Assembly: GCF_023073715.1 (NCBI RefSeq)
Contig: NZ_JADPKA010000018.1
Coordinates: 186,001-250,000 of the forward strand
Source of the DNA: Bradyrhizobium sp. 164
GTDB lineage: Bacteria; Pseudomonadota; Alphaproteobacteria; Rhizobiales; Xanthobacteraceae
Length of the DNA: 64,000 nucleotides
Direction: 5' to 3'
Position 1 is the stretch's first letter. Each line of letters opens with the position of its first letter. The position numbers and the translations under genes were made by a program. Shown piece after piece: positions 1-64,000 of this stretch. The notes below the pieces were generated by a model. It was not told the DNA's origin. It saw only the letters and a program-made list of their open reading frames with translations, and searched no databases.

Positions 1-738
1 GGTGGCGAGCCCCATGCTGAGGCCTATCGCGGAGCCGAAGTTTGCGGCGCCGACATGCATCACGGCAATCGCCATACCGAAGCCGAGCAAGCCCCAGGCA
101 GAATTGGCAAGCACCGCGGCGGTCGGCGGGCCACCGATGCGCGGATGCAGGATCACCATCATGCTGGTGAAGACGATCGGGTAGAGCGCGATGACGCCGG
201 AGACGCGCGGGCCGACCCAGCCCGAGGTGGAAACCACGATGGCGACGAGCGTCGCCACCAAAGCGGCGCGGAACGGAATGTCGTACCAGCGACGCGTCAC
301 TAACGGCATCTTCACATGGCGGTACTTAGCGAGCAGCGGAATGCAGATTCCGAAGGCAATCAGGTTCACGGCGAGTCCGGCCGTCAAGGTCCAGTCGAAC
401 AGGCGGATGATGGAGGCCAGCACGATCCACACGGCGATCGCGCTGCCGGCACTCACCAGCAGATTGTGCCGCTGCGCCAGCACGACATAGCAGAGGCCAA
501 GCACGATCGTCGCCGCGTTGACGGGAAGGCTCGACAGCGCCCCTTGCGCGATGAAGGCGGCGTCATGGTCGAGCGCGAGAAAGACATAGGAAGGACCCGC
601 TGAGATCGGTAGCGTCGCCACCAGCGCACCGATCACTGGGCCGGAACGTTCGGTGATGATCGACGCCGTCACGACGAACGCCGCCGCGATCGCCATGCGC
701 AGGAGAAGGAAAAGGATGAGGTGGAGATCGGGGGACAT
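1..738 (-). CDS. Multi-pass membrane protein, 3' end outside the window
   Basis: An open frame on the minus strand starts at the ATG at 738 and runs for 246 codons off the left edge with no stop. The product is strongly hydrophobic, with about seven or eight membrane segments separated by short polar loops. It begins MSPDLHLILFLLLRMAIAAA and has a Gly/Pro-rich turn (GALVATLPISAGPS) near residue 45. I do not recognise the family. The pattern suits a small inner-membrane permease or an uncharacterised integral membrane protein. No clear Shine-Dalgarno sequence precedes the ATG, and a second in-frame ATG lies 14 codons in, so the start is uncertain. It is the promoter-distal neighbour of the OsmC gene on the same strand but is separated from it by a repeat. 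Confidence 0.7.
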   Translation of the reverse strand, partial: MSPDLHLILFLLLRMAIAAAFVVTASIITERSGPVIGALVATLPISAGPSYVFLALDHDAAFIAQGALSSLPVNAATIVLGLCYVVLAQRHNLLVSAGSAIAVWIVLASIIRLFDWTLTAGLAVNLIAFGICIPLLAKYRHVKMPLVTRRWYDIPFRAALVATLVAIVVSTSGWVGPRVSGVIALYPIVFTSMMVILHPRIGGPPTAAVLANSAWGLLGFGMAIAVMHVGAANFGSAIGLSMGLAT

Positions 739-786
739 CTAGCGCGGGATGATTTTTGTTGAGGCGAATTATCCGCGGGTTCGTTC

Positions 787-897
787 ACCTCTCCCGGAGG
801 GAGAGGTCGATTTGCACAGCACATCGGGTGACGGCTTCAGGTCCCCACGAGAGAACGCCCCTCACCCGCGCCGTCGGCGCAACCTCTCCCAATGGAA
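787..897. repeat. Palindromic intergenic repeat (CCTCTCCC type)
   Basis: The stretch between the membrane protein gene and the OsmC gene starts with a short inverted repeat (cctctcccggagggagagg) and ends with a further CTCACCC...CCTCTCCC block. The same CCTCTCCC/GGGAGAGG signature recurs at 29918, 31981, 35444 and 61563, so this is one member of a dispersed hairpin family. Confidence 0.6.
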
Positions 898-905
898 ATG
901 GGCAG

Positions 906-1415
906 CTACATCCGCTGCATCGACACCGACACCTTCGGGCCGTTCTTGATGGTCTGATAGACCACGCAATAGCGCTCGGTGAGCTTCAGCAACAGATCGA
1001 GCTTATCCTGCGGCGCGTCGGTGTCGACCTCGAAGCGCAGCCGGATCTCGGCGAAGCCGACCGGGGTCTCCTTATCGACGCCGAGCGTGCCGCGGAAATC
1101 GAGATCACCCTCGGCATAGACGTTGCCGGTCTTCAAGGGCACCTCGATCGCGGTCGCAACCGATTTCAGCGTGACGCCGGCGCAGGCGACCAGCGCTTCC
1201 AGCAACATGTCGCCGGAGCACAGCTCGAGGCCGGAGCCGCCGGTGGCCGGATGCAGGCCGGCCATCGCAATGGCGCGTCCGGTCTCGACCTTGCAGGCGA
1301 TGCCTTCGCTGTCGGTCGAACCCTTCGCCTTCAGCGTGATCAGCGCGGCCTTCGGATCAGTCTTGTAGCGCTCCTTGATCGGGGCCTGCATCCGGCGCAA
1401 TTGGGCAGCGTCCAT
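906..1415 (-). CDS. OsmC/Ohr family protein
   Basis: A 169-residue protein of the OsmC fold, a family of small cytosolic thiol peroxidases that reduce organic hydroperoxides. The recognisable part is the central stretch from about residue 47 (RAIAMAGLHPATGGSGLELC) to LLEALVACAGVTL at 71-83. It carries two cysteines, C66 and C78; their spacing is shorter than in classical Ohr, so the peroxidatic pair may differ from the textbook one. It sits alone on the minus strand downstream of the ABC importer but is separated from it by 54 bases. The family is clear; the physiological substrate is not. Confidence 0.85.
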   Translation of the reverse strand: MDAAQLRRMQAPIKERYKTDPKAALITLKAKGSTDSEGIACKVETGRAIAMAGLHPATGGSGLELCSGDMLLEALVACAGVTLKSVATAIEVPLKTGNVYAEGDLDFRGTLGVDKETPVGFAEIRLRFEVDTDAPQDKLDLLLKLTERYCVVYQTIKNGPKVSVSMQRM

Positions 1416-1469
1416 GTTCGTTCTCTCCCGGAAGATTGCCCCTCGATGTACCGGCTTGGAGACGAATTG

Positions 1470-2252
<783 letters not shown>

Positions 2253-2259
2253 CATCGCG

Positions 2260-3111
2260 TCACGCTCCCTTCGCGCGTCCGAAGGCATCCTGCCAGCGCA
2301 GGAAGGGCGCGGCCGCGACTTCGATCAGCCAGTCCGTGAGCTTGCCGAGAATGGCGAAGATCACGATGGCCGCGAGGATCTGTGCGGGCTTGCCAAGCTG
2401 CTGGCCGTCGAGCAGGAGGTAGCCTAGGCCTTCGGAGGCGCCGATCAGCTCGGCCGCCACCACGAACATCCAGCCCAGACCGAGGCCAACGCGCAATGAC
2501 ACGACATAGGCCGGCAGCACCGCGGGCAACAGGATGCGCCGGATCATGGCGGGCCCTGAGAGGCGGAAGGTGCGGCCGACCTCGACGATCTTGCGGTCGA
2601 CCGCGAGGATCGCGCCCATCACGCCGAGATAGACCGGAAAGAACACGCCGACCGCGATCAGCGCGATCTTCGAGGTCTCGAAGATGCCGAGCCAGAGAAT
2701 GAACAGCGGCACCCAGGCCAGTGAAGGGATCGCGCGCAGCGCCTGCACGGTCGGATCGAGCAGCCGCCGCGCCAGCGACCAATAGCCGGAGATGGCGCCT
2801 AACAGTGTGCCCGCGACCACGCCGAAGGCGAAGCCGAGAGCGACCCGCCACAGCGTCGCTGTGATGTGGCGCACCAGCTCGCCGGAGCGGGCGAGCTCGG
2901 TGATGTTGGCAAACACGCGCGAGGGCGGGGGCACCAGCCGTCCGTTGGACCAGCCGACCCAGACCACGAGCTCCCAGCCAAGCGCCAACGTCAGCGGCAG
3001 CAGCACACCCAGCACCGGCCGCGCGTAGCGGACGATGCGCGAAGGCGCAGCCGCGGTTTCGGCTGGCTCCGAGGATTGTTGCAGGACTGGCGCGTCGGAG
3101 ATCATGGCCAT
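2260..3111 (-). CDS. ABC transporter permease, SsuC/TauC type
   Basis: A 283-residue inner-membrane permease with about six membrane spans. The cytoplasmic coupling loop EVGRTFRLSGPAMIRRILLP near residue 175 is typical of the BPD-type permeases of sulfonate, taurine and nitrate importers. It lies between the binding protein (34 bases upstream) and the ATPase (7 bases downstream), all on the minus strand, which indicates one operon. Residues 1-30 form a polar cytosolic leader. The substrate cannot be told from the permease. Confidence 0.9.
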   Translation of the reverse strand: MAMISDAPVLQQSSEPAETAAAPSRIVRYARPVLGVLLPLTLALGWELVVWVGWSNGRLVPPPSRVFANITELARSGELVRHITATLWRVALGFAFGVVAGTLLGAISGYWSLARRLLDPTVQALRAIPSLAWVPLFILWLGIFETSKIALIAVGVFFPVYLGVMGAILAVDRKIVEVGRTFRLSGPAMIRRILLPAVLPAYVVSLRVGLGLGWMFVVAAELIGASEGLGYLLLDGQQLGKPAQILAAIVIFAILGKLTDWLIEVAAAPFLRWQDAFGRAKGA

Positions 3112-3145
3112 AGCAAGCGCGTCTGGTCGGGGAATGCAAGGAGCC

Positions 3146-4117
3146 TCAATTCGTCGGCAGCGGAACCTGGTCGTCGATCAGGGCATCCAGCGTCGCCTTG
3201 ACGTCGACCTTGGCGTCGACGACGCCTGCCTGCTGGAGCGCGAGACCCGCGGCGAGGATCGATTCGCGCTGGGGCGCGCCGATGCGGCTGTGGGTGAGCT
3301 CGGTGCGCTCCTTGAGCTGCTTGTCCACGACCGCCTCGGGCAGTTTTGTGACCGCGATGAAAGTCTTCTTCAGCTCGTCGTAATTCGCCAGCGAGTATTT
3401 CCGCGCTTCCTCGTAAACCGCGAGGACGCGGCGAGCAGTGTCCGGATAATCCTTCAGGAACTGCTCCCGCACATTGAGGATGCCCCAGGTATTGGCATCG
3501 GCCTTGCGGTAAAACAGCTTTGCGCCCTCTTCGACCTCGGCCTGCGCCATCATCGGATCGAGGCCAGCCCAAGCATCGACGTCGCCGCGGACCAGCGCGG
3601 TCTTGCCGTCGGCGTGCTGGAGCAGCACCGGCGTGATGTCCTTTTCCGTGAGACCCGCGCCAAGCAGTGCGCGAACCAGGAAGATGTGCGGATCAGTGCC
3701 GCGCGTCACCGCAACGCGCTTGCCCTTGAGATCGGCAACGCCAGCGATCTTGGAATCCTTTGATGTCACCAGCGCCGTCCATTCGGGACGCGAATAGACA
3801 TAGATCGACTTGATCGGATTGCCGTTGATGCGGGCGACCAGCGCGGCGGAGCCCGCGGTCGAGCCGAAATCGATCGAGCCGGCGTTAAGGAATTCGAGCG
3901 CCTTGTTCGAGCCGGCCGACTGCACCCAGGTGATCGTGACCCCGTCCTTGGCGAACTCTTTCTCCAGCAGTCCCTTCTGCTTCAGGACCATCGACACCGG
4001 ATTGTAGGTCGCCCAGTCGATGCGGATCTCCTTGAGCGGATCCGCCGCTCGTGCCGCAGGGGTCAATGCGAGCGCTACGGCTCCTGCCAACAGAATGCGT
4101 CGTGTAATCCTGGCCAT
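3146..4117 (-). CDS. Periplasmic binding protein of a sulfonate/nitrate-type ABC importer
   Basis: A 323-residue exported solute-binding protein. It has a typical signal peptide (MARITRRILLAGAVALALTP, cleavage near ARAA), followed by an NMT1/SsuA-like domain with the signature YNPVSMVLKQKGLLEKEF, a region seen in aliphatic sulfonate binders. The reading frame extends further upstream, but the ATG at 4117 is preceded by a perfect GGAGGAG and directly opens the signal peptide, so it is the start. It is the first gene of the minus-strand operon that continues with the permease and ATPase. It probably feeds sulfonates or a related anion to the transporter, an inference from family resemblance only. 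Confidence 0.9.
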   Translation of the reverse strand: MARITRRILLAGAVALALTPAARAADPLKEIRIDWATYNPVSMVLKQKGLLEKEFAKDGVTITWVQSAGSNKALEFLNAGSIDFGSTAGSAALVARINGNPIKSIYVYSRPEWTALVTSKDSKIAGVADLKGKRVAVTRGTDPHIFLVRALLGAGLTEKDITPVLLQHADGKTALVRGDVDAWAGLDPMMAQAEVEEGAKLFYRKADANTWGILNVREQFLKDYPDTARRVLAVYEEARKYSLANYDELKKTFIAVTKLPEAVVDKQLKERTELTHSRIGAPQRESILAAGLALQQAGVVDAKVDVKATLDALIDDQVPLPTN

Positions 4118-4304
4118 GCCCAGCTCCTCCAAAATTTCATTGTTTTTCAAGGAGTTATTTCTAGAGGTCAACGAGAAAATCCGTCCCTTGCAGGCGCGCA
4201 GCCCGAGAACAGATTTACCCAAAGCCGCAGCTTTCCAGCATGGAACGACTATTGCCAGAGAATCGCGGGTGACAGCGCCTGCCGCCTCTTATATCCGGTG
4301 AGAC

Positions 4305-7094
4305 ATGGACAGCGTCGCGACTGAGCAGAAGCCCGAAACGGATGACCGCTTCGACAGCGCGCGGATCACCGCCGCGGTCGATGCGCTCGCCGAAAAGCAC
4401 GAGGGCCGCGAGGACGCGTTCCGCACCGCCATGGCGCAATTGCTCAAGGCCGAGTTGATCGCGGCGCGCGCCGCCGCACAGGCGATCCTGCTCAGGGACC
4501 GCCACGGAAGGCGCTGCGCCGAGCGACTGTGCCACGTCCAGGACGAGATCATCCGCATCCTGTATTCGGCCGCGACCCGGCATCTCTACCGCTCACCAAT
4601 CCCGAGCGGCGCCGAGCGCATGGCGGTGGTGGCGACCGGCGGCTATGGCCGCGGGCTGATGGCGCCGGAATCCGACATCGATCTGCTGTTCATCCTGCCC
4701 TACAAGCAGACCGCCTGGGGCGAGCAGGTCGCTGAAGCCATCCTCTACTGCCTCTGGGACATGGGACTGAAGGTCGGCCACGCCACGCGCTCGGTCGACG
4801 AGTCGATCCGGCAGGCGCGCGGCGACATGACGATCCGCACCGCGATCCTGGAGACGCGCTTCCTGACCGGCGACAAGCCGCTCTATGACGAATTGGTCGA
4901 GCGCTTCGACAAGGAGGTGGTGCAGGGCACCGCGTCCGAATTCGTCACCGCAAAACTCGCCGAGCGCGAGGAGCGGCATCGCCGCGGCGGCCAGTCGCGC
5001 TATCTTGTCGAACCGAATGTCAAGGACGGTAAGGGCGCCCTGCGCGACCTGCACACGCTGTTCTGGATCGCAAAATACGTCTATCGCGTCCGCGACACCG
5101 ACGAGCTGGTCGAGCGCGGCGTGTTCGACGCGCAGGAATATCGCAGCTTCCGCCGCTGCGCCGATTTCCTCTGGTCGGTGCGCTGCAATCTGCATTTCTA
5201 CTGCAATCGCGCCGAAGAGCGCCTCTCCTTCGACCTCCAGCGCGAGATCGCGGTCAGGCTCGGCTACACCTCGCATCCCGGCATGCAGGACGTCGAGCGC
5301 TTCATGAAACACTACTTCCTGGTCGCCAAGGAAGTCGGCAACCTCACCGCCATTCTCTGCGCCAAGCTCGAGGACCAGCAGGCCAAGCCCGCGCCGGTGC
5401 TGAGCCGGATGATGGCGCGGCTGCGGCCCAGCACCGTGAAGCGGCGCGTGCCTGACAGCGACGATTTCATCGTCGACAACAATCGCATCAACATCGCCGC
5501 GCCCGACGTCTTCAAGCACGATCCGGTCAATCTGATCCGCATTTTCCGCCTGGCGCAGAAGAACAACCTCGCCTTCCATCCGGATGCGATGCGCGGTGTG
5601 ACGCGCTCGCTGGGCCTGATCAACGCGCAACTGCGCGAGAATCCCGAGGCCAACCGGCTGTTCATGGAGATCCTCATCTCCGACAATGCCGAGATCGTGC
5701 TGCGGCGGATGAACGAGACCGGCGTGCTCGGCCACTTCATTCGCGCCTTCGGCAAGATCGTCTCGATGATGCAGTTCAACATGTATCATCACTACACCGT
5801 CGACGAGCACCTGATCCGCTGCATCGGCTTCCTTCAGGACATCGAGCGCGGCGGCATCGAGGAGTTCGTGCTGGCCAGCGACCTGTTCCGCAAGATCAGG
5901 CCCGAGCACCGGCCTGTCATCTACATCGCGACGCTGCTGCACGACGTCGCCAAGGGCCGCCTCGAGGATCACTCCATTGCCGGCGCCAAGGTGGCGCGGC
6001 GGCTGTGCCCCCGGCTCGGCTTCAGCCCGGCCGATACCGAGCTCGTGGCCTGGCTGATCGAGGAGCATCTGACGATGTCCACGGTCGCGCAGTCGCGCGA
6101 CCTCTCGGACCGCAAGACGATCGAGAATTTCGCCGCCGTGGTGCAGTCGGTTGAGCAGATGAAGCTGTTGACCATCCTGACAACCGCCGATATCCGCGGC
6201 GTCGGCCCGGGCGTGTGGAACGGCTGGAAGGCGCAGCTGCTGCGCTCGCTCTATTACGAGACCGAGCCGGTGCTCACCGGCGGCTTCTCGGAAGTCGACC
6301 GCGGAAAGCGCCTCGCCGTTGCGCACGCCGAATTCCGCATGGCCTTCGCCGAATGGCCGGCTGACGAGCTCGATGCCTATATCGGCCGGCACTATCCGGC
6401 CTATTGGCTCAAGGTCGAGCTGCCGCGAAAAATCCGCCATGCCCGCTTCGTCCGCTCCAGCGAGCAGGCCGGCCACAAACTCGCGATCAATGTCGGCTTC
6501 GACGAGATGCGTGGCGTCACCGAACTCACGATTTTCGCCGCCGACCATCCCTGGCTGCTCTCGATCATCGCCGGAGCCTGCGCCTCGGCCGGCGCCAACA
6601 TCGTCGACGCCCAGATCTACACCACCACCGACGGCCGTGCGCTCGACACGATCTCGATCTCGCGGGAGTATGACCGCGACGAGGACGAGGGACGGCGCGC
6701 CACCCGGATCGGCGAGATGATCGAGGACGTGCTGGAAGGCAAGCTGCGCCTGCCGGAAGTGGTGGCGCGGCGCACCGTGCGCAGCAAGGCGAAGCCGTTC
6801 GTGATCGAGCCGGAAGTGACCATCAACAACCAATGGTCCGACCGCTACACCGTGATCGAGGTCTCCGGCCTCGACCGGCCCGGCCTGCTCTACGAGCTGA
6901 CCACCGCGATCTCGAAGCTCAACCTCAACATCGCCTCGGCCCATGTCGCGACGTTCGGCGAGCGCGCGCGCGATGTGTTCTACGTCACCGACCTTCTGGG
7001 CGCACAGATCAACGCGCCGACCCGCCAGGCCGCGATCAAGAGCGCGCTGACCCATGTGATGGCCGGCGACAAGGCGGTGCAGCCGGCGGCGTGA
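4305..7094 (+). CDS. glnD: Bifunctional uridylyltransferase/uridylyl-removing enzyme GlnD
   Basis: GlnD senses glutamine and adds or removes UMP on PII proteins, which sets nitrogen regulation. At 929 residues it has the full family length. The nucleotidyltransferase motif is at about residues 108-128 (GGYGRGLMAPESDIDLLF). The HD uridylyl-removing domain is near 540 (LLHDVAKGR). Two ACT domains for glutamine binding start near 745 (DHPWLLSIIAGACASAGAN) and 855 (GLDRPGLLYELTTAISKLNL). All parts look intact. It is transcribed alone and diverges from the ABC importer, with 187 bases between the two starts. A very long antisense frame on the other strand is a codon-bias shadow. Confidence 0.97.
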   Translation: MDSVATEQKPETDDRFDSARITAAVDALAEKHEGREDAFRTAMAQLLKAELIAARAAAQAILLRDRHGRRCAERLCHVQDEIIRILYSAATRHLYRSPIPSGAERMAVVATGGYGRGLMAPESDIDLLFILPYKQTAWGEQVAEAILYCLWDMGLKVGHATRSVDESIRQARGDMTIRTAILETRFLTGDKPLYDELVERFDKEVVQGTASEFVTAKLAEREERHRRGGQSRYLVEPNVKDGKGALRDLHTLFWIAKYVYRVRDTDELVERGVFDAQEYRSFRRCADFLWSVRCNLHFYCNRAEERLSFDLQREIAVRLGYTSHPGMQDVERFMKHYFLVAKEVGNLTAILCAKLEDQQAKPAPVLSRMMARLRPSTVKRRVPDSDDFIVDNNRINIAAPDVFKHDPVNLIRIFRLAQKNNLAFHPDAMRGVTRSLGLINAQLRENPEANRLFMEILISDNAEIVLRRMNETGVLGHFIRAFGKIVSMMQFNMYHHYTVDEHLIRCIGFLQDIERGGIEEFVLASDLFRKIRPEHRPVIYIATLLHDVAKGRLEDHSIAGAKVARRLCPRLGFSPADTELVAWLIEEHLTMSTVAQSRDLSDRKTIENFAAVVQSVEQMKLLTILTTADIRGVGPGVWNGWKAQLLRSLYYETEPVLTGGFSEVDRGKRLAVAHAEFRMAFAEWPADELDAYIGRHYPAYWLKVELPRKIRHARFVRSSEQAGHKLAINVGFDEMRGVTELTIFAADHPWLLSIIAGACASAGANIVDAQIYTTTDGRALDTISISREYDRDEDEGRRATRIGEMIEDVLEGKLRLPEVVARRTVRSKAKPFVIEPEVTINNQWSDRYTVIEVSGLDRPGLLYELTTAISKLNLNIASAHVATFGERARDVFYVTDLLGAQINAPTRQAAIKSALTHVMAGDKAVQPAA

Positions 7095-7102
7095 TCTCGT
7101 CT

Positions 7103-7128
7103 GTCGTTCCGGGGTGCCGCGGAATGAC
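7103..7128. repeat. Short GTCATTCCG-type hairpin after glnD
   Basis: GTCGTTCCG and CGGAATGAC face each other across 8 bases, pairing fully if one G-T wobble is allowed. It sits 9 bases after the glnD stop and 14 bases before the end of the convergent methyltransferase gene. It may end transcription from either side. The arms match those of the larger repeats at 9265 and 19577. Confidence 0.55.
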
Positions 7129-7141
7129 GAAAAGAAGAGAC

Positions 7142-7672
7142 CTAAAGCTCCACCCCCTCGTGCCGCAGCAGCCAGCGCTTGCGCTCCAGCCCACCGCCGT
7201 ATTTCACCAGCGACCCATCGGCGCCGATCAGGCGATGACACGGCAGCACCACACTGATCGGATTGGAGCCGTTGGCATGGCCAACGGCGCGAATGGCTTT
7301 GGGCATGCCTATCTTTGCCGCGAGTGCGCCGTAGCTCATCGCGGTCCCGGCGGGAATCCGCGCAAGTGCGGTCCAGACCTTCTGCTGGAACGACGTGCCG
7401 GCGGTGCGCCATGCGATGCACGAGAGCTGGCCAAGATCGCCTTCAAAATAGCCCGACAGCGCAGCCCGCATCTGCGTCGGCGCAGGCTGATTGCTCAGAT
7501 CCACCACCCCATAATGCAGGCGCAACAGCTCGCGCATGCGGTGCTCGTAATCCGCCCAGTCGAGCGCGCGCAAGGCGCCATCGGCATCGGTGACGAGCAG
7601 GGCGATCCCGATCGGCGTCACCAGGCGATCGAGACCAAAGCGTTCAGGCGTTTTGGTTGGTCCAGCGGGCAT
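7142..7672 (-). CDS. Methylated-DNA--protein-cysteine methyltransferase
   Basis: A suicide DNA repair protein that takes alkyl groups from O6-alkylguanine onto its own cysteine. The active-site motif VVLPCHRLIG is present (C145 counting from the ATG at 7672). It is preceded by the DNA-binding helix region (MSYGALAAKIGMPKAIRAVG) and followed by the conserved YGGGLERKRWLLRHEG tail. At 176 residues it is Ogt-sized, without an Ada N-terminal domain. An in-frame GTG lies 8 codons upstream; the ATG is preferred. The gene converges on glnD. Confidence 0.93.
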   Translation of the reverse strand: MPAGPTKTPERFGLDRLVTPIGIALLVTDADGALRALDWADYEHRMRELLRLHYGVVDLSNQPAPTQMRAALSGYFEGDLGQLSCIAWRTAGTSFQQKVWTALARIPAGTAMSYGALAAKIGMPKAIRAVGHANGSNPISVVLPCHRLIGADGSLVKYGGGLERKRWLLRHEGVEL

Positions 7673-8029
7673 TGCGGCACCATTGCATCGAAACACGCCG
7701 CCGGACTTGCCACGCCGGCCGTACTAACGTCCACCCGAAAGCTGACGCTTGGGGGGGCTCAACCTGATTTTGATTGCCAACCTCTGCGCTCTCGTCCACG
7801 GCAATCCCGCCTTAGCGTTCCAGACCAAGCCGTGCGTGATCGCGGCCGGCGGCGGTTGCGCTAGTGGCATTGTTCCTGGCCTAGTTTTTAGCGTGAGACG
7901 CTACGGCGCAGCGCCGTGATCCTTGCGCGGCGGCGAACGTTCCTCCACAATCTTCGGCAGCGATGGCGACCGTTGCATCAACGGACAAAGACCATCGATC
8001 GAAAATTCCGTCAGGAGGAACGAACCAAC
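7673..8029. other. Intergenic region between divergent genes, no gene seen
   Basis: This separates the methyltransferase start from the binding-protein start and should hold both promoters, plus the AGGAGG ribosome binding site of the downstream gene just before 8030. A roughly 45-codon open stretch reads through about 7769-7919 but has no convincing start or ribosome site. I see no RNA gene or clear repeat. Confidence 0.5.
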
Positions 8030-9256
8030 ATGGACAATCGCAGAGCCTTCCTAGCTGCCACGGCGGCGCTCGCCTTCGCATTCTCCGCAAGCCAAGCCCT
8101 CGCCCAGAAGAAATACGACACCGGCGCGAGCGACACCGAGATCAAGATCGGCCAGACCGTTCCGTTCTCCGGTGCCTACTCGGTCTACGCCAATATCGGC
8201 AAGACCCAGGCCGCCTATTTCAAGATGATCAACGATCAGGGCGGCATCAACGGCCGCAAGATCAATCTGATCCAGTATGACGATGCCTATTCGCCGCCGA
8301 AGACGGTCGAGCAGGTGCGCAAGCTGGTCGAAGGCGACGAGGTGCTGTTCACCTTCCAGCTGATCGGCACCGCAGCCAATGCCGCCGTGCAAAAATATCT
8401 CAACGGCAAGAAGGTGCCGCAACTGCTGGCGTCCACCGGCGCCGCGCGCTTCAACGATCCGCAGAACTTTCCCTGGACCATTGCCTACAATCCGAACTAC
8501 GTGTCCGAAGGAAGGATCTACGCCAAGTACATTCTCGCCAACCACCCCAACGCCAAGATCGGCGTGCTCTACCAGAACGACGACATGGGCCGCGACTATC
8601 TCGCGGGCCTCAAGAGCGGCCTGGGTGACAAGGCCGCCAGCATGATCGTCGGCGAGGTCTCCTACGAGGTCACCGATCCGACCGTTGACTCCCAGGTGGT
8701 CAAGCTGAAGTCGATGGGCGTCGACCTGTTCTATGACGCCTCGACGCCGAAATTCGCGGCGCAGGCGATCAAGAAGCTCGCCGACCTCGGCTGGTCTCCG
8801 GTGCATATCCTCGACATCAATGCGAGCCCGGTGTCGGCGACGCTGAAGCCGGCCGGCCTCGATATTTCCAAGGGCATCATCTCGACCAATTACGGCAAGG
8901 ACCCCGGCGATCCCCAGTGGAAGGACGATCCGGGTGTGAAGGCCTTCTTCGCTTTCATGGACAAGTATTTCCCGGAAGGCGACAAGCTCAACACCGTGAA
9001 CACCTATGCCTATTCGGTGGCGGAGCTCCTGGTCCAGGTGCTGAAGCAATGCGGCGACGACCTGACGCGTGAGAACGTCATGAAGCAGGTCGCCAACATC
9101 AAGGGCTATACGCCGAGCCTGGCGCTGCCCGGCATCAAGATCACCACCGGTCCCAACGACTACCGCGTCAACAAGCAGATGCAGATGATGAAATTCAACG
9201 GCGAACGCTGGGAGCTGTTCGGGCCGGTCATCGAGGACACGGGGCCGTCGGGCTAG
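8030..9256 (+). CDS. Branched-chain amino-acid-type ABC substrate-binding protein
   Basis: A 408-residue periplasmic receptor of the LivK/ANF-receptor fold. A signal peptide (MDNRRAFLAATAALAFAFSA, cleavage near ALAQ) is followed by the family opening EIKIGQTVPFSGAYSVYANI and the later motif GVLYQNDDMGRDYLAGLKSG. The frame is open for 38 codons further upstream, but the ATG at 8030 follows a perfect AGGAGG and opens the signal peptide. No permease or ATPase lies nearby, so this is an orphan receptor that must share a transporter encoded elsewhere. Ligands of this family range from amino acids to amides and aromatic acids; none can be assigned here. Confidence 0.92.
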   Translation: MDNRRAFLAATAALAFAFSASQALAQKKYDTGASDTEIKIGQTVPFSGAYSVYANIGKTQAAYFKMINDQGGINGRKINLIQYDDAYSPPKTVEQVRKLVEGDEVLFTFQLIGTAANAAVQKYLNGKKVPQLLASTGAARFNDPQNFPWTIAYNPNYVSEGRIYAKYILANHPNAKIGVLYQNDDMGRDYLAGLKSGLGDKAASMIVGEVSYEVTDPTVDSQVVKLKSMGVDLFYDASTPKFAAQAIKKLADLGWSPVHILDINASPVSATLKPAGLDISKGIISTNYGKDPGDPQWKDDPGVKAFFAFMDKYFPEGDKLNTVNTYAYSVAELLVQVLKQCGDDLTRENVMKQVANIKGYTPSLALPGIKITTGPNDYRVNKQMQMMKFNGERWELFGPVIEDTGPSG

Positions 9257-9264
9257 GCTAAACG

Positions 9265-9367
9265 GTCATTCCGGGATGGCGCGCAAGCGCCAGACCCGGA
9301 ATGTCGAGATTCTCAGGTGCGCAAGTGCGCACCATCATTCGATGCATTCGCATCGCCCCGGAATGAC
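9265..9367. repeat. Composite palindromic repeat, GTCATTCCGGG type
   Basis: The element opens with gtcattccggg and closes with ccccggaatgac, its inverted partner. Inside are further small palindromes (ggcgcgcaagcgcc, ggtgcgcaagtgcgcacc, cgatgcattcgcatcg). It fills the gap between two convergent genes, where it could act as a bidirectional terminator. Related outer arms occur at 7103, 19577 and 63615. Confidence 0.75.
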
Positions 9368-9372
9368 GGGGC

Positions 9373-9798
9373 CTACTCCGGTATCTCCCCAAAATTCTTC
9401 CCCACCGGCAACACCGCGTGTCGGATCAGGCGCGAATCCTCCACCGCTGCCTGCCTATGCTTCACGGCCTCGCGATAGACGGGATCGCGGATCATCTCGA
9501 CGAAGGCTGAGACGCTCGGATATTCGGCGATGAAGCAATGGTCCCAGCGCTCCTCCTGGGGACCGATCAGCATCAGCTCGAATTTGCCTTGCCAGACGAT
9601 GCGGCCGCCGAGGCGTTCGAACACCGGGCCGCTCTCGCGGCCATAGGCCGCATAGGCTTCGGCGCCGCTCGCCTTGCGGCCGTCCGGATAGGCTGCCTCT
9701 TTGCGTAGCCGCACCAGATTGAGCATGTGGATCGGGCCCGGGCGGTCGTTCTCCCGGAAATGCGCGAAGATCTCCTTGGTCGGATCGATATGGCCCAT
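9373..9798 (-). CDS. DUF1330 family protein
   Basis: A 141-residue cytosolic protein with the DUF1330 ferredoxin-like (dimeric alpha-beta barrel) pattern: GPIHMLNLVRLRKEAAYPDG near residue 20, AYAAYGRESGPVFERLGGRI near 48, and CFIAEYPSVSAFVEMIRDP near 87. The family has no established reaction, although its fold resembles small monooxygenases and EthD-like proteins. The ATG at 9798 has AAGGAAA upstream. It is a single gene between repeats and PBP1A, with which it diverges. Confidence 0.85.
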   Translation of the reverse strand: MGHIDPTKEIFAHFRENDRPGPIHMLNLVRLRKEAAYPDGRKASGAEAYAAYGRESGPVFERLGGRIVWQGKFELMLIGPQEERWDHCFIAEYPSVSAFVEMIRDPVYREAVKHRQAAVEDSRLIRHAVLPVGKNFGEIPE

Positions 9799-9966
9799 GC
9801 GAGTTTCCTTTTTCTTGATGCGAGCGATCCTAGCTCTGGCGCTCCAGAAGCGGAACTGCGGCCGGCGAATGCCGCACCTCCTAATTGCGCGTTAAGTTCT
9901 GGGTAACCGGGCCTTAAACAGCGACCGCTAGCGTGCGGCGGGGTGGGCTGACCGGGCGTTTGGCGT

Positions 9967-12168
9967 ATGGCGTGGGGAAAGAAGAAGGGTGGGCGGAAGG
10001 AGCCGCTATTCGGCTTGCCTGCGGCGCTCGCCGACCTGCGCCTGACCGCGGCGGACCGCATTCCCGGTGGCGACGACAAGCCGAAGAAATCAGCGAAATC
10101 ATCCGCCAAGCGCAAGAGCGACGATGCCGGCGACGAGCCGCCGCGCGAGCGCAAGGTATCGGCCGGCCCCGGCAGCGCCAAGCGACGGGCAAAGTCGCGC
10201 GGAGGCTTCAGCCTCGGCCGTCTGGTCTATTGGAGCGCGGTGCTGAGCTTGTGGGGCGTGATCGCCGTGATCGGCGTCGTGATCTATGTTGGCGCCCATC
10301 TGCCGCCGATCCAGTCGCTGGAAATCCCTAAGCGCCCGCCGACGATCCAGATCGTCGGCATCGACGGCAGCATGCTGGCGCAGCGCGGCGAGATGGCCGG
10401 CGCCAACGTCGCGCTGAAAGACCTGCCGCCCTATCTGCCCAAGGCGTTCATCGCCATCGAGGACCGCCGCTTCTATTCCCATTTCGGCATCGACCCGGTC
10501 GGCATCCTGCGCGCCCTCGTCACCAACGTGCTCCATCGCGGCGTCTCGCAGGGCGGCTCGACGCTGACGCAGCAGCTCGCCAAAAACCTGTTCCTGACCC
10601 AGGAGCGAACCATGCAGCGCAAGCTGCAGGAGGCGGAGCTCGCGATCTGGCTGGAGCGCAAGCATTCCAAGAACGAGATTTTGGAGCTCTACCTCAACCG
10701 CGTCTATTTCGGCTCCGGCGCTTATGGGGTCGAGGCCGCGGCGCAGCGCTATTTCGGCAAGTCGGCCAAGAACGTGACGATCGCCGAAGCCGCGATGCTG
10801 GCGGGCCTCGTCAAATCGCCCTCGCGTCTTGCGCCGAATCGCAATCCCGAGGGCGCGGAAGCGCGCGCACAAATCGTTCTCGCGGCGATGGCGGATGCGA
10901 AATTCATCACCGACGCGCAAGCCAAGGCCTCGATCGGCCATCCCTCCTATAACGTGAAGCCGGTCGGCGCCGGAACGGTCAATTACGTCGCCGACTGGAT
11001 CGGCGAGGTGCTGGACGATCTCGTCGGCCAGATCGACGAGAGCATCAAGGTTGAAACCACGATCGATCCGAAGCTGCAGAGCGTGGCGGAAGCCGCCATC
11101 ATCGACGAGCTCGCGGCCAAGAGCGTGAAGTTCAACGTCAGCCAGGGTGCGCTGGTGGCGATGACGCCTGACGGCGCGGTACGCGCCATGGTCGGCGGAC
11201 GGAACTATTCCGAGAGCCAGTACAACCGCGCGGTCACCGCAAAGCGCCAGCCGGGCTCCTCGTTCAAGCCGTTCGTGTACCTGACGGCGCTCGAGCAGGG
11301 GCTGACGCCGGATACCGTTCGCCAGGACGCCCCGATCGAGGTCAAGGGCTGGAGGCCTGAGAACTACACCCACGAATATTTCGGCGCGGTGACGCTGACG
11401 CAGGCGCTGGCGATGTCGCTCAACACGGTCGCGATCCGCCTTGGCCTCGAGGTCGGACCGAAGAACGTGGTGCGCACGGCGCACCGGCTCGGCATCTCCT
11501 CGAAGCTCGAGCCGAACGCCTCGATCGCGCTCGGAACATCGGAAGTCTCTGTCGTCGAGTTGGTCGGCGCCTATGCGCCGTTCGCCAATGGCGGCCTCGC
11601 GGTGGCGCCGCATGTCGTGACGCGGATCAAGACGCTCGGCGGCAAGCTGCTCTACATGCGCCAGCCGGACGAGCGCAACCAGGTGATCGACCCGCGCTAT
11701 GTCGGCATGATGAACACGATGATGCGGGAGACCTTGATCAACGGCACCGCCAAGAAGGCCGAGATCCCGGGCTGGCCGGCGGCCGGCAAGACTGGCACCA
11801 GCCAGGATTACCGCGACGCCTGGTTCATCGGCTACACCGCCAACCTCGTCACCGGCGTCTGGCTCGGCAATGACGACAACTCGCCGACCAAGAAGGCCAC
11901 CGGCGGCGGGCTGCCGGTGGAAGTCTGGACGCGCTTCATGCGCACGGCACATGAGGGTGTGCCGATGGCCGCCTTGCCGAGCTCACCAGGCGGCTGGGGC
12001 CTTTCGAACCTTGCGCAGGCCGCCTCGCAAGTCTCCCCGCCGACAGCGGCCGGACCTGCACCGACGAACAATCGCCCGCCGCCTCCCACGCGCGCCAATG
12101 TACGCCCCGAGGCGGCGGCAGGGCTCGACGGCTGGTTGATGGACCGGCTGTTCGGCGGGACCAGGTAG
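9967..12168 (+). CDS. Class A penicillin-binding protein (PBP1A family)
   Basis: A bifunctional peptidoglycan synthase of 733 residues anchored in the inner membrane. A basic, disordered cytosolic tail of about 80 residues is followed by one membrane span (about 84-110). The GT51 glycosyltransferase has EDRRFYSHFGIDPVG near 164 and GGSTLTQQLAKNL near 196. The transpeptidase has the SxxK motif SSFKPF near 430, SLNT near 482 and KTGTSQ near 607. A proline- and alanine-rich tail follows. All catalytic motifs are intact. It is a monocistronic gene with no strong ribosome site; the ATG was chosen because it opens the basic tail typical of the family. Confidence 0.95.
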   Translation: MAWGKKKGGRKEPLFGLPAALADLRLTAADRIPGGDDKPKKSAKSSAKRKSDDAGDEPPRERKVSAGPGSAKRRAKSRGGFSLGRLVYWSAVLSLWGVIAVIGVVIYVGAHLPPIQSLEIPKRPPTIQIVGIDGSMLAQRGEMAGANVALKDLPPYLPKAFIAIEDRRFYSHFGIDPVGILRALVTNVLHRGVSQGGSTLTQQLAKNLFLTQERTMQRKLQEAELAIWLERKHSKNEILELYLNRVYFGSGAYGVEAAAQRYFGKSAKNVTIAEAAMLAGLVKSPSRLAPNRNPEGAEARAQIVLAAMADAKFITDAQAKASIGHPSYNVKPVGAGTVNYVADWIGEVLDDLVGQIDESIKVETTIDPKLQSVAEAAIIDELAAKSVKFNVSQGALVAMTPDGAVRAMVGGRNYSESQYNRAVTAKRQPGSSFKPFVYLTALEQGLTPDTVRQDAPIEVKGWRPENYTHEYFGAVTLTQALAMSLNTVAIRLGLEVGPKNVVRTAHRLGISSKLEPNASIALGTSEVSVVELVGAYAPFANGGLAVAPHVVTRIKTLGGKLLYMRQPDERNQVIDPRYVGMMNTMMRETLINGTAKKAEIPGWPAAGKTGTSQDYRDAWFIGYTANLVTGVWLGNDDNSPTKKATGGGLPVEVWTRFMRTAHEGVPMAALPSSPGGWGLSNLAQAASQVSPPTAAGPAPTNNRPPPPTRANVRPEAAAGLDGWLMDRLFGGTR

Positions 12169-12472
12169 ATTCGGGTTGAGGTCCTGAGCGCATCAAAACA
12201 AAACTGCGAAAACAACCCCATGCACAGTAGCCGGTGATAGAGGAATCAACGGCTTACGCGGATCGCAAAACAGCTGACGCTGGCGGCAAGACCATTTGAC
12301 ACGTCGGGGCAAAACAGCAGCGTTCGACGGAGGCCGATGATGGCTGGGCGGTGAATCCAGCGCGCCGCAGCCTCTCGACCAAACAATCACTGCCTCTCGA
12401 ATACCGGATCGCCCGCTCCAGTGCGCAAGCGCCGACAAGGCCGACAATGACACCTTCCAGCAAAAGCAGGGC
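12169..12472. other. Intergenic region made of repeat fragments, no gene seen
   Basis: This gap between convergent genes carries the repeat described at 12194-12252. Around 12297-12316 there is a second motif (gacacgtcggggcaaaaca) that I recall as common in Bradyrhizobium spacers. Short open frames here have no ribosome sites. It looks like a mosaic of dispersed repeats rather than coding DNA. Confidence 0.5.
12194..12252 (+). repeat. Dispersed repeat copy 1 (AACAACCCCATGCACAGTAG core)
   Basis: The 23 bases at 12209-12231 are identical to 58064-58086, in the same orientation. Weaker similarity spreads to about 60 bases (aaacaaaa before the core, gaggaat after it). Read on the minus strand, both copies encode PATVHGVVF in an open frame. 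This is one copy of a repeat pair; see 58047-58103. Confidence 0.8.
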
Positions 12473-13228
12473 CTAATCCTCGACCCCATACCGGTGCAGA
12501 TCATTCCCGCACGTGTCGAGCCACTTCTTGGCGCGTTCCATCGACGGGCAGATCTTACCGCAGACGCGCCAGAACCGCGCCGAGTGGTTCATCTCGACGA
12601 GATGGGCGACCTCGTGGGCGGCGAGGTAGTCGAGCACGAAGGGCGGTGCGAGGATCAGCCGCCAGGAGAACGACAGCGAGCCCGCCGAGGTGCAGGAGCC
12701 CCAGCGGCTGGACTGGTCGCGGATCGAGAGCCGCTTGACCCTGACGCCAAGCTCGGCCGCGTAGGCCTCGGCTGAGCGCTGGAGATCGCGGCGCGCCTCA
12801 CGCTTGAGGAAGTCGCTGACGCGGCGGTCGACATGCTCGAGACCACCGGCGACGCAGAGAATGCGTTCGCCGGACTCGCGCATCTCGGTCCACACCGTGC
12901 CGCGCTGGCCGGCGCGATGAACGATGCGATGGGGCGTGCCGCGCAACGGTATCACCGTGCCTGGCTGGAACGGAGCCGCCTTCGGCAACCGGCCGAGGCG
13001 TGCGGCGATCCAAGCGCCGTGACGCTGCGCGAAGTCTTTTGCTTCGGCGAGCGTGCCGCGCGGCGGCATGGTGAGGATGGCTTCGCGATCGCTCGGATGG
13101 ATTCTGAGCGTATAGCGTCGCGCGCGTCTGTGGCGGCGCAGCCGGATCGCAAAAAATTGCGAGCCGTGGGTGATGACGAGGGTCTTTGGTTCGTGGGGCC
13201 GCCGATAAAGGAGCGCGCGAGTGGCCAT
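12473..13228 (-). CDS. YgjP/SprT-like zinc metallopeptidase (DUF45)
   Basis: A 251-residue cytosolic protein with the metallopeptidase core HEVAHLVEMNHSARFW near residues 198-213: an HExxH zinc site followed by a third His. The family-specific motif RDQSSRWGSCTSAGSLSFSW comes just before it. This identifies the M48-like YgjP/DUF45 group, whose substrate is not established. The frame continues 28 codons upstream of the ATG at 13228, but the upstream part is low-complexity and unlike the family. No good ribosome site precedes either start. It lies downstream of phaZ on the same strand, about 300 bases away. Confidence 0.88.
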   Translation of the reverse strand: MATRALLYRRPHEPKTLVITHGSQFFAIRLRRHRRARRYTLRIHPSDREAILTMPPRGTLAEAKDFAQRHGAWIAARLGRLPKAAPFQPGTVIPLRGTPHRIVHRAGQRGTVWTEMRESGERILCVAGGLEHVDRRVSDFLKREARRDLQRSAEAYAAELGVRVKRLSIRDQSSRWGSCTSAGSLSFSWRLILAPPFVLDYLAAHEVAHLVEMNHSARFWRVCGKICPSMERAKKWLDTCGNDLHRYGVED

Positions 13229-13407
13229 GTCTGTCAGTCCGGGGGGCAGGAGGGCGCCCCGATTCTGCCATAACCGCCGCCATGGGAAGCGCTCGGCGCA
13301 AAAACAAATCATTTGCCCAATATACAGCGGTCAGGCGTCCGGGAGACCCTACAGACTGGGGTTGGAACCATCAATTTTCCTCCCCGCTGGACGCATGCGG
13401 CACCCCC

Positions 13408-13433
13408 AAGGGGTGAGTAACGACTCACTCCTT
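13408..13433. promoter_or_regulatory. Near-perfect 26-base inverted repeat (GTGAGT-N4-ACTCAC core)
   Basis: Arms of 11 bases (aaggggtgagt and actcactcctt) pair with one mismatch around the loop aacg. It lies 97 bases after the phaZ stop and 180 bases before the metallopeptidase start, both on the minus strand. It could be a repressor operator for the metallopeptidase or a terminator stem for phaZ. No T-run follows it on the minus strand, which favours an operator. The rest of 13229-13529 shows no gene. Confidence 0.55.
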
Positions 13434-13529
13434 TGAGGTTACCTTAATACCGCGAATCTGGACGGAACCGCCCGCTCCAAAAGGCCCCGGCAGGGCAGGA
13501 ATTTTCGACGGGAAAGCCGAAATACGCGA

Positions 13530-14858
13530 CTATTCGGCCGCGAGCGCCTGCAGCGAGGTCGGATTCGCCGCCGACACCATGAAATCATGGATCCGCGGCA
13601 CGATTTCCGACTTGAAACGCGAGCCGTTGAACACGCCGTAATGCCCGACGCCCTTCTGGACGTAATGAACGCGGCGATGATCGGGAATCCCGCTGCACAA
13701 AGTGTGCGTTGCTTCGGTCTGACCGAGGCCGGAGATATCGTCCTTCTCGCCTTCGACCGTCATCAAGGCCACGCGCGTGATCCTGGAAGGATCGACGCGT
13801 GTTCCGCGATGGGTCATCTCGCCCTTCGGCAGTGCGTGCTTCACGAACACGGTGTCGACGGTTTGCAGATAATACTCCGCGGAGAGATCCATGACTGCGA
13901 GATATTCGTCGTAGAATTCGCGATGCTTGTCGACGAGATCGCCGTCGCCTTTCACCAGATTGGCGAAGAGCTGCTTGTGGGCATCCATATGCCGGTCGAG
14001 ATTCATGCTGATGAAGCCGTTGAGCTGCAAGAATCCCGGATAGACATCGCGCATCATGCCCGGATGCGGGAACGGCACCTTGGTGATGACGTGGTTGCGG
14101 AACCAGTCGATGCCGCGCTCCTGGGCGAGGTTGTTCACCGCGGTCGGATTGCGGCGGGTATCGATCGGCCCGCCCATCAGCGTCATCGAGGTCGGCACAA
14201 AGGGATCACGCCGTGCTTCCATGATCGAGACGGCGGCGACGACGGGGACGGAGGGCTGGCACACCGCCATAACGTGGGTGTTGCCGCCGAGAACGTGCAG
14301 CATCTCGATGACATAGTCGATGTAGTCGTCGAGATCGAAGCGGCCCTCGCTGAGCGGCACCATGCGGGCATCGGCCCAATCGGTGATGTAGACCTCATGC
14401 GCGGGCAGAAAGGCCTCGACCGTACCGCGCAGCAGCGTCGCATAATGGCCGGACATCGGTGCCACGATCAGCACGCGCGGCTGCGGACTGCGCAAGGGGC
14501 GAGCGAACTTGCGATCGAAATAGAGCAGCTTGCAGAACGGCTTTTCCCAGACCGAACGGATCTCGACGGGGACGCGGATGCCATTGACCTCGGTGTCGTT
14601 GAGGCCCCATTCCGGCTTGCCGTAGCGGCGCGTGGTGCGCTCGAACAATTCGCAGGCCGCGGCGACCGACTTGCCGACCTCGGTACGCGCCCAGGGATTG
14701 AGAGGATTCTGAAACAGGAGCTTGGTCGCATCGGTGACCGCGCGCGCCGGATTGAGAGAGGCTTGCGCCATCTCGTACATCCAGTACATCGGCGTCGTCA
14801 GGACCGGACTGCCTTCAGCCGCCAGGGGCGGCGCGCCGCCAAACTCACCAATAGGCAT
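13530..14858 (-). CDS. phaZ: Intracellular polyhydroxyalkanoate depolymerase
   Basis: A cytosolic enzyme that mobilises stored polyhydroxybutyrate. The 442-residue protein has the family opening MYWMYEMAQASLNPARAV (from residue 24), the nucleophile motif HVMAVCQPSVP with C200, where Ralstonia PhaZ1 also uses cysteine, and the conserved tail VGHYGVFNGSRFKSEIVPRI. Family members usually begin at MYWMYE, but the ATG at 14858 has a good AGAGGG site while the internal one has none. The 23-residue N-terminal extension may therefore be real. The gene is monocistronic and contains no secretion signal, which fits intracellular granule turnover. Confidence 0.92.
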   Translation of the reverse strand: MPIGEFGGAPPLAAEGSPVLTTPMYWMYEMAQASLNPARAVTDATKLLFQNPLNPWARTEVGKSVAAACELFERTTRRYGKPEWGLNDTEVNGIRVPVEIRSVWEKPFCKLLYFDRKFARPLRSPQPRVLIVAPMSGHYATLLRGTVEAFLPAHEVYITDWADARMVPLSEGRFDLDDYIDYVIEMLHVLGGNTHVMAVCQPSVPVVAAVSIMEARRDPFVPTSMTLMGGPIDTRRNPTAVNNLAQERGIDWFRNHVITKVPFPHPGMMRDVYPGFLQLNGFISMNLDRHMDAHKQLFANLVKGDGDLVDKHREFYDEYLAVMDLSAEYYLQTVDTVFVKHALPKGEMTHRGTRVDPSRITRVALMTVEGEKDDISGLGQTEATHTLCSGIPDHRRVHYVQKGVGHYGVFNGSRFKSEIVPRIHDFMVSAANPTSLQALAAE

Positions 14859-14980
14859 CGCTCATATCCCTCTTCGCATCGCAGCATACTGCCGAATGCG
14901 CAATATTGCGTCAATGCATGGTTCCGTACATCTACGTAGCGGAAGCGCCAAAACCAGCATGAATCCACGGGAAAGTGACG

Positions 14981-15799
14981 TTATTCGCCAGCCGAGAGCA
15001 GCGAACCGTGCTTCCTGGCGCTTCGCAATAGGGCAAGGAATGCCCCAAAAGATGCGACCAGCAGCACTGCGTTGATGGCCAACGCCTCCAGCATCAGATC
15101 GGTCCTAAAGGTTTGCTCGATCAGGAGCGCGCGCATTCCCTCGAAGGCATAGGTCGGGGGCAACGCCCAGGCGACGTATTGCAGCCAGGCAGGCAGCACA
15201 CTGACGGGATAGTAGACGCAGGCGAGCGGCAGGATTGCGAACATCAAGGTCCAGACGATGCTCTCGGCGCCGAGGCCATTTCGCAGCACCAGGCCCGAGA
15301 CGAAGATGCCGACCGACCAGCTCGTGAAGATCAGATTGCAGAAGAAGGCGATCAGTGGCAGGCCGAGGGCATAAACATTGAAGTGAAACAGGAACAGCGC
15401 GAGCAGCGTCATCGGAATGATCCCGATCGCGAGCCGGATCAGGCTCATCACCATCAGCGACAGCAGAAATTCGATCGGCCTCAAGGGGCTCATCATGAGG
15501 TTGCCGATGTTGCGTGCCCACATCTCTTCGAGGAACGAGATGGAGAAGCCGAGTTGCCCACGGAACAGAATGTCCCAGAGGATAACGGCGCCGATCAGCG
15601 TGCCGCCGGCGCGCGCGAAGAAATTGGCATTCTCGGCGATATAGAGCTGGAGGAAGCCCCAGGTGATGACTTGCAGCGCCGGCCAATACAAGAGCTCGAG
15701 CAGCCGCGGCCAGGACGACATCAGCAGATACCAATAGCGCAGGATCATCGCGCCGATGCGATGGGCGGAGATGCCGCGGCGGAGCGAGAGCTGGCTCAT
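14981..15799 (-). CDS. ABC-2 type exporter permease
   Basis: A 272-residue inner-membrane protein with six predicted spans and an ABC-2 pattern (SPLRPIEFLLSLMVMSLIRL near the second span, LPPTYAFEGMRALL near the C-terminus). With the ATPase gene 193 bases upstream on the same strand it should form an exporter of the drug, polysaccharide or lipid type; the cargo is unknown. The ATG at 15799 was chosen over two earlier ATGs because GGGAGG lies 5 bases before it. A palindromic repeat separates this gene from the ATPase gene, an odd place within an apparent operon. Confidence 0.88.
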   Translation of the reverse strand: MSQLSLRRGISAHRIGAMILRYWYLLMSSWPRLLELLYWPALQVITWGFLQLYIAENANFFARAGGTLIGAVILWDILFRGQLGFSISFLEEMWARNIGNLMMSPLRPIEFLLSLMVMSLIRLAIGIIPMTLLALFLFHFNVYALGLPLIAFFCNLIFTSWSVGIFVSGLVLRNGLGAESIVWTLMFAILPLACVYYPVSVLPAWLQYVAWALPPTYAFEGMRALLIEQTFRTDLMLEALAINAVLLVASFGAFLALLRSARKHGSLLSAGE

Positions 15800-15848
15800 G
15801 GCGCCCTCCCGCATAGCGATGGAAATGCCGCGCACGATCTATCCAAGA

Positions 15849-15965
15849 CGTCATTGCGAGGAGCTCGCGACAAAATTGTGTAGCAATTTTGCGCTGATGC
15901 GACGAAGCAATCCAGAGTCCTTCTGCAGAAAGATTCTGGATCGCTTCGCTTCGCTCGCAGTGACG
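15849..15965. repeat. Long palindromic repeat, GTCATTGCGAG family, copy 1
   Basis: It starts gtcattgcgaggagctcgcg and ends gcttcgctcgcagtgac, with inner matches gacgaagcaatccaga and tctggatcgcttcg. It is nearly the reverse complement of the element at 29765-29878 and shares its outer parts with 21556-21633. It lies between the ATPase and permease genes of the exporter and could fold into a long imperfect hairpin in their mRNA. Confidence 0.85.
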
Positions 15966-15992
15966 AAAGGAGCACCCGCTGCCTTCTCACTC

Positions 15993-16796
15993 TCACTTCG
16001 CCGCCTCCTTCGCACCGTTCACCCGCCCGCGTGCGACGTCCAAAAACACCTCCTCCAGCGTGGTGCGGTTGTAGCGGGCCATGATCGCCTCAGGCGTGTC
16101 GTCGTCCTCGATGCGGCCGCGCTTCATGATGATGACGCGATCGCAGAGCCGCTCGACCTCGAGCATGTTGTGCGAGGCCAACAGGATGGTGGCGTGGTGC
16201 TGCCTGCGATAGCGCTCCAGATGCGCCCGCACCCAATCGGCGGTGTCAGGATCGAGCGAGGCGGTCGGCTCGTCCAGCAAGAGCAGCTCGGGTTGGTTGA
16301 TCAGCGCTTTCGCGAGCGCGACGCGGGTCTTCTGCCCGGCGGAGAGCTTGCCGTTGGCGCGATCGATGAAATCGCTGAGGTCGAGATCATCGGCGAGCTC
16401 GGCGATGCGCTCGGACAGGTTCTTCACCGCGTAGAGCTTGCCGAAGATGGTGAGGTTCTGTCGCACCGTGAGCCGCATCGGCATGTCGACATAGGGGCTC
16501 TCGAAATTCATCCGCCCCAGCACGGACGCGCTCTCCTCAGGCATCCTTCGCCCGAGCACCTGCACACGGCCGGAGGTCGGCAGCACCAGGCCCATGATCA
16601 TCGCAATGGTCGTGGTCTTGCCGGCGCCGTTGCCGCCAAGCAGCCCGGTGATGCTGCCGCGCGGCAACGAAAAGGAGATATCGTCGACGGCGCGGGTCTG
16701 CTTGTAGACCTTGACGAGATGATCGACCGCAATCGCCGCAGGTGCGCTGCGATCCGCGACAGTCGGCCGACTTGAAGCCTTGTCATTCTCAGTCAT
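15993..16796 (-). CDS. ABC exporter ATPase
   Basis: A 267-residue cytosolic ATPase. It has Walker A at 54-62 (GGNGAGKTT), the signature LSAGQKTRVALAKAL, Walker B LLLLDEPTASLD and the switch His in LLASHNMLEVERLCDRV. This NatA-like pattern belongs to ABC-2 exporters, which agrees with the permease downstream. The longer open frame upstream has no coding character and covers the divergent regS start, so the ATG at 16796 is taken. It diverges from regS with about 110 bases between the starts. Confidence 0.92.
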   Translation of the reverse strand: MTENDKASSRPTVADRSAPAAIAVDHLVKVYKQTRAVDDISFSLPRGSITGLLGGNGAGKTTTIAMIMGLVLPTSGRVQVLGRRMPEESASVLGRMNFESPYVDMPMRLTVRQNLTIFGKLYAVKNLSERIAELADDLDLSDFIDRANGKLSAGQKTRVALAKALINQPELLLLDEPTASLDPDTADWVRAHLERYRRQHHATILLASHNMLEVERLCDRVIIMKRGRIEDDDTPEAIMARYNRTTLEEVFLDVARGRVNGAKEAAK

Positions 16797-16904
16797 GCTG
16801 GCCGTTCTTCTGCTATTGCAGCCGATAGCGCAAGGCTTGTAATTCCTGGGTGGTTCCGTGAGCCCAGCGCTTGTGATCGAGAAGGCACCGCCACATTGGC
16901 CGAC

Positions 16905-18227
16905 ATGACCGAAATTGCCGATTCCGGCTTTCGCCACGCGCAGCGGCATATCCGCCTGGACACGATCCTGCGGCTGCGCTGGCTCGCGGTGCTGGGGCAG
17001 CTCGCCGCGATCTTCATCGTGGCGCAGGGGCTGGAATTCAACGTCGAGATCGTCCCCTGCGTCAGCATCATCTTCCTGTCGGCAGCACTCAACCTGGCGC
17101 TCCAGACGGTGGCCAATCCAATGCAGCGGTTGGAGCCGATGCAGGCGGCCGGACTGCTGGCACTCAACATCGTGGAATTGGCTGGGCTTTTGTTCTTCAC
17201 CGGCGGCCTCCAGAACCCGTTCTCGTTCCTGTTCCTCGCACCCGTGCTGATCTCGGCCACGGCGCTGCCCGCCCGCTTCACCTTTGGCCTCGGCCTGCTT
17301 GCCGTTGCCTGCGCCTCGATCCTGTTCTTCTTTCATCTGCCGCTGCCCTGGGATTCCGATGATCCCCTGGTGCTGCCGCCGATCTATCTCATCGGCGTCT
17401 GGCTCTCGATCGCGCTCGCGATCGGCGTCACCAGCCTCTACTCCTTCCAGGTGACCGAGGAGGCGCGCAAGCTCGCGGACGCGCTGGCTGCAACCGAGCT
17501 CGTGCTGACGCGCGAGCAGCATCTGACCCAGCTCGACGGATTAGCTGCCGCAGCCGCGCATGAGCTCGGCACGCCGCTCGCGACCATCTTCCTGATCTCG
17601 CGCGAATTGGAAAAGACGGTGAACGATCCGACCATCGCCGCCGACCTGAAAACCCTGCGCGAGCAGACCCAGCGCTGCCGCGACATATTGAGCAAGATCA
17701 CGCAGCTGTCCTCCACCGGCGCGCCGTTCGACCGCATGAAGCTGTCGGAGCTGATCGAGGAGGTGGTTGCGCCACATCGCGACTTCGGTGTCGAGATCAA
17801 GGTGCGGATCGCGGTGGCCGTCGCGGCCGAGCCGGTCGGCTCACGCAACCCCGCGATCCTCTATGGCATCGGCAACATCGTCGAGAACGCAGTCGATTTC
17901 GCTCGCACCACCGTTGAGGTGAACGCCTGGTGGAACAAGGACCATATCGAACTCGTGATCTCCGACGACGGTCCCGGCATCCCGCCCGACATCCTCAACC
18001 GGATCGGTGAGCCCTATCTGTCGCGGCGGCGCACCCAGGATGAAGGCGGCGGCGAGCGGCGCGGCCTCGGTCTCGGCGTGTTCATCGCGCGCACACTGCT
18101 CGAACGCACCGGCGCCAAGGTCTCCTTTACCAACCGGACCTTTCCGGATCACGGCGCGGTGGTCCAGATCAATTGGCCGCGAGAGCGTTTTGAGGCTATC
18201 GAGACGCTTGAAGAAACAATAGGATAG
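16905..18227 (+). CDS. regS: Redox-sensing histidine kinase RegS (RegB/PrrB/ActS family)
   Basis: The membrane kinase of the RegSR redox pair. In Bradyrhizobium this pair controls fixR-nifA and many oxygen-responsive genes. About six membrane spans contain the ubiquinone-site motif GGLQNPFS near residue 99. The H-box AAAAHELGTPLATI carries H219. The redox cysteine C258 (QRCRDIL) lies 39 residues later, close to the H225-C265 spacing of RegB. The ATPase part has NIVENAVDFA and DDGPGIPP. An in-frame TTG at 16896 has a GAAGG site 10 bases upstream and could be the true start; I chose the ATG at 16905. regR follows on the same strand. Confidence 0.93.
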   Translation: MTEIADSGFRHAQRHIRLDTILRLRWLAVLGQLAAIFIVAQGLEFNVEIVPCVSIIFLSAALNLALQTVANPMQRLEPMQAAGLLALNIVELAGLLFFTGGLQNPFSFLFLAPVLISATALPARFTFGLGLLAVACASILFFFHLPLPWDSDDPLVLPPIYLIGVWLSIALAIGVTSLYSFQVTEEARKLADALAATELVLTREQHLTQLDGLAAAAAHELGTPLATIFLISRELEKTVNDPTIAADLKTLREQTQRCRDILSKITQLSSTGAPFDRMKLSELIEEVVAPHRDFGVEIKVRIAVAVAAEPVGSRNPAILYGIGNIVENAVDFARTTVEVNAWWNKDHIELVISDDGPGIPPDILNRIGEPYLSRRRTQDEGGGERRGLGLGVFIARTLLERTGAKVSFTNRTFPDHGAVVQINWPRERFEAIETLEETIG

Positions 18228-18330
18228 GCCGCGACCTTGCGTCGCACAACGGGGCCGATCGACTATTGGCCGCCTTGGCACCGAACGATTGCGACGCCAT
18301 ATGTCAATGCGCTGGAGAGAGGACAACACC

Positions 18331-18885
18331 TTGAACGCCATCGCCGAACTGAACGAACAGACCGACCGCTCGCTTCTCATCGTGGAGGACGACAAGCCGT
18401 TTCTGGAGCGGCTGTCGCGCGCGATGGAGACGCGGGGCTTTGCCGTGACATCCTGCGACACCGTCTCGGACGGTCTTGCGCAGATCGGCAAATCGGCACC
18501 GGCCTTCGCCGTGGTGGATTTGCGGCTCGGCGACGGCAACGGCCTTGACGTGGTCTCGGCGCTGAAGAAGAAGCGCCCGGACGCGCGCGCGATCGTGCTG
18601 ACCGGCTATGGCAACATCGCCACCGCCGTGACCGCGGTAAAGATGGGCGCGGTCGATTATCTCTCGAAACCCGCGGACGCCGACGACGTCGTCGCGGCGC
18701 TGCTCTCGACCAGCGCGGAGAAATCCGAACTGCCGACCAATCCGATGTCCGCCGACCGCGTGCGCTGGGAACACATCCAGCGCATCTACGAAATGTGCAA
18801 CCGCAACGTCTCGGAGACGGCGCGCCGGCTGAACATGCACCGCCGCACGTTGCAGCGGATTTTGGCCAAGCGCGCGCCGAGGTAG
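18331..18885 (+). CDS. regR: Redox response regulator RegR (RegA/PrrA/ActR family)
   Basis: The cytosolic partner of RegS: a receiver domain with the phospho-acceptor in FAVVDLRLGDGNGLDVVSAL and a Fis-type helix-turn-helix at the C-terminus (NVSETARRLNMHRRTLQRIL). The start is a TTG. From there the protein is 184 residues, the usual length of RegA/PrrA, and GAGAGGA lies 8 bases upstream. Earlier in-frame ATGs at 18289, 18301 and 18307 would add residues that do not belong to the family. The gene lies about 100 bases after regS on the same strand, so the two may be co-transcribed. Confidence 0.93.
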   Translation: MNAIAELNEQTDRSLLIVEDDKPFLERLSRAMETRGFAVTSCDTVSDGLAQIGKSAPAFAVVDLRLGDGNGLDVVSALKKKRPDARAIVLTGYGNIATAVTAVKMGAVDYLSKPADADDVVAALLSTSAEKSELPTNPMSADRVRWEHIQRIYEMCNRNVSETARRLNMHRRTLQRILAKRAPR

Positions 18886-18893
18886 TTTTCGCC

Positions 18894-19033
18894 GCACTTG
18901 CGCCCCGGACGCAGCGCAGCACGAAGTGGTGCGCTGCTGAGCTGGGGCCCATGCCTCAGCATACATTGTCGCCTTCTGGGTCCCGGCTCTGCGCCGCAGC
19001 GTTCAGCTGCAGCGCGTCCGGGACACGAGTGCG
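18894..19033. repeat. Composite inverted repeat after regR
   Basis: The left end (cgcacttgcgccccggacgc) is matched by the inverted right end (gcgtccgggacacgagtgcg). Inside are nested palindromes such as gcgctgctgagctgggg and ctgcgccgcagc. It fills the convergent gap between regR and mmcB and probably serves as a two-way terminator. Confidence 0.65.
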
Positions 19034-19035
19034 CC

Positions 19036-19527
19036 CTACTCCCAGAAATCCGCGTGTCCCTGCGGATCGACCAGGCGGTTGATCCGCAGCGCTGCCGCCA
19101 TCGCGAAGCGCACCGTCATCTGCTTGCGCGTGGCGGCAGCAAGCTTGTGCTCGGGCGCCTCGCAATGCATGTGCGCGCCATAGGCGTCGGCAATGATGAG
19201 GCCGGTATCTTCAGGAAAGATCTCGCACGGCAGATCCTGCGTGAAGGCGAAGAACAGCCGGTCGCAATGAGCGCGGTATTCGTGCCATTTCTGATCGGCG
19301 CGCAGATCCTCCACCGACGACTTAATCTCGACGATCCAGACCTCGCCGCGCTCGTTCAACGCGACGAGATCGGCGCGGCGGCCCGACGGCAGCGGCAATT
19401 CGCTGATGCATGAGAAGCCGAGCGATCGCAACAGCCGCGCCGTCCCGCGCGCAACCGCAAGCGCCGTCTCCGACTGGCGACGGTCCGGCGGCGGTACGAG
19501 AGCGATGTTGCGGGCGGTGTTGTCCAT
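19036..19527 (-). CDS. mmcB: MmcB family DNA repair protein
   Basis: A 163-residue protein matching MmcB (mitomycin C repair, SOS-induced in Caulobacter; formerly DUF1052). The nuclease-like core is ELPLPSGRRADLVALNERGEVWIVEIKSSVEDLR at about residues 43-76, with the D...EIK arrangement of PD-(D/E)XK enzymes. The end ALRINRLVDPQGHADFWE is also typical. The ATG at 19527 was chosen over one 18 codons upstream because the extra residues are low-complexity. No LexA box was recognised. Confidence 0.85.
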   Translation of the reverse strand: MDNTARNIALVPPPDRRQSETALAVARGTARLLRSLGFSCISELPLPSGRRADLVALNERGEVWIVEIKSSVEDLRADQKWHEYRAHCDRLFFAFTQDLPCEIFPEDTGLIIADAYGAHMHCEAPEHKLAAATRKQMTVRFAMAAALRINRLVDPQGHADFWE

Positions 19528-19576
19528 GGGAGGAGGATAGCCGATTCCGTGAGGGACGGACACTGTCTCCCCACCC

Positions 19577-19618
19577 GTCATTCCGGCGCGCGCCCGCTTG
19601 GGGCGAGCCCGGAATCCA
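19577..19618. repeat. GTCATTCCGG-type palindrome
   Basis: gtcattccggc faces a weaker inverted arm (gcccggaatcc) around a GC-rich loop that itself contains cgcgcgcccgcttggggcg. This is the common spacer palindrome also seen at 9265 and 63615. The remaining bases up to 19816 show no gene. Confidence 0.55.
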
Positions 19619-19816
19619 TAACCACAGGAAGTGGTTGCTTAACGAAGACGGTCACTTCGAATCTTCGCCAAACTTCTCCCTGGGGGTTAAGGGTCTCGGG
19701 CTCGCTACGCGCCCCGGGACGACAGCGAGTGTGAGGCGAGAGGGCGGAACCTCCCTTCTCCTTCACACTTATCACGCAGCCGCCGCGCCCGGGCGGATCC
19801 ATCGAGGCTGCGGCGC

Positions 19817-21517
19817 ATGATCGACGATCTCTGGTACAAGAACGGCATAATCTACTGCCTGTCCGTCGGCTCCTACATGGACGCCAACGGCGACGGCATC
19901 GGCGACTTCAAGGGCTTGCTCCGCCGGCTCGACTATCTGCACGGGCTTGGCATCACCACGATCTGGCTGATGCCGTTCCAGACCTCACCGGGCCGCGACG
20001 ACGGCTATGACATCGCAGACTATTACAGCGTCGATTCCCGCTACGGCACGCTCGGCGATTTCGTCGAGTTCGCCCATGGCTGCAAGCAGCGCGGCATCCG
20101 AATCATCATCGATCTCGTGGTCAACCACACCTCGGACCAGCATCCCTGGTTCAAGGAGGCGCGGCGCGACAAGAACTCGCCCTATCGCGACTGGTATGTC
20201 TGGTCCGACAAGAAGCCGGCCAACGCCAACGAGGGCATGGTGTTTCCAGGCGTGCAGAAATCGACATGGACGCGCGACAAGGAAGCCGGTGCCTGGTACT
20301 TTCATCGCTTCTACGATTTCCAGCCCGATCTCAACACCTCAAACCCGCGCGTGCAGGCCGAGATCCTCAAGATCATGGGGTTCTGGATCCAGCTCGGCGT
20401 CTCCGGCTTCCGCATGGATGCCGTGCCCTTCGTGATCGCGACCAAGGGCGCGAAAGTGAGGAAGCCGGTCGAGCAGTACGACATGCTGCGCGCCTTCCGC
20501 GAATTCCTGCAATGGCGCCAGGGCGACGCCATCATCCTTGCCGAAGCCAACGTGCTGCCGAAGACGGACATGGAATATTTCGGGCGCGACGGCGATCGCA
20601 TGCACATGATGTTCAACTTCCACGTCAACCAGAACCTGTTCTACGCGTTGGCCTCGGCCGACTCGCGGCCGTTGGCGAAGGCGCTGAAGGCGACCAAGCC
20701 GCGGCCGGCCACCGCGCAATGGGGGCTGTTCCTGCGCAATCACGACGAGCTCGATCTCGGCCGCCTGACCAAGGCACAGCGCGAGATCGTGTTCAAATGC
20801 TTCGGTCCCGACAAGGACATGCAGCTCTACGACCGCGGCATCAGGCGGCGCCTCGCACCGATGTTGGGCGGCGACCGCCGGCGGCTCGAGCTCGCCTATA
20901 GCCTGATGTGCACGCTGCCGGGGACGCCCGTCATCCGTTATGGCGACGAGATCGCGATGGGCGACGATCTCTCGCTGCCTGAACGCAACTGCGCGCGCAC
21001 GCCGATGCAATGGTCGACCGAGCCGCATGGCGGCTTCACCAAGAGCAACAAGCCGGCATGCCCCGTCATCGACAAGGGCCCTTACGGCTACGACCACGTC
21101 AACGTTGCCAAGCAGCGGCGCGATCCCAACTCGATGCTGAACTGGACCGAACGCATCGTGCGCATGCGCAAGGAGGTGCCGGAAGTCGGCTGGGGCGATT
21201 TCGCGATAATTCCTGTGCGCGATCCCGCCGTGTTCATCATGCGCTATGACTGGCGCAACAATTCGGTGCTGTTCGTGCACAATCTCGACGAGAAGCCGCG
21301 CGAGATCGCGTTCTCGGCCGGATTGCCTGATGGGGCCGGCGCGCACCTCGTCAATCTGCTCGCGGAAGACCACAGCCACGCCGACAAGCGCGGCCAGCAC
21401 CGCGTCGTGCTGGAGCCCTACGGCTATCGCTGGTACCGCGTCGGCGGGCTGGATTATCTGTTGAAGCGGAGCGACATCGACGGGAGCACGGTGCGGGCGA
21501 AGAAGCATCCGGGGTGA
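19817..21517 (+). CDS. GH13 alpha-amylase family enzyme, trehalose-synthase-like
   Basis: A 566-residue cytosolic alpha-glucan enzyme. The three catalytic residues of GH13 are present: nucleophile D201 (GFRMDAVP), acid/base E243 (IILAEAN) and transition-state Asp D310 (LRNHDELDL). The opening YMDANGDGIGDFKGLLRRLD and the motif IIIDLVVNHTSDQHPWF are shared by TreS and oligoglucosidases. There is no fused maltokinase domain. The lack of a signal peptide indicates cytosolic action on trehalose, maltose or small glucans. It converges with another GH13 gene, so the two are not in one operon. The exact specificity is inferred. Confidence 0.88.
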   Translation: MIDDLWYKNGIIYCLSVGSYMDANGDGIGDFKGLLRRLDYLHGLGITTIWLMPFQTSPGRDDGYDIADYYSVDSRYGTLGDFVEFAHGCKQRGIRIIIDLVVNHTSDQHPWFKEARRDKNSPYRDWYVWSDKKPANANEGMVFPGVQKSTWTRDKEAGAWYFHRFYDFQPDLNTSNPRVQAEILKIMGFWIQLGVSGFRMDAVPFVIATKGAKVRKPVEQYDMLRAFREFLQWRQGDAIILAEANVLPKTDMEYFGRDGDRMHMMFNFHVNQNLFYALASADSRPLAKALKATKPRPATAQWGLFLRNHDELDLGRLTKAQREIVFKCFGPDKDMQLYDRGIRRRLAPMLGGDRRRLELAYSLMCTLPGTPVIRYGDEIAMGDDLSLPERNCARTPMQWSTEPHGGFTKSNKPACPVIDKGPYGYDHVNVAKQRRDPNSMLNWTERIVRMRKEVPEVGWGDFAIIPVRDPAVFIMRYDWRNNSVLFVHNLDEKPREIAFSAGLPDGAGAHLVNLLAEDHSHADKRGQHRVVLEPYGYRWYRVGGLDYLLKRSDIDGSTVRAKKHPG

Positions 21518-21555
21518 CGTCGAGAGCCGCAATCTGCTCCACTGCTTCAACGATC

Positions 21556-21633
21556 GTCATTGCGAGGGTAGCGAAGCAATCCAGAATCGCGCCGCGGTGA
21601 CAGTCTGGATTGCTTCGATGCGCTCGCAATGAC
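21556..21633. repeat. Long palindromic repeat, GTCATTGCGAG family, copy 2
   Basis: A compact copy with gtcattgcgaggg and gcgaagcaatccaga on the left, and tctggattgcttcg and gctcgcaatgac on the right. It lies between two convergent GH13 genes and could terminate both. It lacks the internal attgc...caattt part of copies 1 and 3. Confidence 0.85.
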
Positions 21634-21683
21634 AGGGAGATAGCAGTGGTCACTCTTCCGACGTTCTCCTGGCGAAAGCGTGG

Positions 21684-23285
21684 CTACGTCGGCGGCGCCA
21701 GCACCATGCCCTCGTTGCCGCGCAAGTCCAGCACGCCCTCCAACTTCTCCCCCTCGCGATCGAGAAACGTCGACAGCAGGATCTCGCTGCCGAAGGGGAT
21801 GGCGCTGGTGGTGACAGCGATCGGATCGGCGCCGAGATTGAGCGCCACGATCACCGCCTTGCCGCCGGCCTCGCGGCGATAAATCAGCAGATCGCCTTGC
21901 GCCGAGATCGGGTGATAATCACCTGCGACCAGCGGCGGGGAAGCTTTCCGCAACGCGATCAGGCGCCTGTATAGCGTGAGGATCGAGCGTGGATCGGCTT
22001 CGAGATTGACGACGTTTTCGCGGATGTGATCCTCCGGCAGAGGCAGCCATGGCCGGACCTCCGAGAAGCCGGCGAAGTTGGAGGAATCCCATTGCATCGG
22101 CGTGCGGCAGCCGTCGCGGCCGACACCGATGCCGGGCACGTTCTTCTCGAAGGGGTCGCGTACGTCCTCCGGCGCGATCGCGAGCTGATGCATGCCGATC
22201 TCGTCGCCGTAATAGAGCGTCGGCGTGCCGCGCAGCGTCAGCAGCAGCATGGCGGCGACACGCGCCTGCTCGGGACCGACGCGGCTGGCAACGCGCGGAC
22301 GGTCATGATTGCCGAGCACCCAGTTCGGCCAGGCGCCGCGCGGCAGCGCCTTCTCGTAATCCTCGATGATCTTCTCGATCGAGCGCGCGCTCCAGAAGGT
22401 CGAGAGCAGCGCGAAGTTGAACGGCATCTGCGCGCCGGTCAGATCGTTGCCGTAATAGGCCACCAATCGATGCAGCGGCAGATAGATCTCGCCGATCAAG
22501 ACGCGCGCGCCAAAGGCATCGGTGACACGCCGCATCTGCGCGATCACGTCATGCACCTCCGGCTGATCGGTCGAGTATTGCGTCAGGATCTTCTCGTTCG
22601 GCGCCCGGCCCTCGACGTAGTGCGGGTTCGGTGGATTGTCGCGGAATTCGGCGTCCTTGATCAGGTGCCAAATCACGTCGACGCGAAAGCCGTCGACGCC
22701 CTTCTCCAGCCAGAACCGCATCACGTCGTAGATCGCCGTGCGAACCTCCGGATTGCGCCAGTTGAGATCCGGCTGCTGGGCCAGGAAAGCATGGTAATAA
22801 TATTGGCCCGTGGTCTCGTCGAATTGCCACGCGCTGCCGCCGAACTCGGACAACCAGTTGTTCGGCACGCCGCCATCCGGCGCCGGATGGCGCCAGATGT
22901 ACCAGTCGCGCTTGGGATTGTCGCGTGAGGACCGGCTCTCGATGAACCAGGGATGCTGGTCCGAGGTGTGGTTGGGAACGAGGTCGAGGATCAGCTTCAG
23001 GCCGTTGTCATGGGCGGCGGCGAGCAGCGCATCGAAATCTTCCATCGTGCCGAACAGCGGCTCGATGCCGGTATAGTCGGAAATGTCGTAGCCGAAATCC
23101 GCCATCGGCGAGGGAAAGATCGGCGACAGCCAGATCGCGTCGACGCCGAGCGATTTGACGTAAGGCAGCCGCCTGAGGATGCCGGCGAGATCGCCGACGC
23201 CGTCGCCATTCGAATCCTGAAACGAGCGCGGGTAGATCTGATAGAAGATCCCGTCGCGCCACCAATTCGCATTGCCTTGAGCCAT
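21684..23285 (-). CDS. GH13 alpha-glucosidase
   Basis: A 533-residue cytosolic alpha-glucosidase of the oligo-1,6-glucosidase/AglA type that releases glucose from short alpha-glucosides. Catalytic residues are D203 (GFRVDVIWH), E266 (LIGEIYLP) and D328 (LGNHDRPR). The start YQIYPRSFQDSNGDGVGDL and the calcium-like site in the first barrel strands fit. Residues 98-115 (LILDLVPNHTSDQHPWF) are close to those of the neighbouring GH13 enzyme. The ATG at 23285 lies 174 bases from the start of the divergent MBL gene. A role in maltose or trehalose breakdown is likely. Confidence 0.92.
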   Translation of the reverse strand: MAQGNANWWRDGIFYQIYPRSFQDSNGDGVGDLAGILRRLPYVKSLGVDAIWLSPIFPSPMADFGYDISDYTGIEPLFGTMEDFDALLAAAHDNGLKLILDLVPNHTSDQHPWFIESRSSRDNPKRDWYIWRHPAPDGGVPNNWLSEFGGSAWQFDETTGQYYYHAFLAQQPDLNWRNPEVRTAIYDVMRFWLEKGVDGFRVDVIWHLIKDAEFRDNPPNPHYVEGRAPNEKILTQYSTDQPEVHDVIAQMRRVTDAFGARVLIGEIYLPLHRLVAYYGNDLTGAQMPFNFALLSTFWSARSIEKIIEDYEKALPRGAWPNWVLGNHDRPRVASRVGPEQARVAAMLLLTLRGTPTLYYGDEIGMHQLAIAPEDVRDPFEKNVPGIGVGRDGCRTPMQWDSSNFAGFSEVRPWLPLPEDHIRENVVNLEADPRSILTLYRRLIALRKASPPLVAGDYHPISAQGDLLIYRREAGGKAVIVALNLGADPIAVTTSAIPFGSEILLSTFLDREGEKLEGVLDLRGNEGMVLAPPT

Positions 23286-23459
23286 GCCGAAAGACCACCC
23301 AAATCTGCGCCCTCGCGCGGGAGAACGCGACAGCGACGCCCCGGTTCAAATTGGCAGATCAATTGGGACGGCGGTGTGACCATTGTTCCCGGTCTCGTTC
23401 CGGCTGTTTGGCCCGAATCTTTTGCTTGGCGGCCTGGCAAAAATCGGCATTGTGAGGCC

Positions 23460-24128
23460 ATGACCGAGCAAAATGACACCAAAGCCAAAGCCGGCGCGAT
23501 CATCGTGCCCGTGACGCTGTTCGAGCAGAACTGCACCATCATCTGGGACGAGCCCTCCAAAAAGGCCGTGGTGATCGATCCCGGCGGCGACGTGCCGAAG
23601 ATTCTGGATGCGATCAAGCAGACCGGCGTCACCGTGGAGAAGATCTGGCTGACCCACGGCCATATCGACCATGTCGGCGGCGCGGCCGATCTGCGCGACG
23701 CGCTGAAGGTGCCGATCGAGGGCCCGCATGAAACGGACAAGTTCCTGCTCGACAATGTGGTCGAGAGCGGCGCGCGCTTCGGCATGACGGGGGTGCGCAA
23801 CTTTGCGCCGGACCGCTGGCTCGACGAAGGCGACAGCGTCTCGATCGGCGGCTTGCAGTTCGACATCCTGCACTGCCCCGGCCACTCGCCCGGCAGTGTG
23901 GTGTTCTTCAACAAGGACTTGCGTTTTGCGCATGTCGGCGACGTCCTGTTCGCCGGCTCGGTCGGACGCACCGACCTGCCCGGCGGCAGTCACGCCACGC
24001 TGATCAATTCGATAAAGACCAAGCTCTTGCCGCTCGGCGATGACGTCGGCTTCATCTGCGGACACGGCGCCGGCTCGAGCATCGGCCAGGAGCGGATGAC
24101 CAATCCGTTCATCACCGGCGAGATGTAA
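23460..24128 (+). CDS. MBL-fold metallo-hydrolase, glyoxalase II-like
   Basis: A 222-residue metallo-beta-lactamase-fold hydrolase. The zinc motif is THGHIDHVGG (H66, H68, D70, H71), with further ligands in CPGHSPGSV and VGDVLFAGSVGRTDLPG. This arrangement, with a start around PVTLFEQNCTIIWD, is that of YcbL-type glyoxalase II-like enzymes that act on thioesters. A long open frame upstream of the ATG at 23460 overlaps the GH13 gene and is not coding; GTGAGG precedes the ATG. It is a single gene, 4 bases from the convergent regulator gene. Confidence 0.92.
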   Translation: MTEQNDTKAKAGAIIVPVTLFEQNCTIIWDEPSKKAVVIDPGGDVPKILDAIKQTGVTVEKIWLTHGHIDHVGGAADLRDALKVPIEGPHETDKFLLDNVVESGARFGMTGVRNFAPDRWLDEGDSVSIGGLQFDILHCPGHSPGSVVFFNKDLRFAHVGDVLFAGSVGRTDLPGGSHATLINSIKTKLLPLGDDVGFICGHGAGSSIGQERMTNPFITGEM

Positions 24129-24132
24129 GGTT

Positions 24133-24519
24133 CTACTCGGCGGCGTCCGCCAGCGCCGCGGGTTCGCTCAGGTTACGGTCGCCCCATTCCCGGATCGCGG
24201 CGACGACCGGCACAAAACTCCTGCCCTTGCGAGTCAGGCGATACTCGACCTTCGGCGGCACCTCGCCAAAATCCTTGCGGTCGATCAGGCCGCTCGCCGT
24301 CAGCGCCTTCAATTCGCGGCTGAGCACGCGCGGGGTGATCTCCGCGCTGCCTTCCGTGCCGCGCAGCAGACCGCTCCTGATCTCGCCGTAGCGGCGCGGA
24401 CCATCCTTCAAATCCCAGACGATGCGCAGCTTGTACTTGCCGCTGATCATCTTCTGAAACGCCGCGACCGGACAGGTGCGCGCCGGGTTCGCTGTTGCCT
24501 TCACCAGTGCCTTGGCCAT
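24133..24519 (-). CDS. HxlR family transcriptional regulator
   Basis: A 128-residue winged-helix DNA-binding protein. The HxlR signature runs from CPVAAFQKMISGKYKLRIVW through YGEIRSGL and ITPRVLSRELKALTASGLIDR, ending in YRLTRKGRSFVPVV. It lacks a separate sensor domain; a cysteine at the N-terminal CPV is common in redox-sensing members. GGAGGAG precedes the ATG at 24519, and the longer upstream frame is non-coding. It diverges from the small gene at 24660, the likely target, with a 140-base shared promoter region that contains direct repeats. Confidence 0.9.
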   Translation of the reverse strand: MAKALVKATANPARTCPVAAFQKMISGKYKLRIVWDLKDGPRRYGEIRSGLLRGTEGSAEITPRVLSRELKALTASGLIDRKDFGEVPPKVEYRLTRKGRSFVPVVAAIREWGDRNLSEPAALADAAE

Positions 24520-24575
24520 CTCGTCTCCTCCATGCGCATCCAGCTTGCACGAGAATAGGGGCGGCGCCGAAAAAA

Positions 24576-24600
24576 TCCATACTATCAATTTTGTCCATAC
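24576..24600. promoter_or_regulatory. Candidate operator: TCCATAC direct repeats
   Basis: TCCATAC occurs at 24576-24582 and again at 24594-24600, spaced 18 bases, in an AT-rich patch between the divergent HxlR gene and the small gene at 24660. HxlR and other dimeric regulators bind paired half sites in such positions. This site is inferred from layout only. Confidence 0.45.
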
Positions 24601-24659
24601 TTGCAGGATCGCGTGCAAGGCGCAGATGATTGACGCACATGACGAACAGGGAGCGTCAC

Positions 24660-24962
24660 ATGAAGCACTTCATGATCAAGTATGAATTCAGGAGCGGCAC
24701 GACGGAGGCCTGGCACCAGGAGGTCGGCCGTTTCATCAGGGCGATCGACGGCGATCCGGAGCTGAAAGGGCGGATCGGCTATCGTGTCCTGAAGCACCGC
24801 GACGACGGCAGCTATATCCACCTCGCCAGCGTCATGGACGATACCGCGCAAAAGACCCTGCAATCGCGCGACTTCTTTCGGGCCTATCAGGAGATGACGC
24901 GCAAGGTGGCCGGCGGCGAGGTCACGGTGACGCCGATCGAGATGATTGGCGCAACGGCGTAG
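24660..24962 (+). CDS. Small conserved protein, probable dimeric alpha-beta barrel
   Basis: A 100-residue protein starting MKHFMIKYEFRSGTTEAWHQ. The pattern of a beta strand, a helix with EVGRFIRAIDGDPELKGRIG, then SYIHLASVMDD and a second helix FFRAYQEMTRKVAG resembles the antibiotic-biosynthesis-monooxygenase/dimeric alpha-beta-barrel fold. No catalytic residue is known for it. GGGAG precedes the ATG at 24660 by 6 bases. An HxlR regulator diverges from it, so an inducible small monooxygenase-like or quinone-related role is plausible but unproven. Confidence 0.75.
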   Translation: MKHFMIKYEFRSGTTEAWHQEVGRFIRAIDGDPELKGRIGYRVLKHRDDGSYIHLASVMDDTAQKTLQSRDFFRAYQEMTRKVAGGEVTVTPIEMIGATA

Positions 24963-24988
24963 TGAGTATCATCTGCCTGCGCGACAAA

Positions 24989-26284
24989 CTACTTCATCAA
25001 CCCCGCCGCCGTCAGCGCGCGCGTGATGATCCGGCCGAGATCGAAGCTGCGTGTTCTCTCGCGCTTCGGCTCGGCCGGCTTTTCGGCGACAGCGGTCAGG
25101 ATCGAGCGGGCGAGATGCGGCGCGGGCGTCAGCGCCGGCTTCGATGACTTGGCTTGCGCCTTCTTTGCCGCCTCCGGAATCCAGCCGGTGAGACCGAAGA
25201 ACTTTGCGATGTGATAGGACGAGGAGATGCCGGCCTCGATCAGGAATGCGCCTTCCATGCCGTAGCGCTGATCGTTGTCGGCGAGACCGAGCGGCGTGCC
25301 GTGCGCCATGTCGGTGATGGCGTAGGACTCGACCAGCGTCTCGCCGTCCTTGTTCCACCAGGCCTGACGCGGATAGCCGTCCACAATGGTCTCCGCCATC
25401 GGCACCTCGGGCAGATCGTGCAAATCGAGCCATTGCTTGACGATCTCGTTGGCATTGCCGGGGTTGACGGTGCGGTCGGCGCTGCCGTGCCACACCGACA
25501 CCTTCGGCCAGGGACCACGATGATCAGAGGCGCGGCGCACGAGATCGCCGAGCTCGCGCGCCGGACGCGCCGGGGAATGGAACATGCCGTCCAGCGCCTC
25601 GCGCAGGTTCGAGGCAATGCCATAGGGCAAGCCGGCGATCATCGCGCCGGCCGCGAAGACTTCCGGATAGGTCGCGAGCATCACCGACGTCATGCCGCCG
25701 CCGGCGGACAGGCCGGTGATGAAGATGCGCTTGGGGTCGATGCGATGCGCTTCCACCATGTGCGCGATCATCTCGCGAATCGAACGCGCCTCGCCGCTGT
25801 CCCGTGCGGTGTCTTCCGGATTGAACCAGTTGAAGCAGGTGTTGCCGTTGTTGATGCGCTGCTGCTCGGGCATCAGCAGCGCGAAGCCGTAATGCTTCGC
25901 CAGCGTCGACCAGCCGGCGCCGAGATCGTAGCCGGAAGCGGTCTGGCCGCAGCCGTGCAGCACGACGACGAGCGCGCGCGGCTGCTGAAGCTGCGCCGGC
26001 ACGAACGCGAACATGCGCAAGGTCCCGGGATTGACACCGAAGCCCGTGACCTCTTGCAGTGGGCTGGATGAACCTGCGCTGCGGCCGAGTTCGGCAAAGC
26101 GCAGACCGTCCAGCTTTGGCAGACGTCTCAAGAGATCGACATTTCTGGCTAACGACACGGCAACTTCCTGGTGGGCGAGGTTCAACTCCAGCCAAACCAG
26201 ATAGTTGCTGCATTGCGAAATAAAAAGGCCGTGTGCTGTCAATCCTGCAAAATCGACGGGATTTCCCGTGGAATCTGCGCTCAT
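24989..26284 (-). CDS. PHB-depolymerase/LpqC-type esterase
   Basis: A 431-residue alpha/beta hydrolase. The nucleophile elbow GLSAGGGM has S193 counting from the ATG at 26284. The block VVVLHGCGQTASGYDLGAGW and NGNTCFNWFNPEDTARDSGE are hallmarks of the type 1 PHB depolymerase/feruloyl esterase domain. The stretch WPKVSVWHGSADRTVNPGNA holds the likely acid. No signal peptide is visible, and the first 80 residues have no match I recognise. The TTG at 26293 is an alternative start. Substrates may be polyesters or other esters; the assignment is by family only. Confidence 0.85.
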   Translation of the reverse strand: MSADSTGNPVDFAGLTAHGLFISQCSNYLVWLELNLAHQEVAVSLARNVDLLRRLPKLDGLRFAELGRSAGSSSPLQEVTGFGVNPGTLRMFAFVPAQLQQPRALVVVLHGCGQTASGYDLGAGWSTLAKHYGFALLMPEQQRINNGNTCFNWFNPEDTARDSGEARSIREMIAHMVEAHRIDPKRIFITGLSAGGGMTSVMLATYPEVFAAGAMIAGLPYGIASNLREALDGMFHSPARPARELGDLVRRASDHRGPWPKVSVWHGSADRTVNPGNANEIVKQWLDLHDLPEVPMAETIVDGYPRQAWWNKDGETLVESYAITDMAHGTPLGLADNDQRYGMEGAFLIEAGISSSYHIAKFFGLTGWIPEAAKKAQAKSSKPALTPAPHLARSILTAVAEKPAEPKRERTRSFDLGRIITRALTAAGLMK

Positions 26285-26767
26285 TAACCGCAATGCCCTG
26301 ACTTCGTGCCGATGCGGGGCGCATTCACGCCAGAAATGCGGCGCAGATCATGATCAATGTGACAGACAGCCCAAGCGAGATGAGAAATCCTGCGCGCGCT
26401 GAAGGCGCGGCTGCCCCAATCGTCGGTGACCAACAGATGCAGGATCGCCGGCACCTGCTCGCACCATCAAGGCGGCGGTCGCGCCCTGCGCCAGCTACCG
26501 TCCGAGCATGACGATCTCCTGTGAATGATCAAACGCGATCGCCTTCCGGCGCCAGAGCACGGCATCTACGTTCTTCGTGCCCTGACAAAGGTCGCGGGTG
26601 GCCGGGACAAGCCCGGCCGTAAGCGCCTGCACGCAAGAATGGGGGAGGAAAAAGACAGACGCATGCGCGCATTCCGCCATGCGGGACATCGTACGATTGC
26701 GTTCGCTTCCGCGAGCACGTAGCCTCGCCGCTTCAACAAACAGAAAATCAAAGCCGGAGAGAACGCC
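26285..26767. other. 483-base intergenic region with a palindrome and a possible membrane-peptide remnant
   Basis: On the minus strand at about 26325-26410 a short frame ends in AGFLISLGLSVTLIMICAAF, which looks like one membrane span, but it has no start codon and may be a broken small gene. At 26600-26618 lies GGCCGGG-N5-CCCGGCC, a common spacer hairpin. The rest shows nothing recognisable. GGAGAG near 26757 belongs to the next gene. Confidence 0.5.
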
Positions 26768-28003
26768 ATGGCGCGCCTGAAGTTTGGAGCCTTTCTTGCC
26801 CCGCATCATCCGATCGGGGAGCATCCGATGCTCCAGTTCCGGCGCGACCTCGACCTGGTCGAGCAGCTGGATAGCCTCGGTTATGACGAGTTCTGGTGCG
26901 GCGAGCATCACTCCTCCGGCTGGGAGATGATCGCATCGCCCGAGATGTTCCTGGCCGCGGCCGGCGAGCGCACCAAGCGGATCAAGCTTGGCACCGGGGT
27001 GGTGTCGCTGCCCTATCACCATCCCTTCAACGTCGCCCAGCGCATGGTGCAGCTCGACCATATGACCGGCGGCCGCGCCATCTTCGGCTCCGGCCCGGGC
27101 GCGCTGGCGTCCGACGCGCACACGCTGGGCATCGACCCGATGACGCAGCGCGACCGCCAGGACGAGGCGATCGGCGTGATCCGCCGCCTCTTCAACGGCG
27201 AGCGCGTCACCGCGAAGAGCGACTGGTTCACCATGAACGACGCCGCGCTCCAGATCCTACCCTTGCAGGAGGAGATGCCGTTCGTGGTGGCCTCGCAGAT
27301 CTCTCCCTCCGGCATGACGCTCGCCGGAAAATACGGCATCGGCATCATCTCGCTGGGCTCGATGACGACGCAGGGACTGATGTCGCTGCAGCAGCAATGG
27401 CAGTTCGCCGAGGACGCGGCGAAAAAACACGGCACCAATGTGAGCCGCGCCGACTGGCGCGTGCTCCTGACCTGGCATATCGCCGAGACACGCGAGCAGG
27501 CGCGCCGCGAGGCCGGTGCAGGGCTGATGCGCTGGCACAACGAATATAATGTCGGCACGTTGCAACGTCCGGGCCTCACGGCTTTTTCCTCACCTGATGA
27601 GGCCGTGGACAAGACCGCCTTCGTCGAAGGCGCGGCATCCACCATCGGCACGCCCGACGATCTCGTCAAAACCATCAAGAATGTGATGCAAGTGTCCGGC
27701 GGCGTCGGCGCCATCATCGGCTTCGTGCATGACTGGGCCAATCCGGAGAATACGCGCCGCAGCTGGGACATGGTCGCGCGCTACGTCGTGCCGGAGATCA
27801 ACGGCTATATCGACGGTCTTCGCAAGTCGCAAAAATTCGTGATCGAGAATCGCGCGATCTTCGAGCGCGCGGGCCAGGCCGTGATGGCCAAGATCATGGA
27901 GAACGAGAAGGCCGCCGAGGCGCTGAAGGTGACTGGCCCCGGCCGTGTCGCGATTCCCGCCGTGAACGCACCGGATTTGCAGAAGGAAGCGGCGAAGCGG
28001 TAG
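26768..28003 (+). CDS. LLM-class flavin-dependent oxidoreductase
   Basis: A luciferase-like monooxygenase of 411 residues that should use reduced FMN and oxygen. The opening FGAFLAPHHPIGEHPMLQF, the motif GYDEFWCGEHHSSGWE near residue 38, and RIKLGTGVVSLPYHHPFNVA near 73 are typical of bacterial LuxA-like enzymes, especially the limonene/alkanal-like subgroup. GVGAIIGFVHDWANPENTRRSW near 315 belongs to the same group. The substrate is unknown. GGAGAG precedes the ATG. It stands alone between a spacer and a repeat; no flavin reductase is adjacent. Confidence 0.9.
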   Translation: MARLKFGAFLAPHHPIGEHPMLQFRRDLDLVEQLDSLGYDEFWCGEHHSSGWEMIASPEMFLAAAGERTKRIKLGTGVVSLPYHHPFNVAQRMVQLDHMTGGRAIFGSGPGALASDAHTLGIDPMTQRDRQDEAIGVIRRLFNGERVTAKSDWFTMNDAALQILPLQEEMPFVVASQISPSGMTLAGKYGIGIISLGSMTTQGLMSLQQQWQFAEDAAKKHGTNVSRADWRVLLTWHIAETREQARREAGAGLMRWHNEYNVGTLQRPGLTAFSSPDEAVDKTAFVEGAASTIGTPDDLVKTIKNVMQVSGGVGAIIGFVHDWANPENTRRSWDMVARYVVPEINGYIDGLRKSQKFVIENRAIFERAGQAVMAKIMENEKAAEALKVTGPGRVAIPAVNAPDLQKEAAKR

Positions 28004-28059
28004 GCGCCGATCTGCGCTCCCGCAGGGCTGTCGCATATACTTGGCGGCGCCTGAGCGAG

Positions 28060-28240
28060 CGCCTCGTGCTTCGAGACGACCGCGGAGCCTGTCATCGGGC
28101 CGCGCTTTGCGCGGACCCGGTGGCGGTCTCCTCAGGATCAGGCTAAGCGGCATCGGCGTCCGCCGAATCTGCTGCCGCGCGCTCCGTCCTCATCCTGAGG
28201 GCCCACCAAAGGCGGGCGTCTCGAAGGATCGGCCGCAAGG
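28060..28240. repeat. Composite repeat (GAGGA...CTCGAAGGAT type)
   Basis: Between the LLM gene and the P450 gene lie inverted blocks: cttcgagacgaccgc on the left and gggcgtctcgaagg on the right, with tcctcaggatcaggct and tcatcctgagggc inside. The same layout appears at 62768-62880. Near 28258-28275 a separate palindrome (gtcccggcttcgccgggac) follows. No gene is seen in 28004-28378. Confidence 0.65.
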
Positions 28241-28378
28241 ACTGCTCTCAAATGCGATTGTCCCGGCTTCGCCGGGACGACAACGACGCGCGTGTGACGA
28301 TTTTGTGCGCAAACGACCGCCGTGTCATCGCAATCGGCTGTGCTATGCTGACCGTGTCCGCCAACCGGAGCGATCGTC

Positions 28379-29755
28379 ATGTCGATGCAGAATGTGGCCG
28401 CCCCTGCGCTTCAGTTCACTGCGCCCAGGCGCAACGAGCTGACGCACATTCCCGGCGACGAGGGCTGGCCGATCATCGGCAAGACCTTTCAGGTGCTCGC
28501 CGACCCCAAGGGCCACGTCGAGGCGAACGGCGCCAAATACGGCCCGGTCTACCGCACGCACATTTTCGGCGAGACCAATGTCGTGCTGCTCGGTCCGGAA
28601 GCGAACGAGCTCGTGATGTTCGACCAGCAGAAGCTGTTCTCGTCGACACACGGCTGGAACAGGGTGCTCGGTCTGTTGTTTCCGCGCGGGCTGATGCTGC
28701 TCGATTTCGATGAGCACCGCCTGCATCGCAAGGCGCTGTCGGTCGCGTTCAAGTCCGGTCCGATGAAGTCGTATCTGCGCGATCTCGATCGCGGCATTTC
28801 CGCGCGCGTCGCGCAGTGGAAGGCCAAGCCCGGCGAGATGCAGCTCTACCCGGCGATGAAGCAGCTCACGCTCGATCTCGCTGCGGCCTCGTTTCTCGGC
28901 GCCGACATCGGACCGGAAGTCGACGAGATCAACCGTGCCTTCATCGACATGGTCGCGGCCGCCGTCGCCCCGATCCGCCGCCCCCTGCCGGGCACCCAGA
29001 TGGCGCGAGGCGTGAAGGGGCGCAAACGCATCGTCGCCTATTTCCGCGAGCAGATTCCGCTGCGACGCGGCAATCATGGCGGCGACGACCTGTTCTCGCA
29101 GCTCTGCCGCGCCACCCATGAAGACGGCGCGCTGCTGTCGGAGCAGGACATCGTCGACCATATGAGCTTCCTGATGATGGCGGCGCACGACACGCTGACC
29201 TCGTCCCTGACCTCCTTCATCGGCGAGCTCGCGGCAAATCCGGACTGGCAGAACAGGCTGCGGGAGGAGGTCCTCGCGCTGGGGCTCGCTCCGAATGCGC
29301 CGAGCAGCTTCGACGATCTGGAAAAGATGCCGCTGTCGGAGATGGCGTTTAAGGAGGCGCTGCGGATCAAGCCGCCGGTACCATCGATGCCGCGCCGCGC
29401 GATGCGCGCTTTCACTTTCAAGGGCTTTACGATCCCCGCCGGCACCGCCGTCGGCGTCAATCCGCTCTACACACATCACATGAAGGACATCTGGCCGGAG
29501 CCGGACCGCTTCGATCCTCTGCGGTTCACCGAGGAAGCCCAGCGCAACCGCCACCGCTTCGCCTTTGTGCCGTTCGGCGGCGGCGCGCATATGTGCCTCG
29601 GCCTGCACTTCGCCTATATGCAGACGAAATGCTTCGCGCGGCATTTTTTGCAGAACATCGAGGTGTCGCTGGAACCGGGCTACAAGCCGGACTGGCAGAT
29701 GTGGCCGATCCCGAAGCCGCGGGACGGCTTGCAGGTGCGGGTGAAGGCGATTTAG
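28379..29755 (+). CDS. Cytochrome P450
   Basis: A soluble bacterial P450 of 458 residues. The heme-binding loop FGGGAHMCLGLHFAYM holds the axial cysteine C406. The I-helix oxygen motif appears as MMAAHDTLTSS near 262-272, with AHDT in place of the usual AGxDT, and the ExxR motif as KEALRI near 327. The N-terminus HIPGDEGWPIIGKTFQVLAD resembles CYP120/CYP51-like and retinoid- or sterol-like P450s rather than camphor types. No ferredoxin or reductase gene is beside it, so redox partners must come from elsewhere. The substrate is unknown. Confidence 0.93.
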   Translation: MSMQNVAAPALQFTAPRRNELTHIPGDEGWPIIGKTFQVLADPKGHVEANGAKYGPVYRTHIFGETNVVLLGPEANELVMFDQQKLFSSTHGWNRVLGLLFPRGLMLLDFDEHRLHRKALSVAFKSGPMKSYLRDLDRGISARVAQWKAKPGEMQLYPAMKQLTLDLAAASFLGADIGPEVDEINRAFIDMVAAAVAPIRRPLPGTQMARGVKGRKRIVAYFREQIPLRRGNHGGDDLFSQLCRATHEDGALLSEQDIVDHMSFLMMAAHDTLTSSLTSFIGELAANPDWQNRLREEVLALGLAPNAPSSFDDLEKMPLSEMAFKEALRIKPPVPSMPRRAMRAFTFKGFTIPAGTAVGVNPLYTHHMKDIWPEPDRFDPLRFTEEAQRNRHRFAFVPFGGGAHMCLGLHFAYMQTKCFARHFLQNIEVSLEPGYKPDWQMWPIPKPRDGLQVRVKAI

Positions 29756-29764
29756 CGCCACACC

Positions 29765-29878
29765 GTCATTGCGAGCGAAGCGAAGCAATCCAGACTATCT
29801 CCGCGGAAACAGGCTGGATTGCTTCGTCGCCCGCGACAAAATTGCTTCGCAATTTGATCGCGGACTCCTCGCAATGAC
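29765..29878. repeat. Long palindromic repeat, GTCATTGCGAG family, copy 3
   Basis: It starts gtcattgcgagcgaagcgaa and ends gcggactcctcgcaatgac, with gcaatccagac paired to ggctggattgc inside and an attgcttcgcaattt hairpin near the right end. It is nearly the reverse complement of the copy at 15849-15965. It follows the P450 gene. Confidence 0.85.
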
Positions 29879-29917
29879 GAGATCGGATTGATAGCTCGCA
29901 GCACAAGAAGCGCACTC

Positions 29918-29939
29918 CCTCTCCCGCAAGCGGGAGAGG
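29918..29939. terminator. CCTCTCCCG hairpin between convergent genes
   Basis: A perfect stem cctctcccgc/gcgggagagg with a two-base loop, between the P450 gene and the SDR gene, which face each other. It has no T-run, so a terminator role is only plausible. Identical arms occur at 35444. Confidence 0.45.
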
Positions 29940-29965
29940 TGTTGGAGCCCGCCTCCCGCTCGCCG

Positions 29966-30805
29966 CTACGCCCCCTGATCGAACGCCTTGCGCAAGGCCA
30001 CGTAACCCTGTTGCTGCTGGCTCCAGTTGCGGCCGCCGGTCATGGCACCGTCGACGACGAGGTCGTGGCCGTTGATGAAGCTGGACTCGTCGCTCGCCAG
30101 GAACACCGCGGCGTGGGCGATGTCATCAGGGAGACCGGCGCGCGGGATCGGCTGCGCGGTCTTGTAGACCTCGCGCATCACCGCCGGCGTCTTCTCGGCT
30201 GCGTCGGTCGACAGCCCGAGTGCCTTGCCGAAGATTCCGGTTGCGATCGCGCCGGGCGAGATCGAGTTGACGCGCACGTTTGACTCGCCGAGCTCCATCG
30301 CCACGCATTTGGTGAGATGGATCACCGCCGCCTTGGCCGCGCTATAGACCATCGAGGACGAGAACCCGGCGAGACGGCCGGCGATGCTGCCATTGTTGAT
30401 GATGCTGCCAAAACCCTGCTTCTTCATGTGGGGCGCTGCGTGCTTCATGCCGAGCATGACGCTGCGCACCAGCGTCGCCATCGCCGCGTCGAACCGCTCG
30501 ACCTCGAGGCCTTCGATGCCCCCGGTCTGCGCCGGACCGCCGGCATTATTGAAGAGGCAATCGATCTTGCCGAATTTGTCCACCGCGAGCGCGATCAGCG
30601 CCTGCATCTGCGCTTCGACCGTCACGTCCGTCTGGCGGAAGACGCAAGTCGGCCCGAGCTGCTTCGCCAGCGCCTCGCCTTCGGCGATGCGCCGGCCCGC
30701 GATCACAATTTTGGCACCTTCGGCAACGAAGACTTCCGCGGTGCGCAATCCGATCCCGCTCGTCGCGCCGGTGATGATCGCAATCTTGCCGTCCAGCCTG
30801 CCCAT
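29966..30805 (-). CDS. Short-chain dehydrogenase/reductase
   Basis: A 279-residue classical SDR that oxidises or reduces an unknown alcohol or ketone with NAD(P). The cofactor motif TGATSGIG is at 12-19, NNAG at 86-89, and the catalytic S140, Y154 and K158 (NNGS and YSAAK) are all present. The end GHDLVVDGAMTGGRNWSQQQ is typical of the type. The frame stays open far upstream of the ATG at 30805, but only the shorter form opens with the dehydrogenase fold. GGGA lies 8 bases before this ATG. A sensor kinase gene diverges from it 180 bases away; no functional link is evident. Confidence 0.92.
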   Translation of the reverse strand: MGRLDGKIAIITGATSGIGLRTAEVFVAEGAKIVIAGRRIAEGEALAKQLGPTCVFRQTDVTVEAQMQALIALAVDKFGKIDCLFNNAGGPAQTGGIEGLEVERFDAAMATLVRSVMLGMKHAAPHMKKQGFGSIINNGSIAGRLAGFSSSMVYSAAKAAVIHLTKCVAMELGESNVRVNSISPGAIATGIFGKALGLSTDAAEKTPAVMREVYKTAQPIPRAGLPDDIAHAAVFLASDESSFINGHDLVVDGAMTGGRNWSQQQQGYVALRKAFDQGA

Positions 30806-30985
30806 GTAATGTTCCCGTTTTCGAATGATTTGATTTTCAGATGGCGGACACTGACAGATGACGGCGCCGCGACGGTCACTATTCCCGCCGACCCGTGGCA
30901 AGGCAAGCTTTGCTTGCGTGTCCGACATGCGTAACATTCGAACCCATGGCTCGACTTTCGGACGGGCATCGCGACCGGGCTGGGC

Positions 30986-31951
30986 ATGGGGAAGCTGATC
31001 GACGAGTTCCGCAAGGGCTGGCAGGGCGTGGCACCGCCATCGCTCGGTCTGAGCATCGCCTTCGCGGTCGCCTGCCTGCTGCTCGCGACGCTGTCGCGCT
31101 GGGCTCTCGCCCAGGTGCGGCCAGACGTCTACTTCACCCCGTATTTCCCGGCCGTGTTCTTCGCCGCCGCGTTCGGAGGCTTCCGGATCGGCATCGTGAC
31201 CGCACTTTTCGGCGGCGTGCTCGGCGTGATCGTCAATTTCGGCGATGCCTCTGCCGACCGCGCCCGGTTTGCGCTGCTGACGCTCTATTGGGTGGTCTGT
31301 GCACTCACCATCTGGGGTGTCGAGCACTATCGTACCCTGCTGATCGAGCAGCGCCGGATTTCCAAACGCCTGATCGAGGAAGAAGACTATCGCAAGCTGC
31401 TGGTCGACGAGCTCCAGCACCGGCTCAAGAACAAGCTGTCGACGGTGCACGCCGTGCTGCACCAGGTGCTGCACGACCAGCCGCAGGTCTGGGCCCGGAT
31501 CGATCCGAGGCTGCGGTCGCTGGCCAGCACCGACGATTTGATCTCACGGATCGACAAGGCGGGCTGCGACATCCGCGACCTCCTGATCGCGGAGCTCGGG
31601 CCTTACGGCCATGTGCGCTTCACCCTCAACGGCGACCGGCTGTTCCTGCCGCCGAAGCTCGCGGTCACGCTGTCACTGATGTTTCACGAGCTCGCCACCA
31701 ATGCAGGCAAATATGGCGCGTTCTCTGCACCGCGCGGATTGTTGCAGGTGTCCTGGACGGTCACCGGCGATCGCCTGACCATCACTTGGGATGAGACCGA
31801 GGGGCCGAGCATCGGCGAGGTGTCGGCACCGGGCTTCGGCACCAAATTGCTGAAGTCGGCGCTAACCGCCTTCGACGGCAAGACCGAGCTCTCATTCTTG
31901 AAAACCGGCCTCCATTGCATCATGCAATGCCGTATCCCCAAGAGCGGCTGA
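30986..31951 (+). CDS. HWE-type sensor histidine kinase
   Basis: A 321-residue membrane kinase of the HWE/HisKA_2 group common in alphaproteobacteria. The N-terminal half has about four membrane spans of the DUF4118/MASE-like type. The phospho-acceptor region VDELQHRLKNKLSTVHAV has H145. The N-box HELATNAGKYGA is near 234, and GFGTKLL closes the ATPase domain. There is no response regulator gene next to it, so it is an orphan and may feed a general stress (PhyR-type) or single-receiver pathway. The start ATG has no strong ribosome site. Confidence 0.88.
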   Translation: MGKLIDEFRKGWQGVAPPSLGLSIAFAVACLLLATLSRWALAQVRPDVYFTPYFPAVFFAAAFGGFRIGIVTALFGGVLGVIVNFGDASADRARFALLTLYWVVCALTIWGVEHYRTLLIEQRRISKRLIEEEDYRKLLVDELQHRLKNKLSTVHAVLHQVLHDQPQVWARIDPRLRSLASTDDLISRIDKAGCDIRDLLIAELGPYGHVRFTLNGDRLFLPPKLAVTLSLMFHELATNAGKYGAFSAPRGLLQVSWTVTGDRLTITWDETEGPSIGEVSAPGFGTKLLKSALTAFDGKTELSFLKTGLHCIMQCRIPKSG

Positions 31952-32260
31952 CGGACAACAAAGTTCGGTCGATCGGGTCACCTCTCCCCGGAGAGAGAGG
32001 TGATCGAGCCCGGGGCTCGCATCGGTTCAGCCAAAGCTCATCGCGCCGCCGGATTGTTACAAGCGAAAGAGAACGCGCGCTCCACTCGCAGTTTCCCTGG
32101 GCGCATTGACGCTCTGTTAATGACGATCGGCGGCGCGCGTCGCATGGTCGCAAGTTTCGGCCAAAACACCCCCGTATTTCTTCGGACCCCTTAACCAAAC
32201 TTAAGAGGGAACCGCGCAAGATCGCGTCCATTGCAAAGGCGCGCTGAAACAACAAGATTC
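31952..32260. other. Intergenic region with one hairpin, no gene seen
   Basis: A palindrome (cctctccccggagagagagg) lies at 31981-32000, the same family as 787 and 35444. An AT-richer stretch around 32175-32205 (ccccgtatttcttcgg, ccaaacttaagaggg) is where a promoter for the following gene might lie. No gene is visible. Confidence 0.5.
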
Positions 32261-34003
32261 ATGACTTCTATGAACGACAATAAATATTTTGGCGCGAGCG
32301 AAGCCGAGCTCGGATTTCTCAAGGAAATCGTTAGAATGCTGCCGGCCGGCCTGACCGTGCAGGACGCGCACGGCGAGCTGCTGCTGGTTAACGATGCCGC
32401 GGCTGCCCAGCTCGGCATCGACGGCAGCCGTCCCTCGCCCGATCTGTCGCCGCGCCGCGAAGCCTGTCGGCAGGCGCTGAGCGCCGGCCAGCCGGTCGTC
32501 ACCGAGGAAGCCATTCACAACGGCGCCGCGCGCCAGGTGCTGCTCACGACCCATCGTCCCGTCCGCCTCGCCGGACGCGAGCTCCTGATCTCGGCTTCCT
32601 CCGACATCACCGAGCAGAAGAATTTCGAGGACCAGCTGTTCCGCTCGGCCTATTTCGACGAGCTGACCGGGCTGCCCTCGCGGCGCGTGATCGAGCATCA
32701 CGCCAACGGCCTGCTCGCGCGCGATGGCGGCGAGCGGTTCGCGCTGGCCTTTCTCGACGTCGACAATTTCAAGCACATCAACGACTATTACGGCCACGCA
32801 GTCGGCGATGCGCTGCTGGTCGAGCTGTCGAAGCGGCTCGGACGCGACTTGCGCGATTCCGACATGCTCTCGCGCATCTCCGGCGACGAATTCCTGCTGC
32901 TGCTGTCGCCGATCCAGAGCCAGGAGGAAGTTGCCGAATTCATGCAATCGACCCTGGAGCGGCTCACCGCGCCGTTCTTCATCGACACTTCGGAAGTCTT
33001 CGCCTCCACCTCGGTCGGCATCAGCCTCTACCCCGATCACGGACGCAGCTTCGAGACTCTGCGCCAGAACGCCGACATCGCGATGTACCGCATCAAGAAC
33101 GATGGCAAGGGGTCGGCGGCTTTCTTCGATTCCAGCATGGAGCGAGAGGCGCTGGCGCGAATGAAGGTTGAGCAGTCGCTACGACTTGCCATCCTGGAGA
33201 AGCGCTTCTGCTGCGCGTTCCAATCCAAGGTCGACATCAGGACGCAGGCCGTGACGGGCATCGAGGCCCTGGTGCGCCTGCGTGACGACGAAGGCGTGAT
33301 CCAGGCGCCCGGCTCGTTCATCAACCTCGCCAGCGAGCTCGGACTGATCGATGAGCTGACCCATCTCGTGCTGGCCGAGATCGTCAAGTCGATCGACCTG
33401 ATCAACGAGACCTTCGGCGCCGAAGCAACCATCAGCATCAACGTCGCCGCCAAGCAGGCCGGCAACCCCGAGTTCATGCGCAGCTTCGCGCAAGCGCTGG
33501 ACGACACTGGCTTTCCCAGCCGCTTCATGATCGAAGTAACGGAAGACGCCTTTGTCGCCAAGAATCATTTCCAGGCCGAAATCCTGCCGACGTTCCGCAA
33601 GCTCGGCGTCGGCATCTCAATCGACGATTTCGGCATCGGCTATTCCTCGCTCTCGGCGCTCGCCGACATCACTGCCGACGAGATCAAGATCGACCGCTCC
33701 TTCATCACCGACATCCATAAGCGTCCGCGCAGCCAGGGCATTTTGCGCGCGATCGAATCCTTGAGCGAAGCGCTCGGCATGACCGTGATTGCCGAGGGCC
33801 TCGAATCCTACGAGGAGCTCGCCTATCTCCAGGCCGCGACCAAGATCCGCTACGCGCAGGGCTATTACTTCTCCCGGCCGATCTTCCTGGAGGAGCTGAA
33901 GCTCGTAACACCAATCTCCAGCGAAGCGCGCGTCAACATGGTGAGCCGCCCGACGCAGCAGAACCGCCAAGGCTATTCGCGGGCGAGCGGGTACCGGCGA
34001 TAG
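32261..34003 (+). CDS. PAS-GGDEF-EAL protein
   Basis: A 580-residue cytosolic c-di-GMP protein with domains in the order PAS (about 15-120), GGDEF and EAL. The GGDEF site reads RISGDEF, with Ser in the first position, so cyclase activity may be weak or absent. The EAL domain keeps its key sites: IEALVRL, NVAAKQ, EVTEDAF, DDFGIGYSS, AEGLES and QGYYF. It is therefore probably a phosphodiesterase that lowers c-di-GMP in response to a PAS signal. No membrane segments are present. The ATG at 32261 was chosen over a TTG 10 codons upstream. No ribosome site is obvious. Confidence 0.9.
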   Translation: MTSMNDNKYFGASEAELGFLKEIVRMLPAGLTVQDAHGELLLVNDAAAAQLGIDGSRPSPDLSPRREACRQALSAGQPVVTEEAIHNGAARQVLLTTHRPVRLAGRELLISASSDITEQKNFEDQLFRSAYFDELTGLPSRRVIEHHANGLLARDGGERFALAFLDVDNFKHINDYYGHAVGDALLVELSKRLGRDLRDSDMLSRISGDEFLLLLSPIQSQEEVAEFMQSTLERLTAPFFIDTSEVFASTSVGISLYPDHGRSFETLRQNADIAMYRIKNDGKGSAAFFDSSMEREALARMKVEQSLRLAILEKRFCCAFQSKVDIRTQAVTGIEALVRLRDDEGVIQAPGSFINLASELGLIDELTHLVLAEIVKSIDLINETFGAEATISINVAAKQAGNPEFMRSFAQALDDTGFPSRFMIEVTEDAFVAKNHFQAEILPTFRKLGVGISIDDFGIGYSSLSALADITADEIKIDRSFITDIHKRPRSQGILRAIESLSEALGMTVIAEGLESYEELAYLQAATKIRYAQGYYFSRPIFLEELKLVTPISSEARVNMVSRPTQQNRQGYSRASGYRR

Positions 34004-34243
34004 GGTTGCCTTTCAGGCAGGTAGATTCAAAGCCTGGTAACCCGATCCTGTGATGATTGCGGCGCACCTGCAAGATCTGCTCTGCCGATTTCCTGGGCAG
34101 GCGGCAACCGGCGATCAAGACAAGACGCTGTCACAGCTGTCACACATGGTCTCACGCGCCAGACCACCGTAAGGTGGAATTGCAAAGTTTCTCGGCGTGT
34201 GCAAATCGCTGTTGCCAGAAGCTTTAAATCAGGAGGGAATATC

Positions 34244-35428
34244 GTGCGTCGATCATTTATCATGGCAACAGCCGTCCTCGCGCTCGCCGCGGGCGCGTCC
34301 GCACGGGCCGACGATCTCAAGATCGCGCTTATCTATGGCAAGACCGGTCCGCTGGAGGCCTATGCCAAGCAGACCGAGACCGGCCTGCAAATGGGCTTTG
34401 AATACGCCACCAAGGGCACCATGACGCTCGACGGCCGCAAGATCGTCGTCATCACCAAGGATGACCAGGGCAAGCCCGATCTCGCCAAGGCCGCCCTCGC
34501 GGAAGCCTATCAGGACGACAAGGCCGACATCGCGATCGGCACGACCTCGTCGGCCGCGGCGCTCGCCATTCTTCCCGTCGCCGAGGAGAACAAGAAGATT
34601 CTGATCGTCGAGCCTGCGGTCGCGGATCAGATTACCGGCGAGAAGTGGAATCGCTACATCTTCCGGACGGCGCGCAACTCCTCGCAGGACGCGATCTCCA
34701 ACGCGGTCGCCATCGGCAAGCAGGGCGTCACAGTCGCGACGCTGGCGCAGGACTACGCCTTCGGCCGTGACGGCGTCGCCGCCTTCAAGGAGGCGCTCGC
34801 CAAGACGGGCGCGACGCTGGCCGCCGAGGAATACGCGCCGACCTCGACCACCGACTTCACCGCCGTCGGCCAGCGCCTGTTCGACGCGCTGAAGGACAAG
34901 CCAGGCCGCAAGGTGATCTGGGTGATCTGGGCCGGCGCGGGCAATCCGCTGGCCAAGCTCCAGGACATGGATCCCAAGCGCTACGGCATCGAGCTGTCGA
35001 CCGGCGGCAACATCCTGCCGGCGCTCGCCGCCTATAAGGGCCTGCCCGGCATGGAAGGCGCGACCTACTATTTCTACGAAATCCCGAAGAACCCGGTGAA
35101 CGACTGGCTGGTCGCCGAGCACCAGAAGCGCTTCAAAGCGCCGCCGGACTTCTTCACCGCGGGCGGCTTTGCCGCCGCGATGTCCGTCGTCGCCGCCGTC
35201 ACCAAGGCGAAGTCGACCGACACCGAGAAGCTGATCACGGCAATGGAAGGCCTGGAATTCGATACGCCGAAGGGCAAGATGGTGTTCCGCAAAGAGGACC
35301 ATCAGGCGCTCCAGAGCATGTATCACTTCAAGGTCAAGGTCGATCCGAACGTCGCCTGGGCCGTGCTCGAGCCGGTGCGCGAGCTGAAGATCGAGGACAT
35401 GGACGTGCCGGTCCGCAACAAGCGGTAG
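34244..35428 (+). CDS. Branched-chain amino-acid-type ABC substrate-binding protein (operon gene 1)
   Basis: A 394-residue periplasmic receptor and first gene of a complete five-gene importer. The start is GTG at 34244: AGGAGGG stands six bases before it and the product opens with the signal peptide VRRSFIMATAVLALAAGASA, cleaved near ARAD. The LivK-like core opens LKIALIYGKTGPLEAYAKQT, and VATLAQDYAFGRDGVAAFKE is typical. A hairpin follows the gene and may stabilise its mRNA relative to downstream genes. The substrate is unknown; members of this group bind amides, amino acids or aromatic compounds. Confidence 0.92.
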   Translation: MRRSFIMATAVLALAAGASARADDLKIALIYGKTGPLEAYAKQTETGLQMGFEYATKGTMTLDGRKIVVITKDDQGKPDLAKAALAEAYQDDKADIAIGTTSSAAALAILPVAEENKKILIVEPAVADQITGEKWNRYIFRTARNSSQDAISNAVAIGKQGVTVATLAQDYAFGRDGVAAFKEALAKTGATLAAEEYAPTSTTDFTAVGQRLFDALKDKPGRKVIWVIWAGAGNPLAKLQDMDPKRYGIELSTGGNILPALAAYKGLPGMEGATYYFYEIPKNPVNDWLVAEHQKRFKAPPDFFTAGGFAAAMSVVAAVTKAKSTDTEKLITAMEGLEFDTPKGKMVFRKEDHQALQSMYHFKVKVDPNVAWAVLEPVRELKIEDMDVPVRNKR

Positions 35429-35443
35429 GGCGGTGGTGCTTCA

Positions 35444-35549
35444 CCTCTCCCGCTTGCGGGAGAGGCCGGGAGAGGGTTTTTCCTCTTGGGGATTCTCGAT
35501 TGTCGAAACAGCCCTCTCCCCAGCCCTCCCCCCGCAAGCGGGGGAGGGA
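35444..35549 (+). repeat. Two hairpins inside the ABC operon
   Basis: A perfect stem cctctcccgc/gcgggagagg (35444-35465), then a second stem ccctcccccc-gcaagc-gggggaggg (35524-35549). They lie between the binding-protein gene and the first ATPase gene, where they may stop part of the transcription or protect the upstream mRNA. Between them no T-run fits a classical terminator. Confidence 0.6.
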
Positions 35550-35600
35550 GCGCAGCGTGATCGCGGATATATCTCCGTTTCCATCATTCGCCGGACTCCA

Positions 35601-36377
35601 ATGCCGCTGACCCTCGAAACCCGCGACCTCACCATCCGCTTCGGCGGCCATGTCGCGGTCAACAACGTCACCTGCACGTTCCGCCCGGGCGAGCTCACCG
35701 CCATCGTCGGGCCGAACGGCGCCGGCAAGACCACCTATTTCAATTTGATCTCGGGTCAGCTGCGCGCATCCAGCGGCAGCATCCTGTTCGACGGCATTGA
35801 TATCACGGGGCAGTCCGCGCCGATGCGGACGCGCGCAGGCCTCGGGCGTGCCTTCCAGCTCACGAATCTTTTCCCGAACCTCACCGTGGAGGAGAACGTC
35901 CGCCTCGCGGTGCAGGCTGCGAACGGCACTCATTACGATATGCTGCGGCCCTGGATGGTCCGCCGCGACCTGATCACCCGCGCAGACGGCATCCTCGACC
36001 AGGTCGCGCTCGGCAGCCGGCGCGGCGTCGCCGCGACCGCCCTGTCGCATGGCGACCAGCGCAAGCTCGAGGTGGCGCTGATGATGGCGCTGGAGCCGAA
36101 GGTGTTCATGTTCGACGAGCCGACCGCCGGCATGAGCATCGACGAGGTGCCCGTCGTCCTGAACCTGATCGCGCAGCTCAAACAGGACCTAAACAAGATC
36201 ATCCTGCTCATCGAGCACAAGATGGACGTGGTGCGCTCGCTCGCCGACCGCATCATCGTGCTGCATAACGGCCAGCTCGTCGCCGACGGCAGGCCTGCCG
36301 AAGTGATCGCCTCGCCGATCGTGCAGGAGGCCTATCTCGGCGTGGCGCCCAAGACGGCTGCAGGGAGTGCAGCATGA
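35601..36377 (+). CDS. LivG-type ABC ATPase (operon gene 2)
   Basis: A 258-residue ATPase of the branched-chain amino-acid importer type. It shows Walker A (GPNGAGKTTYFNLISGQL), a LivG signature written as ALSHGDQRKLEVALMMAL (SHGDQ in place of SGGQ), Walker B VFMFDEPTAGM, and HKMDVV as the switch region. The LivG-specific end AEVIASPIVQEAYLG is present. The ATG at 35601 opens the protein with LTLETRDLTIRFGG. It overlaps the next gene by 4 bases (ATGA). It works with the LivF-like partner in a heterodimer. Confidence 0.93.
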   Translation: MPLTLETRDLTIRFGGHVAVNNVTCTFRPGELTAIVGPNGAGKTTYFNLISGQLRASSGSILFDGIDITGQSAPMRTRAGLGRAFQLTNLFPNLTVEENVRLAVQAANGTHYDMLRPWMVRRDLITRADGILDQVALGSRRGVAATALSHGDQRKLEVALMMALEPKVFMFDEPTAGMSIDEVPVVLNLIAQLKQDLNKIILLIEHKMDVVRSLADRIIVLHNGQLVADGRPAEVIASPIVQEAYLGVAPKTAAGSAA

Positions 36378-37096
36378 CCGACCTTTTAAGACTCTCCGGC
36401 GTGCACACCCATATCGGCCGCTATCACATTCTCCAGGGCATCGATCTCGCGGTTCCGCAGGGGCAGACCACGATGCTGCTCGGCCGCAATGGTGCCGGCA
36501 AGACCACGACGCTGCGCACCATCATGGGCCTGTGGCAGGCCTCGCACGGCGAGATCAGCTTCGCCGGGCAGCGGATCGAGCGCCGCGCCACGCCCGACAT
36601 CGCGCGGCTCGGCGTCGGTTACGTGCCGGAGAGCATGGCCGTGTTTTCCGACCTCACGGTGAAAGAGAATTTGGTCCTGGCGGCGCGCGATGGTCCGCTG
36701 GACGATGCCCAGCTCGACTGGATCTTTGGCTTCTTCCCGGCGCTGCGCCGCTTCTGGCTGTCGCGTGCGGGAAGCCTCTCGGGCGGGCAGAAGCAGATGT
36801 TGTCGATCGCGCGCGCCATCATCGAGCCGCGCAAGCTTCTCTTGATCGACGAGCCGACCAAGGGCCTCGCGCCTGCCATCGTCATGGCGCTGATCGAGTG
36901 CCTGAAGGAAATCAAGCGCAAGGGCGCGACGATCCTGCTGGTCGAACAGAATTTCTTTGCCGCCCGCGAGCTCGGCGACAACGTGCTGGTGATGGACAAC
37001 GGTACCATCGTCCATCGCGGCGAGATGGCGGCGCTGGCCGCCGACATGCCGCTGCAAGAGCGACTGCTCGGCCTGAGCCTGGAGGCGCATCAGTGA
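36374..37096 (+). CDS. LivF-type ABC ATPase (operon gene 3)
   Basis: A 240-residue ATPase, the usual LivF length. It has GRNGAGKTTTLRTIMGL as Walker A, SLSGGQKQMLSIARAI as the signature and LLLIDEPTKGLAP as Walker B, the last of these typical for LivF. It overlaps gene 2 by 4 bases upstream and gene 4 by 4 bases (GTGA) downstream, so translation is coupled. It pairs with the LivG protein at the cytosolic face of the LivH/LivM permease. Confidence 0.93.
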   Translation: MTDLLRLSGVHTHIGRYHILQGIDLAVPQGQTTMLLGRNGAGKTTTLRTIMGLWQASHGEISFAGQRIERRATPDIARLGVGYVPESMAVFSDLTVKENLVLAARDGPLDDAQLDWIFGFFPALRRFWLSRAGSLSGGQKQMLSIARAIIEPRKLLLIDEPTKGLAPAIVMALIECLKEIKRKGATILLVEQNFFAARELGDNVLVMDNGTIVHRGEMAALAADMPLQERLLGLSLEAHQ

Positions 37097-38103
37097 CTGA
37101 ACTCGCCGCAAATGATCCGCTGCCGAAGCCGAAGCGCGACATCGCACCGATCCTGCTGCCGGTCGCGCTCGCGCTTGTCATGATCCCGCTGATCGGCTCG
37201 CCCAGCACCTGGCTGACCTTGACCGCCGCCAGCCTCGCCATGGGCATGATGATCTTCATCATGGCTTCCGGTCTAACCCTGGTGTTCGGCCTGATGGACG
37301 TGCTCAATTTCGGCCACGGCGCCTTCATCGCGGTCGGCGCCTATGTCGCGACCCTGGTGCTGGCGCCGTTTGCAGCCTCGATCCAGGCCGATTCGCTGTG
37401 GGTGAACCTCGCGGTGCTGGCGCCAGCAGCGCTGCTGTCGATGGCCGTGTCCGGCGCGCTCGGCCTGGTCGTCGAGCGCGTGCTGATCCTTCCTGTTTAT
37501 GGCCAGCATCTGAAGCAGATCCTGATGACGACCGGCGGCCTGATCGTCGCCGAGCAGACGCTGTATGCGCTGTGGGGACCGCAGATCATCCCGATGCCGC
37601 TGCCCACCTCGCTGCGCGGCTCCTTCATTCTCGGCGACGTCGCGATCGCCAAATACCGCGTGCTGGCGATGCTGATCGGCCTCGCCGTCTTCATCGCGAT
37701 CCAGCTCGTGCTCAACCGCACCAAGCTTGGCCTCCTGATCCGCGCCGGCGTCGAGAACCGCGAGATGGTCGAGGCGCTCGGCTATCGTATCCGCCGCCTG
37801 TTCCTGGGCGTGTTCATGACGGGATCGGCGCTCGCGGGCCTCGGCGGTGTGATGTGGGCGCTCTATCGCGAGCAGGTCCATGCCTCCATGAGCGACGAGC
37901 TCACCGTGCTGATCTTCATCGTCGTCATCATCGGCGGGCTCGGGTCGATCGGCGGCTGCTTCATCGGCGCCATCCTCGTGGCCATGGTTGCCAATTACGG
38001 CGGTTTCCTGGTGCCGAAGCTCGCCCTCGTCTCCAACATCCTGCTGATGGTCGCCATTCTGATGTGGCGGCCGCGCGGCCTCTATGCGGTGACCAGCCGA
38101 TGA
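37093..38103 (+). CDS. LivH-type ABC permease (operon gene 4)
   Basis: A 336-residue inner-membrane permease with about eight spans. The LivH pattern is seen in FGLMDVLNFGHGAFIAVGAYV near residue 72 and in RAGVENREMVEALGYRIRRLF near 220, the coupling loop. It starts with GTG at 37093, sharing four bases with the stop of the LivF gene. A longer frame upstream lies inside livF and is not coding. The gene also shares four bases with the next permease gene. Confidence 0.92.
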   Translation: MTELAANDPLPKPKRDIAPILLPVALALVMIPLIGSPSTWLTLTAASLAMGMMIFIMASGLTLVFGLMDVLNFGHGAFIAVGAYVATLVLAPFAASIQADSLWVNLAVLAPAALLSMAVSGALGLVVERVLILPVYGQHLKQILMTTGGLIVAEQTLYALWGPQIIPMPLPTSLRGSFILGDVAIAKYRVLAMLIGLAVFIAIQLVLNRTKLGLLIRAGVENREMVEALGYRIRRLFLGVFMTGSALAGLGGVMWALYREQVHASMSDELTVLIFIVVIIGGLGSIGGCFIGAILVAMVANYGGFLVPKLALVSNILLMVAILMWRPRGLYAVTSR

Positions 38104-39185
38104 TGATCCTCTCAGGCGACCCGCCGCGCAGCCGTGTTCTCACGCTTGTTCTCGTCCTCATCATCCTGGCGCTGGCGGCGACGCCATTCCTGTTCCCGGG
38201 CGCCAAGGCGCTCAACGTCGCAGCCAAGATCTGCGTCTTCGCCGCCCTTGTCGCATCCTACGACCTGTTGCTCGGCTATACCGGCTCGGTGTCGTTCGCC
38301 CACACCATGTTCTACGGCATCGGCAGCTACGCGATCGCGATCGCGCTGTACGGGATGGGCCCGAACTGGGCCGCGGTCGCGACCGGCATCGTCATCGGCC
38401 TGCCGCTCGCGGCCCTGTTGGCGCTCGCGATCGGGCTGTTCTCACTGCGGGTGGCCGCGATCTTCTTTGCCATGATCACGCTCGCGGTCGCCTCCGCCTT
38501 CCAGGTGCTGGCCTCGCAGCTGTCCTGGCTGACCGGCGGCGAGGATGGACGCAGTTTTCAGCTTCCCGAGCTGCTGCGGCCCGGCACGGTGCTGGTCTCC
38601 AAGAACCTGTTCGGCTTCGAGATCAACGGCCGCATCCTCACCTACTACCTGGTATTCGCCATCTCCGCCCTGATGATCCTCGCTTTGCTGCGGGTGGTGA
38701 ACTCACCGTTCGGACGCGTGCTCCAGGCCATCCGCGAGAACCGTTTTCGCGCCGAGGCGCTGGGCTTCCGCACCGTCTTCCACCTGACCTACGCCAACTG
38801 CATCGCCGCATCGGTCGCTGCGAGCGCCGGCATCCTGAATGCGCTGTGGCTGCGCTATGCCGGGCCCGACACCTCCCTCAGCTTCTCGATCATGCTGGAC
38901 ATCCTGCTGATGGTCGTGATCGGCGGCATGGGCACGATCTACGGCGCGATCATCGGGGCTGCCATCTTCATCCTCGCGCAGAACTATTTGCAGTCGCTGA
39001 TGGGCGTCGCGTCCAAGGCGGCGTCGGAAGCCGGGCTACCGCTGCTGCCGGGGCTGTTGCATCCCGACCGCTGGCTGCTGTGGCTCGGGCTGCTGTTCAT
39101 CGCCAGCGTGTACTTCTTCCCGACCGGCGTGGTCGGACGGCTGCGCAATGCCGGCGGCGCCAAGAGCGGCAGCGCCTCGCATTAA
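38100..39185 (+). CDS. LivM-type ABC permease (operon gene 5)
   Basis: A 361-residue inner-membrane permease with about nine or ten spans. The LivM marks are LLLGYTGSVSFAHTMFYGIGSY near residue 55 and RVLQAIRENRFRAEALGFRT near 204. The operon ends here; the tail is hydrophilic (GGAKSGSASH). The start ATG overlaps the LivH stop by four bases. The gene order receptor, LivG, LivF, LivH, LivM gives a complete importer. A palindromic sequence is not obvious after the stop, and the gap to the next gene is 135 bases. Confidence 0.92.
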   Translation: MMILSGDPPRSRVLTLVLVLIILALAATPFLFPGAKALNVAAKICVFAALVASYDLLLGYTGSVSFAHTMFYGIGSYAIAIALYGMGPNWAAVATGIVIGLPLAALLALAIGLFSLRVAAIFFAMITLAVASAFQVLASQLSWLTGGEDGRSFQLPELLRPGTVLVSKNLFGFEINGRILTYYLVFAISALMILALLRVVNSPFGRVLQAIRENRFRAEALGFRTVFHLTYANCIAASVAASAGILNALWLRYAGPDTSLSFSIMLDILLMVVIGGMGTIYGAIIGAAIFILAQNYLQSLMGVASKAASEAGLPLLPGLLHPDRWLLWLGLLFIASVYFFPTGVVGRLRNAGGAKSGSASH

Positions 39186-39320
39186 GCCGCTGTTAGTGAT
39201 GCAGCGCAGCGGTTCGCTGCACACAGACGCGATCGCGCGACGGGATTAATGCTCAGGTAACTGGCTTTCCTAAGCTTTAGGCCATTTGTGTGGTGTATTC
39301 CTGCTGTTGCGGGAGGGGGA

Positions 39321-42300
39321 ATGCGCCAGGTATTTGCAACGATCGCTGTCGGAATGTCGCAGGCCGCGAGCAACGGCCGGAGGGCGGCCATTCGGCGCGG
39401 GCCAGTGCTGTGGCTGACCCTGTGCGGCGTGCTGCTGGTCGCGGGCATCTTCACCGTGACCGCCATGGCCGTCGGCGAGTTTCGCGAGCGAACCCTGGCC
39501 AACCGCGAACGCGAGCTGGAAAACACCGTGCAACTGATCGCTCGACACTTCGATCAGCAATTCGAGGATTCCGACGTCGTCGCCACCGATGTAATCGCGC
39601 AGATGAACCTGCCGGAGATCAGCTCGCCCGCGATGTTCCGCGAGCACATGTCCGGGCTCGCGACGAACCAGATGCTACGCAGCAAGATCAGTTCGGTGTC
39701 CAATCTTGGCGACATCGCGATCTACGACGCCGACGGCGAGCTGATCAACTGGTCGCGGGCCCAGCCGCTGCCGAAGATCAACATCTCTTCTCGCGCCTAC
39801 TTCCAGTCGTTCAAATCCGATCCCAAGGCCGAGCCGGTCATCCTGGAATCCGTCCGCAGCTACATCATTGGTAAATGGACCACGGTCGTCGCGCGGCGGC
39901 TGAACGGCGCCGACGGCTCCTTCCTCGGCGCGATGGTCCGGCGAATTGATCCCGACAGCTACCGGCAATATTTTGCATCTGTCGCGCTTGCCGAGGGGAC
40001 GGCGATCTCGCTGTTCGATCGCGAAGGCAAGATGCTGGCGCGCTATCCGCACGTCGAAGAATTGATCGGACGGAGCTTCAAGGATGCCCCGCTGATGCGG
40101 AAGGTGCTGACCAATGGCGGTCAGCACACGCTTCGCGTCAGGAGTCCGATCGACGGCGAGGAGCGGCTCGGCTCGGCCGCGTCCCTCAATCATTTTCCGC
40201 TGGTCATCGTCGCGACCAATACGATGTCGGCTGCGCTTGCCGACTGGCGGCAGCAGACCGGCTTCATGGTCACGACCGCGACGCTTTCGGCCGCTATGAT
40301 CGCGCTGATCCTGTATCTGATCATCCGGCAGATCAACCGGCAGAGCCGCGAGGCCCAGGAGCGAATCGAATTGGAGCGGCAGCGGCTTGACACTGCCCTC
40401 AACAACATGTCGCAGGGGCTGATCCTGTACGATGCCGCCGGATATATCGTCATTTGCAACCGCCGCTACGCGGGCATGTTCGGTCTCTCGCACGACGTCA
40501 TCAAACCCGGCTGCCACATCCGCGAGGCGATGTATCACCGCAAGGAGCGCGGCGCGTTCGATGGCAATGTCGAGGAATTTTGCGCCGAGGTCATGCGGAT
40601 CGCGGCGGAAGGCACGGTCTCCACGCGAACTCATCAGCTAGCCAACGGCCGCGCATTCCAGGTCATCAACACGCCACTGGCGCAAGGCGGATGGGTTGCC
40701 ACGATCGAAGACATTACCGAGCGTCGCAACCTGGAGCAGGAGCGCGACCGCAACCACACCTTCCTGCGCGAGATCATCGACCACATTCCCTCGCAGATCA
40801 CGGTGAAGGATGCGCGCACGCGGCAATATCTGCTGCTCAATGGCGTCGCCGAACAACTGTTCGGCCAGTCTCGCCAGGATGTCGTCGGCAAGACCGCTTT
40901 CGACATCTTCCCTGAGGCGCCTGCCGCCCGTATCACCGAAGATGACAGCAGCGCGCTGAAATCGGCCAAGGGATTGTTCAAGGACGAACACCCCTGGCAG
41001 ATGCCAGGCATGGGGCTTCGCTACATTACTTCGACCCGGATCGGCATCCGTGACGAAGCCGGCGAGCCGCGCTATCTCATTCATGTCATCGATGATGTCA
41101 CCGAGCGGCGTCGCGCCGACGAGAAGATCGCGCACATGGCGCATTACGATGCGCTGACTGATCTACCGAACCGCACGCTGTTTCGCGAGCAGATCGAACG
41201 CGAGCTGGCGGAGGTCGCCGGCGGCGGGCAGTTCGCGCTGCTCTACATCGACGTCGACGAGTTCAAAGGCATCAACGATTCGCTCGGCCACCATGTCGGC
41301 GACGAGCTGTTGAAGGCAATCGCGGGCCGTCTCCGCGGCTGCCTCAAGCAGGGCGATCTGATCGCGCGGCTCGGCGGCGACGAATTCGCGGTCATCCAGA
41401 CCGGGATCCAGTCCTCCGCCGACGTGGTGTCGTTCGTGACGCGGATGTACGAAGCGATCCGGCAGCCCTATCACTGTCTGGGCCATCAGCTCTCCACCGA
41501 CGCGAGCATCGGGATCGCGCTGGCACCGCAGGACGGCTCCGATCTCGATCAGCTCATCAAGAATGCCGACCTCGCGATGTACGGCGCCAAGGCCGAAGGA
41601 CGTCGCACCCACCGCTTCTTCGAGCCGGAGATGGACGCCTGCGCCAAGGCGCGTCTGACCATGGAGCAGGATCTGCGCCAGGCCCTGGTGAACGGCGGCT
41701 TCGAGATTCACTACCAGCCGCTGGTCGATCTACGCTCGGGCGAGGTCTCCGGCTGCGAAGCGTTGCTGCGCTGGCGCCATCCCGAGCGCGGCATGGTGTC
41801 GCCCGCCGAATTCATTCCAATCGCCGAGGACACCGGCCTGATCAACGAGCTCGGCGACTGGGTGCTGCGCATGGCCTGCAACGAGGCCGCGACCTGGCCG
41901 GCGCATGTGCGGGTTGCGGTCAACGTCTCGCCGGTGCAGCTCAAATGCGACACGCTGGCGTTGCGGATCGCCGGCGCGCTCGCCGCCTCCGGGCTCGACC
42001 CGCGCCGGCTCGAGCTCGAGATCACCGAGGCCGTGCTGATCCGCGACGACGAGGCGGCGCTCTCGATCCTGCACCAGCTCCGCGCCATCGGCGTGCGCAT
42101 CGCGCTCGACGATTTCGGCACCGGCTATTCCTCGCTGAGCTATCTGAAGCGCTTCCCGTTTGACAAGATCAAGATCGATCGCTGCTTCGTCGCCGACATC
42201 GCGGAGACGAACGGTGCGCCGGTCATCGTGCAGGCCGTGGTGAACATCGCGGCCGCCAGCAGCATGACCACGGTCGCCGAAGGCGTCGAGACCGAAGCCC

Positions 42301-42431
42301 AGCGCGAGATGCTGCGCAAGCTCGGCTGCACGGAAATGCAGGGCTATCTTTTCAGCGCGCCGAAGCCGGCCAGCGAGGTGCGAAAACTGTTTCGCACAGG
42401 CGATGCCGCACCGGTGGCGGCGGTGGCGTGA
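39321..42431 (+). CDS. Membrane sensor with PDC/dCache, PAS, PAS, GGDEF and EAL domains
   Basis: A 1036-residue bifunctional c-di-GMP enzyme. Two membrane spans (about 28-50 and 310-330) enclose a periplasmic dCache-type sensor. Next come two PAS domains (about 360-470 and 480-600), a GGDEF domain with intact LGGDEF near 690, and an EAL domain with CEALLRW, NVSPVQ, EITEAVL, DDFGTGYSS and AEGVET. Both activities look possible. The frame continues upstream, but the ATG at 39321 has a very strong GGGAGGGGGA site directly before it. Its stop overlaps the start of the next cyclase gene, so the two are translationally coupled. Confidence 0.93.
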   Translation: MRQVFATIAVGMSQAASNGRRAAIRRGPVLWLTLCGVLLVAGIFTVTAMAVGEFRERTLANRERELENTVQLIARHFDQQFEDSDVVATDVIAQMNLPEISSPAMFREHMSGLATNQMLRSKISSVSNLGDIAIYDADGELINWSRAQPLPKINISSRAYFQSFKSDPKAEPVILESVRSYIIGKWTTVVARRLNGADGSFLGAMVRRIDPDSYRQYFASVALAEGTAISLFDREGKMLARYPHVEELIGRSFKDAPLMRKVLTNGGQHTLRVRSPIDGEERLGSAASLNHFPLVIVATNTMSAALADWRQQTGFMVTTATLSAAMIALILYLIIRQINRQSREAQERIELERQRLDTALNNMSQGLILYDAAGYIVICNRRYAGMFGLSHDVIKPGCHIREAMYHRKERGAFDGNVEEFCAEVMRIAAEGTVSTRTHQLANGRAFQVINTPLAQGGWVATIEDITERRNLEQERDRNHTFLREIIDHIPSQITVKDARTRQYLLLNGVAEQLFGQSRQDVVGKTAFDIFPEAPAARITEDDSSALKSAKGLFKDEHPWQMPGMGLRYITSTRIGIRDEAGEPRYLIHVIDDVTERRRADEKIAHMAHYDALTDLPNRTLFREQIERELAEVAGGGQFALLYIDVDEFKGINDSLGHHVGDELLKAIAGRLRGCLKQGDLIARLGGDEFAVIQTGIQSSADVVSFVTRMYEAIRQPYHCLGHQLSTDASIGIALAPQDGSDLDQLIKNADLAMYGAKAEGRRTHRFFEPEMDACAKARLTMEQDLRQALVNGGFEIHYQPLVDLRSGEVSGCEALLRWRHPERGMVSPAEFIPIAEDTGLINELGDWVLRMACNEAATWPAHVRVAVNVSPVQLKCDTLALRIAGALAASGLDPRRLELEITEAVLIRDDEAALSILHQLRAIGVRIALDDFGTGYSSLSYLKRFPFDKIKIDRCFVADIAETNGAPVIVQAVVNIAAASSMTTVAEGVETEAQREMLRKLGCTEMQGYLFSAPKPASEVRKLFRTGDAAPVAAVA

Positions 42432-43483
42432 TGACGAAGTCAAAGAGTCCTTCCAAGACCGTCGATGTCGCGGACTCCTACGCGGTGCGGCTGATGCAGC
42501 ATCTTGTGGTGCCGACTTTCGTGATCGACCCGAAGCGCCGCGTCGTGATCTGGAATCGTGCCTGCGAGCGGCTGACCGGCGTCGCCGCCTCGGAGGTGAT
42601 CGGCACCAATAAGCACTGGCAGGCCTTCTACGAGACCAAGCGTCCCTGTCTCGCCGACCTGGTCGCTCTCGACCGTCCGGAGCAGCTGCCCGAGTTCTAT
42701 TCGGAATATGCGGCGCGCGGTCATAACGGCCTCGGCTTTTCCGCGGAGAACTGGTGCGTGATGCCGAAGCTAGGCAGCCAGCTCTATCTCGCCATCGACG
42801 CCGGCCCGATCCACGATGAGGCCGGCCAACTGATCGCCGTGGTGGAAACGCTGCGCGACCTCACCGACCAGAAGCGCGCCGAGATGGCGCTGAAGGAGCT
42901 CGCCACCAAGGATGGGCTGACCGGCCTGTCGAACCGCCGCTCCTTCGACCAGATGCTGATGAGCGAATGGGCCCGCGCCCAGCGCACGCAGAAGCCGCTG
43001 GCAGTGCTGTTCGTCGACGTCGACCATTTCAAGCTGTTCAACGACCGCCACGGCCATCAGGCCGGCGATGAATGCCTGCGCGCGGTCGCCGCTGCCGTCA
43101 GCCGGCACGCCGTGCGGCCGCTCGATCTTGCCAGCCGCTATGGCGGCGAGGAGTTCGCGCTGATCCTGCCCGACACGACTTGCGACGCCGCCTGCGTCGT
43201 CGCCGACGAGATCCGCTGCGCTGTCATGAGCTTGCGGATCGCCCATGGCGCCACTGGCGCCGGCGACCACGTCACCCTCAGCGTCGGCGTCGCGAGCCAC
43301 ATTCCCGGCGAAGCCGATGGCGGGCCGGACCGGCTGCTCGGCGCGGCCGATCAGGCGCTCTATGCGGCGAAGCGGCTCGGCCGCAACCGCGTCATCTGCG
43401 CCGAACGGCTGCTCGCCGAATTCGCCGACCTTGCCCGGGAGGACGAGCCGGTTCCGGCCCCGGTCCGGCGCAAATCGGCTTAA
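42431..43483 (+). CDS. PAS-GGDEF diguanylate cyclase
   Basis: A 350-residue cytosolic protein. A PAS domain (about 20-145; VVPTFVIDPKRRVVIWNRAC) is followed by a GGDEF domain with the catalytic motif YGGEEFALILPD, which should make c-di-GMP. An inhibitory RxxD site is not obvious. The ATG overlaps the last base of the upstream stop codon; a GTG one codon earlier is possible. The pair gives one gene with both synthesis and breakdown domains and one with only synthesis. Confidence 0.92.
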   Translation: MTKSKSPSKTVDVADSYAVRLMQHLVVPTFVIDPKRRVVIWNRACERLTGVAASEVIGTNKHWQAFYETKRPCLADLVALDRPEQLPEFYSEYAARGHNGLGFSAENWCVMPKLGSQLYLAIDAGPIHDEAGQLIAVVETLRDLTDQKRAEMALKELATKDGLTGLSNRRSFDQMLMSEWARAQRTQKPLAVLFVDVDHFKLFNDRHGHQAGDECLRAVAAAVSRHAVRPLDLASRYGGEEFALILPDTTCDAACVVADEIRCAVMSLRIAHGATGAGDHVTLSVGVASHIPGEADGGPDRLLGAADQALYAAKRLGRNRVICAERLLAEFADLAREDEPVPAPVRRKSA

Positions 43484-43543
43484 TCGCGAGCCGGTGAGAA
43501 GCGGTTGCCCGCCCCTCGCCAATCGGCTACATGAAGCCTCACT

Positions 43544-43620
43544 GCACCCGTAGCTCAGCTGGATAGAGCGTTGCCCTCCGAAGGCAAAGGTCACACGTTC
43601 GAATCGTGTCGGGTGCGCCA
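43544..43620 (+). tRNA. tRNA-Arg (anticodon CCG)
   Basis: A complete 77-base cloverleaf including an encoded CCA end. Acceptor stem GCACCCG/CGGGTGC, D-arm GCTC...GAGC, anticodon stem TTGCC/GGCAA with loop CTCCGAA (anticodon CCG, reading CGG), T-arm ACACG-TTCGAAT-CGTGT. It stands alone between the cyclase gene and a small minus-strand gene. I see no duplicated 3' end downstream that would mark an integration site. Confidence 0.97.
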
Positions 43621-43647
43621 GCCTTGTCGCCGTTTTCATGCCGGCGC

Positions 43648-43857
43648 TTAGGTCAGCATCGAGACGATCGTCTGGATCTGGTCGGAGGCGGACGAGACCA
43701 GCCCGTCATATGACGTCTGACCATGTGCCGCAGCCTTCAAGATGTATTCCGCTACGGCCGCTTTCAGGCCGAACACCGACTGATCGGCCGGTACGCTCGC
43801 CATCACGGCCTCCAGCGCCTGCCGCATCGTCTGAATGAGTTCGGAGCTGTATTGCAT
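43648..43857 (-). CDS. Small conserved hypothetical protein (69 residues)
   Basis: A short mostly helical cytosolic protein, MQYSSELIQTMRQALEAVMA..., with no cysteine, membrane span or known motif. A GGAGGA site seven bases before the ATG supports that it is real. Its helical layout (VFGLKAAVAEYILKAAAHGQ) suggests a small helix bundle. It sits right after the tRNA gene on the opposite strand. I do not recognise a function. Confidence 0.7.
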   Translation of the reverse strand: MQYSSELIQTMRQALEAVMASVPADQSVFGLKAAVAEYILKAAAHGQTSYDGLVSSASDQIQTIVSMLT

Positions 43858-44062
43858 TGGCTGTCCTCCGCGGGCTTATATTAGATTGCAGGCCCGCGCT
43901 CGCCACTCACAAGCGTGAGATTGCCGGTTGATGATCCGATACATTCCAGAGCGTCGCGCAGCGTCGGGCCATGCGGCTGAGTTCAGCCAGACGATGCCGG
44001 CCCCGGTGGCGACGAAGAGCGACAACTGAAACGTCCATCATCTCGCGCTTGACGTCTCTCAA

Positions 44063-45178
44063 ATGTATTATCCTTCCATGACCGGATCCGACACGATGAC
44101 CGGCGAAGCCTCGCCCATCCGCAAGATCATCCATATCGACATGGATGCTTTCTATGCGTCCGTGGAGCAGCGCGATAATCCGGACCTGCACGGAAAGCCG
44201 GTCGCAGTCGGAGGCTCTGCGGAACGCGGCGTCGTCGCGGCCGCCAGCTATGAAGCACGCAAGTTCGGTGTTCGCTCTGCCATGCCATCCGTGACTGCGA
44301 AGCGGCAGTGCCCCGATCTGATCTTCGTCAAGCCGCGCTTCGAGGTCTACAAGGCAATCAGCAGGCAAGTCCGCGACATCTTTGCCGAACACACGCCCAT
44401 CATCGAGCCGTTGTCGCTCGACGAAGCGTATCTGGACGTCACCGAAAACCTGCAAGGCATTCCGCTCGCGCGCGACATCGCCCTGCGCATCCGCGAGAAG
44501 ATCAAGGCCGAGACGGGCCTCAACGCGTCGGCGGGCATCTCCTACAACAAGTTTTTGGCGAAGCTCGCCTCCGATCATCGCAAGCCCAACGGCCAGTTCG
44601 TGATCTCGCCAGAGATGGGACCCGCGTTCGTCGAGACGCTGCCCGTCGGCAAGTTCCACGGGATAGGCCCGGCGACGCGCGCGAAGATGAACGCGCTCGG
44701 CATGTTCACCGGTCTCGACATCCGCAACCAGACGCTGGAGTTCATGAATGCGAATTTCGGCAAGTCGGGCGCGTACTATTATTGGATCTCACGCGGGGTG
44801 GACGAACGTCCAGTCCGGGCCGACCGGATCCGCAAGTCCATCGGCGCTGAGAACACGTTCTCAAGCGATCTCACCGAATTCGATGCGCTGGTCGCCGAGC
44901 TCAGACCTCTCGTTAACAAGGTCTGGCACCATTGCGAGGCCACCGGCAACCGCGGCCGCACCGTCACTCTGAAGATCAAGTTTGCCGACTTCGAGATCAT
45001 CACGCGCAGCAGGTCCGTCCCGGGGGCGGTTGCGGGACGAGACGAACTGGAGCGGCTGGCCTGCGGCCTGCTCAAAATCGAGATGCCGCTGCCCAAGCGC
45101 GTCAGGCTGCTGGGGGTCTCGCTGTCTTCGCTCCAGGCCGGGGACGATGCGCAGCCGCAGCTGACATTGGGCATTTGA
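44063..45178 (+). CDS. dinB: DNA polymerase IV
   Basis: A 371-residue Y-family translesion polymerase. The catalytic carboxylates lie in IHIDMDAFYASVEQRDNP (near residue 24) and in PLSLDEAYLDVTE (near 117); the thumb motif ASAGISYNKFLAKLASDHRKPNG follows and the little-finger domain is intact. There is no obvious clamp-binding end; the protein stops at QPQLTLGI, which may itself be a beta-clamp motif (QLTLG). Starts at 44063, 44078 and 44096 are all possible, and no ribosome site decides. No LexA box was recognised upstream. Confidence 0.93.
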   Translation: MYYPSMTGSDTMTGEASPIRKIIHIDMDAFYASVEQRDNPDLHGKPVAVGGSAERGVVAAASYEARKFGVRSAMPSVTAKRQCPDLIFVKPRFEVYKAISRQVRDIFAEHTPIIEPLSLDEAYLDVTENLQGIPLARDIALRIREKIKAETGLNASAGISYNKFLAKLASDHRKPNGQFVISPEMGPAFVETLPVGKFHGIGPATRAKMNALGMFTGLDIRNQTLEFMNANFGKSGAYYYWISRGVDERPVRADRIRKSIGAENTFSSDLTEFDALVAELRPLVNKVWHHCEATGNRGRTVTLKIKFADFEIITRSRSVPGAVAGRDELERLACGLLKIEMPLPKRVRLLGVSLSSLQAGDDAQPQLTLGI

Positions 45179-45283
45179 ACGAGACCGGCGGGGATCCCGG
45201 CAAACGCGACATCTTTGTCCGCGACGCGCCTCCAAACCTGTCGTAGAGACAGCAAAACACGACTTTTCGCGATTGATGTTGGA

Positions 45284-46720
45284 ATGCTTGCCCTATTGAT
45301 ACGCCTTGGACTGCGCTTCGAAGACCGCATCGAGGAGCGGCGGTTTGTCGACCAATACGTCCGGGGCAATCTCGGGTGGACGCAGATCGCGATGCTGCTC
45401 GGTGCCGCCACCTATGCCGGCTACACCATCTGGGATTGGGTGCTCTACCCCGAAGTCGTTCCGACCACGCTGGCCATCCGCGGCGGCACGGCTCTGTTCG
45501 TGCTGCTACCACTGACCGCGCTGCTGTCACGGCGATGGATGAAGCCGTGGGCCGAGACGATCTTCCTGGTCTATTGTGTCATTCCCGGCTGTATCCTGCC
45601 GAGCATTTATCTCGTCCTGCCGTCGGGCTTCACGTTTGCCGCTCCGGGCATGATGATGATCATCCTGTTCGTCTCGACCATGCTGCCGTTGCGGATCGGT
45701 TCGCTGGCTATTTTCTGTTTGCTCTCCTGGGTGGCGCTGCTGGTGGCCGAGACGTTCGCGCTGGCGATGCCGACGGGCCTGCGATTCATCAATCATTCTC
45801 TCGTCGGAAACGCTTACGCATTGTCGCTCTATGCCGTAGCGGCGCGCGAGTACCGGGCGCGAAAGCAATTCCGAACGTCCGAGGCGCTGCAACGGGAAAA
45901 AGAACGCTCGGAGAAATCGCTGCGCGATCTACGTGCGGCCCAGGAGCACCTTGTGCAGGCAGAAAAGCTCGCCTCGCTCGGACAATTGGTGGCAGGCGTC
46001 GCTCACGAAGTCAGCACCCCGCTCGGCCTGGCCTTGACGACCTCGACGGCCATGCAGACTGATCTCCAAGCAATGGCTGAGGCATTAGGTGGAGTGTCGG
46101 TCCGGCGATCCGATTTGACCAAGGGAATTGACAGGCTCAAGCAGGGGCTCGGTCTGACCTTCGATAACCTGCACCGCGCATCCGAAATGGTGCATAGTTT
46201 CAGGCAGGTCGCGGTGCATCAAGCCGATGAGGACCGGCGCACCTTCGAGCTCAAGGATTGGCTGTCAGAGTTGATGTCCAAACTCGGGCCGCTATTGTCG
46301 CACCACGCCCTGACGGTCGACGTGCAATGCCCGGCCGGAATCACGCTCAACAGCTATCCCGGAGCGCTCGCTCAGGTGATCAGCAATCTCGCTCTCAACA
46401 GTGCCGCGCACGCGTACCCTGACAAGAGAGGCGGCAGGTTTGTCATCACCGTTAGCCAACCGGACCCGACGTCAGTCCGCCTGGTCTGCGCCGATGAAGG
46501 CATCGGAATTCCCGAGCCATTGCAGGCTCACATCTTCGATCCGTTCGTTACGACCAGCCGGCAGCGTGGCAACGCCGGCCTGGGGCTCCACATCGCGTTC
46601 AATTTGGTTGTCTCATCGCTCAACGGGCGCTTGCGCCTCGAGAGCAAGGCGGGTCCGGGAACTCAGATCGCCATCGAGATTCCAGTTTCCTGCGACCACC
46701 TTGGAGCCGCCTGGGCATAG
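45284..46720 (+). CDS. Membrane sensor histidine kinase
   Basis: A 478-residue kinase. About six membrane spans (residues 30-190) are followed by a coiled linker rich in E, K and R, and the H-box EKLASLGQLVAGVAHEVSTP with H241. Its N-box is NLALNSAAHAYPD, with DEGIGIP and GNAGLGLHIAFNLV as the G-boxes. This is a HisKA kinase of the NtrB-like orphan type; no receiver gene is adjacent. The ATG at 45284 has a weak GGA site; a TTG 23 codons upstream is less likely. It follows dinB on the same strand, probably by chance. Confidence 0.88.
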   Translation: MLALLIRLGLRFEDRIEERRFVDQYVRGNLGWTQIAMLLGAATYAGYTIWDWVLYPEVVPTTLAIRGGTALFVLLPLTALLSRRWMKPWAETIFLVYCVIPGCILPSIYLVLPSGFTFAAPGMMMIILFVSTMLPLRIGSLAIFCLLSWVALLVAETFALAMPTGLRFINHSLVGNAYALSLYAVAAREYRARKQFRTSEALQREKERSEKSLRDLRAAQEHLVQAEKLASLGQLVAGVAHEVSTPLGLALTTSTAMQTDLQAMAEALGGVSVRRSDLTKGIDRLKQGLGLTFDNLHRASEMVHSFRQVAVHQADEDRRTFELKDWLSELMSKLGPLLSHHALTVDVQCPAGITLNSYPGALAQVISNLALNSAAHAYPDKRGGRFVITVSQPDPTSVRLVCADEGIGIPEPLQAHIFDPFVTTSRQRGNAGLGLHIAFNLVVSSLNGRLRLESKAGPGTQIAIEIPVSCDHLGAAWA

Positions 46721-46796
46721 AGCGCTCGCGCGCGACTGATGGTGACGGAATTTTTTCAAATCCCGCCACCCATGAAAGTCGATCCGCTCGGGCCGA

Positions 46797-47090
46797 TCAA
46801 TGCCTCACGTGCTCGAACACCACGATCACGCCGGTCGGCTCGGGCTCGTGCGCCATGAGGCGGGTCAGGTCGGAATCGCCCCAATCGGCGAGGCTGACGA
46901 CCTCGCCACTCTGGCGGTCGGCGCCGAGCGACGGTGTGGGTTCGAGGACCTTGAGGCCCATCTCGTCGACGAAGAAGGTGTGCTCGCCGAACATGCTGTT
47001 GAGCTGCGGCATGGCCGGATGCTCGTCGGGCAGCACCTGAGCGCCGAGTTGGTTGACGGTCTGCTTCACCTGTTCGGATGTGAGCTTCAT
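46797..47090 (-). CDS. Conserved hypothetical protein (97 residues)
   Basis: A small acidic cytosolic protein, MKLTSEQVKQTVNQLGAQVL..., with MFGEHTFFVDEMGLKVLEPT in the middle and GVIVVFEHVRH at the end. GGAG precedes the ATG at 47090 by six bases. The frame is open far upstream, but those parts are rich in R and P and look like noise. I do not recognise the family. It has no neighbour that points to a job. Confidence 0.65.
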   Translation of the reverse strand: MKLTSEQVKQTVNQLGAQVLPDEHPAMPQLNSMFGEHTFFVDEMGLKVLEPTPSLGADRQSGEVVSLADWGDSDLTRLMAHEPEPTGVIVVFEHVRH

Positions 47091-47307
47091 GAGCTGCTCC
47101 GTTCTGTCACGTCGGGTTTCGTTGAGCTGAGCCAGAGCGGACGTTCCCTGCCTCGATGCGCCTGGCTCAAACGTCCGAACAAGTGCTGCGCACAATTGTT
47201 CCTGAGAAATGTATTTCGTGATCGCGCGCCGCATCTGCCGCGCTCGCGGCACGAGATCGCCACAGGAACCACACGATCCAGCGACCCGACGGCCTTCCAC
47301 TAACCCG

Positions 47308-47994
47308 CTACTCGCTCCGGTCTCCGCCGGCCGACAGCGCGCAGATGCGTGATAGATAGGTGTAGGGTAGGCCGGTCTCCTCGGCCCAGGCGTTGAATTG
47401 CGCCTGCACCTTGGCGAGATCACCCTTCGATCTCACCTCTTCGGCAATGTCGAGACCTGCACCGCGCAGGCAGGCGACAACGTCCTTGGAGGTCACAAAA
47501 CCGTCCCAGCCAACGAAGCGCAGCAGCATCTGGCCGGTGTTGCCCCCTAACCGGCTGCCGCGCTTGGTGAGGAGATCGAGCAGGCCGATCTCGTCGGACG
47601 ATGGCCATTTCGCCAGAAACTTGCCGAAGCTGCCGTGCTCCTTCGCGATCTCCTGCACGAAAGCGGCATTGTCGCGCACCGACATGATCTTGGCGCCATT
47701 GCGTACGATGCGTGTATCGCGCAGCAGGCCTTCCCAATAATCCTCGGGCTGGAAGCTGAGCTTGGCCGGCTGGAAATGCAGGAAGGCGGCTTCGAAACCG
47801 GTCCATTTCGACTCGATCACGCTCCATGCAAAGCCGGCGCAGAACACCCGTCTCGTCATCTCGGCGAGGATGCGGTCGTCGCCGAGCTTCGCCAGCCGCT
47901 TGAGGTCTGGTCTTGCCGGCATCAACTTCTCCAGCGCCTTGGGCCCACCCTTGCGTTTCTCGGCGCGGGCACGAATGGTCTTGAAGGAGGTCAT
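47308..47994 (-). CDS. DNA-3-methyladenine glycosylase I family protein
   Basis: A 228-residue helix-hairpin-helix-type DNA glycosylase that should remove methylated adenines. Recognisable regions are RRVFCAGFAWSVIESKWTGF near 48, DTRIVRNGAKIMSVRDNAAF near 92 and TGQMLLRFVGWDGFVTSKDV near 155. This is a Tag-related subfamily seen in proteobacteria; the Tag zinc-binding cysteines are not obvious, so it may be a divergent member. It is a single gene between the 97-residue protein and uppS, both on the same strand. Confidence 0.82.
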   Translation of the reverse strand: MTSFKTIRARAEKRKGGPKALEKLMPARPDLKRLAKLGDDRILAEMTRRVFCAGFAWSVIESKWTGFEAAFLHFQPAKLSFQPEDYWEGLLRDTRIVRNGAKIMSVRDNAAFVQEIAKEHGSFGKFLAKWPSSDEIGLLDLLTKRGSRLGGNTGQMLLRFVGWDGFVTSKDVVACLRGAGLDIAEEVRSKGDLAKVQAQFNAWAEETGLPYTYLSRICALSAGGDRSE

Positions 47995-48103
47995 GCGGAC
48001 AAGAGCGGTTGAGGGTGCGTCACGAGATCAGAATTCGATGATCTGGTCCAGTCCTGCGCGACCCGGTCGCCATGCGTGCCGCAGCGTGCTCTCGCACCGA
48101 TGA

Positions 48104-48892
48104 TCATGGCACCGCCGGCGATCGTCTCAGGCCAAGATCGATCACGCGCGTCCCATCATGCTCGCGAGAGCGCGGGCACTCCTCGGGCATGATCGCCTGG
48201 AGGCCGCCGAAACGGCGTTCGCGGCCGTGGAAAGCAGCGAGCGCTTCGGCGAGATCGCCCGCGTCGAATTCGGGCCACATCCGCTCTGTGAAGTGCAGCT
48301 CGGCATAGGCGCCTTCCCAGAGCAGGAAGTCCGACAGCCGCTTCTCGCCCGAGGTGCGGATGATGAGATCGACGTCGCGCAGGCTGGCCTCGCCGGTGAC
48401 CAGTTGCGAGAACGCCTCGCGGGTGAGGCTGGTCAGCGCCGCTGCCTTGGCCGCGGCATTGAGGATGGCATCGCGCGCGGAATAGTCGACGGCGATGCGC
48501 AAATGCAGCGTGCTGCCATGGGCGGTCGCCTCTTCGGCACGCGCGATCGCGCTGGCGATGCCGTCGGGCAGACGGTCGCGACGGCCGATCACGGTTAGGC
48601 GCACGCCGTTCTTGACCAGGCTCTGCACTTCATTGGAAAGATAGAAGCGCAGCAACGTCATCAGCGCGGCGACCTCGGCCTTGGGCCTTCGCCAATTGTC
48701 GGTGGAGAAGGCGTAGAGCGTCAGCGTGCCGATGCCCTGCTTTGGCGCGGCCTCGACGATGCGGCGGATGGTCTCGACGCCGGCCTCGTGGCCGCGCAGG
48801 CGCGACAGGCCGCGCCGCGTCGCCCATCGACCGTTGCCGTCCATGATGATGCCAACGTGAAGCTTGTCGTCGAACACAGGCTTACTTTGCAT
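48104..48892 (-). CDS. uppS: Polyprenyl (undecaprenyl) diphosphate synthase, orphan copy
   Basis: A cis-prenyltransferase that makes the C55 lipid carrier for cell-wall and other glycans. The catalytic D18 is in GIIMDGNGRWATRRG; later motifs are LTLYAFSTDNW, LIIRTSGEKRLSDFLLWE and ERRFGG. At 262 residues it is complete. A core uppS normally lies in the frr-cdsA-dxr-bamA group; here it lies behind a regulator and a membrane protein, so it is probably a second, conditionally used copy. The ATG at 48892 (GGAG eight bases upstream) lies inside the palindrome at 48884-48900. An earlier ATG at 48910 is less well placed. Confidence 0.92.
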   Translation of the reverse strand: MQSKPVFDDKLHVGIIMDGNGRWATRRGLSRLRGHEAGVETIRRIVEAAPKQGIGTLTLYAFSTDNWRRPKAEVAALMTLLRFYLSNEVQSLVKNGVRLTVIGRRDRLPDGIASAIARAEEATAHGSTLHLRIAVDYSARDAILNAAAKAAALTSLTREAFSQLVTGEASLRDVDLIIRTSGEKRLSDFLLWEGAYAELHFTERMWPEFDAGDLAEALAAFHGRERRFGGLQAIMPEECPRSREHDGTRVIDLGLRRSPAVP

Positions 48893-48900
48893 TACAAAGT
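48884..48900. promoter_or_regulatory. Candidate operator enclosing the uppS start codon
   Basis: A perfect 17-base palindrome ACTTTG-N5-CAAAGT whose spacer (taatg on the minus strand) contains the uppS ATG. The same type of sequence lies ahead of the operon at 49950-49966. In mRNA it would form a six-base-pair stem with the start codon in the loop. Either a protein-binding site or a translational hairpin is possible. Confidence 0.6.
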
Positions 48901-48919
48901 CTCCGGTCAAAAAAGGGGA

Positions 48920-49297
48920 TCAAGCCGAAGCGAAGCCGAGACGGCCGAGCGGCGGGGCCTCGCGGCCGGCGGCCTTGGCGGCGTCGCGCACGAGGCGTTC
49001 GAGCACGGCGAGATAATCGAGGAAACGGCGGCGGCCGGACTTGGTAAGACGACAGGTCGTGTGCGGGCGATTGCCCTCATAACCCTTGGTCACCTCGACG
49101 AGGCCGGCCTCCTGGAGCACGGCGATGTGCCGGCTGAGATTGCCGTCGGTGAGGCCGCAGAGCTGCTTGAGGTCGGCGAATGCCAGCCCCTTGGGGTGCG
49201 CCATCAACGAGGTCAGCAGGCCGAGCCTCGCCTTCTCGTGGATGACGCGATCAAGCCCCTCATAGGAGAAGGGCGCGCTGTCAGACTTCGACATCAT
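48920..49297 (-). CDS. Winged-helix transcriptional regulator (HTH_34/MarR-like)
   Basis: A 125-residue DNA-binding protein without a sensor domain. The helix-turn-helix reads LAFADLKQLCGLTDGNLSRHIAVLQEAGLV, followed by the wing with RPHTTCRLTKSGRRRFLDYL. This type (winged helix DNA-binding domain protein, HTH_34) is often encoded beside a membrane protein and represses its own operon. Its start overlaps the end of the membrane protein gene by 17 bases. Two adjacent ATGs are possible: GGAG is better spaced for the second (49294). uppS follows 27 bases after its stop. It is the best candidate to bind the ACTTTG palindromes. Confidence 0.9.
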   Translation of the reverse strand: MMSKSDSAPFSYEGLDRVIHEKARLGLLTSLMAHPKGLAFADLKQLCGLTDGNLSRHIAVLQEAGLVEVTKGYEGNRPHTTCRLTKSGRRRFLDYLAVLERLVRDAAKAAGREAPPLGRLGFASA

Positions 49298-49898
49298 GGT
49301 CTCCGGATGCGAAATACAGAATGGCAGCCATCACCGACTGTCCGATCACGAAGGGCAGACCCATGGTCCATGGCGACAGCATCTTGGTCTGGCTCGCCAG
49401 CGTCACCACCGCAAAGCCGGACACGAAATACCAGGCGCCAACGAGCGCGACGGTGCGCGGCAGCGTGCGGACGGAGGCGAAGATGCCGAGCGACACCAGG
49501 ATCTGCCACAAGCCGGGCAACAGCCACAGCGTTTCGGCCGCGAACTTCCACATCACCACCGCAAGCAGCACGCCGGCAGCGCCTGCCGGCAGGAACTGCT
49601 CGACCGCCTGGTAGATCATGGCATCGGCAAGACCGGAATGATGGCGGCGCGAGCGTGCGCGCATCTCGATCCCGATCAGGAGGCCGGAGAGCGCGGCGGC
49701 AATGAACCAGCCGGTGAAGAAGGCGAGCGGCTGGCTGGTGGGATCGCCGATCAGCCAGAATTGCAGGATCGCAGTGATGAGCGCGACGGCACCTGTCGCC
49801 GCCATAGTCGCCGGGCCGTAGCCGCGGAACGCGGTGCCCGCCGCGATCTGGCTGCGGATCGCCACGATATCGGCCAGTGCCTTGTCGAGATCGCGCAT
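49281..49898 (-). CDS. Membrane protein upstream of the regulator
   Basis: A 205-residue inner-membrane protein with about five or six spans. The first 25 residues (MRDLDKALADIVAIRSQIAA) form a polar helix, and a short basic loop IEMRARSRRHHSG lies near residue 80. I do not recognise an enzyme motif. Similar proteins of unknown function are often next to HTH_34 regulators. It is the first gene of the three-gene minus-strand cluster with the regulator and uppS. The ATG has no clear ribosome site; a TTG three codons upstream is possible. Confidence 0.82.
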   Translation of the reverse strand: MRDLDKALADIVAIRSQIAAGTAFRGYGPATMAATGAVALITAILQFWLIGDPTSQPLAFFTGWFIAAALSGLLIGIEMRARSRRHHSGLADAMIYQAVEQFLPAGAAGVLLAVVMWKFAAETLWLLPGLWQILVSLGIFASVRTLPRTVALVGAWYFVSGFAVVTLASQTKMLSPWTMGLPFVIGQSVMAAILYFASGDHDVEV

Positions 49899-49949
49899 TG
49901 GCAATGCCAAAATCTCGTTCCGCTCATGCTTCCCGGGATCATTCCCGCC

Positions 49950-49984
49950 GCTTTGTATTGCAAAGTATATGGCACTGCAAAGTA
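49950..49984. promoter_or_regulatory. Candidate operator ahead of the membrane protein/regulator/uppS operon
   Basis: CTTTG-N5-CAAAG at 49951-49965 (a near match to the palindrome at 48884) is followed by another half-site, TGCAAAGTA, at 49976-49984; the same half-site occurs at 49959-49967, 17 bases earlier. It lies 52-86 bases ahead of the membrane protein start, in promoter position, within the 198-base gap shared with the divergent protease gene. Confidence 0.6.
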
Positions 49985-50096
49985 AAGGCAAGCCCGAATG
50001 TCGCGGCAAGGAGATCTTGTCCGCGCGGGCAACTGCCGGTTGCGTTGCCGATCCCGCCACGGCTAAGATGCAGCCAAAGCATTCCCGGGGGCTGGT

Positions 50097-51344
50097 ATGT
50101 GGCTTAAATCGTTTGTCGTTGCGTCTTTGTTGCAAGTGGGTGTCATCAACGCCGCGCGTGCGGCGGGACCGTTCGGCTCCGTCAATGTCGGCAACTGGAT
50201 CGGCGGCGCCTTCAGCAATGACCAAACGGGCGGCTTCTCCCATTGCGCTGCGACGACGCCCTATGCGAACGGCGTCATCCTCGTCGTCAGCCAAAACGCC
50301 GCCGGCACCTGGTCGCTCGCCTTTGCGAGTCCCGGTTACCGCTTCAACAAGGGCGAGAACGCCGCGATCGACGTGACCTTTGACGGGCAGGAGCAAGCTA
50401 GGCTGTACGCTACGGCGTATCAGTCCAACATGCTCACGGCCATTATGCCGCTCAATGTCGTGCGTACGTTTCAAAAGGCGAGCCTTATGGTGGCAACAGC
50501 CGGCCGCGCCGTACTGAATTTCGATTTGACATCGACCGGGCCGGTCATCGCGGCATTGGCCAATTGCGTGAGCAAGGTGAAGGCCGACGGGCTCGACAAG
50601 GCCGGCGACTTCACCAAGGGTGCGGCCAAGCCGGCGGCCACGGCGGAGAAGCAGGCGTCTCCGCCGGCTGGAAGCAAAGTTGCCAGGGCCAGGAGCGGCA
50701 CCGGCTTTGTGGTCAGCGCCAGCGGGCATGTTGTCACCAACAATCACGTGATCAATGGCTGCGTCGGCGACATCAGGGGCAATCTCACCGGCGAGGCCGC
50801 AATGGTGCTGCGCGTCGTTTCGACCGACGCCAACAATGATCTTGCTCTCCTTCAGGCGCCGTCGCCGACGGCATTCAAGGACTTTGCCCGGATCCGCGAC
50901 CGCTCGTTTCACTCCGGCGATTCCGTCGTCGCGATCGGCTTTCCCTACCACGGACTGCTCAGCTCGGACTTCACCGTGACGACCGGTATCGTGAGCTCGC
51001 TCAGCGGCATGCGCAATGACACGCGTTTTCTGCAAATCAGTGCACCCGTGCAACCCGGCAATAGTGGCGGCCCGCTGTTCGACACCACCGGCCAGATTGT
51101 GGGCGTGGTCACCGGCAAGATCCCCGGATTGCGCATCGCCGCTGCGACCGGCGATATTCCCGAGAACATCAACTTCGCCATCAAAACCGGCGCGCTACGC
51201 GATTTCCTCGACAATTCCGTGGTGCCCTACCAGACCGCCGAGCCGAAGGGCGAGCTCAAGACCACCGACATCGCCGGCAATGCCCGCGCCTACACGATGC
51301 TGATCTCGTGCAATGCGACCGAGCAGGCCGACGCGAAGCGGTAG
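50097..51344 (+). CDS. Secreted trypsin-like serine protease with an extra N-terminal domain
   Basis: A 415-residue exported protein. A signal peptide (about 1-22, LQVGVINAARA) is followed by an extra domain of about 120 residues (about 25-150), a linker rich in Ala, Lys and Pro, then an S1C/HtrA-like protease domain. The catalytic triad is H217 (TNNHVI), D248 (NNDLALL) and S323 (PGNSGGPL). No PDZ domain follows; the protein ends after about 90 more residues. The extra domain starts GPFGSVNVGNWIGGAFSN and is not a PDZ; I do not recognise it. A periplasmic quality-control or signalling role is possible. It diverges from the uppS operon. Confidence 0.9.
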   Translation: MWLKSFVVASLLQVGVINAARAAGPFGSVNVGNWIGGAFSNDQTGGFSHCAATTPYANGVILVVSQNAAGTWSLAFASPGYRFNKGENAAIDVTFDGQEQARLYATAYQSNMLTAIMPLNVVRTFQKASLMVATAGRAVLNFDLTSTGPVIAALANCVSKVKADGLDKAGDFTKGAAKPAATAEKQASPPAGSKVARARSGTGFVVSASGHVVTNNHVINGCVGDIRGNLTGEAAMVLRVVSTDANNDLALLQAPSPTAFKDFARIRDRSFHSGDSVVAIGFPYHGLLSSDFTVTTGIVSSLSGMRNDTRFLQISAPVQPGNSGGPLFDTTGQIVGVVTGKIPGLRIAAATGDIPENINFAIKTGALRDFLDNSVVPYQTAEPKGELKTTDIAGNARAYTMLISCNATEQADAKR

Positions 51345-51422
51345 AACGGCGGCTGGGGGCGTCCCACACGCCGCCATCGTCCCGACGAAAGCCAGGACGA
51401 CATGGCTGAACGAGGCGGCCTC

Positions 51423-52655
51423 TCAGCCGTGACAGCACGCCTCCTTCGCCGCCTGCGGTTCGTACTCGTCGCGCAGGCGAACCCAGTCCATCGGATAGGG
51501 CAAACCGTCCTCGTGACGGCCGAGCGGCGTAAGGTCGAGGTACTGATAGGCGGCATTCATCATATCGAGGCCGCGGGCGAAGCATGAGTAGGTGTGGAAG
51601 ATCTCGCCCGCCTCGTTGCGAAAGAACACGCTGATGCCGGGCAGCTCGGGTCCATAGAACGGCGTGGTGCCGAAATTGTACTTCGGCACGCCCTTGTCGA
51701 TCTGTTCGCGCGTGAACGAGACTTCATAATCGTAGTTGAAGTCGTTGCTTCCCGAGGAGACCCAGTCGAAGGTCCAGCCCATCCGCTTTTTGAACGCGTC
51801 GAGCTTGGCAACAGGCGCGAGCGAGATCGCAACCATGCTGGTGTCGCGCGCCGCCAGGTGCGGCACCATGCGCTCGAAACCGTCGGCCCAGAACGAGCAG
51901 CTCTTGCAGGCGGCGTCCCAATCGGGTGCGAACATCACGTGCTGCACCACGAGCTGCGGCCGGCCCTTGAAGAGATCGCCGAGCGTCAGCTTGCCGTTCG
52001 GTCCGTCGAACACGTAGTTCTTGTCGACCTTGACCCAGGGCAATGCACGGCGCTCCTCGGCCAGACGCTCGCGGGCGGCAGTGAGCTCCTTTTCATGGGC
52101 CAGATGAACCTTGCGGGCGGCGATCCATTGCTCGCGCGAGACGATCTGATGTTGCTGCATGGTATCCTCCTCTGATCGGGGTGAGCCGACGAAGGCGTCG
52201 AGCTTGTCGAAGAACGAGCTCCAGCCGCGCAAATGATTGTCGCGGGCGGTTTCGTCGAAGAACTGGGCATGATGGAAGACCATCAAGGTGCCGGCGCTGT
52301 CCGGCTTCAGCGTGATCGTCACCAGCGATTCGCGTTCCGGCGTCGAATGCCAGGCCCAGGTGAAGACCAGCCGCTCGTTCGGCACGACGTCGCGATAGGT
52401 ACCGCCGGCCTCGAAATATTCGCCGTCGTCACGGGTGAAGCCGATGCGAAAGCTGCCGCCGGTGCGAACGTCGAGCTCGGCCCGAAGCGTCGCCGGCTTC
52501 ATGTTCGGCGGCCCGAACCATTGCGCTAGCTGCTCGGCTTGCGTCCAGGCCGCGTAGACCTTTTCCGGCCGCGCGCGGAGCCGGCGCGTGAGCGTGAGGC
52601 TTGGACTTTCCTTTGGGCGTTCGGTTGAGCATTCGGCGGCGGCTGCGTTGGCCAT
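51423..52655 (-). CDS. SRPBCC (AHSA1-like) and DUF899 fusion protein
   Basis: A single open frame of 410 residues covers two proteins that are usually separate. Residues 1-150 are an SRPBCC/AHSA1-type lipid-binding fold (TRRLRARPEKVYAAWTQAEQ, WFGPPN, GGSFRIGF). Residues 166-410 are a DUF899 thioredoxin-like domain (MQQHQIVSREQWIAARK, MFAPDWDAACKSCSFWADGF, YPMDWVRLRDEYEP). No stop codon separates them. A strong internal site (AGAGGAGG) precedes an ATG at 52160, so the second domain may also be made alone. GGAGGAAG precedes the ATG at 52655. The start lies inside the upstream ArsR gene, which suggests coupled expression. Confidence 0.9.
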   Translation of the reverse strand: MANAAAAECSTERPKESPSLTLTRRLRARPEKVYAAWTQAEQLAQWFGPPNMKPATLRAELDVRTGGSFRIGFTRDDGEYFEAGGTYRDVVPNERLVFTWAWHSTPERESLVTITLKPDSAGTLMVFHHAQFFDETARDNHLRGWSSFFDKLDAFVGSPRSEEDTMQQHQIVSREQWIAARKVHLAHEKELTAARERLAEERRALPWVKVDKNYVFDGPNGKLTLGDLFKGRPQLVVQHVMFAPDWDAACKSCSFWADGFERMVPHLAARDTSMVAISLAPVAKLDAFKKRMGWTFDWVSSGSNDFNYDYEVSFTREQIDKGVPKYNFGTTPFYGPELPGISVFFRNEAGEIFHTYSCFARGLDMMNAAYQYLDLTPLGRHEDGLPYPMDWVRLRDEYEPQAAKEACCHG

Positions 52656-52984
52656 GTCTCTTCCTCCACAAAGGCGGCGAGGCGATCGAGATTGTCGGAC
52701 CAGAATTGGGCGTAGCGATTGAGCCAGTTCATCGCCTGCTCCATCGGCTGCGCGGTGAGCCGGCAGGCGACCGTTCGCCCGGTCTTCTCCCGCACGATCA
52801 GACCCGCATCCGTGAGCACGTCGAGATGCTTCATGATCGCCGGCAGCGAGATCGGGAACGGTGCGGCCAGCTCGCTCACCGACAGGGCGTCCTGCTCGCC
52901 GAGCCGCGCCAGCAGGGCACGCCGCGTCGGGTCGGATAGCGCCGCAAAGGTCCGGTCCAGCGTCTCGTCCTGATACTTAACCAT
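52526..52984 (-). CDS. ArsR family transcriptional regulator
   Basis: A 152-residue winged-helix repressor. The ArsR helix-turn-helix reads FAALSDPTRRALLARLGEQD, LSVSELAAPFPISLPAIMKH and LDVLTDAGLIVREKTGRTVA, without metal-binding cysteines, so it is the SRPBCC-associated type. After about residue 110 there is a basic tail (AQRKVQASRSRAGSARGRKR) that is not in usual members. This tail overlaps the next gene by 130 bases in another frame. The ATG at 52984 was taken because the upstream frame has no coding character. It probably represses itself and the SRPBCC-DUF899 gene. Confidence 0.9.
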   Translation of the reverse strand: MVKYQDETLDRTFAALSDPTRRALLARLGEQDALSVSELAAPFPISLPAIMKHLDVLTDAGLIVREKTGRTVACRLTAQPMEQAMNWLNRYAQFWSDNLDRLAAFVEEETWPTQPPPNAQPNAQRKVQASRSRAGSARGRKRSTRPGRKPSS

Positions 52985-53068
52985 TAGGTTTAGTATAGCC
53001 GCGAACGGTGACGCGTCAAGCGAGAAAGCCCGCACGCGGTTCTGCAAGAGCGCGTGATCAGGCAGCGG

Positions 53069-53371
53069 TCAGTGGGACGTGGGGCGCGGCTCGTACGGCG
53101 CGACGGCCCGCCTGCGGTGCACCCGCGGCTGCGGTTGCAGCGGCTGCAGCTGGCCGTAGCCGAAACGGGGATTGCGATCGCAGAACAGCAGCCGGCCGGA
53201 GACGCTGGCCTGACATTGTTCATAGGTGCTGTAGGCGCATTCACCGGGATAGTCATACTCGCCGCCCTGGGCACACCAGGGATAGTCGCGCGCGGCGGCT
53301 GGAGGAATGGCGGCGAAACCGGCAAGGACCGTCACGCCGAGCGTCAGCAGCGCCAATCGGATATTGCGCAT
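53069..53371 (-). CDS. DUF3551 secreted protein
   Basis: A 100-residue exported protein of unknown function, a family I associate with Bradyrhizobium and its relatives. A signal peptide (MRNIRLALLTLGVTVLAGFA, cleavage near AAARD) is followed by the DUF3551 pattern YPWCAQGGEYDYPGECAYST with paired cysteines C33, C45, C53 and C64 and a proline/arginine-rich tail. The ATG at 53371 follows GGAGAGGAG. It is a single small gene. Confidence 0.92.
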   Translation of the reverse strand: MRNIRLALLTLGVTVLAGFAAIPPAAARDYPWCAQGGEYDYPGECAYSTYEQCQASVSGRLLFCDRNPRFGYGQLQPLQPQPRVHRRRAVAPYEPRPTSH

Positions 53372-53466
53372 GATCCAACTCCTCTCCTGCTGGCGTGAGA
53401 TACGCCACCATCCTCATCAGGTTTGGTCGCGCCAATTTATTCCAGATCGAGTGTAGCGCGCGTAAG

Positions 53467-53494
53467 AAAAAAGCCCTGCCGGACGGCAGGGCTT
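53467..53494 (-). terminator. Rho-independent terminator of the TctC gene
   Basis: Stem aagccctgcc/ggcagggctt with loop ggac, followed on the minus strand by a run of six T. It lies 24 bases after the stop of the TctC gene at 53518. This is the clearest classical terminator in the window. Confidence 0.85.
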
Positions 53495-53517
53495 CAAGCG
53501 CGTTGATCACAAGATAT

Positions 53518-54492
53518 CTACTCGACCTTCAGGCCGGCGAACTCGACGACCTTCTTCCATTTCTCGGTTTCGGCCTTGATCTCCTCACCGAACGCCTCGG
53601 GCGTCTGCACCCGCGGCTCGCCGCCGAGCTCGACCAGACGCTTGGTCATGTCGGGCTCCTTCATCAGCGCGTTGACCTCATTGTTGAGCTTGGCGATGAT
53701 CTCCTTGGGCGTGTTCTTGGGTGCGCCCATACCGAACAACGCGCTGGCCTCATAACCCTTGACGGTCTCGGCGATCGCGGGCACGTCGGGCAATTGCGCA
53801 GAGCGTTCCGTGGTGGTGACGCCGATTGCACGCAAGCTGCCGGAACGGATGTGCTGGATGATCGAGGGCATGTTGTCGAAGATCACCTGCACCTGGCCGC
53901 CGAGCATGTCGGTGATCGCGGGCGCCGCGCCGCGATACGGCACGTGCTGCATCTTGCAGCCGGTCATGGCCATGAACATCTCGCCGGACAGATGCACCGA
54001 GGTGCCGTTGCCGGACGAGGCCATGTTCACCTTGCCGGGATTGGCCTTCACATATTCGATGAACTCGGCGACGGTCTTGGCCGGCACGTCCTTGTTGACC
54101 GTCATCACATTCGGCACACGCTGGAACGAGGCGACCGGGGCAATGTCGCGCACGAAGTTGAACTTCAGGTTGGTATAGAGCGAGGCGTTGATGTAGTTGG
54201 CCGGGTTGACCAGCTGCAGCGTGTAGCCGTCGGGCTCGGCGTTGACGACCGATTCGGTGGCGATATTGTTGCCGGCGCCCGGCTTGTTCTCGATCACGAA
54301 TTGCTGGCCTAGCCTTTCCGACAGCCGCTGGCCGATCAGCCGCGCCAGGATGTCGGTGGCCCCGCCCGGCGGATAGCCGACCACCCATTTCACCGGACGG
54401 GCCGGATAATCGGCGGCAAGGGCCTTGGACAGCGGGGCGGCTGCAAGCGGACTGGCGGCGAGCAGGCCCAGCGCGGTACGGCGAGTGATCAT
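53518..54492 (-). CDS. Bug/TctC-type tricarboxylate transporter receptor
   Basis: A 324-residue periplasmic receptor. A signal peptide (MITRRTALGLLAASPLAAAP, cleavage near LAAD) is followed by YPARPVKWVVGYPPGGATDI and VIENKPGAGNNIATESVV, both typical of the Bug family. TctA and TctB membrane subunits are not adjacent, which is common for this large family. A longer upstream frame overlaps the divergent VOC gene. The ATG at 54492 was chosen because it opens the signal peptide. A good terminator follows. The ligand is unknown. Confidence 0.92.
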   Translation of the reverse strand: MITRRTALGLLAASPLAAAPLSKALAADYPARPVKWVVGYPPGGATDILARLIGQRLSERLGQQFVIENKPGAGNNIATESVVNAEPDGYTLQLVNPANYINASLYTNLKFNFVRDIAPVASFQRVPNVMTVNKDVPAKTVAEFIEYVKANPGKVNMASSGNGTSVHLSGEMFMAMTGCKMQHVPYRGAAPAITDMLGGQVQVIFDNMPSIIQHIRSGSLRAIGVTTTERSAQLPDVPAIAETVKGYEASALFGMGAPKNTPKEIIAKLNNEVNALMKEPDMTKRLVELGGEPRVQTPEAFGEEIKAETEKWKKVVEFAGLKVE

Positions 54493-54616
54493 CTCAAGGG
54501 TTCTCCCAGTGTTGTTCTTGAAAGACGGATATCTTGAAAGTGGCGTCGGCGCGGTTGTAACAAAGCTTGCCGCAGGCGGAAAGTGCACGGGGCGCATCAC
54601 GACGAAAGGATAAGAC

Positions 54617-55027
54617 ATGCCGGTCAAGGTTCATGCCCTGGATCATCTCGTGATCAATGTCGCCGATGTCGCAGTGACTGCGGAGTGGTACCGCAGGAAT
54701 CTCGGCATGGAAGTCAAGGTGTTCGACCCCGGCGGCGGCAAAGCGCCGCGGACTTCGCTCGTATTTGGTGACCAGAAGATCAACGTGCGGCCGCGCGATG
54801 GCGATAAGGTGGAGTGGTTCACCGCGGACCACCCGACCGCCGGCAGCGAGGATCTGTGCTTCCTCACCTCCTCCACGCCCGAAGAGGTGATGGCGCATTT
54901 GCAGGCGCACGGCGTTGCGATCGAGGAAGGGCCGGGCCCGAGGCAAGGTGCCCGCGGCACGCTGCGCTCGGTCTATTGCCGGGATCCCGACGGCAGCTTG
55001 ATCGAGATCTCGTCTTACGCGGAATAG
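54617..55027 (+). CDS. VOC (glyoxalase/bleomycin resistance) family protein
   Basis: A 136-residue metal-binding protein of the vicinal oxygen chelate superfamily. The first half begins VHALDHLVINVADVAVTAEW with the His of the metal site (DHLV), and the second has RSVYCRDPDGSLIEISSY with the Glu ligand. It is the size of a single-subunit dimer-forming member. AAAGGA precedes the ATG. It diverges from the TctC gene, with 124 bases between starts, so both may respond to one signal. The reaction is unknown. Confidence 0.88.
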   Translation: MPVKVHALDHLVINVADVAVTAEWYRRNLGMEVKVFDPGGGKAPRTSLVFGDQKINVRPRDGDKVEWFTADHPTAGSEDLCFLTSSTPEEVMAHLQAHGVAIEEGPGPRQGARGTLRSVYCRDPDGSLIEISSYAE

Positions 55028-55164
55028 GGCGCGCTCGTCGAGAGAGCGAGCGCTGGCTGTTCCATGCCGCCCCGCCGAGTTGCTCCCCGCGCTGTCCAAT
55101 GGCAGGAAGACGCAATCATCCAAAGACAGCCGCCATCAAGATGCAGGGCTGCACGGGAGGACAC

Positions 55165-56745
55165 ATGACCAATCCACAGACCGCCGCCGGGATCATAGGC
55201 CCTTTCGACGGGCTCGACGTGCCCTGGCTGCTGAAGCTGCGCGCCGAGGTGCGCCACTCACATCCGTTCCTGATCTGGGCGCCGTTCGATGCGCCGGCGC
55301 GGCGCTGGAGCTATGGCGAGTTTCACGAGCGGGTCGGCGCGCTCGCGGCGGGCCTCGCCAAGCGCGGCGTCAAGCCCGGCGAATATGTGCTCATCCATCT
55401 CGACAATTGCATCGAGGCGATGCTGGCCTGGTTCGCCTGCGTCGAATTGGGCGCAATCGCGGTGACCACCAACACCCGCTCGGCGCCAGCCGAGATCGCG
55501 TACTTCGCCGATCATTGCGGCGCGGCCGCCGCGATCACTCAGCCGTCCTATGCGGAAGTCGTCGCGCAGAATTGCCGCAACATCCGCTGGATGGCGGTGA
55601 CCTCACACGATGCGGGCACAGCGCCTGCGCAAGCGGTCGCACGCGGCGACAGTTTTGAATCCCTGTTCGCCGACAGTGCCGACCGTCCCAGGCGCGCCCC
55701 CGATCCGCTCGCGCCGTGCAGCGTGCAGTACACATCGGGCACGACGTCGCGCCCCAAGGCGGTGCTGTGGACCCACGCCAACACACTGTGGGGCGCCAAG
55801 ATCAACGCCGCGCATGAAGACCTTCATGCCGGCGACGTGCACCAGACCTACCTGCCGCTGTTCCACACCAACGCGCTGGCCTATTCCATGCTGGCGACGC
55901 TGTGGGTCGGCGCCACTTGCGTGATCCAACCGCGCTTCTCCGCCAGCCGGTTCTGGCACGTCGCGCGCGAGCACGGCGCGACCTGGACCTCGACGATTCC
56001 GTTCTGCATGAAAGCGCTGCTCGAGCAGGAGATCCCGCACGATCACAAATTCCGCCTGTGGGGCAGCGCGATCAACGAGCCGCCGGCGTTCGCCGCGTTC
56101 GGCGTCAAGATCATCGGCTGGTGGGGTATGACCGAGACCATCACCCACGGCATCGTCGGCGAGGTCGACCAGCCCAACATACCCATGTCGATCGGCCGCG
56201 CCGCGCCGGAGTACCAGATCCGCATCACCGATGACGACGGCCGGCCGACGGAAGTCGGCGGCACCGGCAATCTCTCGATCAAGGGCATCCCCGGTCTATC
56301 GCTGTTCGCCGAATATCTGCACAACGAGAAGGCGACGCGCGAGAGTTTTGACGAGCACGGCTTCTTCCTTACCGGCGACCGTGTCGAACGGCTGGCGAAC
56401 GGCTACATCAAGTTCGGCGACCGCGCCAAGGACATGCTGAAGGTCGGCGGCGAGAACGTCGCGGCCTCCGAGATCGAGCAGGTGATCGCGCTCGTTCCCG
56501 GCGTGCGCGAGGCGGCGGTGGTGGCGAAGACGCATCCGATGCTGGACGAGGTGCCGGTCGTCTTCATCATTCCGCAGGGCGGCGTCGCCGGTGCGGTACG
56601 CGATCTGCATGATCGCGTGATGGCGGCCTGCCGCGCCGGCCTCGCCGACTTCAAGGTGCCACGCGAGATCAGGTTCGTGGACGACATGCCGCGCTCGACG
56701 CTGGAGAAGGTGGCGAAGGCGGAGCTGCGCAAGATGGTGGAGTGA
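55165..56745 (+). CDS. Acyl-CoA synthetase-like AMP-dependent ligase
   Basis: A 526-residue cytosolic enzyme that should activate a carboxylic acid as an acyl-AMP and join it to CoA. The P-loop-like motif VQYTSGTTSRPKAV is near residue 195, GWWGMTETITHG near 322, LTGDRVERLANGYIKFGDRAKDM near 410 and the C-terminal lysine in STLEKVAKAEL near 520. A very good GGGAGGAC site precedes the ATG at 55165. The frame continues upstream inside the VOC gene. It is 137 bases after the VOC gene on the same strand and may share its transcript. The substrate is unknown. Confidence 0.92.
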   Translation: MTNPQTAAGIIGPFDGLDVPWLLKLRAEVRHSHPFLIWAPFDAPARRWSYGEFHERVGALAAGLAKRGVKPGEYVLIHLDNCIEAMLAWFACVELGAIAVTTNTRSAPAEIAYFADHCGAAAAITQPSYAEVVAQNCRNIRWMAVTSHDAGTAPAQAVARGDSFESLFADSADRPRRAPDPLAPCSVQYTSGTTSRPKAVLWTHANTLWGAKINAAHEDLHAGDVHQTYLPLFHTNALAYSMLATLWVGATCVIQPRFSASRFWHVAREHGATWTSTIPFCMKALLEQEIPHDHKFRLWGSAINEPPAFAAFGVKIIGWWGMTETITHGIVGEVDQPNIPMSIGRAAPEYQIRITDDDGRPTEVGGTGNLSIKGIPGLSLFAEYLHNEKATRESFDEHGFFLTGDRVERLANGYIKFGDRAKDMLKVGGENVAASEIEQVIALVPGVREAAVVAKTHPMLDEVPVVFIIPQGGVAGAVRDLHDRVMAACRAGLADFKVPREIRFVDDMPRSTLEKVAKAELRKMVE

Positions 56746-56749
56746 CTTC

Positions 56750-56771
56750 ACCCTCCCCTGGAGGGGAGGGT
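56750..56771 (+). terminator. Hairpin after the ligase gene
   Basis: accctcccc/ggggagggt with loop tgga, five bases past the stop. It has no T-run, so termination is probable by position only. The HD-GYP gene converges on it. Confidence 0.55.
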
Positions 56772-56808
56772 AAGCAGGCCGCGCGCCTCTGGAATTGCAG
56801 CGTCTCGC

Positions 56809-57903
56809 TTAGAACGATCCCAGCGCCACCGGGCGGAACGCCTGCAACAGCTGCTGGTCGAGCTTGCCGCCCATGCCTTCCATCATCGTGAACGCACGCG
56901 AGTGGGTGAATGGCATGCGGTAGGCGCGCTTCTCCACGAGAGCGGCGTAGATGTCGACGATTGTCGTCAGCCGCACGATGTCGCTGATCTGGTTCGACGA
57001 CAGGCCGTTGGGATAGCCGGAGCCATCGAGGAATTCATGATGATGCAGCACCACGTCGAGCATCTCCGGCGGGAAGCCGCCTTGCGCGGCGAGCGCGTCA
57101 TAGCCACGGCGGGGATGCTGGCGCACCTCGGTCATCTCCTCGTCGGTGAGCTTGCCGGGCTTGTCGAGCAGTGCGGAGGGAACGAAGGCCTTACCGACGT
57201 CGTGCAGCAGCGCGGCGCGAGTCAGGCGGCGCTGGTCGTCCTCGCGCATGCCGAGATGCTGCGCGAAGGCGACGGCAAAGCCGGTGACGAACAGGCAATG
57301 CCGATAGCTGCCGACATGGTGACAGCCGACCGTGGTGAGCCATTCGCGCAACGAGGAGTGCTTGATCGCTTTCAGAATCTTGCTCTCGGCGGCAATGACG
57401 TCGTCGAAGGTCAGGGGCACGCCGAGCGGAAGCTTCTCGAACATCTTTGCCAGGACGGCATGCGCCGCCTCGACGCCGCGGTTGAGCGTCTTGCCGCGGT
57501 CGGTCGCGTCATAGAGGGCGGTGTCCGGGAACGCTGAGCGGATGCGCTGAAGGATGGCGTCCGCCTGCAGCGGGCGCGAGATGGTGTCGGTGGCGCCCAG
57601 CGCCCAGGCCTGCATGGTGCCGTGGTGGAGGGCATCGGCGAGTACGAACAGGCGCGGCATCGACCGATAGGCGTCGCCGCGCAGCTTGTTGCGCACCCGC
57701 TGCACGCTCTCGGGCGAGCGCAGATTGATGTCGACGACGAGGCCGGAGAGATCCCGCGACGGCCTGTCGGGGATGTCCTGGGTCGTCACCGTCGAGACCT
57801 CGCCGACCGCTTTCAGGATGCTGACGAGCTCGCTGCTCTCGTCGCTCCGGTCGGAAGCGAGCAGAAGCCGGCGTTTGGCGGCAGGTTTGGCTGAGGCGTT
57901 CAT
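56809..57903 (-). CDS. Response-regulator-like HD-GYP phosphodiesterase
   Basis: A 364-residue cytosolic protein. Residues 10-130 look like a receiver domain that has lost some acidic residues, followed by an HD-GYP domain with HDVGK at 234-238 and HHHEFLDGSGYPNG at 287-300, which contains the GYP signature. Such enzymes degrade c-di-GMP to GMP. The first block (RRLLLASDRS) keeps the aspartates of a receiver less well, so it may be a pseudo-receiver. It stands alone, convergent with the ligase gene; the ATG has no strong ribosome site. Confidence 0.92.
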   Translation of the reverse strand: MNASAKPAAKRRLLLASDRSDESSELVSILKAVGEVSTVTTQDIPDRPSRDLSGLVVDINLRSPESVQRVRNKLRGDAYRSMPRLFVLADALHHGTMQAWALGATDTISRPLQADAILQRIRSAFPDTALYDATDRGKTLNRGVEAAHAVLAKMFEKLPLGVPLTFDDVIAAESKILKAIKHSSLREWLTTVGCHHVGSYRHCLFVTGFAVAFAQHLGMREDDQRRLTRAALLHDVGKAFVPSALLDKPGKLTDEEMTEVRQHPRRGYDALAAQGGFPPEMLDVVLHHHEFLDGSGYPNGLSSNQISDIVRLTTIVDIYAALVEKRAYRMPFTHSRAFTMMEGMGGKLDQQLLQAFRPVALGSF

Positions 57904-58238
57904 GACTTCCCCAAAAGGGTACCGAGAGCACGTGCGTATTGGCCTTAAGCCTAAGCCGGATCAGGTTCTCTGGCCCTTAAGAGGCGTCCTCAATGGAACC
58001 CTGCGCAATTGGAGGCAATTTGAGGAATTTCCGCTGTGGGGCGGCTCCAAACAAAAAAGTCGAAAAACAACCCCATGCACAGTAGCGGGCCATTGAGGAA
58101 TAAGGGGAATTTTGGGCGCCATAGCCACACCCTCCGCTGTCATCGCCCGGCTTGACAGCGACAGTGTGGAGGCGGCGCCAAAACAAATCCGCCGGAGGTT
58201 GCCCTCCGGCGGATCGTCTCAAGCTGTCTTGGCCAGCC
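57904..58238. other. Intergenic region with dispersed repeat, no gene seen
   Basis: This 335-base gap carries the repeat at 58047-58103 and the promoter region of the HD-GYP gene on its left. A minus-strand frame at 57961-58143 is the ATVHGVVF reading of the repeat plus flanks and lacks a ribosome site. GGTTGCCCTCCGGCGGAT near 58198 forms a weak hairpin with CATCCGCCGGAGG-like bases just before it, close to the end of the iorB-like gene. Confidence 0.5.
58047..58103 (+). repeat. Dispersed repeat copy 2 (AACAACCCCATGCACAGTAG core)
   Basis: 58064-58086 is identical to 12209-12231. The flanks also match loosely (aaacaaaa before, gaggaata after). On the minus strand the open frame reads PLIPQWPATVHGVVF here and PLIPLSPATVHGVVF at the other copy, so the reading frame is kept. 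Confidence 0.8.
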
Positions 58239-60521
58239 TTACGCCTTCATGCTCGCCTTCACGGCTTCGGCCGTGATCGGCAGCGCCCGGACGCGGGCGC
58301 CGGAGGCGTTGAAGATGGCATTGCCGATGGCGGGCGCCACCACCGTCACCGCGGGCTCGCCGACGCCAGTTGCCTTCTCGCCGTTGGCGATCACGGCGAC
58401 GGCGACCTCGGGCGTCTGGCTCATGCGCAAGGGCGTATAGCTGTCGAAATTGGTCTGCTCGATGCCACCGTCCTTGAGTGTCGCCTTCTCGTACATCGCC
58501 AGCGACAGGCCCCACAGCGCCGCACCCTCGACCTGGGCGCGGATGTTGTCGGGATGCACCTGGGTGCCGACGTCGGTTGCGACCGTGAGCTTCTTCACCG
58601 TCACCTCACCCGATGGCGCCACCGCGACATGGGCGACGCAGGCCGTCCAGCTCGCAGTCGCACGCTCCTGCGACGATACACAGGCCACACCCATGCCCTC
58701 GTCTTTCGGCAGCTGCTTGGTGCCATAGCCGGACAGTCCCATCGCGGCGAGCAGCGTGTTGCGCAGCCGCTGCGCGCCGCCGTCGTTCTTGCCGGCGCCA
58801 TCGAGCAGCGAGATGCGGAACTGCGCGGGGTCTTTGCCCGTGGCCGCCGCGATCTCGTCGATCATGCTTTCGACCGCCCAGAAGGTCCAGCCCGGCGCCA
58901 CCGAACGGAGCTGGCCGGACGGCGTGGCGTTGTGCGCGAGCTCGTTCTTGATCGCGCGCACATAATGGTTGGGCACGGTGTAGAAGAAGTCGGCCCCATT
59001 CACCGTGAAGGAATCGAGCGGGCCCTTCTTGTCGACCGACGGCGTCAGGAAGTCGGGGATTCCCCAGCGCGCGGTCGGCCAGGCCGAGACCACGTCGTGG
59101 CTGATCGCAATGAGCTTGCCATCGCCGTCCACGCCGGCCTTGACCTTTTGATAGGTAAGCGGGCGCGAGAAATCCATCGTCATGTCGTTCTCGCGCGAAT
59201 AGATCACCTTCACCGGCTTGCCGACCGCCTTTGCCGCCTGCACCGCCGGAATCATCATGTCGGCATCGAGACGCCGGCCGAAGCCGCCGCCCAGCCACAT
59301 CTGGTGCATGACCACGAATTTCGGATCGATCCCGGCTGCACCTGCAGCGATCGCGCCGGAGCGCGTCGCGAACTGGTTGCCGGAATAGATGTGCAGGATG
59401 TCGCCCTTGAACTCCGCTGTGGCGTTCATCGGCTCCAGCGGCGCGTGGATGTTGATGCTGGTGGTGTATTCGGCCTCCACCACCTTGGCCGCCGAACCGA
59501 GGGCTGCATTGGGATCGCCGTCCTTGACGAAGAACTGGCCGGAATCCTCTAACATCTGAAGCCGCTTGGCTTCATCGAGCAGCGACTGGCTCGACAGCTT
59601 GGCGTTCGGACCATTGTCATAGGCGATCTTCAGCGCTTGCGCCGCCTTCTTGGCGTTGGCGTAGGTGCCGGCCACCGCGACGACCCAGCCCGACGTCGTT
59701 CCGGTCTTGTCGTCGAGCGTGACGGCCTTGATGAAGCCCGGCACCTTCTTGGCGCCGCTGTCGTCGACCGATGTCACCGTGGCGCCGAAGCGCACCGGAG
59801 GCGTGACCACCGCGCCATAGACCATGCCCGGCAACATCACATCGATCCCGTACTTTGCCGTGCCATTGGTCTTTGAGGGGATGTCGAGCTGCGGCACCGA
59901 CACGCCGATCATGGTGTATTGATCCGGCGTCTTCAGCTTGATCGCCTTCAGCTCATCCGGCGTGAAGGTTTTGGTCGCTTTGCCGCTCTTCACCACATCG
60001 GCGAACGACATTTGCTTCTTCGACTTCGGATGCACGATCATGGAATCGCGCACCACGAGCTCCGAGGCCGGCACACCCATGGCGGCAGCCGCGGCTTCCG
60101 TTAGTGCCATGCGGCCCGCGGCGCCCGCGCGGCTCATGGCGTCGAAGTTCATCATCGTCGACCAGCTGCCGCCGGTGATCTGCGCGCCCAGTACGGGATC
60201 ATTGAACTTCGGGTCGTTGGAGGCAAGCGACACGCGCATGTCGCTCCACTTCGCGCCCAGTTCCTCGCAGACGATCTGCGCCATGGTGGAGGCGATATGC
60301 TGGCCCATATCGGCCTTGCCGCAGGTCACGGTGACGAGACCGTCCGGCGAGATCGCATACCAGACGCTCGGCTCGAAGTTCGAAGGCGCCGCAAGCGCGT
60401 CGCTGATGCCGGGCACGCCGGAATAACCGAGCACGAGACCCGTCGCGGCGGTGCCGACGAGGAAGGAGCGGCGGCTGAGATCGGTCGCCTCTGGGACGAC
60501 GTTGTTCACGTGCTTATTCAT
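58239..60521 (-). CDS. IorB-like molybdopterin subunit of a xanthine-oxidase-family dehydrogenase
   Basis: A 760-residue large subunit holding the molybdenum cofactor, of the isoquinoline 1-oxidoreductase beta type. A Tat signal ([19 protein letters not shown], with R17 and R18) points to periplasmic location. Cofactor motifs include [17 protein letters not shown], and [21 protein letters not shown] near the C-terminus holds the catalytic Glu. It starts at 60521, after GGAGG, and overlaps the stop of the [2Fe-2S] subunit gene by 4 bases (ATGA). A longer frame upstream lies in that gene. The substrate is an aromatic heterocycle or aldehyde, by family only. Confidence 0.93.
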
Positions 60522-61006
60522 GTGGGCCTCCGTTCGGTGGCCGTGGATGCGGTGCGCATCTCGGACGCGGCCCGCATGATCGCCTTCTGGATCCGCGAAT
60601 AGGTCATGCAGCGGCAGAGATTGCCATCCATGTGAGCGACGACCTCTTCCTTGGTCGGATTGGGATTCTTCGACAGCAGCGAGGCTGCCTGCATGATCTG
60701 CCCGGACTGGCAATAGCCGCATTGCGGCACCTGCTCGGCGATCCACGCCTTCTGCAAGGGATGATCGCCCTTGGCGGAGAGGCCTTCGATGGTGGTGATC
60801 TTCTTGCCGGCGACGTCTCCGACCATGGTCTGGCACGAACGCACGGCTTCGCCGTTGACGTGCACGGTGCAGGCACCGCACAGCCCGGCGCCGCAGCCGA
60901 ACTTGGTGCCGGTCATCTGCAATTGCTCGCGGATCGCCCAGAGGAGCGGCGTGTCGTTCGCCGCATCCACGGACAGACTCCGCCCGTTGATGGTGAGTGT
61001 TGGCAT
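60518..61006 (-). CDS. [2Fe-2S] subunit of the IorAB-like dehydrogenase
   Basis: A 162-residue electron-transfer subunit. The N-terminal ferredoxin cluster is formed by C38, C43, C46 and C58 ([15 protein letters not shown]). The second cluster is bound by C96, C99, C131 and C133 ([18 protein letters not shown]). This is the small subunit of the two-subunit IorAB type. GGGGAAG lies before the ATG at 61006. It is the first gene of the pair. No cytochrome c subunit gene is beside it, so the electron acceptor is not encoded here. Confidence 0.93.
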
Positions 61007-61338
61007 AGGCGTCTTCCCCTGCCGGTGCATGAAGCCGCTTACGGCGGCAACTTGTGCGGCGGACGCCCACCGGGCTGGCGTCGACCTTGACGGCGAGCAT
61101 GATCGCGTTAACGCGCGGAGGCAAATGCAATTTGGAATGGGTCGAAAAAACCAGCTCTGCACTTGCTCGTTGTGCGCCGCGCCAAGGACGCGGTGCAGCC
61201 ACTGGACACAACAGCAAGCGCATCCGACATGCGAGCCCGTAGGCTTGGTGGCGTCCGAGGATGGCCAAACGGTCACCTACGGCCCGGTCACGCTCGGCAC
61301 CATTGCTTATCGGGCGGATCAATTAAGAACGCCAAAGC

Positions 61339-61387
61339 GCTGTGGACCTTGGGGACAACGCTGCGCGTTGCCCCCAGGGTCCACAGC
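61339..61387. repeat. 23-bp hairpin with 3-base loop
   Basis: gctgtggacc...gcgcgttg...gtccacagc: 23 bases on the left (61339-61361) pair with 23 on the right (61365-61387) with only two G-T-type wobbles, around a 3-base loop. This is far stronger than chance. It has no T-run, so it is more probably a mobile palindromic repeat than a simple terminator. Confidence 0.85.
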
Positions 61388-61422
61388 CCCAACAACAGCA
61401 GGCCTGAACGAAACGAGAATTG

Positions 61423-61465
61423 TGTTACCCATGTCGTCGGTTTGAACTGTTACCCATGTCGCCGG
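61423..61465. repeat. Two direct repeats TGTTACCCATGTCGYCGG
   Basis: The 18-base unit at 61423-61440 recurs at 61448-61465 with one difference (T to C), 25 bases apart. Such TGTTACCCATGT-type multiple terminal repeats occur at the ends of some insertion sequences of the IS21 type, so this may be a leftover end. No transposase gene is nearby. Confidence 0.6.
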
Positions 61466-61521
61466 TTGCTCAGCGCGAAGCGCCGGATGAGGGGTATCTC
61501 TCGGCTCGCGAGACTGTTTGT

Positions 61522-61585
61522 GAGGGGAGAACCCCTCACCCGGCTTCGCTGCGCGAAGCCACCCTCTCCCACAAGGGGAGAGGGT
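61522..61585. repeat. Cluster of three short palindromes
   Basis: gaggggagaacccctc, ggcttcgctgcgcgaagcc and ccctctcccacaaggggagaggg follow one another. They belong to the CCTCTCCC hairpin family and lie just before the start of the hydrolase gene. Confidence 0.65.
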
Positions 61586-61631
61586 GCACCGTTATCGCGG
61601 CGACGAAACCAGAAACAACAGGGCGGGAGCA

Positions 61632-62396
61632 ATGCCAAGGATCGATCGAGACGGCGTCGGAATCTACTACGAGGTTCATGGTGAGGGGCCGCCGTTGCTG
61701 CTCACTCACGGCTATTCATCGACATCGGCGATGTGGCATGGGCAAATCGATGCGCTCGCGAAAAACCACAAGCTCGTGCTGTGGGACATGCGCGGCCACG
61801 GCCAGTCCGATTACCCCGATGATCCCGACGCCTACAGTGAAGCACTCACGGTCGGCGACATGGCGGCGATCCTCGATGCTGTCGGCACTGAGCGCGCCAT
61901 CATCGGGGGTCTCTCGCTCGGCGGCTACATGTCGCTTGCGTTCTATCGCGCCTACCCACAGCGCGCCCGCGCGCTGCTGATCATCGACACTGGCCCGGGC
62001 TTCAAGAAAGACGATGCGCGCGAGGCCTGGAACGCGCGCGCGCTTGCCACCGCCGACAGGCTCGACCGCGAAGGCCTTGACGTCCTCAAATCGGCGACGC
62101 GCGAGCGCGCCACCGCCAGCCATCGCAACGCCAACGGGCTGGCGCTCGCCGCACGCGGCATGCTGACCCAGCGCGACGCGCGCGTGATCGAGCTATTGCC
62201 CGACATCACGGTGCCGTTGCTGATCGTGGTCGGCGCCGACGACACGCCGTTCCTGGCGGCGTCCGACTACATGGCGGCAAAGATCCCCGGCGCACAAAAG
62301 GTCGTGATCCCCGCCGCCGGACACGCCGTCAACATCGATCAGCCCGAGGCTTTTGTTGACGCGGTCGCGCCTTTCCTGAAGAACTTGCCGGGATAG
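61632..62396 (+). CDS. Alpha/beta hydrolase
   Basis: A 254-residue alpha/beta-fold hydrolase. The nucleophile elbow GGLSLGGYMS has S95, the oxyanion HG motif is LLTHGYSS, and GHAVNIDQPEAF holds the catalytic His near 232, with D near 205 (GADDTPF). The opening MPRIDRDGVGIYYEVHGEGP matches the 3-oxoadipate enol-lactonase/epoxide-hydrolase-like branch, but the reaction is not certain. GGGAG precedes the ATG. It may be co-transcribed with the next small gene, 25 bases downstream. Confidence 0.88.
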   Translation: MPRIDRDGVGIYYEVHGEGPPLLLTHGYSSTSAMWHGQIDALAKNHKLVLWDMRGHGQSDYPDDPDAYSEALTVGDMAAILDAVGTERAIIGGLSLGGYMSLAFYRAYPQRARALLIIDTGPGFKKDDAREAWNARALATADRLDREGLDVLKSATRERATASHRNANGLALAARGMLTQRDARVIELLPDITVPLLIVVGADDTPFLAASDYMAAKIPGAQKVVIPAAGHAVNIDQPEAFVDAVAPFLKNLPG

Positions 62397-62421
62397 GCCG
62401 GTCAATCGAGGACGCAAGACC

Positions 62422-62763
62422 ATGATGCGAGGGATCTTCGCGGTGGGCGCAGTCGTGTCGCTGCTGGCGTCGGCGGCGCAGGCCGAGCCGTTCGGCACCG
62501 TGCCGCCGCGCCGACCGTTCCTCGCAACCTTGTCGAACAACACGCCGCTCGCCTTCGGCATGGATGCCGAACAGACCGCCCGTGCCCTCGGCCAGCCGCT
62601 GCAATATGTGCGCGGGCGTCCTGGCGACGAAATCTATCTTGCTTTGCGCAACATCGGCGGCAGCCGCTTGATCCCCAACCGCCACCGCCTGTTCCTGCAA
62701 TTCCGTCACGGCCGGCTGGCAGGATGGAAGGAGGATTACGGCGAGAACTGGATGTGGGAGTGA
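62422..62763 (+). CDS. Small secreted hypothetical protein
   Basis: A 113-residue exported protein: a signal peptide (MMRGIFAVGAVVSLLASAAQ, cleavage near AQAE), then EPFGTVPPRRPFLATLSNNT and a C-terminal basic/aromatic part (RLFLQFRHGRLAGWKEDYGE). GAGGA lies before the ATG. I do not recognise the family. It lies close behind the hydrolase gene on the same strand. Confidence 0.75.
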   Translation: MMRGIFAVGAVVSLLASAAQAEPFGTVPPRRPFLATLSNNTPLAFGMDAEQTARALGQPLQYVRGRPGDEIYLALRNIGGSRLIPNRHRLFLQFRHGRLAGWKEDYGENWMWE

Positions 62764-62767
62764 GGTG

Positions 62768-62880
62768 GACCTCCCCGTGGTGAGGAGCGGCGAAGCCGTG
62801 TCTCGAACTAAAGGCCCCGCGGCGACATCTCGGCCTGGCATCCTTCGAGACGCGCTGACGCGCTCCTCAGATGAGGGGAA
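62768..62880. repeat. Composite repeat (GAGGA...CTCGAAGGAT type), copy 2
   Basis: ggtgaggagcggcgaagccgtgtctcg and its reversed counterpart atccttcgagacgcgctgacgcgctcctcagatgagg lie here, the same layout as at 28060-28240. It separates the small secreted protein from the dienelactone hydrolase gene. Confidence 0.65.
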
Positions 62881-62921
62881 ATAGCTTTCGGATCGAAGAC
62901 CAACCAAGAAGGACAACCTGC

Positions 62922-63593
62922 GTGGGACAAGATATCAAGCTGACGGCTTCGGACAATTTCCAGCTGGGCGCCTATCGCGCCGATCCCGCAGGCACCGCGA
63001 AGGGCGCGGTGGTGGTGATCCAGGAGATCTTTGGGGTCAATCACCACATCCGCTCGGTCTGCGATCGGCTCGCCAAGGAGGGTTATGTCGCGATCGCGCC
63101 GTCGATCTTCGATCGGACCGCGCCGAATTTCCAATCGGGCTACTCGCCCGACGAGATCGCGGAGGCGCGCAAATTCGTCGCCAATCCGGACTGGGCCGCG
63201 ATGCTGCGCGACACCCAGGCGGCGATCGATGCGGCGCGGGGTGCTGGCCCGGTCGGCATCATCGGCTTTTGCCTTGGCGGCAGCATCGCCTTCCTCGCGG
63301 CGACGCGGCTGTCGGGCCTCAAGGCCGCGATCGGCTATTACGGCGGCGCGGTGGTGCGCTTCGCGGACGAGACGCCGAAGGTGCCGACGCAGCTGCATTT
63401 CGGCGAGAAGGATGCCGGCATTTCCTTGACCGACGTCGACGCCATCAAGGCGAAGCGGCCCGATGTCGAAGTCTTCGTCTATCCGGGCGCGCAGCATGGC
63501 TTCCATTGCGACGAGCGGGCAAGCTACGACAAGGCCAGCGCCGACATCGCCTGGCCGCGCAGCATGGATTTTTTCGCAAAGCATTTGAAGTAG
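62922..63593 (+). CDS. Dienelactone hydrolase family protein
   Basis: A 223-residue hydrolase of the ClcD/DLH type that opens dienelactones or related esters. It has E35 (VIQEIFGVN), the nucleophile C117 in GIIGFCLGGSIAF, an Asp in FGEKDAGIS and His in PGAQHGFHC. The start is GTG at 62922, with AAGGA nine bases ahead; the ATG 17 codons upstream lies in the repeat and is less likely. It stands alone at the end of the window, so a role in catechol breakdown is only a guess. Confidence 0.9.
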   Translation: MGQDIKLTASDNFQLGAYRADPAGTAKGAVVVIQEIFGVNHHIRSVCDRLAKEGYVAIAPSIFDRTAPNFQSGYSPDEIAEARKFVANPDWAAMLRDTQAAIDAARGAGPVGIIGFCLGGSIAFLAATRLSGLKAAIGYYGGAVVRFADETPKVPTQLHFGEKDAGISLTDVDAIKAKRPDVEVFVYPGAQHGFHCDERASYDKASADIAWPRSMDFFAKHLK

Positions 63594-63614
63594 AGCACAG
63601 CATTTCTCTCTCCG

Positions 63615-63660
63615 TCATCCCGGGGCGCGCGGAGCGCGAGCCCGGTATCCATTGTGCGTC
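63615..63660. repeat. GTCATCCCGGGG-type palindrome
   Basis: gtcatcccggggcgcgcgg with the inverted right arm cgcgagcccggtatcc, of the same general family as 9265 and 19577. It follows the hydrolase gene and may end its transcript. Nothing recognisable lies between it and 63801. Confidence 0.5.
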
Positions 63661-63801
63661 AGGGTTAGTGGAAGAATGGATTTTGCGCTCGCGACGTCGT
63701 TGCGCCGCGGACATGACGGAGAGAGCGGAAATCGGGTGGCTGCATCAGGCCGCGCGGCGATAGAGCTGGCCGATCAAGCCAACTCGCTCCGGAGCTTCGC
63801 C

Positions 63802-64000
63802 ATGCAGCAAGCCATCACGCACCTCATCCGTCGCAATCCGTTCGGAACCATGGACGTGCCAGAGCCCGATGATTCCGAAGTGAGGAACTATGCCGCGACG
63901 GCCACGCTGTCCGGCGATGCCGCGGACGCCAACGCGGCGGCGTGGGCAATAGCCGCTTCGCCCTCCGATCCGCCCGAGGGCTGCTGGCAGAGCCGCTGGA
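63802..64000 (+). CDS. Hypothetical protein, 3' end outside the window
   Basis: An open frame of 66 codons starts at the ATG at 63802 (GGAG ahead at seven to eight bases) and runs off the right edge. A second ATG at 63850 opens MDVPEPDDSEVRNYAATATL, an acidic start I would expect for a cytosolic protein; the later part (DAADANAAAWAIAASPSDPP) is alanine-rich. It resembles conserved hypothetical proteins of Bradyrhizobium from memory only. The missing end prevents a firm call. Confidence 0.45.
   Translation, partial: MQQAITHLIRRNPFGTMDVPEPDDSEVRNYAATATLSGDAADANAAAWAIAASPSDPPEGCWQSRW

Follow-up and report, generated by a model that had tools for sequence, protein, structure and literature searches.

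A candidate two-operator autorepressed cassette around an accessory prenyl synthase gene in Bradyrhizobium and other Alphaproteobacteria

Related systems

Dual-operator autorepression is a known kind of control. The arrangement considered here would be a variant of it, and comprises genes for a membrane protein (MEM), a small winged-helix regulator (REG) and an accessory cis-prenyl diphosphate synthase (UppS2). In the lac operon, one repressor binds an operator at the promoter and also an auxiliary operator (O2) inside the transcribed operon, which strengthens repression. A single repressor with one promoter operator and one intra-operon operator is likewise what is proposed for REG. Unlike the lac repressor gene, the REG gene lies inside its own operon, between the two sites, and a start codon falls within the internal one; nothing here points to looping.

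Two further systems offer precedents for parts of the mechanism, by analogy and with no claim of family membership. C.Kpn2I is a restriction-modification controller protein that is reported to stall elongating polymerase in vitro, from a binding site within the coding sequence of its own gene (PMC6237814). A small regulator with a site in a transcribed coding region is thus on record, a precedent for a roadblock by REG. The site of C.Kpn2I is in the controller's own gene, whereas the candidate sites of REG are two, on the operon promoter and at a neighboring gene. In the SdpR-SdpI system of Bacillus subtilis, a small autorepressor can be sequestered by a polytopic membrane protein encoded next to it (PMC1626106); the small regulator gene adjoins a membrane-protein gene, as in the MEM-REG pair. 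Here too there are differences: REG belongs to the HTH_34 family, and the SdpR model NF033789 is absent from its matches at E 0.001; MEM matches no family in Pfam (E 0.01), NCBIfam (E 0.001) or PHROG; and the passages cited do not describe two-site control (PMC1626106). Within the collection searched, full-text searches for HTH_34 and PF13601 found no paper, and among the papers listed by other searches there is no description of a two-operator MEM-REG-uppS2 system.

The locus and its proposed control

The cassette was located in a window of 64 kb, meaning the whole stretch of Bradyrhizobium DNA that was analysed (Table 1). A preliminary description had ACTTTG-N5-CAAAGT occurring twice, with one copy around the start codon of an uppS gene. 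Its coordinates for both palindromes and for the extra half-site are correct on re-reading of the sequence, and the uppS2 ATG (48892-48890, minus strand) does lie within site 2; the word itself is exact at site 2 and one arm letter short at site 1. Site 2 is 1066 bp downstream of site 1.

Table 1. Features of the MEM-REG-uppS2 cassette, in window coordinates
Feature	Position	Strand	Remarks
-35-like box CTTGCC	49987..49992	-	CTTGC exact in 70/80 genus sequences, 12/40 diverse sequences
Extra half-site TGCAAAGTA	49976..49984	-	ACTTTG core 49978-49983; 17 bp upstream of site 1, inside promoter spacer
-10-like box TATACT	49964..49969	-	17-bp spacer; overlaps site 1; exact in 69/80 genus, 14/40 diverse
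Site 1, front operator (candidate)	49950..49966		GCTTTG-TATTG-CAAAGT; one arm mismatch in this strain
MEM, 205-aa protein	49281..49898	-	Seven helices in the model, six of them membrane-length; conserved with REG
REG, 125-aa HTH_34 winged-helix regulator, proposed autorepressor	48920..49297	-	PF13601, 76.2 bits vs cut-off 27
T-tract (T6)	48909..48914	-	Ends 8 bp upstream of site 2
GGAG, uppS2 ribosome-binding sequence	48901..48904	-	Predicted from sequence; conserved as GGag
Site 2, internal operator (candidate) around uppS2 start codon	48884..48900		Exact ACTTTG-N5-CAAAGT
UppS2, accessory cis-prenyl diphosphate synthase	48104..48892	-	PF01255; NCBIfam NF011412, 428.3 bits vs cut-off 334

The account we favor, and hold to be probable, is that the MEM-REG-uppS2 operon is autorepressed by REG at two operators, by a promoter block in front and by a roadblock at uppS2, with MEM as the sensor. 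We infer dimer binding, repression, the roadblock and the part played by MEM, which would run as follows. A REG dimer would bind ACTTTG-N5-CAAAGT at two places. Site 1 lies over the -10 box and the expected transcription start, and the partial site is 17 bp upstream of it, in the promoter spacer; REG bound there would exclude RNA polymerase. Site 2, which has no recognizable promoter of its own, would roadblock polymerase that had started at the front promoter, which would keep expression of uppS2 below that of MEM and REG. MEM, a membrane protein, would inactivate REG; it is the likely sensor because REG shows no ligand-binding domain, and the gene order also points that way. The earlier proposal was that one regulator represses the operon and blocks uppS internally; of this, comparison upholds the one regulator, the two conserved sites and the promoter-like front.

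The pair of palindromes in the window is statistically weak on its own: at up to 2 mismatches there are 2 matches against an expectation of 0.50, and as many turn up in 6 of 100 shuffled sequences. In the whole genome, at the same tolerance, the pattern matches about as often as its reversed control (81 vs 83). The strength of the case is comparative. What is observed is the anatomy of the locus, the retention of both sites wherever REG is kept in the genus, cut loci aside, and selection at the DNA level on site 2.

Proteins of the cassette

The REG model consists of a winged helix and a long C-terminal helix, with no further domain (mean pLDDT 83). Against the ArsR/SmtB metalloregulator model NF033788 REG scores 31.4 bits, short of the 55 required. 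Its only relative in the PDB by sequence at E 0.01 is PH1061 (PDB 1ub9; E 1.8e-07), which is also the top fold match; this archaeal protein, 27% identical to REG in the fold alignment, goes by the name of hypothetical protein or regulator homologue. A fold search with MEM against the PDB gave no match at E 0.001.

The same genome has a paralogous locus (L160:3034-3890) in which a small HTH_34-like protein is paired with a membrane-like protein of 184 aa. The palindrome is missing there even when 2 mismatches are allowed, and the comparison of MEM with that membrane-like protein is unconvincing (probability 6.9, E 0.005). Pairs of an HTH_34-like and a membrane-like protein may be a recurring module.

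UppS2 is a second copy. A uppS of canonical type, at G000:C1:404377, is 46% identical to it; among the 39 genus genomes that have no cassette, 37 give a uppS match at 45-48% identity (canonical type), and the 2 with none are incomplete. If the canonical lipid-carrier uppS is the copy common to all genus genomes, UppS2 is not that copy. It is an accessory paralogue, and control of lipid-carrier supply is therefore not established; the suggestion in the preliminary description that the locus controls lipid-carrier synthesis was overdrawn.

Conservation within the Bradyrhizobium group

With the regulator as query, 110 loci were gathered for the genus set (30 + 80), of which L001 is the window itself; some strains are probably represented twice. 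By record title most are from Bradyrhizobium, together with some MAGs (three Alphaproteobacteria and one Hyphomicrobiales among these) and one Frankia record. The last of these, L080 (Frankia sp. RB7), has a cassette of the Bradyrhizobium type with a regulator 94% identical, and is probably mislabelled or contaminated.

Both palindromes flank the regulator at up to 2 mismatches in 109 of the 110 loci, the window included, and the remaining locus (L090) is cut. That a small winged-helix regulator lies between the palindromes, as first described, thus holds across the group. Among 80 distinct sequences (the window and 79 loci; L090 was dropped as cut), the arms carry 1.92 bits per position at the front and 1.90 bits at the uppS site, and the flanks 0.31-0.61 and 0.66-0.77 bits, respectively.

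Sites and regulator can also be compared genome by genome. A regulator orthologue is found in 107 of 146 genus genomes (E at most 1.4e-60). When a centre-constrained pattern was tallied at up to 1 mismatch, with matches counted per strand, at least two matches on one strand occurred in 104/107 genomes with a REG orthologue vs 0/39 without; of the latter, 10 have at most one match per strand and 29 have none. The reversed control pattern occurs twice on one strand in 12/146. The three exceptions among the REG-bearing genomes are G040, G045 and G097; in G040 the uppS site has 2 mismatches. Within the genus, on these sequence counts, cassette and sites are present or absent together. In one genome (G011) the cassette occurs twice on a single contig (L161, L162), each time with both sites.

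The front promoter is best kept in the genus: in the diverse set (40 sequences, L237 included), exact CTTGC, exact TATACT and the half-site are seen in only 12, 14 and 22, respectively. TATACT is within 1 mismatch in 31/40 of the diverse sequences; ACTTTG of the half-site, at up to 1 mismatch and at the same offset, is present in 75/80 genus and 22/40 diverse sequences. The candidate operator thus appears to overlap the promoter of REG's own operon, as is expected of an autorepressor.

Conservation beyond the genus

REG orthologues occur in 29/248 genomes of the family, 35/397 of the order and 5/357 of the class, sets that overlap and include the genus. The non-genus set comprises 17 + 24 + 3 genomes with flanks and one plasmid locus (L275), 45 loci in all, 3 of them outside the order. 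The set is not selected by motif: 16 of the 45 were first found by motif, yet all are found by the regulator model too.

Of the 44 loci in which site 1 could be looked for (280-bp window), 42 have it within 2 mismatches; L236 and L275 fail, and L265 is cut. Site 2 is present at the same tolerance in 36/45 (230-bp window); control windows of 230 bp in the 45 loci contain such a match in 2/1228 cases. All three genomes from outside the order have both sites. The nine loci in which site 2 is beyond 2 mismatches (L223, L232, L233, L234, L236, L258, L260, L261 and L264) retain REG and uppS2, and eight of them (not L236) have site 1 within 2 mismatches; the internal site is therefore dispensable in some lineages. 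Absence of the palindromes from orthologous clusters, which would have counted against the original proposal, is accordingly not seen in the genus, and is seen for site 2 in these 9 of the 45 loci from other genera.

The gene uppS2 follows REG in 40 of 42 loci (41 of the 45, and L237 of the genus). In the other two, L154 and L158, a DUF4153 gene stands there instead, and the second palindrome is retained. Without uppS2, the internal palindrome, the T-tract and ATG CAA AGT all persist (L154:3000-3250, L158:3034-3290); the short frames from that ATG resemble each other in the two loci and perhaps encode a small protein.

One alternative gives the internal site an auxiliary role: REG bound there would loop to REG bound at the promoter and so strengthen repression of the whole operon, in place of a block to elongation into uppS2 alone. 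Both sites have the same palindrome word, and the spacing stays within 1030-1087 bp in the genus and 1025-1234 bp in 34 other loci with both, which would suit such a loop. Within those ranges, however, the spacing varies base by base with no evident helical phase; site 2 occupies the start region of the third gene, and survives in loci that lack uppS (L154, L158); and REG is small, with no evident part for tetramerization in its model. Looping is on these grounds an unlikely reading, if one still to be reckoned with.

Site 2 at the uppS2 start

The position of site 2 over a start codon allows selection on the DNA word to be separated from selection on the protein. Codon 2 of uppS2 is CAA in 79/80 genus sequences and codon 3 is AGT in 69/80; over the 200 codons from codon 11 on, CAA serves for 27 of 234 Gln and AGT for 12 of 725 Ser. 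Because these codons are otherwise rare, it is the DNA word that is kept, and not the protein alone. Among the 36 non-genus second sites, ATG is at the same place in 32; the others have ATA (2), TTG (1) or GCG (1). The palindrome persists with GTG at the start position (L237), with a TTG triplet there (L225) and with a shifted ATG (L263); it persists also with no start codon inside (L189, L259), the start codon of L189 being downstream of the palindrome. On the Aureimonas plasmid pAU20b, the annotation (PLSDB) begins uppS at the site-2 ATG.

The same evidence bears on the supposition that the palindromes arose by chance, or are kept by protein constraint and common descent only. Such words are indeed not over-represented in the window or the genome taken alone; but they are conserved across genera and orders, the control windows almost never contain one (2/1228), and rare codons are retained at site 2. 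That supposition is scarcely credible.

A different suggestion is that the uppS2 palindrome acts in RNA, as a start-codon hairpin that would hold translation down, whether or not a ligand takes part. A 7-bp mRNA hairpin over the AUG is indeed predicted, and the 71-nt stretch folds with z -1.73 (9/200 shuffles as good or better), a value that is unexceptional. Moreover, the same word is found at the front of the operon, where it overlaps the -10 box of the promoter, and in L189 the palindrome persists with the start codon downstream of it. An RNA element is improbable on this showing.

Very little probability attaches, too, to site 2 as a repressed internal promoter of uppS2. A TTGACC word does lie just upstream of it in this strain; yet no conserved -10 box was seen in the 70 bp upstream across the 80 genus sequences, where the T-tract and the ribosome-binding sequence are conserved. 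At the level of sequence, site 2 has the properties that the proposed roadblock would call for: a candidate regulator site in a transcribed region, with no conserved promoter seen upstream of it in those 80 sequences.

The T-tract adds a further element. It was surveyed in 117 loci, the 80 of the genus and 37 diverse loci whose site 2 has no more than 3 mismatches. A run of at least 4 T is near site 2 in 106 (79/80 genus, 27/37 diverse), and ends exactly 8 bp before site 2 in 103 of those 106; in L231, L266 and L267 there are A-T tracts at its position. In L189 it keeps its distance from the palindrome, although the start codon has shifted. A fold before the tract with z below -2 is found in 7 of the 27 diverse loci (L185, L186, L187, L188, L189, L230 and L235); the genus mean is -0.28 (plain letter shuffles), and on that mean a plain intrinsic terminator before uppS2 is discarded for the genus taken together. 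One doubtful extension of the roadblock joins T-tract and site 2 into an operator-coupled terminator: polymerase halted by REG at the site would have its RNA-DNA hybrid over the U-tract, and the transcript would be released.

Neighboring genes and the possible regulon

The genes that accompany the cassette vary; because flanks differ in length, absences may reflect cuts. A B12-radical-SAM gene, of which two examples were tested and both exceed the NCBIfam BchE cut-off, is matched in 22/80 genus-group loci and 14/42 diverse loci, and among the matches listed with positions it is directly after uppS2. DUF4153 is matched in 4/42 diverse loci; a gene like that for linalool dehydratase/isomerase is present in 2/42, and again in L280 and L281. 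The order on plasmid pAU20b of Aureimonas sp. AU20 (L275:4403-8591) is MEM, REG, uppS, linalool dehydratase/isomerase-like, DAGK, a gene order that suggests a specialized isoprenoid pathway.

In G200, the radical-SAM gene is unlinked (C1:3441053), away from the cassette (C1:1564076, L267). It carries (L153:1453-3070) a CTTGC-N17-TATACT promoter, the half-site and an operator, with another operator 37 bp on; its frame is split into two overlapping frames, and may therefore be broken or carry a sequencing error. This module, taken with the same gene after uppS2 elsewhere, is an argument for a regulon, and would be consistent with control by REG. Where the radical-SAM gene is part of the operon (five loci), the 300 bp ahead of it contain no palindrome, even with 3 mismatches allowed. 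At seven extra sites in the genus (up to 1 mismatch, among the matches listed) there was no radical-SAM or DUF4153 match, and no shared gene was seen in the ORF lists; a larger regulon in the genus is not supported by these seven.

Significance

For an HTH_34 regulator, the comparison provides a candidate operator together with its promoter. It also sketches a compact regulon, in Bradyrhizobium and further Alphaproteobacteria, with an accessory prenyl synthase at its centre. If the operator-coupled terminator were real, the repressor would make of a weak tract a terminator that can be switched, and this would separate the regulator genes from an accessory isoprenoid pathway: UppS2 with the BchE-like radical-SAM protein, or with the linalool dehydratase/isomerase-like protein and a kinase, or with the DUF4153 protein. 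A candidate operator with a start codon inside it, its sequence preserved by the use of rare codons, offers a clean natural system for studying a repressor in the path of a passing polymerase.
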